Source: a virus. Taken from it: a DNA stretch of 45,663 bases. The notes under the pieces are model-generated. The model saw only the letters and a program-made list of their open reading frames with translations. It was not told the origin of the DNA and did no database searches. Below, in pieces: positions 1 to 45,663 of the stretch. Within the stretch, counting starts at the first letter, position 1; each line of letters opens with the position of its first letter. The stretch covers positions 1 through 45,663 of IMG/VR virus record IMGVR_UViG_3300003635_000007; one strand, 5' to 3'. Position numbers and translations under genes: made by a program.

Positions 1-97
1 GTAAGTAGTCCGTATGTGTGTAAGTACGTATGTATTACTTAAGTATACCCTTCTAGTAGTTCGTAAGTGTGTAAGTACTTACGTTTGTACTTACGTT
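1..97. repeat. Iteron-like GTAAGTA/TACTTAC repeat cluster at the left end
   Basis: The heptamer GTAAGTA occurs at 1-7, 20-26 and 71-77, and its complement TACTTAC at 76-82 and 88-94. Two of them form the perfect palindrome GTAAGTACTTAC at 71-82. Related words (TTACTTAAGTA at 35-45, GTAAGTG at 63-69) fill the gaps. The last bases of the window continue the pattern, with TACTTAC at 45647-45653, so the array would run across the junction if the molecule is circular or the ends are redundant. Clustered short repeats of this kind are typical of replication-initiator or repressor binding sites. The function here is inference. Confidence 0.55.
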
Positions 98-122
98 GGT
101 ACTAACACACTACGTACTAACC

Positions 123-467
123 TTACGTGTTACTAGAGGGTTCTCGTGCGGATTCTGTAGTGTTACTTTTGGAACTCGTACGGATTCCCCCTCCCCTCAA
201 CCACTCAGGTCGCTTATCAATGGGAAAAACCCACGATTTGATAGGGGCTGGGGTAAAACATAGAGTACCACTGCGGAAGACCATCACATCACCACTAATC
301 TGGGGGTTTTGTTCATAGAGGTCTCTGATAAGCTTTTTGACGATGAGACCATCACCTACTACCTCCATGTCGTACTCCTCACATCTTGCCCGTGGTACAG
401 TACGGTATTCTTTGGTGTTGCGCCATTTTGTCACACTGTCCAGTTCAATACGGATTTCTTTGGTCAT
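123..467 (-). CDS. Hypothetical protein, lone leftward gene at the left end
   Basis: This encodes a 114-residue protein that I do not recognise. The N-terminal half is charged and mixed alpha/beta in character, and the C-terminal 20 residues are rich in Ser, Thr and Asn, suggesting a disordered tail. The start is supported by AAGGAGA about 9 bases upstream of the ATG on the minus strand, and a promoter-like pair lies just beyond it (498-526). It is the only leftward gene in the left third of the window and is transcribed away from the early region. This suggests separately controlled, perhaps very early, expression or a regulatory role. No DNA-binding motif is obvious, and the protein is very probably real because start, ribosome site and promoter agree. 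Confidence 0.7.
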   Translation of the reverse strand: MTKEIRIELDSVTKWRNTKEYRTVPRARCEEYDMEVVGDGLIVKKLIRDLYEQNPQISGDVMVFRSGTLCFTPAPIKSWVFPIDKRPEWLRGGGIRTSSKSNTTESAREPSSNT

Positions 468-497
468 GTTGCATGTTCTCCTTTTGTGTAGACCTGC

Positions 498-526
498 ATA
501 CTAACACAGGAGGTCAAAAAGGTCAA
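498..526 (-). promoter_or_regulatory. Sigma-70-like promoter for the leftward gene at 123-467
   Basis: On the minus strand TTGACC (526-521) and TAGTAT (503-498) are separated by exactly 17 bases. The -10 is embedded in TGTTAGTATGC. A second GGTCAA (plus strand) at 512-517 duplicates the -35 hexamer. The leader to the ATG at 467 would be about 25 bases and contains the ribosome site. Confidence 0.55.
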
Positions 527-670
527 ACTTTTGTGAGCAGTTTTCGGCGTCCCATTCGAATAAAAGGCACCCCCGCGCACCCCCTGCTCCCCACCCTCTT
601 TGTGTTGCATAAAAGAGACACCCCCGCCCCAAAGTGTTGCACAAATGTCACAGGAAATACCTGAGTAGAA

Positions 671-774
671 CAGTTGGTTATTCTTGTGATCACAAAGTAG
701 TTTAATGTTAAACTATCGTATCCCAAAGTAGTTCAATGGTTAAACTAAACTGATCGGTTTACTTTTGTGATCAC
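671..774. repeat. Operator-like cluster: TTGTGATCAC palindromes and direct repeats
   Basis: A perfect 12-bp palindrome TTGTGATCACAA lies at 684-695, and its first ten bases recur at 765-774. Between them the unit AAAGTAGTTYAATG...TTAAAC occurs twice (about 694-714 and 725-745). TTGGTTATTC at 674-683 recurs at 845-854, again followed by a GATCACA-like half site. Spaced palindromes with tandem direct repeats in a gene-free region suggest protein-binding sites for replication or transcription control. Confidence 0.5.
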
Positions 775-1083
775 GTTTGTGACATGAAATACACCCACGT
801 TACATTATAACATTACATCCCACTGATATTCCTGACTAAAACAATTGGTTATTCATACGATCACAGGAGTTTTCCTTATTACTACACAATAGGCTATGCA
901 CTCAATGCATACCTGCCATGCAAAATTAACAATAGACTTTTCTGTTGGTTGGTGGCAGATTGAATTCATCGAACGGCAGACGCCAGCCGCGACGGAGTAG
1001 CTTAAACGCCTTGATCCCATCGCACCGCGCCGAACCTTCGACAACTACGGTGAAAGGCCCTAGAAGAAAGTGAAAGAAAGTGT

Positions 1084-1113
1084 TTGACAAGTATCGGCGG
1101 TTTGTGGTTAACT
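1084..1113 (+). promoter_or_regulatory. Candidate rightward early promoter
   Basis: A perfect TTGACA (1084-1089) is followed after 18 bases by TTAACT (1108-1113). A weaker pair, TTGACC-N17-TAAGCT, lies at 1183-1211. These are the only rightward sigma-70-like pairs I find ahead of the first early gene at 1517. The leader would be about 400 bases, which is long, so the assignment is tentative. Confidence 0.35.
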
Positions 1114-1516
1114 GTTCTTAGTCCGCGGACATAGGACACTTATTGTAAGTTGAATGACAAGTTAAAGATTACATGGTCAAGGTTGACCCAATAGTAGCGG
1201 CTCATTAAGCTAGGTGGCATCGGTGTAGGATGTGAACGGCGGGGATGTGAGTGAACGACACAGCTCTTTGACATAACCCGTTAGGGGTCCATGGATGCGA
1301 CTAGTGCGGCATCGGTGGCAGAATCCTAATAACGCGCTTTATTCCCGTAGAGTAAACGGGGATACACCAATAGGCGGCAAACGGCGTGACGTGGCGGGAT
1401 ATACTCGCAGTCTCACAATGGGCGTCCATGGCTGAATGGGTGGCGGATGGCAAATGCAAAGTCCGGTAGAAAGTAGTTGACAGTGATAAGCCAACACAAC
1501 ACAAAGGATAGAGACA

Positions 1517-1897
1517 ATGCTGGAACGTGTAATCTTTGCAATCGACAACGACAACGACACTCACACCGTCGCTAAGTTTATGCGGCACGTGGACACTCTA
1601 CGCGCTATGGGTAAGATCGACTCTGTGGTTCAACTTGTAGGGTGCTACAAGGGGCAGCTTGAGCGTAGCTACATGATTCGGGCTGACCAGTTTGAGCACG
1701 TCCGAGATTACATCAAGGGGCAAGAATCTATCCTACGTGTGCCGGGTGATGTGCGCCAGCCGTGTGTGCTGGAGTATCTCGTTGGCGGTGAACGTGTATC
1801 GCTTGGACCTATGCGCCAAGTGCCAGCGTCGGAGGCACTACAGGCTGAGGCTTGGACCTACTCGCAAGAACAGAACAAGTATTATATCTGTGGTTAA
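1517..1897 (+). CDS. Hypothetical early protein
   Basis: This encodes 126 residues and opens the rightward early block. The start is supported by AAAGGA about 8 bases upstream. The protein is soluble with mixed alpha/beta character. I do not recognise the family. Residues 11-16 repeat Asp-Asn (DNDNDT). Early T7-like phage genes in this position often encode host-takeover proteins, but nothing in the sequence identifies such a role. Confidence 0.75.
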   Translation: MLERVIFAIDNDNDTHTVAKFMRHVDTLRAMGKIDSVVQLVGCYKGQLERSYMIRADQFEHVRDYIKGQESILRVPGDVRQPCVLEYLVGGERVSLGPMRQVPASEALQAEAWTYSQEQNKYYICG

Positions 1898-1980
1898 AGG
1901 GAGTAGGCATATCGGGTGCATCTGTGTCTAAATAGGTGCATCTGAATATGCTAACTCACACAACGAATGGAGGACTGCAA

Positions 1981-2343
1981 ATGTCTAAGAATACCTATTT
2001 CACTTATTATGCCAAGCTTAATGATACGGAGGAACTAGAGATAGAAGTTTCATATTCTCTTGGTGACCAGTCAAGTTGGTGGGATGGAAAGCCTCGGCCA
2101 CGCGGTCTAAAGGTGCGTATGACACCTGTCACGCGCTACAGTAGCGATGGTTTTTCTGGTAAACAGTTTACTATCGGGGATGACCGTGGACGTTCTTTCC
2201 ACGTTGTAGACCTTAAGCGTAGGTCAGACAAACAGGGCGAACGTCTAGCACAATACGTTAAGAAACACATTGACGACATTGCGTCGGCTGGTGTAGCTCG
2301 TGACTGGCAATCTGTTTCGTCTATCTTGTTCGACTATGCCTGA
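1981..2343 (+). CDS. Hypothetical early protein
   Basis: This encodes 120 residues starting at the ATG preceded by GGAGG (spacing about 7). An in-frame upstream ATG at 1954 lacks a ribosome site and is not used here. The sequence is hydrophilic and beta-rich, with a Trp-rich patch (SSWWDGKPRPRG, residues about 31-42) and a helical C-terminus. No family is recognised. It sits between two other early genes with short gaps and the same strong GGAGG signals, consistent with one polycistronic message. Confidence 0.75.
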   Translation: MSKNTYFTYYAKLNDTEELEIEVSYSLGDQSSWWDGKPRPRGLKVRMTPVTRYSSDGFSGKQFTIGDDRGRSFHVVDLKRRSDKQGERLAQYVKKHIDDIASAGVARDWQSVSSILFDYA

Positions 2344-2367
2344 CACTAACCTAATGGAGGAATACAA

Positions 2368-2952
2368 ATGAACTTTGTCCTGAATATCCTTGACGTTTAC
2401 AGTCAGTACACCGATTACGAGTACAGTGTTGGTGTGTCGTGGTATACCGACGCCAAGGACAAGTGCCAGACTATTGCAGACAAGCACGAATTGCCTTTGC
2501 ACATTGTAGTTGGTGTGGTTGCTGCATTGTCACCTACAAACAAGTGGGAACGTAATCTTGTGGATGCTGAGAACATGTGCGACACATTTGTGTCAGGTGG
2601 CTACGTAGAGGACACCTCACCATGCACCTACAAAAAGATGCGAGACAAGGCGTGGGCTATCCTTGAAGAAAACCCAAGTGATGATGTGCTTGTAGCTAAC
2701 ATACTCAAGGGGCCTAAGATCACTGACTTCTTCTGGTGTATCCTTGGACATGACACATGTGTTATTGATGGACATGCGTGGTGTATTGCCAATGCTGATC
2801 GTCGGACCATGCAAGAGGTGCCTAACATCGGCAAGAAACTTCGGCAAGAACTACAGGATGCCTATTCTGCAGCTGCCCACACTGAGGGCTTGACTGCATA
2901 CCAAATGCAAGCTATCACTTGGGTGACGTGGAAGCGCATCCATAACGTATAA
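2368..2952 (+). CDS. Phage protein with DNA-glycosylase-like (HhH-GPD-like) sequence features
   Basis: This encodes 194 residues, with a GGAGG ribosome site seven bases before the ATG. It matches a conserved phage family that I know by its motifs: an ALSPTNKWERNL segment (residues about 53-64), a KMRDKAW helix, then GPKITDFFWCILG followed by VIDGHAWCIA (residues about 112-139). The arrangement of LSP...W..N, a small helix, G.KI..F and a conserved D-H pair resembles helix-hairpin-helix base-excision glycosylases, where an Asp is catalytic. I infer a possible DNA repair or base-processing role, with no direct proof. It could be a structural relative without activity. Confidence 0.7.
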   Translation: MNFVLNILDVYSQYTDYEYSVGVSWYTDAKDKCQTIADKHELPLHIVVGVVAALSPTNKWERNLVDAENMCDTFVSGGYVEDTSPCTYKKMRDKAWAILEENPSDDVLVANILKGPKITDFFWCILGHDTCVIDGHAWCIANADRRTMQEVPNIGKKLRQELQDAYSAAAHTEGLTAYQMQAITWVTWKRIHNV

Positions 2953-2980
2953 GACACACCAAATTACAAGGAGTTTTGAT

Positions 2981-3130
2981 ATGCCTGACGTTAATGACAT
3001 CGACAACTGGACACGCGACGACATTCGTGATTTTTATGACCTTAACCCTAATCTATCCCTGTTGGTCTACGCTGGAATGCTAGGTATGACAAGGGCAGAG
3101 GTCAAAGAAATACTTATGAGCGAGGACTAA
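2981..3130 (+). CDS. Small acidic hypothetical protein
   Basis: This 49-residue frame starts at an ATG preceded by AAGGAG (spacing about 7). The protein is acidic. Its C-terminal half (LSLLVYAGMLGMTRAEVKEILM) reads like a small helical domain of the kind seen in short DNA- or protein-binding phage peptides. It lies in series with its neighbours: the gap to the next start is 5 bases. Function unknown. Confidence 0.65.
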   Translation: MPDVNDIDNWTRDDIRDFYDLNPNLSLLVYAGMLGMTRAEVKEILMSED

Positions 3131-3135
3131 AGAAA

Positions 3136-3360
3136 ATGTATGAACAAGTAGCGACAGCATGTTTTGAGGTGGAAGGCTTGGGTATGGACGTAACTATTGA
3201 AGGTGTAGCGTTTACGTGGAACCCTGACAGCTACCCAGAACGTGAAGAACAGGCAGTGAATACGTGTGCAAGTATCTTGTGGGCAAATGAGACTGTCTGT
3301 AAAGGCAAAGAGATGACATTGAAGTGGGTCACATGTGGCCCTAAAGCACAGGAGGACTAA
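3136..3360 (+). CDS. Hypothetical protein
   Basis: This encodes 74 residues. The ATG follows the preceding stop by five bases, and GAGG of the previous gene's end acts as ribosome site. The sequence contains a conserved-looking VEGLGMDVTIEGVAFTWNPDSYPEREEQA segment and a Cys pair around residues 48-64. No family is recognised. It belongs to the same tightly spaced early operon. Confidence 0.65.
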   Translation: MYEQVATACFEVEGLGMDVTIEGVAFTWNPDSYPEREEQAVNTCASILWANETVCKGKEMTLKWVTCGPKAQED

Positions 3361-3363
3361 GCA

Positions 3364-3579
3364 ATGACACTTACAAGATACCAAGTGATGGACGCATCGG
3401 GTCACTACGGAACATACAATGACCGTATGCAAGCGATCATGGTCTGCAACAGACTCTACAAGGAGGGTGACCACTTCGTGAGGATGTTCGAGATTATAGA
3501 TCGTGAGATCGAATGGATGAATAGCACAGAGTGCGCCGCGCTTCGCGCTAAGGACTACGAGGAACTGTGCAATGGGTAA
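3364..3579 (+). CDS. Hypothetical protein
   Basis: This encodes 71 residues, with AGGAGG seven bases upstream of the ATG. It is a small mixed alpha/beta protein (RYQVMDASGHYGTYNDRMQA... FEIIDREIEW), the kind of one-domain protein common among early phage genes. Its last codons overlap the next gene by 8 bases through the sequence ATGGGTAA, suggesting translational coupling. Confidence 0.7.
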   Translation: MTLTRYQVMDASGHYGTYNDRMQAIMVCNRLYKEGDHFVRMFEIIDREIEWMNSTECAALRAKDYEELCNG

Positions 3580-3781
3580 TCTACTAGAACCCCAGGACGT
3601 AGTGGGTGAGTGGGCAGCTAAGCTATCCGCACGAGAACTACAGGAAATGATTGAGTTCTACACAGAGATCGCCTACGCCTACGATAGGGGTGAGCAGAGT
3701 GTGAATACCTACAAAGCCAACAGGCTACAACAGGAACTAGACAGACGGAGTGAGACTAATGAAGCGCATGGACAATTATGA
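3572..3781 (+). CDS. Hypothetical helical protein
   Basis: This encodes 69 residues and starts inside the end of the preceding gene (ATGGGTAA, an 8-base overlap). It is almost entirely alpha-helical and charged (AAKLSARELQEMIEFYTEIAYAYDRGE... NRLQQELDRRSE), compatible with a short coiled coil or helical hairpin. Function unknown. Confidence 0.65.
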   Translation: MGNLLEPQDVVGEWAAKLSARELQEMIEFYTEIAYAYDRGEQSVNTYKANRLQQELDRRSETNEAHGQL

Positions 3782-3854
3782 TGCAGTGATGCTGGCAGAG
3801 GGTGTAATGGAGCCACGGGACGAGGGTATACTGAAGGAGACTACCAATGTATGA
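3759..3854 (+). CDS. Very small hypothetical peptide
   Basis: This 31-residue frame has GGAG eight bases before its ATG. It overlaps the preceding gene by 23 bases and the next start by 8 bases. Composition is ordinary for a small acidic helix. Its reality rests on the ribosome site and on its position in a chain of overlapping genes, so confidence is moderate. Confidence 0.45.
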   Translation: MKRMDNYDAVMLAEGVMEPRDEGILKETTNV

Positions 3855-3981
3855 CGACAACGATAAATCATGGTTTTTCAAGTCACCTATCACGATTGCA
3901 GTTTGGTTGTTTGTGTGTATGGTACCAACCGTGATACCTATGTTCCTGATCTACCTGTTCTTCACCCTACTGGGACACTAA
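3847..3981 (+). CDS. Small single-pass membrane protein
   Basis: This encodes 44 residues, with AAGGAG eight bases before the ATG. A charged N-terminus (MYDDNDKSWFFK) is followed by about 28 hydrophobic residues (ITIAVWLFVCMVPTVI... YLFFTLLG). This gives one or two inner-membrane segments. Small membrane peptides among early phage genes may act on host membrane functions or superinfection, but nothing here decides that. Confidence 0.6.
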   Translation: MYDDNDKSWFFKSPITIAVWLFVCMVPTVIPMFLIYLFFTLLGH

Positions 3982-4051
3982 CTACTATCACGAAATGCTA
4001 ACCAAAGGTCGTAAGACCTACGCGCTAACGAAGCAACGAAAGGAAAACACC

Positions 4052-4264
4052 ATGTACGTAGGAACTATTGGAGGCGATGACATACGCTTCAACAAACAAA
4101 TAGTGTTCGATAGTGTGAGTGAACTTGTGGAATACTACAACAAACACCACAAGGGTGACCACCTTGTTGAAATACACGAAGCCATTGAGGATTGTACTGG
4201 GTGTGTGTATCAGGGTGAGTATATGTTTAGTTTCCATACGGAAAACTTCGGGGACATACGGTAG
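4052..4264 (+). CDS. Hypothetical protein ending at the paired regulatory element
   Basis: This encodes 70 residues starting at the ATG preceded by AAAGGA (spacing about 8). A longer in-frame start at 3995 has no ribosome site. The sequence has the pattern FDSVSELVEYYNKHHKGDHLVEIHEAIEDCTG and resembles its neighbour at 3364-3579 in style, without an identifiable family. Its stop codon (4262-4264) overlaps the first bases of the element at 4263-4356. Confidence 0.65.
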   Translation: MYVGTIGGDDIRFNKQIVFDSVSELVEYYNKHHKGDHLVEIHEAIEDCTGCVYQGEYMFSFHTENFGDIR

Positions 4265-4356
4265 AATCCGCACGATTCCTAAGTATACCTATAGGTATAT
4301 ATACACCCGGTACCAACCGATAATGGAATTATACATACATCTGAAGCACCCGTCAA
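4263..4356 (-). promoter_or_regulatory. Paired regulatory element, copy A, with leftward sigma-70 promoter
   Basis: On the minus strand TTGACG (4356-4351), a 17-base spacer and a perfect TATAAT (4333-4328) form a strong promoter directed leftward, antisense to the gene ending at 4264. A 32-base block (4306-4337) is identical, in inverted orientation, to 31555-31586. Beyond it lies the perfect palindrome TATACCTATAGGTATA (4284-4299), then AGAATCCGCACGA (4263-4275), also shared. A match of this length between distant sites implies a conserved function such as a promoter-operator or a short antisense RNA. Confidence 0.6.
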
Positions 4357-4385
4357 GAGAAAAGTGACACAGAGAGAGAGAAAAT

Positions 4386-4790
4386 ATGGCTGACCCACTA
4401 ACCTGTCTTGTAGCAGCGATCTTCTTTGAGGCGCGAGACCAACCCCCCCTGGGACAAGAGATGGTAGCGCAGGTGGTGATGAACCGAGTGTCCCACCCAG
4501 ACTTCCCTGACGATGTGTGTTCTGTAGTCTACGAAAGTAAACAATTCAGCTTCACACACGATGGACTGAGCGATGACCCTGCCGACTACACCACCTACTT
4601 TGACCGTAGAGCGCGTGAGAGCGTCACTGAGTTAGCCCAGGAGTATCTCATGGGGGCTACCACCGGGAACACCTCTACCCACTACCACACGCTGTCTGTA
4701 GCGCCTGTATGGAGAACCAAGTTTACAGTTGACGGGGTTGTGGGAGACCATATATACTACACCTGTAGTAAGACTGAAAGGAACTGCTGA
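4386..4790 (+). CDS. SleB-like cell wall hydrolase (Hydrolase_2 family)
   Basis: This 134-residue enzyme is likely to cleave peptidoglycan glycan strands. The family signature is clear: AAIFFEARDQPPLGQ with the likely catalytic Glu15, VVMNRV, FPDDVCSVVYE, QFSFTHDG and a C-terminal THYHTLSVAPVW. It has no obvious signal peptide, so it would need a holin or another route to reach the wall, or it acts during entry or release through other factors. It is the first gene after the regulatory element at 4263-4356 and lies beside two secreted proteins, giving a small envelope-directed cluster. A second, unrelated endolysin lies at 23170-23541. The start is supported by a GAGAGAGAG purine run before the ATG. 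Confidence 0.85.
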   Translation: MADPLTCLVAAIFFEARDQPPLGQEMVAQVVMNRVSHPDFPDDVCSVVYESKQFSFTHDGLSDDPADYTTYFDRRARESVTELAQEYLMGATTGNTSTHYHTLSVAPVWRTKFTVDGVVGDHIYYTCSKTERNC

Positions 4791-4872
4791 TGAGTGTACC
4801 AGAGAGAGGCTATTCTTTGGGCCTTTCCGTGGTACACTTAAGTACCGTATCAACTTAACTTTTGGAGACAAT

Positions 4873-5319
4873 ATGAAAACTTCTATGATCGTAGCAGCCA
4901 TGTTCGCAGCAACCACAGCAGTCGCAGGTGGTAATGACGGTGGTAAATTTAGTGGTGTCGGAGGCAACTTCGGTGGCTCTGTAGGCTCATTCTCGAAGTC
5001 TGGTGGCGTGTCTGTCACTGGTGGCATGGGGGGTAGCGGACGGTCCTTCACACGCAATGAGAGCGGCTCTGGTCAGTTCTCAGGGGCATCTGTCAACTGG
5101 GACTCTAATGTGGGCAAAGGTGGTGGAGATGCCACTATGGGTGCTGAGACCTTCACTGATGGCTTTGACTTCTCGAAGACTATCAACCGTAATGGTGGCT
5201 TCGGTTTTGCAGGTGCCAAGCGTGGTGGTGCAGCTTCTGCTGGTGGTAGCTTCAGTGGTGGCTTTAGCAACTTCAAGGGCGGCTTTGGTGGCTCTGACTG
5301 GGACAATGATGACGACTAA
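4873..5319 (+). CDS. Secreted glycine-rich protein
   Basis: This encodes 148 residues starting at the ATG preceded by TTTGGAGAC. A longer in-frame frame upstream overlaps the hydrolase gene and lacks a ribosome site. The N-terminus (MKTSMIVAAMFAATTAVAG) is a typical Sec signal peptide with cleavage after AVA. The mature part is about one-third Gly, with repeated GGxFSG, GGSVG and GGFSNFKGG units and an acidic tail (DWDNDDD). Such composition suggests a disordered or fibrous exported protein. Function is unknown. An envelope or cell-surface role is inferred from the signal peptide and the neighbouring hydrolase. Confidence 0.75.
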   Translation: MKTSMIVAAMFAATTAVAGGNDGGKFSGVGGNFGGSVGSFSKSGGVSVTGGMGGSGRSFTRNESGSGQFSGASVNWDSNVGKGGGDATMGAETFTDGFDFSKTINRNGGFGFAGAKRGGAASAGGSFSGGFSNFKGGFGGSDWDNDDD

Positions 5320-5388
5320 GAACTCTTGACAACAAGGGGTGGGTTGCTTAAGTGTGACCCATCACTACCATAAGAGGAAATACACACA

Positions 5389-5814
5389 ATGAAACTGACA
5401 GCACTTACAACAACACTTACACTTCTAGGCTCTGTAGCTATGGCAGGCAGTGTCACATCTAACAGCCAATCTCAAAGTCAGTCCTACAGCGGCGTCAATG
5501 TTGAGGGTAGTACAAGTACGACAGACTTCAGCGATCAAGTCCCCGGCATGGGTGCGCCGAGCATGAACCACACGACAAGCTGTGCATTGAGTGCATCTGG
5601 TGCTGTCTCTGGTCCCGGCTTTGGTATCGCTTTCGGGAATGGTCGTATTGATGATGAATGTAACACACGGGAAGAAGCGCGGTTCCTTCACGACCTTTTG
5701 TCCCAGCGCCCCAGCTACGCCCGCAAAGCGGCGATCCATCACGCCTGTAGCCGGGATAGGTCAATGAGGAAAACACTGGTAGCGATTGGTGTCTGCAAGG
5801 TGGTGAATAAATGA
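5389..5814 (+). CDS. Secreted Ser-rich protein with cysteine-containing C-terminus
   Basis: This encodes 141 residues, with AAGAGGAAA upstream of the ATG. A signal peptide (MKLTALTTTLTLLGSVAMAG, cleavage after AMA) precedes a Ser/Gln-rich stretch with SQSQSQS. The C-terminal half contains four Cys (residues about 65, 90, 119 and 136) that could form disulfides in the periplasm. It resembles the preceding secreted gene in design but not in sequence. Function unknown. The last bases overlap the next start (AATGACTAA). Confidence 0.7.
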   Translation: MKLTALTTTLTLLGSVAMAGSVTSNSQSQSQSYSGVNVEGSTSTTDFSDQVPGMGAPSMNHTTSCALSASGAVSGPGFGIAFGNGRIDDECNTREEARFLHDLLSQRPSYARKAAIHHACSRDRSMRKTLVAIGVCKVVNK

Positions 5815-5975
5815 CTAAGAGAAGCGATGCCACCGTAGATGATCTTTGTATTGTGGTGCTTGCTTTACGAGACCGCATTGAGGAAGTGCAGGCCGAACTC
5901 GACCGCTACAAGGCCCGTGCGGAGCGGGCGGAGAAGGTTAGTGCGACCTTAAAGGACACCACCAATGACCAATGA
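5811..5975 (+). CDS. Small coiled-coil hypothetical protein
   Basis: This encodes 54 residues beginning in the stop region of the preceding gene (ATGA overlap). The middle (RDRIEEVQAELDRYKARAERAEKV) is a clear heptad-type coiled coil. The end (KDTTNDQ) and the overlap with the next ATG form the first instance of a recurring junction sequence found four times between 5811 and 7022. Confidence 0.65.
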   Translation: MTKRSDATVDDLCIVVLALRDRIEEVQAELDRYKARAERAEKVSATLKDTTNDQ

Positions 5976-6537
5976 ACTTAAATCAATCTTAGAGGCACAT
6001 AGCCTGTGGTTAGAAGGTTGTGGTGGAGAACCTGCCAACCTTCAGAATGCCGACCTTCAGGATGCCGACCTTCGGGATGCCGACCTTCGGGATGTCGACC
6101 TTCGGGATGCCAACCTTCGACGCGCCAGCCTTGATGGTACCAACCTTGATGGAGCCAACCTTCGGTGTGCCAACCTTCGGGGTGCCAACCTTCGGGATGT
6201 CAGCCTTCAAGATGCCAACCTTCGGGGTGCCAACCTTCGGGGTGCCAACCTTCGGGATGCCAACCTATTGTGCTTCGGTAATATGCGGGAAATACACACG
6301 ATGCAGATTGACACTTGGCCCATCGGCTACACGGCAGACACCCTACAGATTGGTTGCCAGCGTCACCCCATTGAGAAGTGGCGCAGGTGGAACACCCCCG
6401 CTGGCCGCAAATGGATAGAGGGTATGGACCATCAGGCGCTTAATTGGGCCTGCCGCAACCTTTCACTAGTGCTGGCTATGATTGACGCCAACCCCGCAAC
6501 GCCAACAGGACGTGAGGACACCCCCAATGACCAATGA
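5965..6537 (+). CDS. Pentapeptide-repeat protein
   Basis: This encodes 190 residues. Residues 24 to about 101 are some fifteen A(N/D)LxX pentapeptides (ANLQN, ADLQD, ADLRD, ANLRG and so on), which fold into a right-handed quadrilateral beta helix. The remaining C-terminal part (MREIHTMQIDTWPIGY, then a Trp-rich segment) is a module that I recall from other phage pentapeptide proteins. Some pentapeptide proteins mimic DNA and bind gyrase (Qnr, MfpA); that would suit a phage, but it is inference. The repeats are also nearly identical at DNA level (GGATGCCAACCTTCG-like units), implying recent expansion. The gene overlaps both neighbours by about 11 bases. Confidence 0.85.
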   Translation: MTNELKSILEAHSLWLEGCGGEPANLQNADLQDADLRDADLRDVDLRDANLRRASLDGTNLDGANLRCANLRGANLRDVSLQDANLRGANLRGANLRDANLLCFGNMREIHTMQIDTWPIGYTADTLQIGCQRHPIEKWRRWNTPAGRKWIEGMDHQALNWACRNLSLVLAMIDANPATPTGREDTPNDQ

Positions 6538-6667
6538 ACTAACACTTCGAGAGCGCATGGCGCTTCAAATACTACGAGCGATGTACCTGATCGTGGCTCC
6601 GAGTGAATATTCCCACAGGGATAAAGAGCTAATGGATAAAATATTGAAGGACACCACCAATGACTGA
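6527..6667 (+). CDS. Small hypothetical protein in the MTNE cassette
   Basis: This encodes 46 residues starting at ATGACCAATGA, which overlaps the previous stop. A longer frame from 6482 exists but its start lies deep in the pentapeptide gene. The protein is helical (LTLRERMALQILRAMYLIVAP) and ends KDTTND, copying the C-terminus of the protein at 5811-5975. Function unknown. Confidence 0.55.
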   Translation: MTNELTLRERMALQILRAMYLIVAPSEYSHRDKELMDKILKDTTND

Positions 6668-7022
6668 CAAGCTGATTGAACAGATCAAGTCGGATCGTAA
6701 GGCAGAGGCAAAAGCAAATGGGCGGTATAAAAAATATCAATATCAGCCTTCAATGGACACAAGGCATTTGCCAGAAACGGCTCTCGATCCAAACATTGAA
6801 AGGCAACTTCGAAGAATGGGGCGTGTGGTTAGGCTTGAATCCCGCGTTCTTGCCGACGCCGAGGCCCTGAAAGCGGCGGATGAGGCACTGGAACAAGCAC
6901 GCCATGCATTGAACGTTGCCCCTGCTTTTGCTGACAACGGGGCTACTGAATACGCGATTGAGAAGTTCAACGATCTATACGCCGCCTACCGCAAAGCACG
7001 GGAGAACACCAATGACCAATGA
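6660..7022 (+). CDS. Hypothetical helical protein in the MTNE cassette
   Basis: This encodes 120 residues and overlaps the preceding stop by 8 bases. It is strongly helical and Ala-rich in its second half (ADAEALKAADEALEQARHAL... DLYAAYRKARENTNDQ), suggesting a coiled coil. It starts MTDKL and ends NTNDQ, like its neighbours. No family is recognised. Confidence 0.65.
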   Translation: MTDKLIEQIKSDRKAEAKANGRYKKYQYQPSMDTRHLPETALDPNIERQLRRMGRVVRLESRVLADAEALKAADEALEQARHALNVAPAFADNGATEYAIEKFNDLYAAYRKARENTNDQ

Positions 7023-7437
7023 AACGAAAGCGCCCGAGCGGATATTTATGGACCCTGACATCAAGTTCCCCGAGTGCGAAAAGCAATACGGGTGCGATGT
7101 CGAATACATCCAAAACGATCTGCACCTATCCCTTGTGGCTGCGGCTTATGACAACGCGGCATCACGGGTAAATCAATTGTCTCACACTGCTACCGCTACG
7201 GGTAATTTCACACAGGCGTCAGCGCTGGCAAACGAGGCTGAGAATATACGAGACAGCACCCCCGCCGACGCCCAAGCCGCTCTTGAGGCCCGTGACAAGC
7301 GGGTGAGGGAGGAGGCGCTGAGGGAGGCTATTGCAGTGTGTGAGCCGGGAGGTTTGACCCATCACGGACCAGATGATTATCGCATCTGCCAATCCCTCAT
7401 CCTCGCCCTAATCGAAAAGGACAAGAGCAATGAGTGA
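7012..7437 (+). CDS. Hypothetical helical protein in the MTNE cassette
   Basis: This encodes 141 residues starting at the fourth copy of the ATGACCAATGA junction. An in-frame start at 6916 lies far inside the preceding gene and is not used. The central part (LSLVAAAYDNAASRVNQLSHTATATGNFTQASALANEAENIRD) and the end (AALEARDKRVREEALREAIAVCE) are typical of helical proteins in short-gene cassettes of other phages and prophages, usually of unknown function. The C-terminal LILALIEKDKS resembles the protein at 7647-7832 (AILALIEKEPD). Confidence 0.65.
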   Translation: MTNETKAPERIFMDPDIKFPECEKQYGCDVEYIQNDLHLSLVAAAYDNAASRVNQLSHTATATGNFTQASALANEAENIRDSTPADAQAALEARDKRVREEALREAIAVCEPGGLTHHGPDDYRICQSLILALIEKDKSNE

Positions 7438-7663
7438 ACTACCACCTTTAAAGCCATGCCCGTTTTGTGGCGGAAAAGCCAGCTATGAAGAGTTCGAAGG
7501 AACATGGTCAGTTGGTTGCGAAGACGTGGATAGCAACGGAATAGAAGTTGTTTGCATTGGCTTCCAAAGCCTCACGACTTTCGCCAGAAAGATTGATGCG
7601 GCTGCGGCGTGGAATAGACGACCAGACGATAAAAGAGGCAATGCTAATGAGCAACGGCAGTGA
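7430..7663 (+). CDS. Lar-like zinc-ribbon protein
   Basis: This encodes 77 residues. The pattern KPCPFCGGKA (Cys10, Cys13), a Trp-containing beta strand ending in Cys30, Cys42 and a terminal AAAAWNRR is the signature of the Lar (restriction alleviation) family. Rac prophage Lar modulates EcoKI restriction and modification. Most phage members are assigned only by this zinc ribbon, and an anti-restriction role here is inference. It overlaps the preceding gene by 8 bases. Confidence 0.75.
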   Translation: MSELPPLKPCPFCGGKASYEEFEGTWSVGCEDVDSNGIEVVCIGFQSLTTFARKIDAAAAWNRRPDDKRGNANEQRQ

Positions 7664-7832
7664 ACTCAAATCACCCGCCGCAAAGGCTCTAAGGGAGGCG
7701 GAAAAAACGGCCCGCGACTATGGCGAGGAAAGCTACGCGGCAAAAATGATTGGTGATGCCATCCTCGCCCTAATCGAAAAGGAACCTGACTGTCCAATGA
7801 GTAACCCAGGAGACAAAGACTATGAAACCTGA
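7647..7832 (+). CDS. Small hypothetical protein
   Basis: This encodes 61 residues from the ATG at 7647, which has GAGG at a spacing of 8. An in-frame ATG six bases earlier is too close to that site. It is helical (SPAAKALREAEKTARDYGEESYAAKMIGDAILALIEKEP). It shares the AILALIEK ending with the protein at 7012-7437, suggesting an old partial duplication within the cassette. Confidence 0.55.
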   Translation: MSNGSELKSPAAKALREAEKTARDYGEESYAAKMIGDAILALIEKEPDCPMSNPGDKDYET

Positions 7833-7998
7833 CGACAGGCTGACAGAGATACGCCCACGCATCCGAGAACTACAGAAAGAGGTGGACTACATGGAGTGGG
7901 AAGGCTTGACAGGGCCAGAGCTAAGCCGTAAACTTCACGAGCTTCAGTACCTACAGACACGAGAACAGCTTGGTGAGCTGTACGTACCCAACTTTTGA
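7822..7998 (+). CDS. Small coiled-coil hypothetical protein
   Basis: This encodes 58 residues, with AGGAGA upstream of the ATG and an 11-base overlap with the previous gene. It is predicted to be entirely helical (RLTEIRPRIRELQKEVDYMEW... ELSRKLHELQYLQTREQLGELY), likely an antiparallel coiled coil. It is the last small gene before the nucleotide-metabolism block. Function unknown. Confidence 0.65.
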   Translation: MKPDDRLTEIRPRIRELQKEVDYMEWEGLTGPELSRKLHELQYLQTREQLGELYVPNF

Positions 7999-8011
7999 GA
8001 TGGAGAACTAG

Positions 8012-8872
8012 ATGGGAGAACAACAGATAATTGTAAGGCTCAATCCTGATGTGCCGCCCACAGGCTCAGACTTGGGTGTTGTTAATGCAGCACGTCGGTC
8101 CTTTGGTAAGCGTAGTTCTTACGAGATCACAAATGAAAAGACTAACTTGTGGGTTATGTCCCAAGGCGATGTCACACCAACCTACCTCAAGCTAAAAGAC
8201 AAAGACAAACGACTGCTTGAGTTCCTTGCTCGTGGTATGACTGCGGATGATTTTGATAGGTTCCTTGAGAGTATTGATATTGCTGTTCTGGAGGATGACT
8301 GTGGCTCAGTTGGTCATGGAAAACTTTTAGTAGAAAAACTCTGGCAGTGGCGCAACACACCTACACACGACACACCTTTTAACCACGGGTTCTTTAGCTT
8401 CGAAGTGAAAACACCTATCTTCGTAAGAGCGCAGTTGGTGAAACATGAGTACCTCATTATGAGCGAGTTCTCTCGTCGGTATATCACTGATGATGTAGAG
8501 TTCTATGAGCCTGACTATTGGCGTAAAGCTGCTAAAGATAAGAAACAAGGGAGTCTTGAGGAACCTGTAACCTTGGCGGGGGGGCCTTGGGGGAAGGGTA
8601 TCTATAACGGCTCTGTAGAAAAGTCCCTACAGTCTTACAAAGATATGATTGAAGCAGGAGTAGCACCAGAGCAAGCACGTATGGTTCTCCCCCAGTCCCT
8701 TATGACTGCATGGACATGGAGTGGTACACTAGGAGCCTTTGCTAACATGTGCAAGTTGCGTATCCACCCAGAGGCACAGTACGAAAGTCGTTTGGTTGCT
8801 GAGAAAGTCTACGAAGAACTGAAGAAACAGTTTCCTGTGTCAGCACCATTGTTGGTAGAAGGAGTGCGTTGA
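8012..8872 (+). CDS. thyX: FAD-dependent thymidylate synthase ThyX (variant)
   Basis: ThyX makes dTMP from dUMP using methylene-tetrahydrofolate, FAD and NADPH, supplying thymidylate for phage DNA. This 286-residue protein shows the family framework: FFSFEVKTPIFVRAQ, SEFSRRY (151-157), ARMVLPQSL, TLGAFANMCKLR and HPEAQYESR near the C-terminus. The ThyX signature RHRxxSxNExSxRY reads KHEYLIMSEFSRRY (144-157). His, Glu, Ser, Arg and Tyr are kept, but both arginines flanking the His and the Ser/Asn are replaced. The first 120 residues include an extra segment (about 50-110) compared with compact bacterial ThyX. Activity is likely but should be treated as uncertain. It overlaps the primase start by one base. 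Confidence 0.85.
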   Translation: MGEQQIIVRLNPDVPPTGSDLGVVNAARRSFGKRSSYEITNEKTNLWVMSQGDVTPTYLKLKDKDKRLLEFLARGMTADDFDRFLESIDIAVLEDDCGSVGHGKLLVEKLWQWRNTPTHDTPFNHGFFSFEVKTPIFVRAQLVKHEYLIMSEFSRRYITDDVEFYEPDYWRKAAKDKKQGSLEEPVTLAGGPWGKGIYNGSVEKSLQSYKDMIEAGVAPEQARMVLPQSLMTAWTWSGTLGAFANMCKLRIHPEAQYESRLVAEKVYEELKKQFPVSAPLLVEGVR

Positions 8873-10479
8873 TGGAGTTATCTAGAAAGCCCTGCCCTTT
8901 TGTAGACTGCGGAAGCTCTGACGCTTTCGCCTACAACACAGATAAGATGACGGGTAGGTGCTTCTCATGTGAGCGTGGGTATCCTAACCGATCCGCTGAG
9001 ACATTCGACTGGGCCTCTGTAGAGTACCCAACAAAGAACAGGAGCACAAACAACATTATGCAACAATCAGTATGGCAACGGACAGGCACCAACCTCACTG
9101 AGATGACAGCCCCTGCCTACCGAGGACTGACACCAGCCACCATGAAGATGTACGGGGTGAAGTCTGTAGTTGACCAGACTACTGCCGAGACTGTAGGCCA
9201 TGCCTACCCGTACCCGTCCGGCGGCTGCAAGGTGCGTAAGTTCCCCAAGGACTTCTTTGTAGACAACTTCAAGTCGGACGAACTGTTTGGCATGGACAGG
9301 TTCAACAGCGGGTCTAGCAAGGTTGTAGTCATCACTGAGGGTGAGCTTGACGCTATGTCTGGCTACCAGATGACAGGATCGAAGTACCCGTTCGTGTCAC
9401 TGCCGAGTGCTACGCCCTCACGTAAGTTGTGGCAGAACGAAAAGGTTATGAAGTTCCTTAAGAGCTTCGACAAGATTCTTATGTCTGTGGACAGCGATGG
9501 TAAGTCTGACGCCATTGTCAACAAACTTGCGATCATGTTCCCTAACAAGGTCGAGGTAGTCCCTCACGATAAATACAAGGACGCCAACGAGTTCCTTGAG
9601 GCTGGTGCAAGTGCGGCCTACAACTCTGCATTCTTCAACGCTAAGAAGTACGTCCCAGAGAATGTGTTCAACACTACAGAGCAATTCCTCAAGATCGTGC
9701 ACGAGGACGACGACAGTAGCTTCCTGCCCACTTATATCCAAGGCTTTGACGACCTGGCCCTGGGCCTCATGCGAGGTCACTTCACCGTGTTCTCTGCTCC
9801 TGAGGGTATTGGTAAAACAGAGTTCATGCGTAAGTTGGAATACACTATGCTTCGCAGCTACCCTGAGGTTCCTATCGCTATCTGCCACATGGAGGAGACT
9901 AAGAAGCGGTCTATCCTTGGGCTTGTGTCCTACTGGGTCAACAAGAACGTCACACGTACTGACCTAATTGACGACAAGAAAGAGGTTGATACTGCCATCA
10001 AAGAGATGAGCGAACGAGAGAACCTGTTCCAATTCTCGCTTGGTGTAGACGAGGACCCTATGTCGATCCTGGACCGCATCCGCTACTTTGCTGAGGGGTG
10101 TGGCTGTCAGTACATCTTCTTCGAGCCTATACAGGACCTTGCCTACTCACGCCAAACTGACCAGACTACAGAGGCATGGCTGTCGGAGTTGTCCACTAAG
10201 CTGGCACGTCTAGCCTCTGAGCTGAACGTAGGTATCGTGACGATTGCTCACGAGAATGACGATGGTCAGATCAGGGACTGTCGGATGATTGGTAAACGGG
10301 CCTCTGTTGTAGTACGCCTCAAGCGAGACAAGATGCACCAGGACGAGGAAGAACGCAACACGACTGAGCTTCTGTTGGTCAAGAACCGCCCTGCTGGTGC
10401 TACTGGGTGTGCTGGTTGGTTGCGTTTCGATGAGGAAAGCTTTACACTGCAAGAGATCAACTTAGACAACGAGGTATAG
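8872..10479 (+). CDS. T7 gp4-like DNA primase-helicase
   Basis: This 535-residue bifunctional replisome protein unwinds DNA and primes the lagging strand. The N-terminal zinc-binding domain has Cys8, Cys13, Cys30 and Cys33. The TOPRIM primase domain has VVVITEGELDAM and the ILMSVDSD acidic motif followed by DANEFLEAG. The helicase domain begins with a Walker A (SAPEGIGKTE, about 306-315), then AICHMEE, a Walker B-like region YIFFEPIQDL and the TIAHEN and RMIGKRAS segments of the DnaB/T7 family. The ATG at 8872, with GGAG upstream, is preferred over the adjacent TTG. It lies directly between thyX and the polymerase. Confidence 0.93.
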   Translation: MELSRKPCPFVDCGSSDAFAYNTDKMTGRCFSCERGYPNRSAETFDWASVEYPTKNRSTNNIMQQSVWQRTGTNLTEMTAPAYRGLTPATMKMYGVKSVVDQTTAETVGHAYPYPSGGCKVRKFPKDFFVDNFKSDELFGMDRFNSGSSKVVVITEGELDAMSGYQMTGSKYPFVSLPSATPSRKLWQNEKVMKFLKSFDKILMSVDSDGKSDAIVNKLAIMFPNKVEVVPHDKYKDANEFLEAGASAAYNSAFFNAKKYVPENVFNTTEQFLKIVHEDDDSSFLPTYIQGFDDLALGLMRGHFTVFSAPEGIGKTEFMRKLEYTMLRSYPEVPIAICHMEETKKRSILGLVSYWVNKNVTRTDLIDDKKEVDTAIKEMSERENLFQFSLGVDEDPMSILDRIRYFAEGCGCQYIFFEPIQDLAYSRQTDQTTEAWLSELSTKLARLASELNVGIVTIAHENDDGQIRDCRMIGKRASVVVRLKRDKMHQDEEERNTTELLLVKNRPAGATGCAGWLRFDEESFTLQEINLDNEV

Positions 10480-10484
10480 ACGAC

Positions 10485-12308
10485 ATGGGAAAAACGGTAG
10501 CATTAGATATTGAGACCGACAGCCTAGACCCTAAGCGTATCTGGTGCATCGTTGCCCGTGATGTAACCGGAGGCGACCATCAGGTCTTTATCCACCCTGA
10601 CAAGCTTGAGCCTGAGCGTGACCGTTACCTTGAGTACATCGACAGTGCCGACAAGGTCGTGATGCACAGTGGTGTAGGCTTTGACTGGAGAGTTCTCTGT
10701 AAGTTCTTTGGAGAAGACCACCTGCCATTCGAGAAAGTTATCGACACGTTGATTATGTCGCGTCTCCTCAGGTATGACCGTAAGGGTGGCCACTCTCTTG
10801 ATGCTTGGGGTAAACAAGTAGGTCTCTTCAAGGGTAAGTTCACTGACTTCGAGGGTGGCCTCACAGACGAGATGCTTGACTACTGTAAGAATGACGTAGA
10901 TGTGACCATCAAGGTCTACAAGAAGCTTATGCAGGAGATCAAAGATAAGGGCGGTATCGCTACGTGGGTGAAACCTCTACGCATCGAACACGACATCCAG
11001 CGTATCCTTGAGACAGCTACGGAGAATGGCTTTGCATTCAAGGCAGATGAAGCGGAGGAAATGCTAGGCGAGATCGTTGATCGTATGTCCCAGCTTGAGT
11101 CAGAGTTCCAGCGCGACTTCCCACCTAAACTTGAGGCAGTCAACGAGATCAAGTACCTCATGAAAGCTGACGGAATGTTATATAGTAACGTCTCTAAGGC
11201 TATGGACAAGTACCCTAAGACTGAGCGTGTAGGTGACACTCTTGTTTGCTACGACTACATTGAGTTCTCTCCCGGCTCACCCAAGAAGCGCATCGACAGA
11301 CTGTGGGAGGCAGGATGGAAACCTGTAGCTAAGACGGACGGACACATCCAGTGGGAGAAAGACCTAAAGACAGCCCAGCGCAAGGGAGAAGACACCTCAG
11401 AACTGATGGAGCGCGGTAAGAAGTTCAAGCGGTACGGCTGGAAGTGTAACGAAACGAACCTCAACACACTGCCTGATGACGCCCCGGCAGGAGCACATAA
11501 GCTGGCTGAGTGGATGACCCTAGATGGTCGTCGTTCTAGTCTTGTAGAGTGGCTCGGACAGGTGAAAGATGACGGACGCATCCACGGCAAGTTTACTGGT
11601 ATCGGAAGCTGGACACATCGTCTGGCCCATAGCGCACCCAATCAGGCTAACGTACCCGCTGAGTTCCACGGCAACCCTGACACGGCAGTCAAACAGGTGA
11701 AGGCAAAGTATGACGGACCTATGAGAGCACTCTGGCATGTACCTGAGGGCTGCTGGCAGGTCGGCACAGACGCTGAGGGCATCCAGCTACGCCTCCTAGC
11801 ACACTTCATGAAGTCTGAGCAGTACCGTGACGCTATCCTGTCAGGCTCTAAGGAGGACGAGACAGACATCCACAACCTGAACCGACGAGCACTAGGCCTC
11901 GACCACATCACTAGGGATAACGCTAAGACCTTCATCTATGCCTTTCTGTTGGGTGCTGGTAATGCGAAGGTCGCAGAGATCCTGTCCTGTAGCACGGCAG
12001 AGGCTGGTGACGCTGTCGAGAACTTCACTCAGTCCATCGAAGGTCTGGCTAAACTCAAGCTGGCCCTACCAAAGGTTGGCAAACGAGGCTACTTCAAGGG
12101 TCTTGATGGTCGTAGGGTACCGTTCCCCGGTGAGCACTTCATCCTTGCGGGTATGCTACAGAATGGTGAGTCAACCCTCATGAAGTACGCCTGTCTCGAA
12201 TGGATGGCTAACGCAGACAGAGAGGGTATCAACTACAAGCTACTGACTTGGCCGCACGATGAGTGGCAAACAGAAGTCAACGGCTCGAGAGACATGGCTG
12301 AAGCGTGA
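10485..12308 (+). CDS. T7-like family A DNA polymerase, C-terminus out of frame
   Basis: This is the replicative polymerase, with an N-terminal 3'-5' exonuclease (ALDIETDSL; YCKNDVDVT around 137-145) and a polymerase domain: motif A DAEGIQLR (429-436), motif B starting at Arg477 (RDNAKTFIYAFLLG) and motif C HDEWQ (591-595). The frame stops at residue 607, about 17 residues after motif C. T7 gp5 continues for some 50 residues and ends NWAICH. A matching tail, WAGEHLNCFCP...GRNWQQCH, is encoded in the +1 frame up to 12399. So the gene carries a small out-of-frame deletion, an assembly error, or a recoding site. Tyr766 (E. coli numbering) is Leu489 here. Confidence 0.92.
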   Translation: MGKTVALDIETDSLDPKRIWCIVARDVTGGDHQVFIHPDKLEPERDRYLEYIDSADKVVMHSGVGFDWRVLCKFFGEDHLPFEKVIDTLIMSRLLRYDRKGGHSLDAWGKQVGLFKGKFTDFEGGLTDEMLDYCKNDVDVTIKVYKKLMQEIKDKGGIATWVKPLRIEHDIQRILETATENGFAFKADEAEEMLGEIVDRMSQLESEFQRDFPPKLEAVNEIKYLMKADGMLYSNVSKAMDKYPKTERVGDTLVCYDYIEFSPGSPKKRIDRLWEAGWKPVAKTDGHIQWEKDLKTAQRKGEDTSELMERGKKFKRYGWKCNETNLNTLPDDAPAGAHKLAEWMTLDGRRSSLVEWLGQVKDDGRIHGKFTGIGSWTHRLAHSAPNQANVPAEFHGNPDTAVKQVKAKYDGPMRALWHVPEGCWQVGTDAEGIQLRLLAHFMKSEQYRDAILSGSKEDETDIHNLNRRALGLDHITRDNAKTFIYAFLLGAGNAKVAEILSCSTAEAGDAVENFTQSIEGLAKLKLALPKVGKRGYFKGLDGRRVPFPGEHFILAGMLQNGESTLMKYACLEWMANADREGINYKLLTWPHDEWQTEVNGSRDMAEA

Positions 12309-12399
12309 CGCTATTGTGTGGGCAGGGGAACACCTAAACTGCTTCTGCCCTATGGAGGGTTCTACAGATATAGGTAGGAATTGGCAACAATGTCATTGA
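12301..12399 (+). pseudogene. Out-of-frame C-terminal tail of the DNA polymerase
   Basis: In the +1 frame relative to the polymerase, the codons from 12301 read KRDAIVWAGEHLNCFCPMEG... GRNWQQCH and stop at 12397-12399. This matches the last part of T7-type polymerases (WVGDHWNF... GPNWAICH), including the terminal Cys-His. There is no start codon or ribosome site for separate translation. The distance from motif C to the WAGEH segment is about five residues shorter than in T7, fitting a net loss of about 14 bases. Confidence 0.75.
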
Positions 12400-12424
12400 C
12401 ACTGTAGTTCCTATTGAGTATACT
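12396..12424 (+). promoter_or_regulatory. Consensus sigma-70 promoter ahead of the ssDNA-binding protein gene
   Basis: TTGACA (12396-12401) and TATACT (12419-12424) are separated by exactly 17 bases. The transcript would start near 12431, giving a short leader with AAAGGAG before the ATG at 12459. The -35 overlaps the end of the out-of-frame polymerase tail. The same -10 hexamer is used by the two leftward promoters at 40267-40296 and 45516-45545. Confidence 0.75.
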
Positions 12425-12458
12425 TCGCAAACTCTAACGCCATAAAGGAGAAAAACGC

Positions 12459-12938
12459 ATGGCTAAGTTTATCAAGGCAACTGGTACTGTTGAGTGGGCT
12501 AAAATCTTCCCGCAGAACATGGACACTGCCGACAAGGTTGACCACCCGAAGGTTAAGGAAAAGCTAGAGAAGTGTGGCGGTGAGTACAGCATGAACTTCT
12601 ACCCTGACGATCCTGATGGTTTCGCCGCTGAGCTTGAAGCCAACGGTATCGACATGGCTCCTATGGGCCACAAAAGGATGAAGGAGAAGGATGGCCGTGT
12701 CTTCACCAAACTGGCCCGTAAACACATTGGCCCGTTCGAAGAGGCTGGTGGTCCGCCCAAGGTTGTTGATGATGACAAAAATCCGTGGAACATGGACGAA
12801 AACGGTGAGATTGGTAATGATAGCAAGGTTGGTGTGGTACTTGAGAAGTACGGCAGTAACATTCGTCTAGCCGCTGTCCAGGTTCTTGAGTTGGTAGAGT
12901 TCGAGTCCCCTGACGTTGAGGATATGCTGGACTTCTGA
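12459..12938 (+). CDS. Single-stranded DNA-binding protein (T7 gp2.5-like)
   Basis: This 159-residue protein probably coats ssDNA and contacts polymerase and helicase. The N-terminus MAKFIKATGTVEWAKIFPQ, the late strand pair KVGVVLEKYGSNIRLAAVQVLELVEF and the acidic C-terminus DVEDMLDF ending in Phe match the design of T7 gp2.5, whose acidic tail with terminal aromatic residue mediates protein contacts. It is shorter than gp2.5 (232 residues). Its own strong promoter (12396-12424) and AAAGGAG site imply high expression, as expected for this role. Confidence 0.82.
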   Translation: MAKFIKATGTVEWAKIFPQNMDTADKVDHPKVKEKLEKCGGEYSMNFYPDDPDGFAAELEANGIDMAPMGHKRMKEKDGRVFTKLARKHIGPFEEAGGPPKVVDDDKNPWNMDENGEIGNDSKVGVVLEKYGSNIRLAAVQVLELVEFESPDVEDMLDF

Positions 12939-13006
12939 GACTAGAGCAGTACAGGGGGTGTTCGCAAGGACATCCCCTTGCATCTACCAAAAGAAAGGAG
13001 AATACC

Positions 13007-13213
13007 TTGAAATTCTTTATCGAACTTGATGAGATCGCCATCAAGAAAGAGCTGTTGAGTGAAGAACTGTCGGATAAAATCCTTCTGTCTCTACTACAGA
13101 AAGACTTTGAAGCTCTTGACCTAGAAACGATAGACCGAGAGGCCTTCCTCCGAGTGATTAGTTTCTACATGTCGCACTCTGAATTTGAGGACTGGTATGC
13201 GAGTGTTGCTTGA
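13007..13213 (+). CDS. Small acidic hypothetical protein, TTG start
   Basis: This encodes 68 residues starting at a TTG that follows AAAGGAG by about 8 bases; no in-frame ATG is better placed. The protein is acidic and helical (ELDEIAIKKELLSEELSDKILLSLLQKDFEALDLE). It overlaps the exonuclease start by 17 bases. No family is recognised. Position between the ssDNA-binding protein and the exonuclease suggests a replication accessory role. Confidence 0.65.
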   Translation: MKFFIELDEIAIKKELLSEELSDKILLSLLQKDFEALDLETIDREAFLRVISFYMSHSEFEDWYASVA

Positions 13214-13892
13214 TGGCGATCCTTTCGCTTACCGCGCAGCCTTCTCAAGAGACTCCTTTACTGAGGATGACGCACTAGAGCTTGTAGATGATCTGCTGGA
13301 GAGTGCTATCTGCGAGGTTGATCCGTTCTTCACTGAAGAGGACTACACAGTTTACCTTACAGGGTCAAACAACTTTAGGTACGAGGTCGCTGTTAGCTAT
13401 CCCTACAAAGGAAATAGGCAGTCAGAGAAGCCTGAGTTCTTAGGTATCATTCGTGACCACATGATTGAGAACTGGTCTGCTGTAGTATCTGAAGGGGAGG
13501 AAGCTGACGATCTCATAGGAATCGCATCTACAGAACTTTACCCTGACTGTGTTGTAATATCCATCGACAAGGACATGCTTCAACTACCGGGGACACACTT
13601 CAACCCTGTTACACGTAAGTGGCAAGAAGTAGATGAGTTTGGTGGTCTGAAGTTCTTCTACCAGCAGATACTTACTGGAGACAAGGCAGACAACATCATA
13701 GGTCTGTACGGTATCGGTCCTAAGAAATCGGAGAAACTCTTGGAACACTGTGAGACAGAGGAAGACCTATGGAATGCTGTAGTTGAGGCCTACGACGGAG
13801 ACCTTGACAGGATCGTAGAGAACGCTAGGCTTCTCTGGCTTCGTAGGTATCCAAAACAGATGTGGGAGCCACCTACTGATGAGACGGACTAG
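13197..13892 (+). CDS. 5'-3' exonuclease (T7 gp6 / FEN-like)
   Basis: This 231-residue nuclease removes RNA primers and degrades DNA from 5' ends. Family motifs are present: VLLDGDPFAYRAAF at the N-terminus (Asp6), GEEADDLIG (100-108), SIDKDMLQL (122-130) and the helix-hairpin-helix GDKADNIIGLYGIGPKKSEKLL (161-182), with the acidic residues needed for two-metal catalysis. The ATG at 13197 is chosen because it begins the conserved strand. An in-frame TTG four codons earlier is possible. It overlaps endonuclease I by 14 bases. Confidence 0.9.
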   Translation: MRVLLDGDPFAYRAAFSRDSFTEDDALELVDDLLESAICEVDPFFTEEDYTVYLTGSNNFRYEVAVSYPYKGNRQSEKPEFLGIIRDHMIENWSAVVSEGEEADDLIGIASTELYPDCVVISIDKDMLQLPGTHFNPVTRKWQEVDEFGGLKFFYQQILTGDKADNIIGLYGIGPKKSEKLLEHCETEEDLWNAVVEAYDGDLDRIVENARLLWLRRYPKQMWEPPTDETD

Positions 13893-14274
13893 GTACAGCA
13901 AGAAGGCTCTTGAGGCTGGGTTTCGATCTGGCCTTGAGCTACGCATAGCGCAGCAACTACAGAAGAGAAAGGTTAAATACGAGTACGAAACGAAAAAGAT
14001 ACCGTGGCAGTTAGTAGAGGACAAGGTTTACACCCCAGACTTCATACTTCCTAACGGTATCATCATTGAGGGTAAGGGTAGGTTCACGGCAAGTGACAGA
14101 AAGAAACATCTGTTTATCAAGAGACAACACCCTGACCTTGACATTCGTTTTGTGTTTTCTAACTCTAACAATAGAATCCTGAAAGGATCGAAGACAACTT
14201 ACGGCATGTGGTGCGAGAAGAACGGGTTCCTTTATGCCGACAACGAAATACCAGAAGGATGGCTCAATGAGTGA
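13879..14274 (+). CDS. T7 endonuclease I-like Holliday junction resolvase
   Basis: This 131-residue enzyme cleaves branched DNA before packaging and helps degrade host DNA. It matches T7 gp3: FRSGLELRIAQQL with Glu20, YTPDFILPNGIIIEGKGRF with Asp54, Glu64 and Lys66, DIRFVFSN, KGSKTTYGMWCEKNG and IPEGWL. All four catalytic residues of the T7 enzyme (Glu20, Asp55, Glu65, Lys67) have counterparts. It is translationally coupled to the exonuclease by a 14-base overlap. Confidence 0.93.
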   Translation: MRRTRYSKKALEAGFRSGLELRIAQQLQKRKVKYEYETKKIPWQLVEDKVYTPDFILPNGIIIEGKGRFTASDRKKHLFIKRQHPDLDIRFVFSNSNNRILKGSKTTYGMWCEKNGFLYADNEIPEGWLNE

Positions 14275-14479
14275 TTTAGTCCTACACAAAGTCTTAGAAG
14301 GCCCTATCGACCACGAGACTACTACAGGAGAGTACCTCTACTCTGTGGTCTACCTTGTAGAAGAAAATGACGGGGATGGTCAGCTTTTCGTAGAGGAGTG
14401 CTTCTACGACAACCTGAACGCAGCCTACGAAGAGGTTAAGAAAGTCAACAGTGTCGCAGGGGGTATTCCAAATGGGTAG
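14267..14479 (+). CDS. Hypothetical protein
   Basis: This encodes 70 residues from the ATG with AGAAGGA upstream, overlapping the endonuclease stop by 8 bases. The sequence (YLYSVVYLVEENDGDGQLFVEECFYDNLNAAYEEVKKVN) looks like a small alpha/beta fold in which an edge strand and one helix alternate. Several small genes in this window share this look, but no named family is recognised. Confidence 0.65.
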   Translation: MSDLVLHKVLEGPIDHETTTGEYLYSVVYLVEENDGDGQLFVEECFYDNLNAAYEEVKKVNSVAGGIPNG

Positions 14480-14741
14480 AATCGGTAAGGTACAACTTAA
14501 GCCTCTCCCATCAAAACATTACTCCACAGATGTAGAAGTTGAGGTAGGTGGTAATGGGTGGGACGAACTGGGTAAAACTTTTCATATTGAAATTTGTGGG
14601 ACAGGCTCAAAACCTTCTGTTAGAGAGTATGAACGTGGTTATTATGCAGAAGAGGGTATGAACCACGTAGAATCAGAAGAGCACTATTATCTAGCAAATG
14701 TGATCCTAGAAGCTCTTAGAAAGGCTAGTTATGACAGGTAA
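14472..14741 (+). CDS. Hypothetical protein
   Basis: This encodes 89 residues from the ATG at 14472 (GGGGG eight bases upstream), overlapping the previous gene by 8 bases with ATGGGTAG. A longer frame from 14451 starts with GTG and has no ribosome site. The protein is mixed alpha/beta with a His-rich patch near residues 65-75 (MNHVESEEHYY). Function unknown. The end overlaps the phosphoesterase start by 11 bases. Confidence 0.6.
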   Translation: MGRIGKVQLKPLPSKHYSTDVEVEVGGNGWDELGKTFHIEICGTGSKPSVREYERGYYAEEGMNHVESEEHYYLANVILEALRKASYDR

Positions 14742-15513
14742 AACAGTAGTAGTCTATAGCTGTGCTCATGCCGATCCTTCTGTAGACAACAAACGGTTTG
14801 ACTGGCTTGGTCAATTCCTTTACGACCTACGTCCAGACTACGTAGTTGATCTAGGGGACGGTGCCGACATGAAGAGCCTTAATAGCTACGACACACGTAA
14901 CCCTAAAGCATTGGTGAACCAGAGCTATGAAGCAGATATTGAGGTATATAACGACTCTCAGGAACGTATTCGCGCCCCCTTCAAGAGAGCAAAACGAAAG
15001 CGACCTTACTTCATTGGGTTTGAGGGAAACCACGAACATCGAATCGAAAAGGCTATCCAACACGACCCAAGAATCCAGGGACAAAAACACGGGGTATCCT
15101 TCTCACATCTTCAAACAAAACACTGGTTCGACGAGTACCATCGTTACGAGCACAGCGCCCCAGCCCTCGTTAGTTATGATGGTGTCCTCTACGGGCATTA
15201 TGTTGCAAGTGGCAATTATGGTACTGCTATGTCAACTAAACATCATGGCTATTCTCTTGTTGAAAAGCTGGCCTGTTCTGCAACTGTTGGTCATACTCAC
15301 AAATTCAGTTATTATCATAAGGCTGATGCTCGCCCTACGGCGCTTAATGGTCTTGTGGTGGGCTGCTTCAAAGGAGCGGAGGAAAGCTGGGCGGGACAAG
15401 CTAACGCAGAGTGGAGGAAAGGTTTGGTAGTCAAACGAGAACTACAGGATGGTAACTACGACATTGAATGGGTCTCAATGAAAAGACTACAGAAAGAGTA
15501 CGGGGATGTTTGA
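14731..15513 (+). CDS. Calcineurin-type metallophosphoesterase
   Basis: This encodes 260 residues. The metallophosphatase motifs are present in order: SCAHADPS near residue 12, VVDLGDGAD (GDxxD), FEGNHEHR (GNHE) and VGHTH near the C-terminus. These bind two metal ions and the phosphate. The usual first DxH is CxH (Cys-Ala-His), which I recall as common in this phage subfamily. The substrate may be a nucleotide, RNA or a 5'-nucleic acid end and cannot be decided from sequence. It lies in the DNA metabolism block and overlaps the following gene by 8 bases. Confidence 0.85.
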   Translation: MTGKTVVVYSCAHADPSVDNKRFDWLGQFLYDLRPDYVVDLGDGADMKSLNSYDTRNPKALVNQSYEADIEVYNDSQERIRAPFKRAKRKRPYFIGFEGNHEHRIEKAIQHDPRIQGQKHGVSFSHLQTKHWFDEYHRYEHSAPALVSYDGVLYGHYVASGNYGTAMSTKHHGYSLVEKLACSATVGHTHKFSYYHKADARPTALNGLVVGCFKGAEESWAGQANAEWRKGLVVKRELQDGNYDIEWVSMKRLQKEYGDV

Positions 15514-15691
15514 CTTAGAGAGTAAGATTAACGCGCTGGCAGAGGACTACGGCATGGAGGCTATCATGGAAATGCTTGACCTGACCCCCTACGCTGTGGT
15601 AAAATCCCTCGTTGAGTCAGGCCTAGTAGACACTGACGAGATCATCAGACAGACGGAAGAGATGGACTGGTGGAAAGAGCTGGAGGAGTAG
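15506..15691 (+). CDS. Small acidic hypothetical protein
   Basis: This encodes 61 residues and overlaps the phosphoesterase end by 8 bases. It is an acidic, helical protein (LESKINALAEDYGMEAIMEMLDLTPYAVVKSLVESGLVDTDEI). The LDLTPYAVVKSLVESGLV part resembles a short helix-turn-helix-like segment also seen in the 2981-3130 product (LLVYAGMLGMTRAEVKEILM). Function unknown. Confidence 0.65.
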   Translation: MFDLESKINALAEDYGMEAIMEMLDLTPYAVVKSLVESGLVDTDEIIRQTEEMDWWKELEE

Positions 15692-15934
15692 ATGTACACT
15701 GTCGAATTTGACCATGACTCTGTAGTCATTACTACGTTAGATGAGAGCGATGCCTTCGAGGACGTAGAGCTTATTATGAATGACGACATGACAGTCTTTA
15801 TGCGACAGTGGTGCGAGGAGATGCAGGAGTACCAAATCCTGTTTATGTCCTACCAACAACTACTCGACATCATCGTTTCCATTAAGTCCCCAGAAGGCGC
15901 ATACCGAACAGTACTAGAAGGAGAGACCACATGA
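15692..15934 (+). CDS. Hypothetical protein
   Basis: This encodes 80 residues beginning immediately after the preceding stop, with AGCTGGAGGAG of that gene's end as ribosome site. It is an acidic mixed alpha/beta protein (YTVEFDHDSVVITTLDESDAFEDVELIM). No family is recognised. The final bases overlap the next ATG by four (ATGA). Confidence 0.65.
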   Translation: MYTVEFDHDSVVITTLDESDAFEDVELIMNDDMTVFMRQWCEEMQEYQILFMSYQQLLDIIVSIKSPEGAYRTVLEGETT

Positions 15935-16335
15935 TTACACAACAAGAAGTAGATGGCTGGGAGTACTACGAGACTGTAGACCCTGACCCTGACACAGCCC
16001 AAATGGTACGGGAGTTCGCTGTTGCTACAGGACAGACACCTGACGCTACCCTTTACGCCGATCTTATCAACGAAGAGTTCAACGAGTGGATGGAGACCTG
16101 GAAGTATGGCCTGGGTGACTCTGTAGATAACCTCAAGGAACTGTCCGACCTTGTCTACGTGATCTACGGATACGCATTTGCACGGGGCTGGGGCCTGGAC
16201 GAGGCCATCAAACGTGTCCATGAGAACAACGTAGGACGGTGTGTCCAAGAGGATGGTACAATCAAACGCCGTGAGGACGGTAAGATCATCAAGAACAAAG
16301 CCTATCCGAAAGTTTATCTGGGAGACCTACTTTAA
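15931..16335 (+). CDS. MazG-like nucleotide pyrophosphohydrolase
   Basis: This 134-residue member of the all-alpha NTP pyrophosphohydrolase family hydrolyses nucleoside triphosphates, or possibly (p)ppGpp-related signals, to monophosphates. The motif INEEFNEW (residues about 49-56) followed by NLKELSDLVYVIYGYA (about 69-84) supplies the Mg-binding acidic residues. The C-terminal VHENNVGRCVQEDGTIKRREDGKIIKNKAYPK is a conserved extension of phage members. MazG proteins are frequent in marine phages, where they are thought to adjust host nucleotide pools. The stop shares a base with the reductase start (TAATG), so both are probably co-translated. Confidence 0.85.
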   Translation: MITQQEVDGWEYYETVDPDPDTAQMVREFAVATGQTPDATLYADLINEEFNEWMETWKYGLGDSVDNLKELSDLVYVIYGYAFARGWGLDEAIKRVHENNVGRCVQEDGTIKRREDGKIIKNKAYPKVYLGDLL

Positions 16336-18035
16336 TGAGCAACAACTACAAATCCAACCTCAACCCCATGTTCCGAAGCAAGTTCTCGGAAGACATCTTT
16401 AACCACAAGTATCGACACGAGGGTGCTGAAACTTGGTCTGCACTGGCAAAGACCCTTGTAGATGATGTGTGTAGTGCGGCTGGTGACCAAGCTATGACGC
16501 AAGAAGACAAGGATCAGCTTGTAGAGTACATCCGTGATATGAAGTTTATTCCCGGTGGTCGTTACCTCTACTATGCAGGCCGTTCTAATAAGTTCTTTAA
16601 CAACTGCTACCTCCTCCGTGCTGAAGAGGATAGCCGAGAGGATTGGGCTGATCTTTCGTGGAAGGCTGAAAGCTGCTTGATGACTGGTGGCGGTATTGGT
16701 GTTGACTACAGCGTATATCGTGGTGAAGGTGCACCTATTCAACGAACTGGTGGTCAAGCCTCTGGTCCTATCCCTAAGATGAACATGATTAACGAGATTG
16801 GTCGTCGTGTTATGCAAGGGGGTTCTCGTCGGAGTGCTATCTACGCAAGCCTGAACTGGAAGCATGCAGATGTGAAGTCTTTCCTCAAGGCTAAGGACTG
16901 GGCGGATATGCCTGTTGCTGGTACTGGCAAGAGCTTGTGGGACATCAAACAGGATGACTTTAACTTCCCTGCACCACTTGACATGACCAACATCAGCGTC
17001 AACTACGATACCGAATGGTTGTTGAATTACTACAAAACTGGTGATCCAGGGGGTGTGTTTAAGGAGAATGTTCGCCAAGCACTGAAAACAGCGGAACCGG
17101 GTTTTAGCTTCAACTTCTTTGATAAGGAGAACGAGACCCTTCGTAATGCTTGTACTGAAGTAACTTCTGAAGATGACAGTGATGTTTGTAATCTTGGCTC
17201 TCTGAACCTTGGACGCATCTCTGATATTCACGAACTTCAAGATGTTGTCCGTCTGTCAACCATGTTCTTGATTTGTGGGACGCTGAAAGCTGACTTGCCT
17301 TACGACAAAGTTAAAGAAGTGCGTTGGAAGAATCGCCGCCTTGGTCTTGGTCTTATGGGGATGCACGAATGGCTTATTCAGCGCGGCTACAAGTATGAGG
17401 TCACACCTGAGTTGCACAACTGGCTGTCTGTCTACAAAGGGGAAAGCGACAAAGTTAGTAAAGAATTTGCAGATCGGCTGAGTATTACGCGTCCTGTTGC
17501 TAATCGTGCTATCGCACCTACAGGTAGCATCGGCATCTTGGCGGGAACCTCTACAGGCATTGAACCTATCTTTGCTGTGGCTTACAAGCGTCGTTATCTT
17601 AAGGGAGGGAACCGTTGGCACTACCAGTATGTTGTTGACAGCGCAGCGCAGGAGCTTATCGACCGTTACGGTGCAAACCCTGAGAACGTGGAGAGCGCCC
17701 TTGACCTAGCGGACAAGTACGAGCAGCGTATTAAGTTCCAAGCAGATGTTCAGGACTACGTGGACATGAGCATTAGTTCAACGATCAACCTACCTGCTTG
17801 GGGTTCGAAGCTCAACAACGAAAATACAGTGGATGACTTCTCTGATACACTCGCTAAGTATGCTCACCGTCTTCGTGGTTTTACTTGTTATCCTGATGGC
17901 TCTCGAGGTGGTCAGCCGTTGACTTCAGTGTCTTATCAGGAGGCTGTTGACAAACTTGGTGAAGAGTTTGAGGAACACGTAGAAGCCCACGATATTTGTG
18001 ACATCAGCGGTACTGGCGGGACTTGTGGTGTGTAG
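16335..18035 (+). CDS. nrdJ: Class II (adenosylcobalamin-dependent) ribonucleotide reductase
   Basis: This 566-residue protein converts ribonucleotides to deoxyribonucleotides using adenosylcobalamin to make the thiyl radical. Evidence includes FIPGGRYLYYAGR and FNNCYLL with the first redox Cys91, LMTGGGIGVDYS, GGSRRSA, the active site NACTE (Asn271, Cys273, Glu275), the second redox Cys285 in DVCNLGSLNL, APTGSIGILAGTSTGIEP and the C-terminal CDISGTGGTCG dithiol. No NrdB partner or NrdD glycyl-radical tail exists. It is shorter than the Lactobacillus enzyme (about 740), typical of compact phage monomeric forms. It depends on host cobalamin and is a hallmark of cobaviruses. Confidence 0.92.
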   Translation: MSNNYKSNLNPMFRSKFSEDIFNHKYRHEGAETWSALAKTLVDDVCSAAGDQAMTQEDKDQLVEYIRDMKFIPGGRYLYYAGRSNKFFNNCYLLRAEEDSREDWADLSWKAESCLMTGGGIGVDYSVYRGEGAPIQRTGGQASGPIPKMNMINEIGRRVMQGGSRRSAIYASLNWKHADVKSFLKAKDWADMPVAGTGKSLWDIKQDDFNFPAPLDMTNISVNYDTEWLLNYYKTGDPGGVFKENVRQALKTAEPGFSFNFFDKENETLRNACTEVTSEDDSDVCNLGSLNLGRISDIHELQDVVRLSTMFLICGTLKADLPYDKVKEVRWKNRRLGLGLMGMHEWLIQRGYKYEVTPELHNWLSVYKGESDKVSKEFADRLSITRPVANRAIAPTGSIGILAGTSTGIEPIFAVAYKRRYLKGGNRWHYQYVVDSAAQELIDRYGANPENVESALDLADKYEQRIKFQADVQDYVDMSISSTINLPAWGSKLNNENTVDDFSDTLAKYAHRLRGFTCYPDGSRGGQPLTSVSYQEAVDKLGEEFEEHVEAHDICDISGTGGTCGV

Positions 18036-18136
18036 ATTGACGTAAGAATGCGCCGGAAACGGTCCCCTTATGTCGCCTCCTGAGCATGAGGTTAAACTGC
18101 TCGCTACAACACAAAGCATAATGGAGAACCTTACTC

Positions 18137-18835
18137 GTGGTACAACAAAAGCCAAAAACAAAAACTCGGAGGACTAGGACTAAACACGATGAAAAGAAAC
18201 AACCGATCCATTTGCTACCTAGAAACGAAAGGCAACAGGACTACATCGACGCCCTTAAGCACTCGGATCAAGTTATTGTTTTTGGACCTGCTGGCACTGG
18301 TAAGACCTATTGTGTAGCTACCTTTGCTGCCAATCAGTACCACCTCAAGAACATCAACAAGATTGTAATCACTAGACCTCATGTTGCTGTCGGTAAAGAT
18401 ATTGGGTACTTACCGGGGACACTAGAAGAGAAATGTGCGCCTTGGGCCTTACCTGTAGTCGATGTACTTGAGCGCCACCTAACCAAAGGAGTTGTAGAAA
18501 CTGGACTAAAGAACGAGAACATTGAGGTTGCACCACTGGCTCTTATGCGAGGACGCAGCTTTGAGAACACTTTTGTCATTGTGGATGAGGCCCAGAATAT
18601 TACATTACCAGAACTGAAGATGTTGGTCACTCGTATTGGTGAAGGCTCTAAGTTGGTTCTGAATGGTGACATCCAGCAGAGTGACTTAAAAGAAGCTGAC
18701 GGTCTCAGTAAGATCACACACTACGCAAAGAAACACATGCTGCCTATACCTATCATTGAGTTTACTATTGACGATGTGGTTCGTAGTGATATATGTAAGC
18801 AGTGGATACAAGTGTTTACTGAGGAGGGAATCTGA
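18137..18835 (+). CDS. phoH: PhoH-like P-loop ATPase
   Basis: This 232-residue protein has the Walker A GPAGTGKT at 50-57, ITRPHVAVGKDIGYLPGT (PhoH signature), a Walker B FVIVDEAQN around 136-144 and LVLNGDIQQSD. PhoH is widespread in marine phages. In bacteria it is Pho-regulated and linked to RNA metabolism, and its phage role is unresolved. The best start is the GTG at 18137, with GGAG about 11 bases upstream; no in-frame ATG exists nearby. The first 25 residues are very basic (KPKTKTRRTRTKHDEKK). The 100 bases before it contain only tiny frames. Confidence 0.9.
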   Translation: MVQQKPKTKTRRTRTKHDEKKQPIHLLPRNERQQDYIDALKHSDQVIVFGPAGTGKTYCVATFAANQYHLKNINKIVITRPHVAVGKDIGYLPGTLEEKCAPWALPVVDVLERHLTKGVVETGLKNENIEVAPLALMRGRSFENTFVIVDEAQNITLPELKMLVTRIGEGSKLVLNGDIQQSDLKEADGLSKITHYAKKHMLPIPIIEFTIDDVVRSDICKQWIQVFTEEGI

Positions 18836-19170
18836 TGAAACTCTGTAAGTCTTGTCGTGAGCCTTTAGACTTTCCTTCTGGTGATGGCTGTGCTGCTATG
18901 TTGTCCCATACAGGTACGAAAGGAACTACGATGGGTGACTACAAACAAACGAGAGACTTTGCTGGTGTAGTAACCACAAGGTTCTCAAAGATTCTTAGAG
19001 ACTTAAGTGACGACATTGAAGAGGAGATGGTGGTCTGTACCCTTATGAACTACTACAGCATTCTTGATGACAGTGATGAAGACTTAGTGTGGGCGGTAGA
19101 TAGAGTCCTGCAAGACTTTATGACCACAGAGGACTACAACTCTTGGAAAAAAGGCTTACCTTATGGGTAA
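18835..19170 (+). CDS. Hypothetical protein with N-terminal Cys motif
   Basis: This encodes 111 residues, overlapping the phoH stop by one base. It begins MKLCKSCREPLDFPSGDGC, giving a CxxC and a third Cys that suggest a small zinc site. The rest is helical and acidic. An internal ATG at codon 33 preceded by AAAGGAAC could give a shorter protein (MGDYKQTRDF...) without the Cys motif; I cannot decide between them. No family is recognised. Confidence 0.55.
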   Translation: MKLCKSCREPLDFPSGDGCAAMLSHTGTKGTTMGDYKQTRDFAGVVTTRFSKILRDLSDDIEEEMVVCTLMNYYSILDDSDEDLVWAVDRVLQDFMTTEDYNSWKKGLPYG

Positions 19171-19372
19171 CTGGCATTACCAAGTAATGAGACACAAGGA
19201 CAGCCTTGGAGAGGACTACTACGCTATCCACGAGTACTACAATATGGATGGTAGTGGAGCTTGGACAGAGAACCCTGTAGATGTCTCAGGTGAGTCTGTC
19301 GAAGACCTTAAAAATTCCCTCCTGCGTATGTACCGAGATATTGACAAACACGGGGTGAAAGACTTTGGGTAA
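19163..19372 (+). CDS. Small conserved-type phage protein
   Basis: This encodes 69 residues and starts at ATGGGTAA, overlapping the previous stop by 8 bases. The pattern MGNWHYQVMRHKDSLGEDYYAIHEYY...SVEDLKNSLLRMYRDI is one I recognise from many phages (a small beta-hairpin plus helix protein) without an assigned function. Confidence 0.65.
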   Translation: MGNWHYQVMRHKDSLGEDYYAIHEYYNMDGSGAWTENPVDVSGESVEDLKNSLLRMYRDIDKHGVKDFG

Positions 19373-19634
19373 CTACAGCGAAGGTATTAAACAAGTATTC
19401 AAGGAGACTAGGGATTTGGTAAAAGACAACGTAAACAACCCAAGCCACTATGGTACAGGAAACATCGAGTGCATTGAGTATATAGAGGACTTCCTGACGC
19501 GAGAAGAGTTCATCGGGTACCTACGAGGGAATATTGCTAAGTACATGCACCGATGGCGATACAAGAATGGCCTAGAGGACTTGGAAAAAGCCCAGTGGTA
19601 CCACAACAAACTGATAAAGGTAATGCGAGAATGA
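19365..19634 (+). CDS. DUF3310 / SaV-like phage protein
   Basis: This encodes 89 residues. The core VNNPSHYGTGNIECIEYIEDFL...GYLRGNIAKYMHRWRYKNGLEDLEKAQWYHNKLI is diagnostic of the DUF3310 family, a helical domain found in many phages near nucleotide-metabolism genes and sometimes fused to nucleotide kinases. Its biochemical role is unknown. The start is a TTG within TTGGGTAA, overlapping the previous stop by 8 bases, with GGGGTGAAAG as ribosome site. Confidence 0.85.
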   Translation: MGNYSEGIKQVFKETRDLVKDNVNNPSHYGTGNIECIEYIEDFLTREEFIGYLRGNIAKYMHRWRYKNGLEDLEKAQWYHNKLIKVMRE

Positions 19635-19717
19635 TTGACCTCATACAAACCATAGCAATATTTGGGCTGGCAGTAGTTATCCTTCTGTACTACCCACCAA
19701 CACCACCTTTTGACTAA
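19631..19717 (+). CDS. Tiny membrane peptide
   Basis: This is a 28-residue frame starting at ATGA, overlapping the preceding stop. After MIDLIQT it is a single hydrophobic helix (IAIFGLAVVILLYY) with a Pro-rich end (PPTPPFD). One inner-membrane segment is likely. It stands just ahead of another membrane protein. Small size keeps confidence moderate. Confidence 0.5.
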   Translation: MIDLIQTIAIFGLAVVILLYYPPTPPFD

Positions 19718-19728
19718 AGAGGAACTGT

Positions 19729-19935
19729 ATGCTAACACTCCATATTATCTCAATCGGCGCACTTCTGTCTAGTATGTTTGCGATCTACTCAATCAAGAAA
19801 CAACAGGAGGAGCTTGAAGTACACTGGGTTTCTCTCTACTACCTACTTGCATTCCTACAGAGTGAGTATGAAGACTTTGGAGACCGCAATGTGAAACTGA
19901 AAGACACTACAGGAAAGGATATTGACCTTGAATAA
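19729..19935 (+). CDS. Small membrane-anchored protein
   Basis: This encodes 68 residues, with AAGAGGAA before the ATG. The N-terminal segment LHIISIGALLSSMFAIYSI is a transmembrane helix, and the rest is a charged cytoplasmic or periplasmic tail. Its last codons contain the ribosome site of the following secreted protein. Function unknown. Confidence 0.65.
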   Translation: MLTLHIISIGALLSSMFAIYSIKKQQEELEVHWVSLYYLLAFLQSEYEDFGDRNVKLKDTTGKDIDLE

Positions 19936-20530
19936 CCTACTTAAGACACTCGCACTTCTACTCCTACCGTCAATGGCTGTAGCTGAAGTAACCTACGACG
20001 AAGAGACTAGCACACTACGCATTACTGGCCCTACGGACATGATCCAAGTGATCTCTGCCAGCAACTACATGACAGACCACGAAGTACAGTACATTGAGAT
20101 GTGGGGGCCAGGGGGTTATATGGAGATGGGCCTACAGCTTGGTAATCGTATCTCTCGTGAAGAAACTGCTACTGTAGTTATCCCTAAAGGCAAGAGCTGT
20201 ATCAGTGCGTGTGCCTTTGCAGCTATGGGTTCTAGTCATATCCGTATTGATGGTAAACTGATGTTACATCGGCCATTCATTGCTGCCGCCCCCATCCTAG
20301 AGCGACTAGAGGACATCCTAGCCTACATGGGAAGAGGGTACCTTAAAGCAGCCTACTACTTAGAGGACCACGGGTATTCTCGGAATGTTATGCGTAGTAT
20401 GATGAAGAACACAAGCCCCTGTAAGTTCATGGTATACACAGACCTAGAGGTAAGAGAGCCTAAAGACTTGGTGATGTGGCACCTAGACGATAGTCGATGT
20501 GAGATGCTAAACAGACGAGTCCTACGTTAA
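19928..20530 (+). CDS. Secreted ClpP-like (periplasmic) protein
   Basis: This encodes 200 residues from the TTG at 19928, which lies about 8 bases after AGGAAAGGA; a TTG two codons earlier is too close to that site. The signal peptide (LLKTLALLLLPSMAVA, cleavage near residue 19) predicts export. The body resembles ClpP/crotonase-fold periplasmic proteins: GPGGYMEMGLQLGNRI (60-75), then KGKSCISACAFAAMG with Ser93 between Cys91 and Cys95, and LMLHRPF with His114. In ClpP-like proteases a Gly-Gly motif, a Ser in a small-residue context and a downstream His build the active site. Protease activity and target are inference. It closes the rightward block just before the terminator. Confidence 0.68.
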   Translation: MNNLLKTLALLLLPSMAVAEVTYDEETSTLRITGPTDMIQVISASNYMTDHEVQYIEMWGPGGYMEMGLQLGNRISREETATVVIPKGKSCISACAFAAMGSSHIRIDGKLMLHRPFIAAAPILERLEDILAYMGRGYLKAAYYLEDHGYSRNVMRSMMKNTSPCKFMVYTDLEVREPKDLVMWHLDDSRCEMLNRRVLR

Positions 20531-20539
20531 ACAAAAGTT

Positions 20540-20570
20540 ACCCCGGCGTTTTACGACCGGGGTTTCTTCT
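20540..20570. terminator. Rho-independent terminator between converging gene blocks
   Basis: ACCCCGG (20540-20546) pairs with CCGGGGT (20557-20563) across a 10-base loop and is followed on the plus strand by TTTCTTCTTATCTTTC. It lies 10 bases after the last rightward gene and overlaps the end of the leftward gene at 20551-20694. The downstream run on the minus strand is AACTTTTG, so it may work in both directions. Confidence 0.8.
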
Positions 20571-20694
20571 TATCTTTCTTTTTGTAGCCTGAGGCGTATA
20601 TCGCACGGCCCTGTCGCTCTGCCTCTGCTTTAGTCTTGTAGACTTTACCTGAGCTTCCCCAGCGATAGCCACCTTTTACTTTCCGTACTGGCAT
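20551..20694 (-). CDS. Small basic protein
   Basis: This encodes 47 residues (MPVRKVKGGYRWGSSGKVYKTKAEAERQGRAIYASGYKKK...). The motif GGYRWGxxGKxYxxKAxAExQxxAIYASGYK is one I recognise from short proteins at the end of late gene blocks in many phages. Function unknown. Its last codons form part of the terminator hairpin at 20540-20563. Confidence 0.7.
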   Translation of the reverse strand: MPVRKVKGGYRWGSSGKVYKTKAEAERQGRAIYASGYKKKDKKKPRS

Positions 20695-20933
20695 CACTTC
20701 TTACCTGCTCGTTTGTTCCTTGGGAACGACCTGTTCTTAGACTTGCTTGATGTAGTCAGGTTCTTGCGCGAGTTGTTCTTAGGGTTCCCATCTTTGTGGT
20801 GGACATCTTTCCCAGCTACAGAAACACCTGAGTTAGCTAGTTTCCTACGGGCCTTATTCCGAGACGAACGCTTCTTACGCTGCTCAGGCTTAGAGTGATA
20901 ATTGCTATACTCTTTTTTGTAGTTCCTAGGCAT
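20694..20933 (-). CDS. Small HNH endonuclease-like protein
   Basis: This encodes 79 residues, very basic. VHHKDGNPKNNSRKNL (residues 44-59) is the HNH core found in free-standing phage homing endonucleases, with His45, His46 and the Asn ligands. The N-terminal basic region (KKEYSNYHSKPEQRKKRSSRNKARRK) would contact DNA. It may be a mobile element or a packaging-associated nuclease. It overlaps its neighbours by single bases. Confidence 0.75.
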   Translation of the reverse strand: MPRNYKKEYSNYHSKPEQRKKRSSRNKARRKLANSGVSVAGKDVHHKDGNPKNNSRKNLTTSSKSKNRSFPRNKRAGKK

Positions 20934-21106
20934 CAGCTTTTCTTCCGCTTCTTGGCTGTCTTAGCCGCTTTCTTAAACGCCTTGTCTGTAGGTGCTCCCT
21001 TAGACCCAGGTTTACGCATCTTCTCGCCACTACCAGCCTTGATACGTTTACGCTTTGCGTGGATTGCAGCATAAAGACCGGGGTCTCCTGGTTTCTTCCT
21101 AGCCAT
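20933..21106 (-). CDS. Small very basic protein
   Basis: This encodes 57 residues starting at the ATG for MARKKPGDPG, which has GGAG about 10 bases upstream. A longer in-frame start at 21124 is less well supported. The sequence (LYAAIHAKRKRIKAGSGEKMRKPGSKGAPTDKAFKKAAKTAKKRKKS) is nearly one-third Lys/Arg. I recall similar proteins in marine phages, without function. DNA binding or virion packing is possible. Confidence 0.65.
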   Translation of the reverse strand: MARKKPGDPGLYAAIHAKRKRIKAGSGEKMRKPGSKGAPTDKAFKKAAKTAKKRKKS

Positions 21107-21614
21107 ATTTCTTAAACTCCACATCTAATTCGTTTTTATCGTCGGATAACCAACCAGTCACGGACTTACACATTTCATAGAACACATGAGGCTCTAGGTC
21201 AGACTTCATTCGATTGACTACATTACAACATAGGACGGTGTTTTCGGGTGTATATCCAATCCTGCTGTCAATCCTTTCTACTGAGACTGAGAGTAGTTGA
21301 CCAGGTTCTAGTAACATACTGAGGCCACTGTAAACACAAGCACCTTGTTGCTTCTCCCACATGTCTGAGAAGTCTTTTCTAGTGAGAGAGAACTCCTGTC
21401 CTCTTTTCTCAGCAGAGTTCCTACAAGTCCTAATGAAAGTTGTTATACGTCCTTCAAATGTAGAGTACTTTTTATCGATAGACCTTTTATTACCTTCTTT
21501 ACAACAGGCTTTACACCATGAGTGCAGTCCATCTTTTCTATTGGAACTCTTAAAGAAGTACTCACTTGTGGCTGGGTAGGACTTAGCGCACTTTGAGCAG
21601 CCTCGTTTTGTCAT
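21099..21614 (-). CDS. HNH-type endonuclease with N-terminal zinc finger
   Basis: This encodes 171 residues. The N-terminus has CxxC pairs (Cys6, Cys9, Cys34, Cys37) in KRGCSKCAKSYPATSEYF...WCKACCKE, a zinc finger common to phage homing endonucleases. The C-terminal VSVERIDSRIGYTPENTVLCCNVVNRMKSDL is the HNH-like catalytic part. It is probably a free-standing homing endonuclease. It starts within the stop of the gene at 21614-21832 (TGATG) and sits between small basic genes, where it may have inserted. Confidence 0.72.
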   Translation of the reverse strand: MTKRGCSKCAKSYPATSEYFFKSSNRKDGLHSWCKACCKEGNKRSIDKKYSTFEGRITTFIRTCRNSAEKRGQEFSLTRKDFSDMWEKQQGACVYSGLSMLLEPGQLLSVSVERIDSRIGYTPENTVLCCNVVNRMKSDLEPHVFYEMCKSVTGWLSDDKNELDVEFKKYG

Positions 21615-21832
21615 CAGCCTACACTCTTCTTGCCTCTGCAACCCCAAGCCTTACGACGAGCCTTGACCTTAGGAGTACGCTTCTGGCTCACTGTACGGGC
21701 GCAGTAGGCATCACCACGTTTAGTACCGGGGGAGGATACACGCCTACGGGTCTTACCACTACTGTCCTTATAGGTAGTACCGTCAGCGTATTTCTTGTCC
21801 GCCTTCTTCTGAGACATCTTCTTCTTAGCCAT
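21614..21832 (-). CDS. Small basic protein
   Basis: This encodes 72 residues (MAKKKMSQKKADKKYADGTTYKDSSGKTRRRVSSPGTKRGDAYCARTVSQ...). The ending RGDAYCARTxxxK...ARRKAWGCRGKKS recurs in short basic proteins of other phages. Two Cys and many Lys/Arg suggest a small nucleic-acid-associated protein. Function unknown. Confidence 0.65.
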   Translation of the reverse strand: MAKKKMSQKKADKKYADGTTYKDSSGKTRRRVSSPGTKRGDAYCARTVSQKRTPKVKARRKAWGCRGKKSVG

Positions 21833-22461
21833 TACAACACCTTCTTAATTGAGATTGCAGAGATAGTGAGAGCAGCCAACAGAGGGAAGTCAATACGGAC
21901 CTTTGTTATCTGATTCACTGCTACGTGAGAAACTGTGTTCGTCCCTACAGAGGAAAGAGTGCTTGAAGTAAACTCTGTAGACGCCTCGACAGTAATGAAA
22001 CTAACGGTACACCCAACAGCAATAAGGGTGTCAATGTCGAAAGATACTACACAGGTCTGACCGGGGTAGACCAAGAAGTCAAACTCAAGGAAGCCCTCTA
22101 AGCTTGCAGTGTTTGAGTAGGTCCCCGACCCTTCGTCCGTCACCCCTGAGTCGTCACTCGGCGGTGGGTCAGTGAAAGGAAGCGTTTCAACAGTGTCCTC
22201 TCCACACCAAAAGTCTAGAAGAGCGTCAGCCAACGAACCTCCGTGGCCCCTGTCCTGTAGAAGCAAAAGAGTGTCGTCTGGGATACTCCCGCTATCAAAC
22301 CCGTTGGCAGTAAGCCAATTACGGATGGCACCATCTAGGTCGGAGGCATTCTGTAGTGCGCCCTCAATGTCCTGTACGAACTGTTGGTACTTTTCGTTGT
22401 ATGTGCTGCCGGGATAGCTTGCCAGCTTACCCACCACGCAGTCGTTTATTTGCACGGCCAT
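21832..22461 (-). CDS. Putative virion-associated beta-rich protein
   Basis: This encodes 209 residues. The N-terminal third is helical (QQFVQDIEGALQNASDLDGAIRNWLTANG), followed by an acidic linker and a beta-rich domain with many Ser, Thr and Val (LEFDFLVYPGQTCVVSFDIDTLIAVGC... FPLLAALTISAISI). This resembles tail appendage or fibre-tip carbohydrate-binding domains, but no family is recognised. It lies next to the lysis genes, at the end of the structural block, so receptor binding or a late accessory role is possible. Confidence 0.6.
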   Translation of the reverse strand: MAVQINDCVVGKLASYPGSTYNEKYQQFVQDIEGALQNASDLDGAIRNWLTANGFDSGSIPDDTLLLLQDRGHGGSLADALLDFWCGEDTVETLPFTDPPPSDDSGVTDEGSGTYSNTASLEGFLEFDFLVYPGQTCVVSFDIDTLIAVGCTVSFITVEASTEFTSSTLSSVGTNTVSHVAVNQITKVRIDFPLLAALTISAISIKKVL

Positions 22462-22838
22462 TAGTCTTGTTTCCTTTTAATCATCTGTTTCACCATAGTT
22501 GCTGGTGTGTCTGTCACCCACCCTACGATGAACAACAGAATAGCTACAATCCAGACCCACACAGGTAGATCATTGTTTGTTGTAGTATTCGAGCTTTGAT
22601 CTATCGAATCCACACGAGCCTTAGGCCGTACTACAGCCTTAGGGGCTACGTTGTTAGTCTGACCTACAGTCTGGGAGTTAGTCTTACCTGCCTGTACGTT
22701 GGCAGCTACGTTAGGGCCACCGCCTGTTAGTAGACTGAGTGCCCCTCCCGGTGAGCAGCCCGCCATTAGGAGCATACCACTGAAGGCCAAAGGCAAGAGC
22801 GCCAAACGTGAAGATCGGGAATGCGAGTATCTTGACAA
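22461..22838 (-). CDS. Spanin-like lipoprotein with C-terminal membrane segment
   Basis: This encodes 125 residues from a TTG that lies seven bases after AAGGAG; this start gives a clean lipoprotein signal MSRYSHSRSSRLALLPLAFSG...LLMAGC with the lipobox Cys. The mature part (GGGPNVAANVQAGKTNSQTVGQTNN) resembles a phage spanin family that I recall from similar phages, and a C-terminal helix (LPVWVWIVAILLFIVGWV) would anchor it in the inner membrane. A protein tethered to both membranes suits outer-membrane disruption in lysis. The first 43 codons overlap, in another frame, the membrane gene at 22711-22941. Confidence 0.65.
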   Translation of the reverse strand: MSRYSHSRSSRLALLPLAFSGMLLMAGCSPGGALSLLTGGGPNVAANVQAGKTNSQTVGQTNNVAPKAVVRPKARVDSIDQSSNTTTNNDLPVWVWIVAILLFIVGWVTDTPATMVKQMIKRKQD

Positions 22839-22941
22839 GTTCAGGCTCCTTTGTTTCCACAAGATATACTAACCACACGAACAGAAGGAATGCAACCTCT
22901 CTCTTGTAGGTCTTCTTACTCTTGGTTTCGTTCGATTGCAT
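22711..22941 (-). CDS. Holin-like membrane protein
   Basis: This encodes 76 residues, with AAAGG before the ATG. A basic start (QSNETKSKKTYKREV) precedes two hydrophobic segments (AFLLFVWLVYLV; ILAFPIFTFGALAFGLQW) separated by KEPELVK. Two short membrane helices within a lysis cassette, next to an endolysin and a spanin, fit a class II holin. The second half overlaps the spanin-like gene in a different frame, as in compact lysis cassettes. Confidence 0.62.
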   Translation of the reverse strand: MQSNETKSKKTYKREVAFLLFVWLVYLVETKEPELVKILAFPIFTFGALAFGLQWYAPNGGLLTGRGTQSTNRRWP

Positions 22942-23173
22942 CACGGATAGCCTTTAGATTCTCGTCAATCCTAGCAAGCATAACGGCCTGATTCTGTACG
23001 ATGTTCTCTACAGTTTCAATGCGAACCTCATGTCGTAGTATCTGCGATTGGTTCATGTCTACGTCGCTACGTAGGGTAGCAACAAACCAGATAAGAGCGA
23101 TGGTCTGTGCGATGATTGCTAGGATAAAGGTTACTGGAACACTCTTACTTAGGTGCCATTGGTTCTCACTCAT
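22916..23173 (-). CDS. Membrane-anchored coiled-coil protein of the lysis cassette
   Basis: This encodes 85 residues starting at the ATG with GGGAG eight bases upstream. One transmembrane helix (VPVTFILAIIAQTIALIWFVA) is followed by a long coiled coil (QSQILRHEVRIETVENIVQNQAVMLARIDENLKAIRDAIE). This topology fits an inner-membrane spanin subunit or an accessory holin. It overlaps the endolysin stop by four bases and the next gene by 26 bases. Confidence 0.65.
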   Translation of the reverse strand: MSENQWHLSKSVPVTFILAIIAQTIALIWFVATLRSDVDMNQSQILRHEVRIETVENIVQNQAVMLARIDENLKAIRDAIERNQE

Positions 23174-23541
23174 CTGTAGGACTCCCAACTAAGCTGGAAA
23201 TGTGGGCCATCCTTAAATGTTTTCCAGTCGCCACCCCACTCCAGGTCTACGTCTAACTCTTTAGCGGCGAGTTTCATAGCGTCAGCAATCGGGTAGAACA
23301 GAGGCCAGTCCCATGCGAGGGGATAAGGAGCCAAGTCTACAGCATGCCCTGTAAGGTGCCGGGAGTTCATCGTCTTGGACGCACCCTTAGCTACCAGCTC
23401 CTCCTGACGCGCCAGTGTACGCATACCTTCGATTACCATGAAGTCTTGTTTAGTGACCTGGATGGCACGTCTTACGACAGCTACAAGATCAGGGTGTACA
23501 CCTTGTAGGTTGTTCTTACTGCGTTGCGATAGTATGTACAT
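23170..23541 (-). CDS. Endolysin, peptidase M15 family (D-Ala-D-Ala / L-Ala-D-Glu type)
   Basis: This 123-residue enzyme cuts peptide bonds in peptidoglycan at lysis. The family motif SRHLTGHAVDLAPY (60-73) supplies zinc ligands His62 and Asp69, LEWGGDW contains the probable catalytic Glu101, and DGPHFQL provides the third ligand His114. There is no signal peptide, so release needs the holin candidate downstream. It is adjacent to the virion transglycosylase gene (1-base overlap) and starts the lysis cassette. Confidence 0.9.
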   Translation of the reverse strand: MYILSQRSKNNLQGVHPDLVAVVRRAIQVTKQDFMVIEGMRTLARQEELVAKGASKTMNSRHLTGHAVDLAPYPLAWDWPLFYPIADAMKLAAKELDVDLEWGGDWKTFKDGPHFQLSWESYR

Positions 23542-26285
23542 TAGGCTCCCTCCACTACTTCGATCTCACCATTGACTTCGTACAGGTCACCTTCCTGTAA
23601 CACACCGTTGTCAATAGCACGCTGCACGTCTTCTACAGAATTGAATGTAGGTACTTGGTCAGGATCAACACCAAGACGCTTAAGCACCTTCAAGGCTTTC
23701 TCTGTCTGTTGCTCATTCAACGCACGAGACTTCTCTCGCTGTTCCTCAGGCTCATCCTCAGGACGCCCAGGAGCTGGGTCTCTCGCATCAATGGAGTCTA
23801 CATCCAACCCAGTCATAGAGTCGTTAGCATTGCTCTGGGCGGGGTCAGGTGCAGCAGGTGCCTGAGACATCACGGACGGACCTTCGCTGGGCAGAGGCAC
23901 GTCAGGAAGCTCAGAGGTCTGCACGTCAGGAATACCAAGAGCAGCAGCACCACCCTTGTTGGAGTTTACAACACGAGCGACAGCCTCACCACGGGTGATT
24001 GTACCATCTCCATTCATGTCGAGGTTGCTGTTCCTGTCGTACTCTTCTGTGCCTCGCTCGTACATGACGTATGAAGAGTCCTTACCCACACCAGCAGGCC
24101 AGTGGATAGCCATGTAGATGTCACCAAGGTTATTCAGACGACCCTTGAAAGGCTCCAGGTACTTCTCAACATACTCCATCTGCTGAGTACGAGACATATT
24201 ACGTAGCTCTGCCGTAGATGTCCCAAGACCTTTAGCTGTCTTCTCAATAAACTGGATGAGGCCTGTGGCTGAGCTACCAGGGTTCTTGATGTCAGGTTTG
24301 AATGTACCAACAGTCTCAAACGAGATTGCCTTGAGGAGGTCTACAGGCTGGATACCAAGGTTACTGGACACACGATTAACCTCACCAAGGAACTCTGTGT
24401 CGTCGGCCACAAGCTCAAAACCACGAACCTGCGTAGAACCAACAGCCTCTGTAGCAAGGAGACCCTCATCACCCTGCATCTGACTAGGCGTACCATTCTG
24501 ATCTACAAGAGCATCGGCACGGCTACTGAACACACTCAGCTTGCCTTCAAGGGCTTTGATTGTGCCAACCTGTTCGTTGAGGATTTTGATCTCTGACTTA
24601 GCCCCTTGGAACAGAGCACCACGCAGGAGACCACGTACTTGACGGAAGGTCTGGTCTTCTGTGGCCTGCATACGAGACCCTTGGTCCTCAATCATACGGA
24701 CCATGTCCCCATCGTAGAACTGTTCAGCAGCCCTATCGAAGTCCATCATAACAGACGGGTCCATACCTGTACGAGCAAGGAAATCCCGGTTGATTACCAG
24801 CTTCTTGTTCTCGTCATCCCAGCTAAGAGCACTGTCCCGCGAGGAGTTCAGTAGAGCACCACGGGCTACGTTAAGCTGTGTGTTGAGAGCTTTCTCACCC
24901 TGACGGAAGAGGGTAAGTGCTTTCGTAGGTTCCACCTTGGCTACACGGTCAATGCCAGCAACTACAGAACCATCAAATACTTCATTAACTGAACGAGCAG
25001 AAGTAAACTCACCGTCCTCACCAATCTTGTTGATGCCAGCAAAGGCTTTGGTAGTCAGACGGATGAAGTCATTACGGTACTGAGGTTGAGCCTCAATACT
25101 AGCGCCATCCGCAGTCTTAGTCATACGCGAGATAGTCTTAGACTGGTTGAGGGCTTTCATGGGATCGTACGAACCTACCTGCTCCTCAACCTCTTTAGGG
25201 AACAGGCGCGGCTCACCGTTATCATCTACACCATCAGGGTTCAGTTCGGCCTCAGTACGGAGGCCAAAGGAGTTCATGTCAAATCCTCGTACCTCACCAG
25301 ACTCCAGGAGTTCCTTAATGTCTGTAGGAACGGTGACACCGTACTCGTCCAGTTTATCAGGATTGTTGATAAGGGAGATAGCAGCCAGTTTACTAAAGTC
25401 ATCCACATCAGCAGACATAACACCAGCCACAAGGTTCTGGGCCATCTTAGCTCCCATGTTCTCAGTGCCACCAATCTTCCGTAGTAGCTCGAAAGAGTTG
25501 TCTACCTGCTTAATCATACTATCCACGTCAGACCACTGGTCATCTGTGACACCCTCAGGACGAGCAGACACCATGTCGTTCTTGACTTGCTGCCAACCAG
25601 CCTCTGCCGTGTCCAGGTCCTCTGTAGAAATCATAGCGCCTTGCTCAGCCAACAAGAAGAGGCTACCAAGGTGCTCTGTCTGGAAGTCAGTAATGTCAGA
25701 GGTGAAGGCGTCACGCTTGCCTTGGGTCCAACCAATCTGTTCATTCTGTAGGATTATCTGGTTGTTCTCTTTACGGGCTACCTGACCAAGGGCATACTTC
25801 ATACGCTCCTCATCCGAAGCCTCCGCCATGTCAGCATTGGCATACGAACCAATGAACGCAGCCTGGTACGCATCCGTCTGCATAATCTCTGTAGTCAGAC
25901 GCTCCTGCTCACTCATACCCATAAAGGAAGGGTCACGCCCAGTTACTGCACGGTAAGCAGCCTCTCCCTCCTGGGAAGACACGTTGAAGCCATCTGCAAG
26001 AGCGTTGCTAATCACAGACTTCTCAAGCCTATCAGCCTCCTGTTGGCGTCCATCCCTACGAAGAGCCTCAGCACGTTGGATACCACGCTGGAAGCCAATC
26101 ATCTGTAGGTTATCTTCCTTCTTACCACCACCAGAGCCTTGTTCTTTCTGGTTACGTACATAAGCGTCGGATAGAGCACCAGCCGCATTAGAGAAGGCTT
26201 TAGAAAAGGACTCTACAGGTGATGTTTGGGCTACAGGCTGTTCGTAGGCGATACCTGTATCTGTTTTAGGATCAAAAATTCCCAT
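23541..26285 (-). CDS. Internal virion protein with lytic transglycosylase and EF-hand
   Basis: This encodes 914 residues. After a long helical region, residues about 630-740 form a lysozyme-like domain: LLKAISFETVG with Glu657 as likely catalytic residue, SSATGLIQFI and IYMAIHWPAG. A canonical EF-hand loop, DMNGDGTITRGE (756-767), follows, then a Pro-rich linker and a small C-terminal domain. It most likely corresponds in role to T7 gp16, ejected into the cell to open the peptidoglycan during DNA entry. Calcium control through the EF-hand is inference. It is placed directly after the other large internal protein, as in T7-like phages. Confidence 0.82.
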   Translation of the reverse strand: MGIFDPKTDTGIAYEQPVAQTSPVESFSKAFSNAAGALSDAYVRNQKEQGSGGGKKEDNLQMIGFQRGIQRAEALRRDGRQQEADRLEKSVISNALADGFNVSSQEGEAAYRAVTGRDPSFMGMSEQERLTTEIMQTDAYQAAFIGSYANADMAEASDEERMKYALGQVARKENNQIILQNEQIGWTQGKRDAFTSDITDFQTEHLGSLFLLAEQGAMISTEDLDTAEAGWQQVKNDMVSARPEGVTDDQWSDVDSMIKQVDNSFELLRKIGGTENMGAKMAQNLVAGVMSADVDDFSKLAAISLINNPDKLDEYGVTVPTDIKELLESGEVRGFDMNSFGLRTEAELNPDGVDDNGEPRLFPKEVEEQVGSYDPMKALNQSKTISRMTKTADGASIEAQPQYRNDFIRLTTKAFAGINKIGEDGEFTSARSVNEVFDGSVVAGIDRVAKVEPTKALTLFRQGEKALNTQLNVARGALLNSSRDSALSWDDENKKLVINRDFLARTGMDPSVMMDFDRAAEQFYDGDMVRMIEDQGSRMQATEDQTFRQVRGLLRGALFQGAKSEIKILNEQVGTIKALEGKLSVFSSRADALVDQNGTPSQMQGDEGLLATEAVGSTQVRGFELVADDTEFLGEVNRVSSNLGIQPVDLLKAISFETVGTFKPDIKNPGSSATGLIQFIEKTAKGLGTSTAELRNMSRTQQMEYVEKYLEPFKGRLNNLGDIYMAIHWPAGVGKDSSYVMYERGTEEYDRNSNLDMNGDGTITRGEAVARVVNSNKGGAAALGIPDVQTSELPDVPLPSEGPSVMSQAPAAPDPAQSNANDSMTGLDVDSIDARDPAPGRPEDEPEEQREKSRALNEQQTEKALKVLKRLGVDPDQVPTFNSVEDVQRAIDNGVLQEGDLYEVNGEIEVVEGA

Positions 26286-26291
26286 CGTGTC

Positions 26292-29200
26292 TTACTCCAT
26301 TAGACCTTCAATGACTTTAGCGCCATACGGATTATCTTTTTGTAGCTGCTTAAGAGACATTTCCATGATGTCTTGCTGTGCTTCTGCCTTCAGACTACGG
26401 CGTAGGCTTACCTGGTCTACAGGAGAGAAGCCTGATGACTCAATACGCGCGTTGATCTCACGCATTAACTGGGCAGCAGCTTCCTTGTCAGAATCCCACA
26501 TAGACAAAGCCCTGTTGAAGTCTTTGGTCAGTTCCTTGCGTACGCTACGTAGGTCTCTACTATCACGGAATGCTGTAGTACGGCGGTTGTAGAACTCGGC
26601 AACATCGAAGTTGGTAATACCTACAGCCTGCATAGCAGCGTCAAGAGTACTAAACTCCATAGGAAGGGCTGTACCAGTCTTTGATCTGTAGACACCGTCA
26701 TTAGCCATACCCATAGCCTTGACGATATTATCCACACCGCTAGGTGTACGGAGAACCCTCTCGAAGTCAGCAGCCGCCGACTGAACATTCCCGTCGATAA
26801 CCTGTCCTACAGCAGACCACAGAGCGCCTAGACCACCGCCAACAATCTCACCAGAAGGACCACCAAGGGCTGTGAGGGCTGACTCGTCTACAAGCTTCCT
26901 ATAGAGGTCTGAGAACGCTGTGAGAGGGGCAAGACGGGTGCCGAAAGCAGTGCGAACCTCCTCCCCTGAAAGTCCACTAAGACCCCATGACAGGATACCG
27001 TCGATTACACCATACTTAAGTCCAGCATACGCTGAACCCTCAGGGTCTACATTGAACTTCTCGCCAAAGTAGTCTGCTGCGGCTCCTGCAAAAACACCAG
27101 CAAGACCACCCTGCATAGCCATCCATATAGCAAGTCGCGCTCGTTCCATTTTAGTGAACTGACGACCAAGGACTACAGCCTCAAGAGTACGCATGGAGTA
27201 GGACAACCACTGAGTAGGTACCTTCATGATACCTGCCTGCCACATACCACGGGAAGCAGTAGTCATGTTGAAGGTTAAGTCCTGTTCACGACGTGTAATC
27301 CACATACGGCCATCGTCAGACAGGGCATTTGCACCCTTGTACTTAGCCTTGTACTCAAGAAACGCTGTGACAATTCCTGTGTGACGGGAGAGACGTTCAC
27401 CTTCATTGAAGGGCATAAGGCCTATCTCGTCAACCTTCTTGACTACCCTAGACGTTTGGTGTAGACCCTTACGGACTACAGAAGGGCGTAGGTCCTCTCC
27501 TTCGAATGAGCTAATACCGAAACCTGGTCCAGTACCCTTCTCAATAGCATCGTTCTCAATGAGGTTACGGCCAGAGGTCCGCATGTACTCTACAAGCTCA
27601 CGGGCGTCAGTCTCTGACATGTTACCAGCTTTTGCTAGGCGTTTGATTGCCTCATCTGTCCCGTTGCGTAGAGCAAGACGCAGAGGGAGCACAAGACCAG
27701 CAGCCCTACCCCCGTGCTTAGGACTTATAGACATAATAGCAAGGGAGTGAGAACTCTGCAAGAAAAACTGAGATAGGTTACCAAACCCAAAGGCTGAACG
27801 GAAGCCAAGGTTGAGCAGAGTGCCTTCTACGTTGAGGTCATTTAGAAAACGAGCCTTCTTACCAGTCTTCTCGAATACGTACTCACCAAGCTGTTGACCC
27901 CAGTCAGACATAGCTTCAGAAGCAGCAGAGGCTACCTGTTCACGACGCTCAATGATCCCGCGCATCTCAGCAAGTCTACGGCCACGCTCAGTCCCTCTAG
28001 GTGTCTCAGCATTCTTGAACAAAGCGTCGATACTACCGCCAGCCTTTACTTGGTCTCCATAGCCAGCCTTCTTAAGCCAACCTACCTTAGCGTTGTAGGT
28101 GTAGTTACGGAAAGAGTACTCAGCCGCTACATTGGAGAGCTGGTCCACCATCGACTGGATTGGGTTGTAGTTGAATGTTTCCTTACCACCAAACTCAGGG
28201 AGAACAGCATCGTATCGGCGGTTGACAGACTTGACGTAGTCCTCCATAGTAAGACCAGAGAAGAGACCATCCTCGTCACCTTCTACAACACCATCACGGG
28301 CCTTGTAACCTACGTCCTGTCGAACATCCCAACCTTTCCCCTTGATATACTTTTCAATAAAGTCCTGGGTATTTTCTACAGAAGGGTCCCAGTCCTTGTT
28401 GTTCTCAATAACGTCATCAAGTTCGTCTGTGAGAGCAGTCACGTCATCACCAAACTCACGTAGCTTCGACATAATGTTGCCGATCTGTGCTTTAGCGAGA
28501 CGCGCCTGGGCCTCAGTGTACGTAGTCATAACTGCACGACCTGCACCTCGACCAAGAGTGACAAAGTAGTTGGCGTCAGGATTCAGTCGCTGACCACCAG
28601 CGTTATAGCCAAACACATCTTCATACTGGATTGTACGTACGTTAGTAGGGGCAGTCACGTACTGCACACCATCGTCTAGGTCTTGGTCTACCTTCCAGAT
28701 AACAGCCTCGTCAGGGAGGTCACTACGAAGCATAGTCTCCCCGATCTGGTTGTTAAGGATGATTGCGTCCTCTGCTACGTTATCAACAATTTTGGCAGGG
28801 GTACGATAACCGCCCCCAAGCTCCAGGGTTTTGTAGCCACCACGTACGTAATTCAGAGCGACACGGTTAGCCTGCATCACGTAGGCAGCGTCGTGGACAG
28901 ACTTCATAGCGTAGAAACCGTCCATGTCCTTCTCTGTAGGAGCCTTGCCTTTGGGATGGTACCGCTTGAACTTACGACGGAACTCAGCCTCGCTGTAAAA
29001 GTCCCGTAGTCTTGCGTCAGCACCGTCACGGAGGTCCTTGAAGATTTGCGAAGCCACACGCTTGGAGGTCAGGTCCATAGACTCAATGCGCTGAAGGTAA
29101 GGCTGAACCACCTCACGGATCGCACCGAAGCCTGCCTCACCCATGTTGGCGAGAGAGTTCAGTCGCGTGTCGTCAACCTGGCGGGTCGAGCCAAGCACAC

Positions 29201-30602
29201 GGGACAGACCGCTACGGAAGACACCGTAGAACGCTTTAGTGTCTACAGGATCAATTTCTTTAGTCAAGTCCAGGCGCTCAGTAACCTCCACAAAGTAACC
29301 CTTCTCGGCATCATTAGGGTCTACCTGCACAGCTCTGGCTGCAAGCCCTTGGTTCTGGAAGTCCTTTACGAACTTGTCTGCACTGCTCTTAGTCTCGTAC
29401 GCAACGCCATCCTTCATCTTGCCGATACGGACAATGGCGGTGTAATCACCCAGGCTCGTGGGGTCTACAAGAACCATATCCTCATCAGCGATAGGGCGGT
29501 CAGTTACCTTAGCAATGTCTACCTTAAGCTGTTCAGCGGCACGGTCAACCTGTTCCTTGGTAGCCATACGGCCAAACGTCCCTGAGCGGTACAGGTGTTG
29601 GATGTCGTTGAGAAGTTTGTTCTCTTCAGCAATAGCAGCCACACGTCCCAGGAGAGGCTTGATACTTTGCTTGTCTGTAGTAAGTTCAAACTGACGCCCC
29701 ATACCCTCGGCCTGGATTTCGGGGTCAACACCCTTAGATGCCTTGGAGAGCGCCTCAGCAGCCTCAGTAGCGGCCTCTGGGCCTTTCAAAGCACCAACCC
29801 TCGTCAGGGACTTAGCAGCTCTCAGTGAGCCTCCTACGAGCGGTACAGCGTCAACCACACCAAGGACAGCGTTCAGGTTGGCGTTAGGGTCATAGCCTGA
29901 GTTGATAGCTTCATACAAACCATCCTGTAGTGCAAAGAAGTTCTCACCACGGAAGATACCTTCCTCAGCGAGTTCGTCTGCGTAGTTCTCAGAGAACTCA
30001 CGAAACTCCTCAGGAGACATAGTGGCAGCGGCAGTAGCAATCTCACGCCCCTTACGCTCAGAACGCTTCGTGATGTCCTCGTACATACCAATACCGATAT
30101 AACGTAGGAAGTACCGATCCACAAAGTCTACAGTCTTACCAATAACCCCTTTTTCCTGGGCATCCTTGAACCGTTCCTCAAAGATTTCCATAGCGATCTG
30201 TTGGTTAATCAACATACGGTGGAGTTGAGGATCGTAGTTAGGGTCGTTGACAGTTAGAGCACCCTCAAGAACAAAGTCCTGGAACTTCTGCATATCCGTA
30301 CGCTTCTCAGCGGCCTGTTGGATAGCTACAGAAGCCTCGGCAGGGTCTGTGTTGTTTTCTACAGAAGCAGTAAAGACTTTCTGCACGGGGTCGCCTACAG
30401 TGTTCTTAGCGGTTTGGATGGGGGTCGTATCACCACTCTCTGTACTAGCAGCAACCTCTTCAGTAGGCATACCCGTAGCAATAGCCACGTCAGCCGCACG
30501 GTTAGCAAGACGCACAGAAGACGTGTTCTGACGTTCGATTTCTTCAGTGAGACCGTCCAGAGGTTGGTTTACTTTAATGCTGTCCAGAGGAAAAGTAGCC
30601 AT
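26292..30602 (-). CDS. Very large internal virion (ejection) protein
   Basis: This 1436-residue protein is the longest in the window. It is predominantly helical with many Ala, Glu and Arg, and includes a hydrophobic stretch around residues 1150-1170 (LAIWMAMQGGLAGVFAGAAADYFG). Size, composition and position between a small gp14-like protein and the transglycosylase match the internal core or ejection proteins of T7-like phages (gp15/gp16), which form a channel across the envelope. No enzymatic motif is evident. Confidence 0.78.
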   Translation of the reverse strand: MATFPLDSIKVNQPLDGLTEEIERQNTSSVRLANRAADVAIATGMPTEEVAASTESGDTTPIQTAKNTVGDPVQKVFTASVENNTDPAEASVAIQQAAEKRTDMQKFQDFVLEGALTVNDPNYDPQLHRMLINQQIAMEIFEERFKDAQEKGVIGKTVDFVDRYFLRYIGIGMYEDITKRSERKGREIATAAATMSPEEFREFSENYADELAEEGIFRGENFFALQDGLYEAINSGYDPNANLNAVLGVVDAVPLVGGSLRAAKSLTRVGALKGPEAATEAAEALSKASKGVDPEIQAEGMGRQFELTTDKQSIKPLLGRVAAIAEENKLLNDIQHLYRSGTFGRMATKEQVDRAAEQLKVDIAKVTDRPIADEDMVLVDPTSLGDYTAIVRIGKMKDGVAYETKSSADKFVKDFQNQGLAARAVQVDPNDAEKGYFVEVTERLDLTKEIDPVDTKAFYGVFRSGLSRVLGSTRQVDDTRLNSLANMGEAGFGAIREVVQPYLQRIESMDLTSKRVASQIFKDLRDGADARLRDFYSEAEFRRKFKRYHPKGKAPTEKDMDGFYAMKSVHDAAYVMQANRVALNYVRGGYKTLELGGGYRTPAKIVDNVAEDAIILNNQIGETMLRSDLPDEAVIWKVDQDLDDGVQYVTAPTNVRTIQYEDVFGYNAGGQRLNPDANYFVTLGRGAGRAVMTTYTEAQARLAKAQIGNIMSKLREFGDDVTALTDELDDVIENNKDWDPSVENTQDFIEKYIKGKGWDVRQDVGYKARDGVVEGDEDGLFSGLTMEDYVKSVNRRYDAVLPEFGGKETFNYNPIQSMVDQLSNVAAEYSFRNYTYNAKVGWLKKAGYGDQVKAGGSIDALFKNAETPRGTERGRRLAEMRGIIERREQVASAASEAMSDWGQQLGEYVFEKTGKKARFLNDLNVEGTLLNLGFRSAFGFGNLSQFFLQSSHSLAIMSISPKHGGRAAGLVLPLRLALRNGTDEAIKRLAKAGNMSETDARELVEYMRTSGRNLIENDAIEKGTGPGFGISSFEGEDLRPSVVRKGLHQTSRVVKKVDEIGLMPFNEGERLSRHTGIVTAFLEYKAKYKGANALSDDGRMWITRREQDLTFNMTTASRGMWQAGIMKVPTQWLSYSMRTLEAVVLGRQFTKMERARLAIWMAMQGGLAGVFAGAAADYFGEKFNVDPEGSAYAGLKYGVIDGILSWGLSGLSGEEVRTAFGTRLAPLTAFSDLYRKLVDESALTALGGPSGEIVGGGLGALWSAVGQVIDGNVQSAAADFERVLRTPSGVDNIVKAMGMANDGVYRSKTGTALPMEFSTLDAAMQAVGITNFDVAEFYNRRTTAFRDSRDLRSVRKELTKDFNRALSMWDSDKEAAAQLMREINARIESSGFSPVDQVSLRRSLKAEAQQDIMEMSLKQLQKDNPYGAKVIEGLME

Positions 30603-30605
30603 TTA

Positions 30606-31082
30606 TTACGTAATCCCTGTGTAGTCGGGGACACCACCCTGCTGTTGGTTATTAGGCATGAGGAAGTCCAGACCGCCTAAGTCCATACCTATACTACCAA
30701 TAGTACCACCGATATTGGCTAGACCACGTGCTCGTGAGGCGTCCATACTCGCCTGGGTCACAACACCAGACAAACCACCCATCTGTGTAGAGAAGCCTAG
30801 TTCAGAGCCTGTACGAGATGATAGACTCGCGATACCGCCTGCTGTACCAGAGCCTCCTAGACCACCAGCAGACTGTGCAGTAGCGATTGCCTGTGCACGA
30901 GCGACCTGTTGGCGACGGATGGCCTGCCTACGAGACCTACGGGCCTGTAGCTCCTGTTGACGTTGACGTGCCGCCTGAGCACGACGCTGAGCCTTTGCAG
31001 CCTTCTGTCCTTGGTAGACGCTGTAGGCTGTACCACCGATTGCTGCAACTGCCGCAACGGTTGCTAGAGTTGTTCCTGCCAT
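30606..31082 (-). CDS. Internal virion protein (gp14-like)
   Basis: This encodes 158 residues. A hydrophobic N-terminus (LATVAAVAAIGGTAYSVYQG) precedes a long Gln/Arg/Ala helix (KAAKAQRRAQAARQRQQELQARRSRRQAIRRQQVARAQ), then a Gly/Ser-rich C-terminus. This layout is typical of the smallest ejection protein of T7-like podoviruses, which inserts in the outer membrane. AGAGGATC upstream serves as ribosome site. It shares one base with the preceding gene. Confidence 0.72.
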   Translation of the reverse strand: MAGTTLATVAAVAAIGGTAYSVYQGQKAAKAQRRAQAARQRQQELQARRSRRQAIRRQQVARAQAIATAQSAGGLGGSGTAGGIASLSSRTGSELGFSTQMGGLSGVVTQASMDASRARGLANIGGTIGSIGMDLGGLDFLMPNNQQQGGVPDYTGIT

Positions 31083-31528
31083 TATTCGATCCTCTTGATG
31101 TAGGAAACCTCAGAAACTGAGTAACCCATCTTTTCGTACAGTTTTGAAAGGTCTGCTATACCTCTGATGTCTGCCATCACTACATAGTCAGCCCCTACAG
31201 ACTTAGACCAGCTCTCAAAAGACTTGACCAGTTCTACAGCGTGTCTGCGTCCTCTGTGCTCTTTAGACATGAACCAGCCAAGTTCAGTAGCCATCTTTGT
31301 GTGAGACATGAACATCTCAGTACAGGCCCCCAACAAACCCCCTGTAATCTCACCGTCACTGGTCTCCGAGACAAACAACACAAGAGAAGGTTCTTGTATG
31401 GCCTGGAGTAGAAGACCCTCTACCTTCTGTTTGTCCCAAGTAAAAATTTCAGGGGCTTCCTTACAGAACTCCTTAGCCAGAACCAAAACATCAAACAGGT
31501 CTTTTTCTGTAGCTAGTCTGACTGTCAT
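31082..31528 (-). CDS. GNAT-type acetyltransferase
   Basis: This encodes 148 residues with the GNAT fold pattern: VRLATEKDLFDVLVLAKEF at the start, ITGGLLGAC, then ELGWFMSKEHRGRRHAVELVKSFESW (acetyl-CoA pyrophosphate loop RGRRHA at about 92-97) and LSKLYEKMGYSVSEVSYIKRI. The substrate is unknown. Acetyltransferase-fold proteins are common between tail and internal virion genes of podoviruses. It is the first gene after the regulatory element at 31536-31627, with AAGGTG about 13 bases before the ATG. Confidence 0.82.
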   Translation of the reverse strand: MTVRLATEKDLFDVLVLAKEFCKEAPEIFTWDKQKVEGLLLQAIQEPSLVLFVSETSDGEITGGLLGACTEMFMSHTKMATELGWFMSKEHRGRRHAVELVKSFESWSKSVGADYVVMADIRGIADLSKLYEKMGYSVSEVSYIKRIE

Positions 31529-31535
31529 TTTTCTG

Positions 31536-31627
31536 TTGACACCTTCTTGGTTGGTATGTATAATTCCATTATCGGTTGGTACCGGGAGTATATACCTATA
31601 TGGTATTACGTAAGTATCGTGCGGATT
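31536..31627 (+). promoter_or_regulatory. Paired regulatory element, copy B, with rightward consensus promoter
   Basis: On the plus strand TTGACA (31536-31541) and TATAAT (31559-31564) are separated by exactly 17 bases, a full sigma-70 consensus. It fires rightward, antisense to the tail tubular gene. The 32 bases at 31555-31586 equal 4306-4337 in reverse complement, and similarity continues through an AT-rich dyad to TCGTGCGGATT (31617-31627), which reaches the stop codon of the convergent tail gene. No equally good promoter faces the acetyltransferase gene. Confidence 0.65.
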
Positions 31628-33770
31628 ATCTACGGTTTCTACCAGCTATTACATCAAAACCAAGTAGGTGGAAGTCTTTCCCTTGTTCACTCTCGAACCT
31701 CATACGCATACTCCTACCCCGTCCTCTAATCCTAAGTCTACTGGTAGTTACCGTAAAGGGGTAGTCAAACGAACCAGCACTCTCAGGTACACCTAGTTTC
31801 TTTAGTCTGTAGGCTTGTTGTTTCGTATCCGAGACTGTAGTCTTGAAATCCCAGTACGCACTAACCAAACAACTGGACGGACGGATGTACTCATACCCAT
31901 CTACATCGTTACCAGTAACACCTTCCTCGGTTACACTCATGTGTATTGTAGCATAAATTAGGTTCTTACGCAAGGCTAAATCACCAAGAAAGTCATACCC
32001 ACTCTCTGCGTAGCTCTCGTAGTTTGCACTACCCCAGTCCAGGAAGTCGATGTCAGTGAAGACTGCGAAGGTAAGCTGTCCTGTAGTATCCCTCACAAGG
32101 AACGTGAGTTGGCTAGAGGTATACGAACGAGCATCCCTAGTAACTGTGACTTGGTCCCCGCTGGAGTCTACAACAAGATCACCATTACTGTCGATTACGT
32201 CAAACTCAACCTGTCCAGTCAACTTACCTTTTACGTAGATAGGTTCTAGGAGGTACTGACCTGTCGCAGCATCAGAGATACGCCACGGGTAGAAGGCTGT
32301 AAGACCCTCATCAAAGAACAGGATGTTATTCTTCTTAAAGTCTGTAGTCTCACCATCGTCTGGGTACAGCCAAGCAATACGTTGGTTGAACTCGTCGTAA
32401 ACACCACTGACCTGGGCCTTCTTATCTGCGTCGATCTCACCCCAGAACGTCTGGATAGTGTTCAGTGAAATGTTCTGCTCCTGTAGCCCACCGTCCTGGC
32501 TTGCAGTAAGGGTGTGGATACCTGAGTCGGACCACCAGTACGGACGCCCCTGTGCGGACACAAAGGAGCCTTCGTAGGCTAAGCCAACCTCGGTAACCTT
32601 ACTGACAGAGTACTCTGTAGCACGGAATACGTTGTCAACGCCGTTGATTGTCCACACACCATTCTCAGCGAACACAATCAGGAACGGGCCAAGGACTTGT
32701 AGTCTCTGGATGTTGTAGGCACCCTGTACGTCGATCACACCCCCGTCAGTGTCGAGTAAGTCAGAAAGGTCCTCTGACGTAGGGTCATTAATCTGGTAGC
32801 AGTCCCCAAGACGGTCTGTCTGGAACAACGTACGAGAAAAGAATACTTTGTTAGAATACTTATTGGACATGCCAGAATAGAAGACACGTCCAGCAAACGT
32901 GGCTACCGTCTTAAATCTAGATGTCTCTGTGTAGTTAAGACCTGAGATACCTGAAGCTGTCTCTCGGTCTTGTTCGTACAAGTCAAGTATAAAAGAGCCA
33001 TTAGCGATAAGGGACGTACCAGCGAAAATCTTCCTGTACTCTGCCACACTGAAGTTGCCGCTAGAGTCCTTACCAGAAAACCACGGAAGGCTCAGTGGAG
33101 GGTAGGCAGACCTATTTGATATGTAAGAGCTAAGAGCAGCGTCACCCTTGTCCCCTGTCCAGCCAGAGTTCTTTGTGTCGTAGTCACGTTCGTCACTGAC
33201 AGTGGCTGAAGCTGACTCACTCTGGTATTCCTCAATATCTCCTTGGAACTCAAAGTCACGGACACGGAACTGGATTTCTTCTGTAGAGATTGTATCGGTA
33301 TCGTCGTCATAAGTGACCTTGAACGTGTTAATTTCTTTCGAAGCTACAACAAGGATACCTTCAATGGTAGTGGTCTGTACCTTAGCAGACGACGCACCAA
33401 AGCCACTAGGACGAGCGAAAGTTGAAAGGTCTACAGTAAAGGATTTCTTGTTGGCACTAAGAGCGCCTGAGGACTCTAGGTAGAAGTGCAGTGTACCAGC
33501 ATTCTGTAGTACAATGAAGGTGAGGCCGCTAACACCACCAGCGTTCTCCCAGATGTGTGTACTAGTATTCGACCCCTCAGTGTGCGTAGGGCCTAGCTGG
33601 AAACCTGACTCGTACTCAAGACCCAACCTACGGCGACGAGAACCATCCCGCTCCAGAGACATATTAAGCTCATCTACAGAAGCACCGTCAGGGAACGTAA
33701 GCTCCCCGCGCTCAGTAATCAGACCCTTGTTGAATACAACGGTAGGCTTCTGTGTAGCTTGCTGAGCCAT
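31626..33770 (-). CDS. Tail tubular protein B (T7 gp12-like nozzle)
   Basis: This encodes 714 residues. The N-terminal KPTVVFNKGLITERGELTFPDGASVDELNMSLERDGSRRRRLGLEYE and the later VIFAENGVWTI-type strands and QRIAWLYPDDG are typical of the gp12 nozzle family, which forms the distal tail tube. It is beta-rich and similar in length to T7 gp12 (794). It is followed downstream by the copy B element and preceded by a small gene and tail tubular A. Confidence 0.85.
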   Translation of the reverse strand: MAQQATQKPTVVFNKGLITERGELTFPDGASVDELNMSLERDGSRRRRLGLEYESGFQLGPTHTEGSNTSTHIWENAGGVSGLTFIVLQNAGTLHFYLESSGALSANKKSFTVDLSTFARPSGFGASSAKVQTTTIEGILVVASKEINTFKVTYDDDTDTISTEEIQFRVRDFEFQGDIEEYQSESASATVSDERDYDTKNSGWTGDKGDAALSSYISNRSAYPPLSLPWFSGKDSSGNFSVAEYRKIFAGTSLIANGSFILDLYEQDRETASGISGLNYTETSRFKTVATFAGRVFYSGMSNKYSNKVFFSRTLFQTDRLGDCYQINDPTSEDLSDLLDTDGGVIDVQGAYNIQRLQVLGPFLIVFAENGVWTINGVDNVFRATEYSVSKVTEVGLAYEGSFVSAQGRPYWWSDSGIHTLTASQDGGLQEQNISLNTIQTFWGEIDADKKAQVSGVYDEFNQRIAWLYPDDGETTDFKKNNILFFDEGLTAFYPWRISDAATGQYLLEPIYVKGKLTGQVEFDVIDSNGDLVVDSSGDQVTVTRDARSYTSSQLTFLVRDTTGQLTFAVFTDIDFLDWGSANYESYAESGYDFLGDLALRKNLIYATIHMSVTEEGVTGNDVDGYEYIRPSSCLVSAYWDFKTTVSDTKQQAYRLKKLGVPESAGSFDYPFTVTTSRLRIRGRGRSMRMRFESEQGKDFHLLGFDVIAGRNRR

Positions 33771-34082
33771 TTAGCTTTTCTCTTCCATCTTCTCTCGTTT
33801 CTTACGCTCTTCACGACGCGCAGTGTTCTCGTCACGTTTCACAGTAGGAGACTTAGGCTTACGTTCTAGGTACCTACAAACAGCTCTCTCAGCGTCCTTG
33901 TGGCTTGTGTACTGCGACTGTAGCTCTTTAGGGACACTACCCCGGTCAATAGCAATTTCGTAGAATGAGAAGCCGTTCTGTCCTTTAACTACGCGGTAGG
34001 TAGATGTACTCTTCTCTGCGTCCTTGATGTACACAATAGGACTACCAAAAGTGTCTAGCTCTTCGTTAATCTCAATAGCCAT
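33771..34082 (-). CDS. Hypothetical protein between tail tubular A and B
   Basis: This encodes 103 residues from the ATG at 34082, which has GGGAGA upstream just after the tail tubular A stop. A GTG start at 34112 would add ten residues and overlap that gene. The core looks alpha/beta (IVYIKDAEKSTSTYRVVKGQNGFSFYEIAID), and the C-terminus is highly charged and helical (PTVKRDENTARREERKKREKMEEKS). A small gene at this site is usual in podoviruses, but its function is unknown. Confidence 0.6.
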   Translation of the reverse strand: MAIEINEELDTFGSPIVYIKDAEKSTSTYRVVKGQNGFSFYEIAIDRGSVPKELQSQYTSHKDAERAVCRYLERKPKSPTVKRDENTARREERKKREKMEEKS

Positions 34083-34087
34083 CTGGG

Positions 34088-34825
34088 TTAGGTTCTCCCG
34101 TAGTTGGTCCACTTGTTAGGCCGTTGCGACCTATACTTGTCATTCTGTAGGTAGCTCTTCTGACGCCGTGCCTGCTGTTCAATCTTCTGGTCAGCACCAC
34201 CAGCCAACAAAGAAAAAGACACAGACTTACTTTCAGCCAAAAGGTAAGGAAACAGGTGTTCGTCAATGTCTGGGGTGAACGAGTCTGAAATGGTAAAGGT
34301 AGGGTACGTCGTACCATACGCACGAGACTTTGCTGTAGTCAGTGTAGTGTCCACAGAAGAGTCGTATGAGTCCATGACGATGTATGTGTCATCAAAGGAC
34401 GTGTAGTAGTCTGGCTGCTTGTTATTGCGTATACGGAGCGTTGTGCCAGCCTCACGGTCCTCAATAGACTCGTAGTCAGTCTGTACATTGTCAACCATTT
34501 CAAGGAACTCTACAGGCTCCATCCACTCAACAGGCTTGTACTCAAAACTATCGTCATCACTCTTGTCGTACCACACACCAGTAATGTTATTCGTATTGGT
34601 GGGATAACGGAAGTGTGTAGGGTACGAGGTGCTAGAAAGAGAAGTGAGCTTAATCAGGCTGTTGTGTTCAGGGATGATCCTGTTAGTAATCATCACGTAG
34701 AACGTGTCTTCAATGATACTAGCAATCTGATCTGATTCTGTAGTGTCTCCAATGGAGTTCACAGGCTCTGCATCCATGTCGGAGAGAACCTTCTGAACCA
34801 TCTCTAGGAGTGTATACTTAGGCAT
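34088..34825 (-). CDS. Tail tubular protein A (T7 gp11-like adaptor)
   Basis: This encodes 245 residues. It begins with YTLLEMVQKVLSDMDAEPVNSIGDTTESDQIASIIEDTFYVMI, the helical start of gp11-type adaptors, contains FRYPTNTNNITGVWYD and the FLEMVDN region, and ends with LLAESKSVSFSLLAGGADQKIEQQARRQKSYLQN, the conserved C-terminal helix. It joins portal to nozzle. Length is close to T7 gp11 (196) with extra beta segments. Confidence 0.85.
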   Translation of the reverse strand: MPKYTLLEMVQKVLSDMDAEPVNSIGDTTESDQIASIIEDTFYVMITNRIIPEHNSLIKLTSLSSTSYPTHFRYPTNTNNITGVWYDKSDDDSFEYKPVEWMEPVEFLEMVDNVQTDYESIEDREAGTTLRIRNNKQPDYYTSFDDTYIVMDSYDSSVDTTLTTAKSRAYGTTYPTFTISDSFTPDIDEHLFPYLLAESKSVSFSLLAGGADQKIEQQARRQKSYLQNDKYRSQRPNKWTNYGRT

Positions 34826-34831
34826 GTCTAA

Positions 34832-35398
34832 TTACCCCGGAAAACATTGGATTGCAAGCTTAGCACCAGCAAAATCTGTAGTGTGGGCAGAGTCTGCCTT
34901 AATGAACACTTCGATGTAGTCATCCGTGGACAACGAGGTAATGGAGTTCAATGCGAAGGTCCCCCACTTACCAGACTCAATCGTCATAATAGAACGAGTT
35001 CCGTTGAGTTCAGTGCCGTTTTTGAATAAGGCCAGCTCCAACTCACGATCACCACCTGATGCCTGTTTCACAGAGGCTACAAAATGCATTGCGCCATATA
35101 CAGTTTCCGTGCCTGTATAGACCAGACGGGCATTAGGGCTAGTGCCACCAGAAAAATTCTTGGAAGAAGCTACAGTAAAGGTTGGGTCTAGTACTGTATC
35201 GCTTGTAGTTGTTGAGTGTTGGTATGCAGGTGTTGTAGCGTCAAACGCAATGTAACCAGCAATGTGACTGTCAGCAGGCGTCCAGGCACCACTACCAGAG
35301 CCATCTGCCACATACACCTCACCAGACGTAGCTGATGCAGCTCCTTTAGGCTCGTGCAGTTCGCCAGTAGTCAGTGTGCTATGTTCAATGGTCGGCAT
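34832..35398 (-). CDS. Putative virion structural protein
   Basis: This encodes 188 residues, with AGAGGGA before the ATG. It has a Gly/Ser/Thr-rich N-terminal part (GELHEPKGAASATSGEVYVADGSGSGAWTP) and a compact beta domain (MHFVASVKQASGGDRELELALFKNGTELNGTRSIMTIESGKWGTFALN). This jelly-roll-like pattern is common in phage head fibres and tail appendages. It lies between capsid-associated and tail genes. The exact role is unknown. Confidence 0.65.
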   Translation of the reverse strand: MPTIEHSTLTTGELHEPKGAASATSGEVYVADGSGSGAWTPADSHIAGYIAFDATTPAYQHSTTTSDTVLDPTFTVASSKNFSGGTSPNARLVYTGTETVYGAMHFVASVKQASGGDRELELALFKNGTELNGTRSIMTIESGKWGTFALNSITSLSTDDYIEVFIKADSAHTTDFAGAKLAIQCFPG

Positions 35399-35423
35399 GC
35401 TACAATCCCTCTTAGGTTAAGGC

Positions 35424-35448
35424 GGAGGAGGCCTCTTAAGCCTCCCCC
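35424..35448. terminator. Hairpin between two virion genes, possible attenuator
   Basis: GGAGGC (35427-35432) pairs with GCCTCC (35440-35445) around a seven-base loop. It lies in the 61-base gap after the gene at 35460-35933. There is no strong T-run on the minus strand, so it could be a weak terminator or an mRNA-stabilising hairpin that keeps capsid genes expressed above the downstream tail genes. Confidence 0.4.
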
Positions 35449-35459
35449 AGTTTCTTTAG

Positions 35460-35933
35460 TTAAGCAACAACGTACTTAACGACCAGCTTAGCGGCACCAG
35501 CAGTAAATGCAGCGGTGTCGTAAGTAGCCATGACATAGCTGTCGTTAGCCAGACGAGTACCGACCAGAGCGCCATCACATGCGATAACGTCATCATCAGC
35601 GTCGATAGCTGTCAGGGCGATAGCTGCGTCGATACCATCGTCGTCGATGTTGGTACCGTCAGCCTGCTTGAGGCCAAGGTCCAGGACAGCCGAGCCACCC
35701 GAAGTGAACGCAGTGTCCACAACAAGGTAAGCGTCCTTGACGATAGCGCCAGCAGGGATGAATGCAGCATCACCAGCAACAGCAGCAGTGTCAGTGTCAC
35801 CCAGGTCGGTAGCATCAGCAATTTCGAAGACGTGAACCTTCTCTTCTGCCGAGGTGCCACCAGTCGGGGCGGTGGTTGCGCGGTCAATGCCGAAGCGAAC
35901 TTCGAGACCGTCGTCGTTAGTCCAGATACCCAT
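35460..35933 (-). CDS. Putative head decoration or virion protein
   Basis: This encodes 157 residues with a strong site (AGGGAGGACT) ahead of the ATG. It is very rich in Ala, Asp and Thr and contains repeated beta strands (AAFIPAGAIVKDAYLVVDTAFTSGGSAVLDLGLKQADG... AKLVVKYVVA). Its place immediately downstream of the major capsid gene, the strong ribosome site and its composition suggest an abundant head-associated protein. I recognise this type from marine podoviruses, where it is usually called a structural protein. Confidence 0.68.
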   Translation of the reverse strand: MGIWTNDDGLEVRFGIDRATTAPTGGTSAEEKVHVFEIADATDLGDTDTAAVAGDAAFIPAGAIVKDAYLVVDTAFTSGGSAVLDLGLKQADGTNIDDDGIDAAIALTAIDADDDVIACDGALVGTRLANDSYVMATYDTAAFTAGAAKLVVKYVVA

Positions 35934-35947
35934 GATCTAGTCCTCCC

Positions 35948-36913
35948 TTACGATACGTCGGTTTTAGTAACAACCGACACCATGTTTTCAGGACGGTACA
36001 GCTTCGAACCGTAACGAGCAGTCGTCACGAACTCAGTGCGCTGGTAGTCCTTGTTGTACTCAGTGTCAACCTCAGGGGCCTGACGCCATGCACCAACCAG
36101 CGGAAGAACGTCAGCAGCCGCGCTAAAGAAGTAGCAGGGCTTACCAGCGGTCGAGCTGAAGTCGTTGGTGGTCGAACCGTCACGCTCAGGCAGAGCACCG
36201 TCCACAACATCCGGCAGGAAGTTCGAGGTGTAAACGTCGAAGCCGTAGATGTTCTTCACGAAGCGCATACCAGTGGCAATGCCATCAGCAACGATACCTT
36301 CAAACATCGGGTTGTTCGAAACGTTCACGAGGTTGGTCAGAGTATTGATGTAGTACTCAACCGACGGGTCCACGATAGCAACCATTTGCTGCTGAGGCAC
36401 GTTGGCCTTCTTCAGAGCATAGTTTGCATACGCGAAGTCTGCCAGTTCGATACGACCGCTGTTACCGCCCGACATGCGGTGGTAAGCGTCGTTGATCTGG
36501 CCCTGTGCGTTGGCGCTGTAGGCCGCTTCCGGCTTCTCCAGGACAGTCGCCTCGAAGTGCTCCATGATTGCACGGCGCTGCTTCGGCACAAACGAAGACA
36601 CAAGCTCGTTCATGTAGAACATGTCTTGCTCAGCCTTCTTGGTGATGTAAGTACCCGACGAGATGTACTCATCAATGGTGAACTGGAACTGACCAGTGTC
36701 GAGGGGACGGTATTGAACCGCGCTATCCTCAGCATAGTCGTCCGTACGAGCGTCACCAATCGACGGAATCTTAAAGGTGTCGCCATCAGGGAAGTCCTCC
36801 AGCATACGAACATAGTTCATAGCCATCAGGTCTTCTTCGAGAATCTCCTTCAGCTCACGCGACCATACTTCGGCACGGGTGAGGAGGGAGACGTTGTTAG
36901 TGGTCATAGCCAT
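35948..36913 (-). CDS. Major capsid protein
   Basis: This encodes 321 residues, with AAGGAG ahead of the ATG. The N-terminal LLTRAEVWSRELKEILEEDLMAMNYVRMLEDFPDGDTFKIPSIGDART, the IDEYISSGTYITKKAEQDMFYM region and the later VAIVDPSVEYYINTLTN and FVKNIYGFDVYTSNFLP follow HK97-fold capsid proteins of podoviruses. Codon use is biased toward C-ending codons compared with neighbours, as expected for the most highly expressed gene. It follows the scaffold gene directly. Confidence 0.88.
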   Translation of the reverse strand: MAMTTNNVSLLTRAEVWSRELKEILEEDLMAMNYVRMLEDFPDGDTFKIPSIGDARTDDYAEDSAVQYRPLDTGQFQFTIDEYISSGTYITKKAEQDMFYMNELVSSFVPKQRRAIMEHFEATVLEKPEAAYSANAQGQINDAYHRMSGGNSGRIELADFAYANYALKKANVPQQQMVAIVDPSVEYYINTLTNLVNVSNNPMFEGIVADGIATGMRFVKNIYGFDVYTSNFLPDVVDGALPERDGSTTNDFSSTAGKPCYFFSAAADVLPLVGAWRQAPEVDTEYNKDYQRTEFVTTARYGSKLYRPENMVSVVTKTDVS

Positions 36914-36924
36914 CTGTCTTCTCC

Positions 36925-37704
36925 TTAGTTGGAATAGAACCTATCACCCAGGCGTTGTCGGTCTTGGACCAGAGCATTCTGCACCTTAGGTGAGTAGTAC
37001 TGTTTAGGGTTAGTCCGACGAAGGTCCTGGTAATAGTTCCAGTTACGTTCGCTGGACTGGTTGAAAGCTGCCGTAGTATTCACCGAAGAACTCGGTACAG
37101 GATTCTTTTCTACAGCAGGAGAGTCTCCGATTAGGCGCATAAAAGCTGTCGGGCTTTCTGTAGCAATTTCTTGAAGACGGTCAAGTGACATACCAAGTTC
37201 ATTAGCACGTTCCTGAACGACCTTACTTGCTTCAGTGCCGTAAGCCTTTTCGAGCGTTTCCTGGACTTGGTCCAAGTTCTGCTTAGCAGTTTGTTGTTGC
37301 TCACGCTTGCGGATCGTCTCTTCAACAAGGCTTTCCAAATCACCCGCGTCTCCAGTGGTGTTCTGGTCGGCGGCACTACCTTCAGTTTCTTGTTGTTGGG
37401 CATCTGCGTTGTTCGAGGAGGTAGGAGCCTCGGCCTTGCCTTGCAGTGTTTCGAGAAGAGTTTTGGCATATTCGTTCTTAGACAGATCGCCACGGAGTTC
37501 TTCAAGCTGACGCTCAAGCTCCTGGATGTGGTTGTCTGCTTCGACCTTACCCTTAGCAATAACTTCAGGGTCTTGCCACCTCTCGCCTTTTGCCTGAACC
37601 AGTTTTTCAACAAAACTTTCTTGGGTTTCAAAAGTTTGTTCTGACGTGGTCCCATTTTCTGTTTGAGGCTGTTCGGTTGCAGCTTCTTCAAACACATTTG
37701 ACAT
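36925..37704 (-). CDS. Capsid assembly scaffolding protein
   Basis: This encodes 259 residues from the ATG for MSNVFEEAATEQ, which has AGGAGAG upstream; a longer in-frame frame to 37815 has no such site. It is acidic, Gln/Glu-rich and coiled-coil (ADNHIQELERQLEELRGDL; TIRKREQQQTAKQNLDQVQETLEKAYG), with a basic, Asn/Tyr-rich C-terminus (RTNPKQYYSPKVQNALVQDR) as in scaffolds that bind the capsid protein. Its position between portal and capsid genes fits. Confidence 0.85.
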   Translation of the reverse strand: MSNVFEEAATEQPQTENGTTSEQTFETQESFVEKLVQAKGERWQDPEVIAKGKVEADNHIQELERQLEELRGDLSKNEYAKTLLETLQGKAEAPTSSNNADAQQQETEGSAADQNTTGDAGDLESLVEETIRKREQQQTAKQNLDQVQETLEKAYGTEASKVVQERANELGMSLDRLQEIATESPTAFMRLIGDSPAVEKNPVPSSSVNTTAAFNQSSERNWNYYQDLRRTNPKQYYSPKVQNALVQDRQRLGDRFYSN

Positions 37705-37714
37705 AAAGTCTCTC

Positions 37715-38125
37715 CTAGTGTTTATTTTTCTTACGCCTATTGTCTTCTGCTGATAGAACCTGAAGATTCCACGGCACATGAAGACCACAAACGTACTCAT
37801 TTTGCAAAGGAACAATATGGTCTACTTGGTACGGTTCCCCAGTAAGAATGTTTGCATCCTTTGCCACTCTATACACGTACTCAATCTCAGTTTTGTGGTT
37901 TTCTGTCAACCAAGAAGGGGTAGCGTATCTTTTAGTTGCCCTATATTTTGCGTTACACGCTCTTTTCTTAATAGGACAATTATACCAATTCTTAGAGAGT
38001 TCATCTATTCTTTCTGAATTTTTCTCGCGCCATTCCTTAGAGGCCTTACGAAGTTTCTCTCTATTCTTTTCCCTATACCTTTTCCTGTACTCTCTCATTC
38101 TTTCAGGACTTCTGCTAGGGTACAT
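37715..38125 (-). CDS. HNH endonuclease inserted between portal and scaffold genes
   Basis: This encodes 136 residues. The N-terminal two-thirds is very basic and helical (SPERMREYRKRYREKNREKLRKASKEWREKNSERI), and the HNH core is YQVDHIVPLQNEYVCGLHVPWNLQVLSAEDNRRKKN (Asp102, His103, His116, Asn120, Asn129). Free-standing HNH genes in structural operons are usually homing endonucleases. Base composition is more AT-rich than the flanking structural genes, consistent with recent arrival. Confidence 0.82.
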   Translation of the reverse strand: MYPSRSPERMREYRKRYREKNREKLRKASKEWREKNSERIDELSKNWYNCPIKKRACNAKYRATKRYATPSWLTENHKTEIEYVYRVAKDANILTGEPYQVDHIVPLQNEYVCGLHVPWNLQVLSAEDNRRKKNKH

Positions 38126-38127
38126 AA

Positions 38128-38361
38128 TTAGTCCTTTGTGAGTGAGATGAGATTTAGGACGCGACGTATGGCACGGTTATGCCCATTCACATCGGCCTGC
38201 TCGTAAGCCCAACTAGGATTTTGGTAGTCAGGCTCGTATTCCTGGAAGTCATTTTCCAAGATTTCCGCCAGCAAATCAAGTACCTCCTGATTAGCCAACA
38301 AAAACTGTTTGCGCTTTTCCTTTTGGTCTTTACTCAGACCTTTAAGCCACGCTGTGTGCAT
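38128..38361 (-). CDS. Hypothetical protein
   Basis: This encodes 77 residues, starting within the stop of the preceding gene (TAATG). It is helical with a charged N-terminus (KGLSKDQKEKRKQFLLANQEVLDLLAEILENDFQEYEPDY) and ends with NRAIRRVLNLISLTKD. Small genes of this style follow portal genes in SIO1-like and other podoviruses. Function unknown. Confidence 0.62.
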   Translation of the reverse strand: MHTAWLKGLSKDQKEKRKQFLLANQEVLDLLAEILENDFQEYEPDYQNPSWAYEQADVNGHNRAIRRVLNLISLTKD

Positions 38362-38507
38362 TACTTTTGCTTCTTAGCTTTCTTGTCCATCTTCGCTTCT
38401 TTAGCGCGACGTTTAGCTGCGTTATTCCCACGCTTCACGGCACTACCAGTGGTACTACCGGGACGTGCCTTAGGGCGCTTCTTGTACATTTGTCCTTTTG
38501 CAGGCAT
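38361..38507 (-). CDS. Small very basic protein downstream of the portal gene
   Basis: This encodes 48 residues (MPAKGQMYKKRPKARPGSTTGSAVKRGNNAAKRRAKEAKMDKKAKKQK), nearly half Lys/Arg. It begins three bases after the portal stop, and the portal's end supplies the AAGGAC-like ribosome site. Very basic peptides in this location may neutralise packaged DNA or contact scaffold. Function unknown. Confidence 0.6.
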   Translation of the reverse strand: MPAKGQMYKKRPKARPGSTTGSAVKRGNNAAKRRAKEAKMDKKAKKQK

Positions 38508-38509
38508 TG

Positions 38510-40240
38510 TTATAGTCCTTGTTCTGCTTTGATTTGGAGGTCTTCCTGGAAGTCAGCTTCTGCATCCGACATAGCTTTCTGGGTCTCAGTCTGTTCGAAC
38601 ACAGTGACATTCTCACCGTAGAGATTGCTTTCATTAAGCTCTTCAGAGAGAATCCTTGCGATAACCTTACCAGACAAATGCACACCAACTGTCGGGTCTG
38701 CCGCCTTAATCTGCATAAGCTGGTTGAGTGTTTGTACACGCTGAGCACGTTGAGAGAAGTGACGTGCACCCTGCGGGACAATCTTACCACGAGCAGTGAT
38801 GTCTTCCTTAGTGATGTTAGAGAACATCTGTACATTCAGTTCTTCATCAAATACAGAAATGACATCAATGAAGTTCATATTGCGACGTGCAGACTCCAGC
38901 ATAGAGTTCAGGACAGGCTCAAGGAACTCCATCTCAAACTGAGCAGCCTTGTGGTTAAAGATACGGTTAGCTGCGTTGTCCAGCGTCTGTACCTCAAATG
39001 CAGTCTTCTCCCCAGGTGTACGAAGGCCCATAGCCATACGAGGAGCACCAGCAAGTTCCTCCATCTTCTGCTCAATCACCTGAATCTGCATGTCAGCGTT
39101 AAGGGCAGTCGAGTCAGGGACCATAGGGGCAACATCACCCTCTTCACCCATGTAAATACGACCACCAGGCTCATACTCGAAGTCTTCTACGTCACCACGA
39201 ATCTTAAGAAGCGGGAGAGCAATCTGGTCGAATACGTCAGCCTTGAGGTTTTCCAAGTGGTCGATGCGGTACTGCATACCTACAAGATTGTCCAGAGGCC
39301 CCATAGCGTAGAGGTTGTCAGGACGGGTACGCCAACCAGCATGGAAGATAGGAGCAGTGCCCAGCCAGGAAGGGTTAGCCGTATCACTGATAACGTAGGC
39401 GCGGTCTACAACAGTAATGATACGGTTCTTGTGTAGTTTCTGTTCGTGACGATCAAACATATCGCCGTAGAACGTGAGGAACTCTACGTAGCTGGACTGG
39501 TAGTAGTTCTCAATCGAACCAAACCCATCAGCAATAAACCCTTGACCCTTGTCTGTTTGAGCAGCAGAGCCTACCTCACTACGGTTGTGAAGCATACGCT
39601 TAAAGATTTCTTGTAGTTCAGGGGTGCCCTCAAACTCGTTTGCTACCTCACCCAGCGTCTTAATACTACGGACAATCTTAGGGGTGTGGGAAAAGTCAGC
39701 TGCTGTAGGGTCAAAGCAAATGTCATAGGGACTGATGCGGACCATACGAGGGCCTACATAATTCGTTACTTGCTCACCATTCTCCAGTACCGTGTAATCT
39801 GAGAAGAAGTCTACGGTAGCAAAACAGTTGCCAGTAAGGATGTAGTCATCAATAAGACGCTCAGCAGTCTTACGGAAATTACTCTGCTCAACCTTGTTGG
39901 ACATATACGTCTGGATGACATCACGCTTTTCTTTAGTAGCAGAAGCGTCATCCTCAGCAGACCAACGCATCCACTTCTCTTGAGGAAACAGTGCTGACGT
40001 GTAGTTTGCTTTAAGGTTGTCGTAAATCTGTGTGATCTTAGGAGTGGTCGTGCTGTTAGACCAAGGGAGCTTGCTGTTGGAAGTCGTGCGTGTGTCAGTA
40101 GCGTACACGTAGTCACGCAGCTCTTTCTTCTCCTCCAACCAACGACGACGATAAGTATTCCACTCCTCCCACTGCTCAGCAATCTGAGTGGCCTTGGCAT
40201 CAGCGTTTATTAGATTGTCAACGTCGAGAGCACGTTTCAT
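38510..40240 (-). CDS. Portal (head-tail connector) protein, T7 gp8-like
   Basis: This encodes 576 residues. Typical portal features are the N-terminal helix WEEWNTYRRRWLEEKKELRDYVYATDTR, LPWSNSTTTPKITQIYDNLKANYTSALFPQEKWMRW, RMAMGLRTPGEKTAFEVQTLDNAANRIFNHKAAQFEMEFLEPVLNSML and the C-terminal NLMQ-type region. It forms the dodecameric vertex through which DNA is packaged and ejected. AGGATTACAACAG provides the ribosome site, and a sigma-70 promoter (40267-40296) lies just upstream, in the 59-base gap after terL. Confidence 0.9.
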   Translation of the reverse strand: MKRALDVDNLINADAKATQIAEQWEEWNTYRRRWLEEKKELRDYVYATDTRTTSNSKLPWSNSTTTPKITQIYDNLKANYTSALFPQEKWMRWSAEDDASATKEKRDVIQTYMSNKVEQSNFRKTAERLIDDYILTGNCFATVDFFSDYTVLENGEQVTNYVGPRMVRISPYDICFDPTAADFSHTPKIVRSIKTLGEVANEFEGTPELQEIFKRMLHNRSEVGSAAQTDKGQGFIADGFGSIENYYQSSYVEFLTFYGDMFDRHEQKLHKNRIITVVDRAYVISDTANPSWLGTAPIFHAGWRTRPDNLYAMGPLDNLVGMQYRIDHLENLKADVFDQIALPLLKIRGDVEDFEYEPGGRIYMGEEGDVAPMVPDSTALNADMQIQVIEQKMEELAGAPRMAMGLRTPGEKTAFEVQTLDNAANRIFNHKAAQFEMEFLEPVLNSMLESARRNMNFIDVISVFDEELNVQMFSNITKEDITARGKIVPQGARHFSQRAQRVQTLNQLMQIKAADPTVGVHLSGKVIARILSEELNESNLYGENVTVFEQTETQKAMSDAEADFQEDLQIKAEQGL

Positions 40241-40266
40241 TCTGTTGTAATCCTAATCTTTGTGTT

Positions 40267-40296
40267 AGTATAGCACAAGTTGTTGGTTGCTGTCAA
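40267..40296 (-). promoter_or_regulatory. Consensus leftward promoter ahead of the portal gene
   Basis: On the minus strand TTGACA (40296-40291), 18 bases, then TATACT (40272-40267), followed by AACAC. The same -10 and AACAC context occurs at 45516-45545. It lies in the 59-base gap between terL and the portal gene and would drive portal, scaffold and capsid expression. Confidence 0.75.
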
Positions 40297-40299
40297 CAC

Positions 40300-41841
40300 T
40301 TAAAACGCACGACCACCAAATCTTTGGTGAAAAACTACATTACCTTCTTTGCTCGCTGACCGTCTCATCTGCTGTGCTGGCTTGACGGAGTGTTCGATAG
40401 CAGTGGCTAGGGCGTCCTTAACGTCATCGTGTGCGGGGTTTTGACTCACAAGCTCTTCTTCGAGAATCTGAGTATTACCACCCTTGTAATGGTAAACTTG
40501 AAGGTTATCATAGCGAGGCACCAGGACAGCCTCCATACGCTCCTCTTTTGAGCCTTGGTGACGTGTCGGACGAACCTCTTCAACCTTGATTGCTAGGCCG
40601 TGTGGTGCGATGTAGTCAGTCTTAAGTGACTTAACGATAGCAGACTGCGCGGCTGTGACCTCTGCACAAAGTTTACGGAAACCCCAACGATTGTAAAGGT
40701 GCAGAATGTGTTTGAAATACTCAGAGATGTTTTCCGTACGGAACCGTTCGATGTCCAGAACGTACACGTCGTTGTCAGCGTCTACACCAACCACAACAAT
40801 AGCTGTGTAGTCAGCGGTCTTGCGTGTCGAGTATGCAAAGTCTACAGAAGCTGTGAGATTAAGTCTTTTACCCGAATAGTACCAGTGACCACCCTGTTGG
40901 CTAAGGAACTTACGCTCAAAGTACTGGAACTTATCGTAGTCGATTGGACGAGAGTCTGGATCGCTAGGATCGTTGTAATATTGCGCCCTAAACTGTGTCT
41001 TGTCAAGGTACTTACCCCTCTTCTGAGCAAGAATGCGTCGGTCAAATCCAAACCACTTACCATCTCTACGCTGCTGACGAGGCCACAGGAACTCACCCGT
41101 GCCATCACCAAAGTCTTCTACACCACGCTCATAAATCTCGTAGATTTCCTGTTCACCAATCTTCTCACCATGGTCGTCGTACAGGTCCTCTTTCATGTTG
41201 AGCATGTCGTTGTAGAGGTCCTTAGGGTGGTACCGCGTACCTACAACCCACTCGTATGCGTCTGCACCCTCAATAGACGACAAGAGAGAGTACTGCTGAC
41301 GGACCTTGTTACGGCCTTCCTCGTTGTAGGCGTTCTCCTGGACCACAACGTCGTCCAACACAGCAATGTCACAGTGCATACCAGTAATAGAGGTAGTCAG
41401 ACCAGCGGTGAAGACGGAAGGGTCACGTACGTTTTCTTCTTTTCGCTTAGGGTGGTCTAGGGCGATCTCTGAGTTAGTCCACTTAGCGCGTTTGCCTTCT
41501 TCCTTGTGGACATGGTTAGGCCAGTACCTACGGAATATGTCAGAGGTGAGGATACCCTTGATGAACGTGAGCTGTTTCTCTGCTAGGTTTGACGTTGCCG
41601 AGATGTAGAGAACACGCAGAGTAGGGTCACGTGTGAGCATCCACGCAACCCTGTAGGCGATCAGACGTGACTTACCGTGGTCTCGTGGGAACAACAGAAG
41701 CTGGTGGTGTTTAGCTTCCTGACGTGTCCACCACTCAATCACATCCTTGTGGCAGTTCCCTAAGACTTGCATAGGAGCTACCAACTGAATGAAGAAGGTA
41801 AGGTCGCTTTCTGCGCGTTCTCTGATCTCGTCAGGAGTCAT
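40300..41841 (-). CDS. terL: Terminase large subunit
   Basis: This 513-residue motor translocates DNA into the procapsid and cuts it. The ATPase domain has Walker A LFPRDHGKSRL (50-60), a Walker B DIAVLDDVV (158-166) and the VLYISATSN coupling region. The nuclease domain has SVDFAYSTRKTADYTAIVVVGVDADNDVYVLDI and later acidic residues near VRPTRHQGSKEERMEA. It overlaps the preceding gene by four bases (ATGA). Confidence 0.93.
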   Translation of the reverse strand: MTPDEIRERAESDLTFFIQLVAPMQVLGNCHKDVIEWWTRQEAKHHQLLLFPRDHGKSRLIAYRVAWMLTRDPTLRVLYISATSNLAEKQLTFIKGILTSDIFRRYWPNHVHKEEGKRAKWTNSEIALDHPKRKEENVRDPSVFTAGLTTSITGMHCDIAVLDDVVVQENAYNEEGRNKVRQQYSLLSSIEGADAYEWVVGTRYHPKDLYNDMLNMKEDLYDDHGEKIGEQEIYEIYERGVEDFGDGTGEFLWPRQQRRDGKWFGFDRRILAQKRGKYLDKTQFRAQYYNDPSDPDSRPIDYDKFQYFERKFLSQQGGHWYYSGKRLNLTASVDFAYSTRKTADYTAIVVVGVDADNDVYVLDIERFRTENISEYFKHILHLYNRWGFRKLCAEVTAAQSAIVKSLKTDYIAPHGLAIKVEEVRPTRHQGSKEERMEAVLVPRYDNLQVYHYKGGNTQILEEELVSQNPAHDDVKDALATAIEHSVKPAQQMRRSASKEGNVVFHQRFGGRAF

Positions 41842-42191
41842 GCAGTGAGCACGTCCAGGGTTAGGGCCTTGAGTTCTTCAGGGGTCGTGGCTGCGTCAAT
41901 AGACGGATGGTCAGGAGCATCACGTAGCTTCTGCTTAGAAACTGCGATAGCTGCCTGCTGAGATTCGTCTGACTTCTCCATTGCGCGGAACCAGTCAGCA
42001 TCCAGCTTGTCAAACTTATCATTACGCTCAGCACGGAGCACATCACGGTGGATGTCACGCGCCAGTTTCATGTCTACTTCGACAGCGTCACCATCAAACA
42101 TCCACGCACCACGGAAAGTACGGTCTGTAGGAACCTGAAGGGATTTAGCGTCACGGACATCGCCGTTAATGTTAATCATTGTTTGTGTCAT
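41838..42191 (-). CDS. Hypothetical protein (tail-fibre-associated type)
   Basis: This encodes 117 residues. The C-terminal half, DIHRDVLRAERNDKFDKLDADWFRAMEKSDESQQAAIAVSKQKLRDAPDHPSIDAATTPEELKAL, is a helical domain that I know from many phages and prophages at the end of tail genes, often regarded as fibre-associated or a chaperone. An alternative role as a packaging accessory is possible because it precedes terL. GAGG before the ATG at 42191 supports the start. Confidence 0.62.
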   Translation of the reverse strand: MTQTMININGDVRDAKSLQVPTDRTFRGAWMFDGDAVEVDMKLARDIHRDVLRAERNDKFDKLDADWFRAMEKSDESQQAAIAVSKQKLRDAPDHPSIDAATTPEELKALTLDVLTA

Positions 42192-42192
42192 G

Positions 42193-42648
42193 TTATGCAG
42201 CCTCTTGATTGATTTTCCAAGCGTTTCTAAACTCTCGGTTAGTGGGGATCATGTGAACAGGAACAATCTTTAGAACCTGTCGATTGCCTTTGTAATCACG
42301 CCAGACGCGCGGCGGCAGGTCTTTCATAACCAGATACTCCATTGCCTCTTCCTCGGTCATGGCATCTACAGGCTGTGTCTCGTGCAGCAGATGTCCACGG
42401 GTGTGACGCACGAAACCATCGCGCTCCTCGTCCTCGCGCAAAACGTGGTAGACATCGACCGGAGGCAAAATACCGCCGTGCATCGCCATAGCCAGCCATG
42501 TAGGGGACGGACGTGTTACCTTGGCTGGTGCATCGGGGTCCGCCGGGTCTTCCCAGAGGATCGCGTAATTTCCTTGGGGCAAGTCCTTGTGCTGATCCTT
42601 GAAGATCAACTCGCGTTCCCAGAGTTTGTATTGGCTGTAATCGGTCAT
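42193..42648 (-). CDS. Hypothetical protein, GC-rich gene of tail-fibre region
   Basis: This encodes 151 residues from the ATG for MTDYSQYKLWERELIFKDQ, with GGGAGACC close upstream; a GTG-like longer start is not needed. The sequence has YAILWEDPADPDAPAKVTRPSPTWLAMAMHGGILP and looks like a mixed alpha/beta domain of tail appendage or fibre-assembly proteins. The gene is more GC-rich than most of the genome, which, with the neighbouring fibre genes, suggests exchange with prophages. Function unknown. Confidence 0.6.
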   Translation of the reverse strand: MTDYSQYKLWERELIFKDQHKDLPQGNYAILWEDPADPDAPAKVTRPSPTWLAMAMHGGILPPVDVYHVLREDEERDGFVRHTRGHLLHETQPVDAMTEEEAMEYLVMKDLPPRVWRDYKGNRQVLKIVPVHMIPTNREFRNAWKINQEAA

Positions 42649-43502
42649 GCGAGGTCTCCCCATAGGGCAGAATAAACTCTTGTAGGGTCGGCAGCGGCTC
42701 CTCCATCGCCCATAAACTGCATGTTTATTTCTGCTGCCTCGTTAGACCGCGCCAAATCAAAAGTTCTGTTTACCCCAAACGCATCGCTAGAGCCGTTGCT
42801 GCTAATTGACACTGCGTTGTCCGCTTGGGCAAAACTGTTGGTGTAGCCGACAGTGTACTGACCAACCCCCACGTCAGTCAAAGACGCAGCATTGTAAGTG
42901 TTAATAAACGCTATGGTGCCGCTTCCGTTAAAGGAAGCCCACGACTTCGCAGACCCGTTGACCACGTACTCCGTGCCGACAGTGGTAGTTCCGTCGGAGA
43001 TGTTTTGTGCGTATATGTTTTCAAAATGGCCCTCAGCCCATTCATTGCCGCTGGCACCTAAGTCTCGTGTATTATCCGCGTCTGGTAAAATGTCTTCTGC
43101 TACAGAAGCAAAATCTGCACCTCCAATAGCATTCCATTCAGTGCCATCATAACCCTCAAAGGAATCGTTAGTGGTGTTAAAGCGAATGTAACCAGCCGCA
43201 GGGGAGCCATCACGCTGGGCGTCAGTGCCAGCAGGGAGTACGGCAGAACCAGTGGCTGCTGTCTCCTCAATTTTAGCATTAAGCTGTGTCTGAATAGCAG
43301 AGGTCACACCCTCTACATACCCAAGCTCAGTAGAAGTAACAGATACGTCGCTAATATCAGCCGTGACAATGTCGCCTCGAACGTAGCTCGAAATCTGCGT
43401 ACCAGTAACTTTTTTAGAACTACCAGCCTCATTAATCTCAAACTCGTTTGCATCAGCTACACCTGACGCTGGCGTGAGATCAGAAATCTTCACGTTAGCC
43501 AT
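42645..43502 (-). CDS. Tail fibre-like protein
   Basis: This encodes 285 residues. The N-terminal MANVKISDLTPASGVADANEFEINEAGSSKKVTGTQISSYV is a widespread fibre attachment segment, followed by TSAIQTQLNAKIE, RDGSPAAGYIRFNTTNDSFEGYDGTEWNAIG (a repeat-type domain common in phage fibres) and DNTRDLGASGNEWAEGHFENIYAQNI (a segment typical of trimeric fibres). The C-terminus is a short beta domain that may bind the receptor. No chaperone autocleavage domain is visible. Confidence 0.82.
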   Translation of the reverse strand: MANVKISDLTPASGVADANEFEINEAGSSKKVTGTQISSYVRGDIVTADISDVSVTSTELGYVEGVTSAIQTQLNAKIEETAATGSAVLPAGTDAQRDGSPAAGYIRFNTTNDSFEGYDGTEWNAIGGADFASVAEDILPDADNTRDLGASGNEWAEGHFENIYAQNISDGTTTVGTEYVVNGSAKSWASFNGSGTIAFINTYNAASLTDVGVGQYTVGYTNSFAQADNAVSISSNGSSDAFGVNRTFDLARSNEAAEINMQFMGDGGAAADPTRVYSALWGDLA

Positions 43503-44237
43503 TTAGTAAATCCTTTTCCATGATCCGCTGATATTCTTATACACAGCAATAGGTTCCTGCCAGATTCCGTTGTTTTTAACGTAAGGGATAAAGGGTTCCC
43601 ACACACCGTCCCGTTTGTAGAAAGCTACAGAATTAAACTCAATTCTAACTGCTTCTGTGGTGAGAGTTCCGATACCAGTGTTAAACGTAATATCATTTGT
43701 AACCCGGATGTCACCAGATTCAGTTATGCGTGTGTCTTCGGACCCAGTGGTACGTGTTGCTTCTCCTGAGAAACCTTCGAATCGTCCCTCAAGGAAAGCA
43801 TCAGCATCCCCAGCAAAAGCACTAGAACCGCTCAGACTAGACTCACCATCAATCTTAAAGAAAGAGACAGCGTCTAGGGTGCCATCACCCGACAGACTAG
43901 AGGACCCAGGTGTCTCCCGGATGTACTCAGCAACTACAGAACCCTCGCCAGTAAGACCAGACTCTGCAAATCTCTCACGCTGTCCTGAGACTACAACAGA
44001 ACCTTGTCCGTTCAGCTCAGTCAGACCTTGGAACTCACCTACACCAGCAAATAGTTTAGAGCCTGTCGCGTCTAGGTCTGCTGCGTTAGAGAAGTCTGCC
44101 GTAGCTACAACAGCTATAGTCGCCGCTGCCGTTAAACTAACAAGCCCAGTAAAGTAGCCCTCAGTAACACGGGTGTCACCTGACTCGGTGACCCTCGTGT
44201 CTACAGAAGACTCTGTTATGCGTGGGCCTTGCACCAT
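43503..44237 (-). CDS. Tail fibre-like repeat protein
   Basis: This encodes 244 residues, beta-rich, with the repeated motif TRVTESGDTRVTEG at the N-terminus recurring as TRITESGDIRVTN around residue 175. Between them are repeats rich in Gly and Ser (LNGQGSVVVSG; LTGEGSVVAE; LSGDGTLDAV; LSGSSAFAGDAD). The C-terminal VAFYKRDGVWEPFIPYVKNNGIWQEPIAVYKNISGSWKRIY contains two W.P/W repeats seen in tail appendages. It is probably a fibre or a connector of fibres. Confidence 0.7.
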   Translation of the reverse strand: MVQGPRITESSVDTRVTESGDTRVTEGYFTGLVSLTAAATIAVVATADFSNAADLDATGSKLFAGVGEFQGLTELNGQGSVVVSGQRERFAESGLTGEGSVVAEYIRETPGSSSLSGDGTLDAVSFFKIDGESSLSGSSAFAGDADAFLEGRFEGFSGEATRTTGSEDTRITESGDIRVTNDITFNTGIGTLTTEAVRIEFNSVAFYKRDGVWEPFIPYVKNNGIWQEPIAVYKNISGSWKRIY

Positions 44238-44240
44238 TTC

Positions 44241-44633
44241 TTAGGCGAGAGTCAGGTCGATGTTGCCAGCAGCAAACACGAGAGCGTCTCCGTCAGCAAT
44301 AGTCTTGGACGCGCTGAGAGCACCGTGCCACAGAAGGTTGCCTCCAGTAGACGCATCAAAGATACCGATGTGAGTAACAGTGCCAAATGCTGCACCAGAC
44401 GCTGTAAAGGTCACCTCAGAGGAGTTAGAGGTAGTACCGCCGGGTGAGCTTGCTGCATCAAAGGTAGCTGACTGGCGCGAGTACCCACCACCAGAAACTT
44501 CAGTGCCGCCACCGCTATCAGAGGGCGCTGCTGTATACAAAGCTACGTACCAATCAGTAGGCCGAGTTGCTGTACCGTTAGTCATTAGCCAGTCGAGCAG
44601 AAGCTTCTCTGCGTGATCCGAAAGAGCTGCCAT
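44241..44633 (-). CDS. Virion protein of tail-fibre region
   Basis: This encodes 130 residues, with AGGA ten bases before the ATG. The pattern LSDHAEKLLLDWLMTNGTATRPTDWYVALYTAAPSDSGGGTEVSGGGYSRQSATFDAAS... VTHIGIFDASTGGNLLWHGAL... ALVFAAGNIDLTL is a well-known beta-rich phage structural domain found next to fibre genes. It may form a base or collar of fibres. Precise role unknown. Confidence 0.75.
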   Translation of the reverse strand: MAALSDHAEKLLLDWLMTNGTATRPTDWYVALYTAAPSDSGGGTEVSGGGYSRQSATFDAASSPGGTTSNSSEVTFTASGAAFGTVTHIGIFDASTGGNLLWHGALSASKTIADGDALVFAAGNIDLTLA

Positions 44634-44652
44634 TGTTAAGTGTTCCTATGTC

Positions 44653-44946
44653 TTAGGTGTTTACTTTAAACCAAACGTCTCCATCCTCACCGCCAGACGG
44701 ACTAGCAGTAGAAACAGTGACGTTGTCAAGAAGAGAGAGAATGTTCGTACCGTTTACGAAGATGTTGTCTGCGTTGATGATGTCGTAACCATTCAAGTCG
44801 AGGTCAGCCTGCATAGCGTTAGGGGTACTACCGTCCAGGGACAACGTATTCTCAAAGGCACTCTGTAGAGCCTCGAAGTTGTTGTTCAGCATAGTGGTGC
44901 TGAAGTACCCAGTCGTAATAGTCGTGATGTCAGGTTGCTTAGCCAT
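44653..44946 (-). CDS. Short fibre-type protein
   Basis: This encodes 97 residues from the ATG for MAKQPDITTITTGYFST (AAGGA seven bases upstream). LNNNFEALQSAFENTLSLDGSTPNAMQADLDLNGYDIINADNIFVNGTNI is the trimerisation-type segment usually found at the N-terminus of long phage fibres or as a stand-alone adaptor. It ends SGGEDGDVWFKVN, a common fibre ending. It may be the adaptor that attaches the fibres encoded next to it. Confidence 0.75.
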   Translation of the reverse strand: MAKQPDITTITTGYFSTTMLNNNFEALQSAFENTLSLDGSTPNAMQADLDLNGYDIINADNIFVNGTNILSLLDNVTVSTASPSGGEDGDVWFKVNT

Positions 44947-44956
44947 AGACAAGTCC

Positions 44957-45472
44957 TTACTGAATTAGGCCGCTCTCACGAAGACGCTTAAGGTCCTCAG
45001 AGACACCAGACTCTTCAAACGCTTGCTCAGCAGTTTCACGTACTTGCTTGCGAGCAGCGCGTTTGTCATCAGATTGCTTGACCTTCCAAGGTTCTTCGAT
45101 CAAGTACTTAGCTGCCTGGTACGAAGACTTACCATCCTGTAGTTCTTGCATGATAACATTAAAGGCCATGGACTTACGCTTAACGTCAGCCTTCATACGC
45201 CAGTCATCTAGGTACGGACCCAACCACGAAACGGTACGCCGCTGGAGATACTCCCAGAACTCGTAGTCCCCGAAGACGTACTCAGCGAACTCAACCTCCG
45301 TAGGGTCTTTAGCGACCATAGGGATGAAGATGGTGCGGAGAGGGATGGAGTCTCCCTTTGGCTCATTCGAAAGGTTCAGGAGGCCTCCCTCAGGATTGTA
45401 CTCGTGGAACAAGTGCTTAGTGTACTTTGTGTTGCGCTTGCCGTAGAGCTGATCTCGTGTGAAAAGTGCCAT
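44957..45472 (-). CDS. Probable terminase small subunit
   Basis: This encodes 171 residues and is the first gene of the leftward block, 44 bases from a consensus promoter. The sequence (HEYNPEGGLLNLSNEPKGDSIPLRTIFIPMVAKDPTEVEFAEYVFGDYEFWEYLQRR... AFNVIMQELQDGKSSYQAAKYLIEEPW) has a helical DNA-recognition-like centre and a charged helical C-terminus. It resembles small terminase proteins of marine podoviruses as I remember them. Terminase small subunits diverge fast, so the call rests partly on position ahead of late genes and on the absence of a better candidate elsewhere. Confidence 0.55.
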   Translation of the reverse strand: MALFTRDQLYGKRNTKYTKHLFHEYNPEGGLLNLSNEPKGDSIPLRTIFIPMVAKDPTEVEFAEYVFGDYEFWEYLQRRTVSWLGPYLDDWRMKADVKRKSMAFNVIMQELQDGKSSYQAAKYLIEEPWKVKQSDDKRAARKQVRETAEQAFEESGVSEDLKRLRESGLIQ

Positions 45473-45515
45473 GATACCTGAGTTCTTTTTTGTACGGATG
45501 AAATTCTTAAGTGTT

Positions 45516-45545
45516 AGTATAGCATACTTTGTATAGTGGTGTCAA
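45516..45545 (-). promoter_or_regulatory. Consensus leftward late promoter
   Basis: On the minus strand TTGACA (45545-45540), 18 bases, TATACT (45521-45516), then AACAC. It precedes the leftward block, with a leader of about 40 bases to the ATG at 45472. It matches the promoter at 40267-40296 in hexamers, spacer length and the bases after the -10. Confidence 0.78.
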
Positions 45546-45614
45546 CATACTTTCTACAAAAAGCGTGACATTTGTTGGTGGGCCTACAAAAACAAAAAAC
45601 TACAAAAAAGGGTA

Positions 45615-45650
45615 TTGACATCTACAAGAATTGTGGTACCCTATTATACT
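45615..45650 (+). promoter_or_regulatory. Rightward promoter-like boxes at the right end
   Basis: A perfect TTGACA (45615-45620) is followed by TATTAT (45642-45647) and TATACT (45645-45650), but spacers of 21 and 24 bases are too long for a normal sigma-70 promoter. The segment GGTACC...ATTATACTTAC shares words with the paired elements at 4306-4337 and 31555-31586. It may be a control site reading into the left-end repeats if the molecule is circular. Confidence 0.3.
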
Positions 45651-45663
45651 TACGTTATACTTA

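Follow-up and report, generated by a model that had tools for sequence, protein, structure and literature searches.

Why should a phage carry, in opposite gene arms, two inverted copies of one intergenic element, each with a near-consensus promoter sequence that points back into the preceding gene? The question arises from the window, the whole 45,663-bp IMG/VR virus record analyzed here, which comes from an uncultured Roseobacter-type phage related to the Cobavirinae (Zobellviridae); its named relatives are SIO1, ICBM1-3, CRP-4/5, P12053L and PQ867845. Cobaviruses are globally distributed, and their genomes consist of two arms that run in opposite directions with a bidirectional terminator between them; their promoters are undescribed, and the word “promoter” does not occur in the cobavirus genome paper (PMC6775973). 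In the window the early arm lies on the plus strand and the late arm on the minus strand, so that both inverted copies are oriented alike with respect to local transcription.

Two inverted copies and their promoter signals

An earlier note on this DNA had reported 32 bases near 4.3 kb that recur in reverse complement near 31.5 kb, and this identity was borne out. The 32-mer GTATGTATAATTCCATTATCGGTTGGTACCGG occurs exactly twice in the window (4307-4338, minus; 31554-31585, plus), 100 dinucleotide shuffles gave no match even with three mismatches allowed, and one extra base brings the perfect core to 33 nt (4306-4338 and 31554-31586). The core lies within arms of 105 nt that are 78% complementary and make up the window’s longest inverted repeat (Table 1). 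Similarity beyond the core had been placed on one side only; it flanks the core on both sides and includes GTCAYTTTTCTSTTGAC upstream of the -35. Each copy occupies the gap from one gene’s stop to the next gene’s start, and profile searches upheld the hydrolase and acetyltransferase assignments of the adjoining genes. No family or phage homologue was found for the gene opposed by copy 1.

Table 1. Features of the two copies and of their flanking genes, in window coordinates
Feature	Position	Strand	Remarks
Element, copy 1	4265..4369	- (promoter direction)	Inverted repeat arm, 78%; between + gene ending 4264 and + hydrolase gene starting 4386
AATCCGCACGA, copy 1	4265..4275	+	Directly after stop codon of upstream gene
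-35 TTGACG, copy 1	4351..4356	-	Preceded by T-rich UP-like stretch GTCACTTTTCTC
-10 TATAAT, copy 1	4328..4333	-	17-nt spacer
Leader hairpin 1, copy 1	4308..4319	-	CGGT-tggt-ACCG; sequence and predicted fold; just past predicted start near 4321
Leader hairpin 2 / AT-rich dyad, copy 1	4284..4299	-	TATACC-tata-GGTATA; sequence and predicted fold
Element, copy 2	31523..31627	+ (promoter direction)	Inverted repeat arm; gap between tail-appendage and GNAT genes, both on -
AATCCGCACGA, copy 2	31617..31627	-	At tail-appendage gene stop codon
-35 TTGACA, copy 2	31536..31541	+	
-10 TATAAT, copy 2	31559..31564	+	17-nt spacer
Leader hairpin 1, copy 2	31573..31584	+	CGGT-tggt-ACCG; identical to copy 1
Leader hairpin 2, copy 2	31592..31606	+	ATACC-tatat-GGTAT; re-formed despite indels relative to copy 1
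Gene opposed by copy 1 promoter	3995..4264	+	Likelier start ATG near 4052, behind AAAGGAAAA
Cell-wall hydrolase gene, begins next block after copy 1	4386..4790	+	Hydrolase_2, PF07486, E=4e-21
Tail-appendage gene opposed by copy 2 promoter	31626..33770	-	phrog_8094, E=9e-182
GNAT acetyltransferase gene, begins next block after copy 2	31082..31528	-	PF00583, E=6e-5; phrog_1249

In both copies near-consensus hexamers stand at a spacing within the 16-18 nt of sigma-70 promoters, in the antisense direction that had been proposed: copy 1 matches the consensus at 11 of 12 positions (TTGACG-17-TATAAT, 4356-4328, minus) and copy 2 at all 12 (TTGACA-17-TATAAT, 31536-31564, plus). Both head the sigma-70 lists of their genome segments, copy 1 with one tie at 11/12 (12396). 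Identity between the copies is 10/12 upstream, 5/6 in the -35, 4/12 in the first part of the spacer, 5/5 in its last bases, 6/6 in the -10 and 21/21 in the leader; within the promoter and the first leader bases, drift is confined to the first 12 spacer bases, the pattern that selection on a promoter would leave. Both copies look like strong host-type promoters predicted to fire into the preceding gene.

In the predicted folds of the window leaders hairpin 1 is supported and hairpin 2 is weak, and no Rfam match was obtained for the leader. Folding the transcripts predicted to start near 4321 (minus) and 31571 (plus), a check put forward earlier, gave whole leaders that fold no better than shuffles (z of -1.1 for copy 1 and -0.7 for copy 2). 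An intrinsic terminator was found neither in nor just after either copy, and further downstream, terminators that would define an antisense RNA show no clear excess (3 of 27, versus 3% in controls), which does not favor the pair of small antisense RNAs once suggested. A small antisense open reading frame, for which TCGTGCGG could supply a GTG start, was also considered and rejected, as a properly spaced ribosome site is not present in both copies.

A shorter motif, AATCCGYACGA (= TCGTRCGGATT), has four mismatch-free occurrences (144, 176, 4265 and 31617), two of them near the left end (144-154 and 176-186) and one at the stop codon in each copy. At up to one mismatch the window holds six matches, a number reached by no shuffle (mean 0.86), and the motif is possibly a separate regulatory or RNA site. 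A 13-base piece said to recur at 144-156 does so in the form found in copy 1 (ending in CT) and not in that of copy 2 (ending in AT).

A promoter-leader family and its antisense sub-class

Searches for the element itself returned little: an exact search of IMG/VR with the 26-mer core gave no match, blastn of copy 1 against phage records gave chance-level matches only, and queries with the tail-appendage, hydrolase and internal virion protein genes found no close relative covering either site in the collections searched. The sequence of the nearest relative (L172, 92% in the primase) appears to begin downstream of copy 1. The first match among relatives by blastn of the element was of 86 nt, in a phage (L196) where it forms a sense early promoter. 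A systematic scan of relatives found copies in sense to early genes, to late genes, to the post-capsid gene and to primase, hydrolase or thyX, at three sites: the divergent region that adjoins the last late gene, where copies face the early genes or, in SIO1 and its relatives, the late genes; the gap between capsid and post-capsid genes; and the position immediately before primase, hydrolase or thyX. Their shared layout is a UP-like T-tract, TTGACA, 16-17 nt, TATAAT, and then a leader in which a short hairpin at the extreme 5′ end precedes an AT-rich GTATATA motif predicted to form a second one.

A profile HMM was built from 25 sense copies of other phages, with the window and all antisense copies left out of training. 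Only two credible matches are found in the window, and they are copy 1 (4356-4276, 27.1 bits) and copy 2 (31537-31608, 20.9 bits); the best score in 60 shuffled windows was 10.8 bits. E-values for the window alone (9.9e-8 and 8.7e-6) are optimistic because the initial collection of family members used a motif that the window had suggested, and against all loci the values are 7.9e-6 for copy 1 and 6.9e-4 for copy 2. A good leader hairpin is present in 24 of 44 non-redundant family leaders (5.1 ± 2.1 expected from shuffles), and both window copies have one. In CRP-5, ICBM2 and L366 the hairpin sequence varies among promoters of one genome, while the two window copies are identical there; such differences within one genome favor structure over a sequence-specific operator, and a shared operator with one sequence per genome was rejected on this ground. 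Both window copies belong to this Cobavirinae family and are predicted to be active promoters. Phage antisense promoters are already known as a kind, and the promoter-leader family behind the window pair is apparently undescribed in the literature searched; to that extent the earlier statement that no equivalent has been described stands, but undescribed equivalents are common in sequence data.

The sense-trained HMM also matches ICBM2 at 2672 (minus). This site, CRP-5 at 2570 (minus) and sites in L255 and L366 are antisense to both neighbors and lie in the stretch before the primase. A sequence collection was scanned with the pattern TATAMTAGGGCT-N10-12-AGGG, and only matches that passed a -35 filter were used because many unfiltered matches are expected by chance. 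The scan yielded 41 leader-distinct copies on contigs with cobavirus genes, several of which may be one phage in different samples; 39 are antisense and two (L192 and L193) carry the same cassette in sense, so that the antisense orientation is not absolute. Where both markers are visible, the antisense copies always fall in the interval from the DUF7178 gene to the primase. Pairwise identity among 19 representatives, one misregistered row included, is 91% in the -35, 85% in the -10 and 45% in the spacer. The hairpin covaries, with 13 distinct sequences, 100% of cells paired and 19 double changes (not a count of events, since the sequences are related), a result reached in 0 of 500 shuffles and lost or far reduced when the hairpin was slid by one position. 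As the two outer pairs alone are set by the scan pattern, the paired changes inside do not stem from the way in which copies were selected.

Copy 1 lies in the corresponding interval, between the DUF7178 homologue (2368-2952) and the primase (8869). The DUF7178 gene and a SAM lyase gene (PF23780) mark a host-takeover block upstream of copy 1, which therefore fits the conserved antisense position. Its leader, TCCATTAT-hairpin-GG, has the same layout as the AGGG-hairpin-GGG leader of the sub-class and a different sequence, and for this reason copy 1 is kept apart from the sub-class. The tail-appendage/acetyltransferase junction that holds copy 2 measures 97 nt in the window, whereas in 20 relatives it spans -10 to +9 nt; their gapless state makes copy 2 look like a private insertion, and no counterpart was found in the late arm of the relatives examined. 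Most probably copy 2 arose from copy 1 by later duplication. The proposal of a promoter predicted to fire against its neighbor at a module boundary is well supported, both by the family at homologous sites in relatives and by the sub-class conserved between takeover genes and primase. A suggested switch between early and late blocks survives for copy 1, as an immediate-early/replication boundary, and fails for copy 2 as a private insertion. Opposition of an HTH regulator by the promoter, as is true of ICBM2-type phages (HTH_39 upstream), was considered for the window and not found there.

Predicted damping of the takeover block and competing readings

The explanation preferred here, with a probability of about 60%, is that the window pair are family promoters set antisense, that copy 1 damps the takeover block, and that copy 2 is a later duplicate. 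Host RNA polymerase would start at copy 1 and run head-on into the preceding block, which would be damped through polymerase collision and through an antisense RNA protected by its 5′ hairpin; the takeover genes would thereby be held down relative to the replication genes. A hairpin at the 5′ terminus could protect an RNA from decay. For antisense promoters in E. coli, repression by collision and by antisense RNA is about equal (PMC4731013). Copy 2, which lies antisense between the tail-appendage and acetyltransferase genes, might lower or delay expression of the tail-appendage gene and of the late genes upstream, although the case is weaker. A constitutive host promoter brings no obvious timing, and this counts against damping.

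Precedents exist in other phages. In lambda, with its paQ and OOP antisense promoters and RNAs, a promoter inside a lytic gene arm fires antisense and lowers expression of a regulator (PMC2327240). The window promoters are likewise predicted to be antisense within a gene arm; however, paQ needs CII, whereas these look like plain near-consensus sigma-70 promoters with a structured leader, present in both arms, and phages of the window type gave no sign of lysogeny in what was examined. In LUZ100, ONT-cappable-seq detected non-coding antisense transcription in the late structural region, downstream of the capsid gene, and the same is proposed for LIT1 and LUZ7 (PMC10134795). That antisense RNA is known from transcriptomics and the window elements from sequence alone; in addition, the window promoters share a promoter-plus-hairpin family with sense promoters, and none is reported for LUZ100 in the passages on this transcription (PMC10134795).

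The elements could instead be a mobile promoter cassette that moves between gene junctions, its antisense orientation, especially in copy 2, being accidental and nearly neutral. PeSL elements, which reportedly join a terminator stem-loop to an early promoter driving the next gene, are the obvious comparison: the window element is also a small intergenic promoter-plus-stem-loop cassette at a module junction, but no terminator or promoter for the next gene was found in the window copies, the stem belongs to the leader, and the promoter is directed backwards. PeSLs are mobile regulatory cassettes of T4-type phages, according to the passage that cites the original work (Arbiol 2010; Comeau 2014, cited in PMC4503421). 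Mobility would account for the private insertion at a junction where 20 relatives have no gap, for copies placed exactly between stop and start codons, and for the two orientations before the primase (sense in L192/L193, antisense in CRP-5/ICBM2). Accidents would not be expected to leave 39 of 41 early-arm copies antisense with -35 and -10 kept and the spacer drifted, or near-perfect promoters in both window copies, and we regard this account as rather unlikely. We consider it less probable still that the leader works on RNA polymerase in the manner of HK022 put, as an antiterminator or anti-pausing RNA with which transcripts, antisense ones included, would pass terminators and Rho. HK022 putL is about 70 nt with two stem-loops just downstream of PL (PMC9378689), and in the cobavirus copies, whether early, late or antisense, two short putative stem-loops come directly after the promoter, with hairpin enrichment and covariation. 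The stems are, however, much shorter than those of put, the second is weak, Rfam offers no match, and a hairpin at the 5′ end may only stabilize the mRNA.

Two further readings have very little probability. With its promoter next to an AT-rich dyad, its place near replication genes and its two inverted copies in opposite arms, the element might be a transcription-primed replication origin or a recombination site; family members, however, precede many ordinary operons in sense, and GC skew simply tracks the direction of the genes and does not turn at 4.3 or 31.5 kb, so that an origin inferred from skew was rejected. The recombination site proposed in the earlier note is not needed, though the cassette does occur in both orientations among relatives. 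Equally improbable is conservation of the sense strand for a UTR, ribosome-site or terminator function with only an incidental promoter match on the other strand. The antisense -35 does abut the next gene’s ribosome-binding site in relatives, but on the sense strand the -35 candidates match poorly, the antisense -35 and -10 hold a spacing of 16-17 nt in spite of drift in the spacer, and elsewhere this module stands as a sense promoter.

A broader and doubtful proposal is that the Cobavirinae employ a single structured promoter module in two ways, to drive operons and, in reverse, as a conserved backward-firing insulator between takeover and replication genes, and that in the window phage it has been copied into the late arm for the same control; were it true, a general “reverse-promoter insulator” layer would exist in lytic phages. 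The immediate result is a testable promoter map with a covarying 5′ hairpin for cobaviruses, together with evidence suggesting that selection, rather than noise, keeps backward-firing promoters in lytic phages. ICBM2 and CRP-5 are isolates with predicted antisense sites and so allow direct tests.

Other signals in the window and its relatives

Two putative sense late promoters, both TTGACA-N18-TATACT (TTGACA-N18-TATACTAACAC), lie on the minus strand of the window at 45516-45545 and 40267-40296. They are 78% alike over 37 nt, precede the first late gene and the portal gene, respectively, and probably serve the late arm. The sense promoter usual downstream of the capsid gene in relatives is absent from the window; the gap below the post-capsid gene (35399-35459) holds a GGAGGC..GCCTCC hairpin at that place. 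In SIO1, ICBM1 and P12053L the late and post-capsid promoters have 28 identical bases, TATAATAGTCTTAACAAGTCTCCCCTGC, at both sites in all three phages (all minus; L086:8612 and 37512, L088:39888 and 29377, L089:38681 and 30175). At the contig end (45608-45663) a truncated rightward promoter-like sequence, TTGACA-N16-TACCCT, resembles one in L232 and is probably the early promoter, cut by an incomplete terminus.

Terminator-like hairpins with T-rich tails (GGGGATA..TATCCCC and GGGTACA..TGTACCC) occur in L255 (3306-3328), L374 and L389, about 200 nt downstream of the antisense promoter, and vary in compensating fashion; termination there would leave this subclade with an antisense RNA of about 180 nt. 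Start-associated repeats are known in some mycobacteriophages, and a 26-nt repeat in the window, AGGACACCACCAATGACCAATGAACT, is similar: in each of four early genes in a row it takes in both ribosome site and start codon (5953-5978, 6515-6540, 6648-6673 and 7000-7025). An early gene at 5965-6537 is itself built of 15-nt (five-residue) tandem repeats and is pentapeptide-repeat-like.
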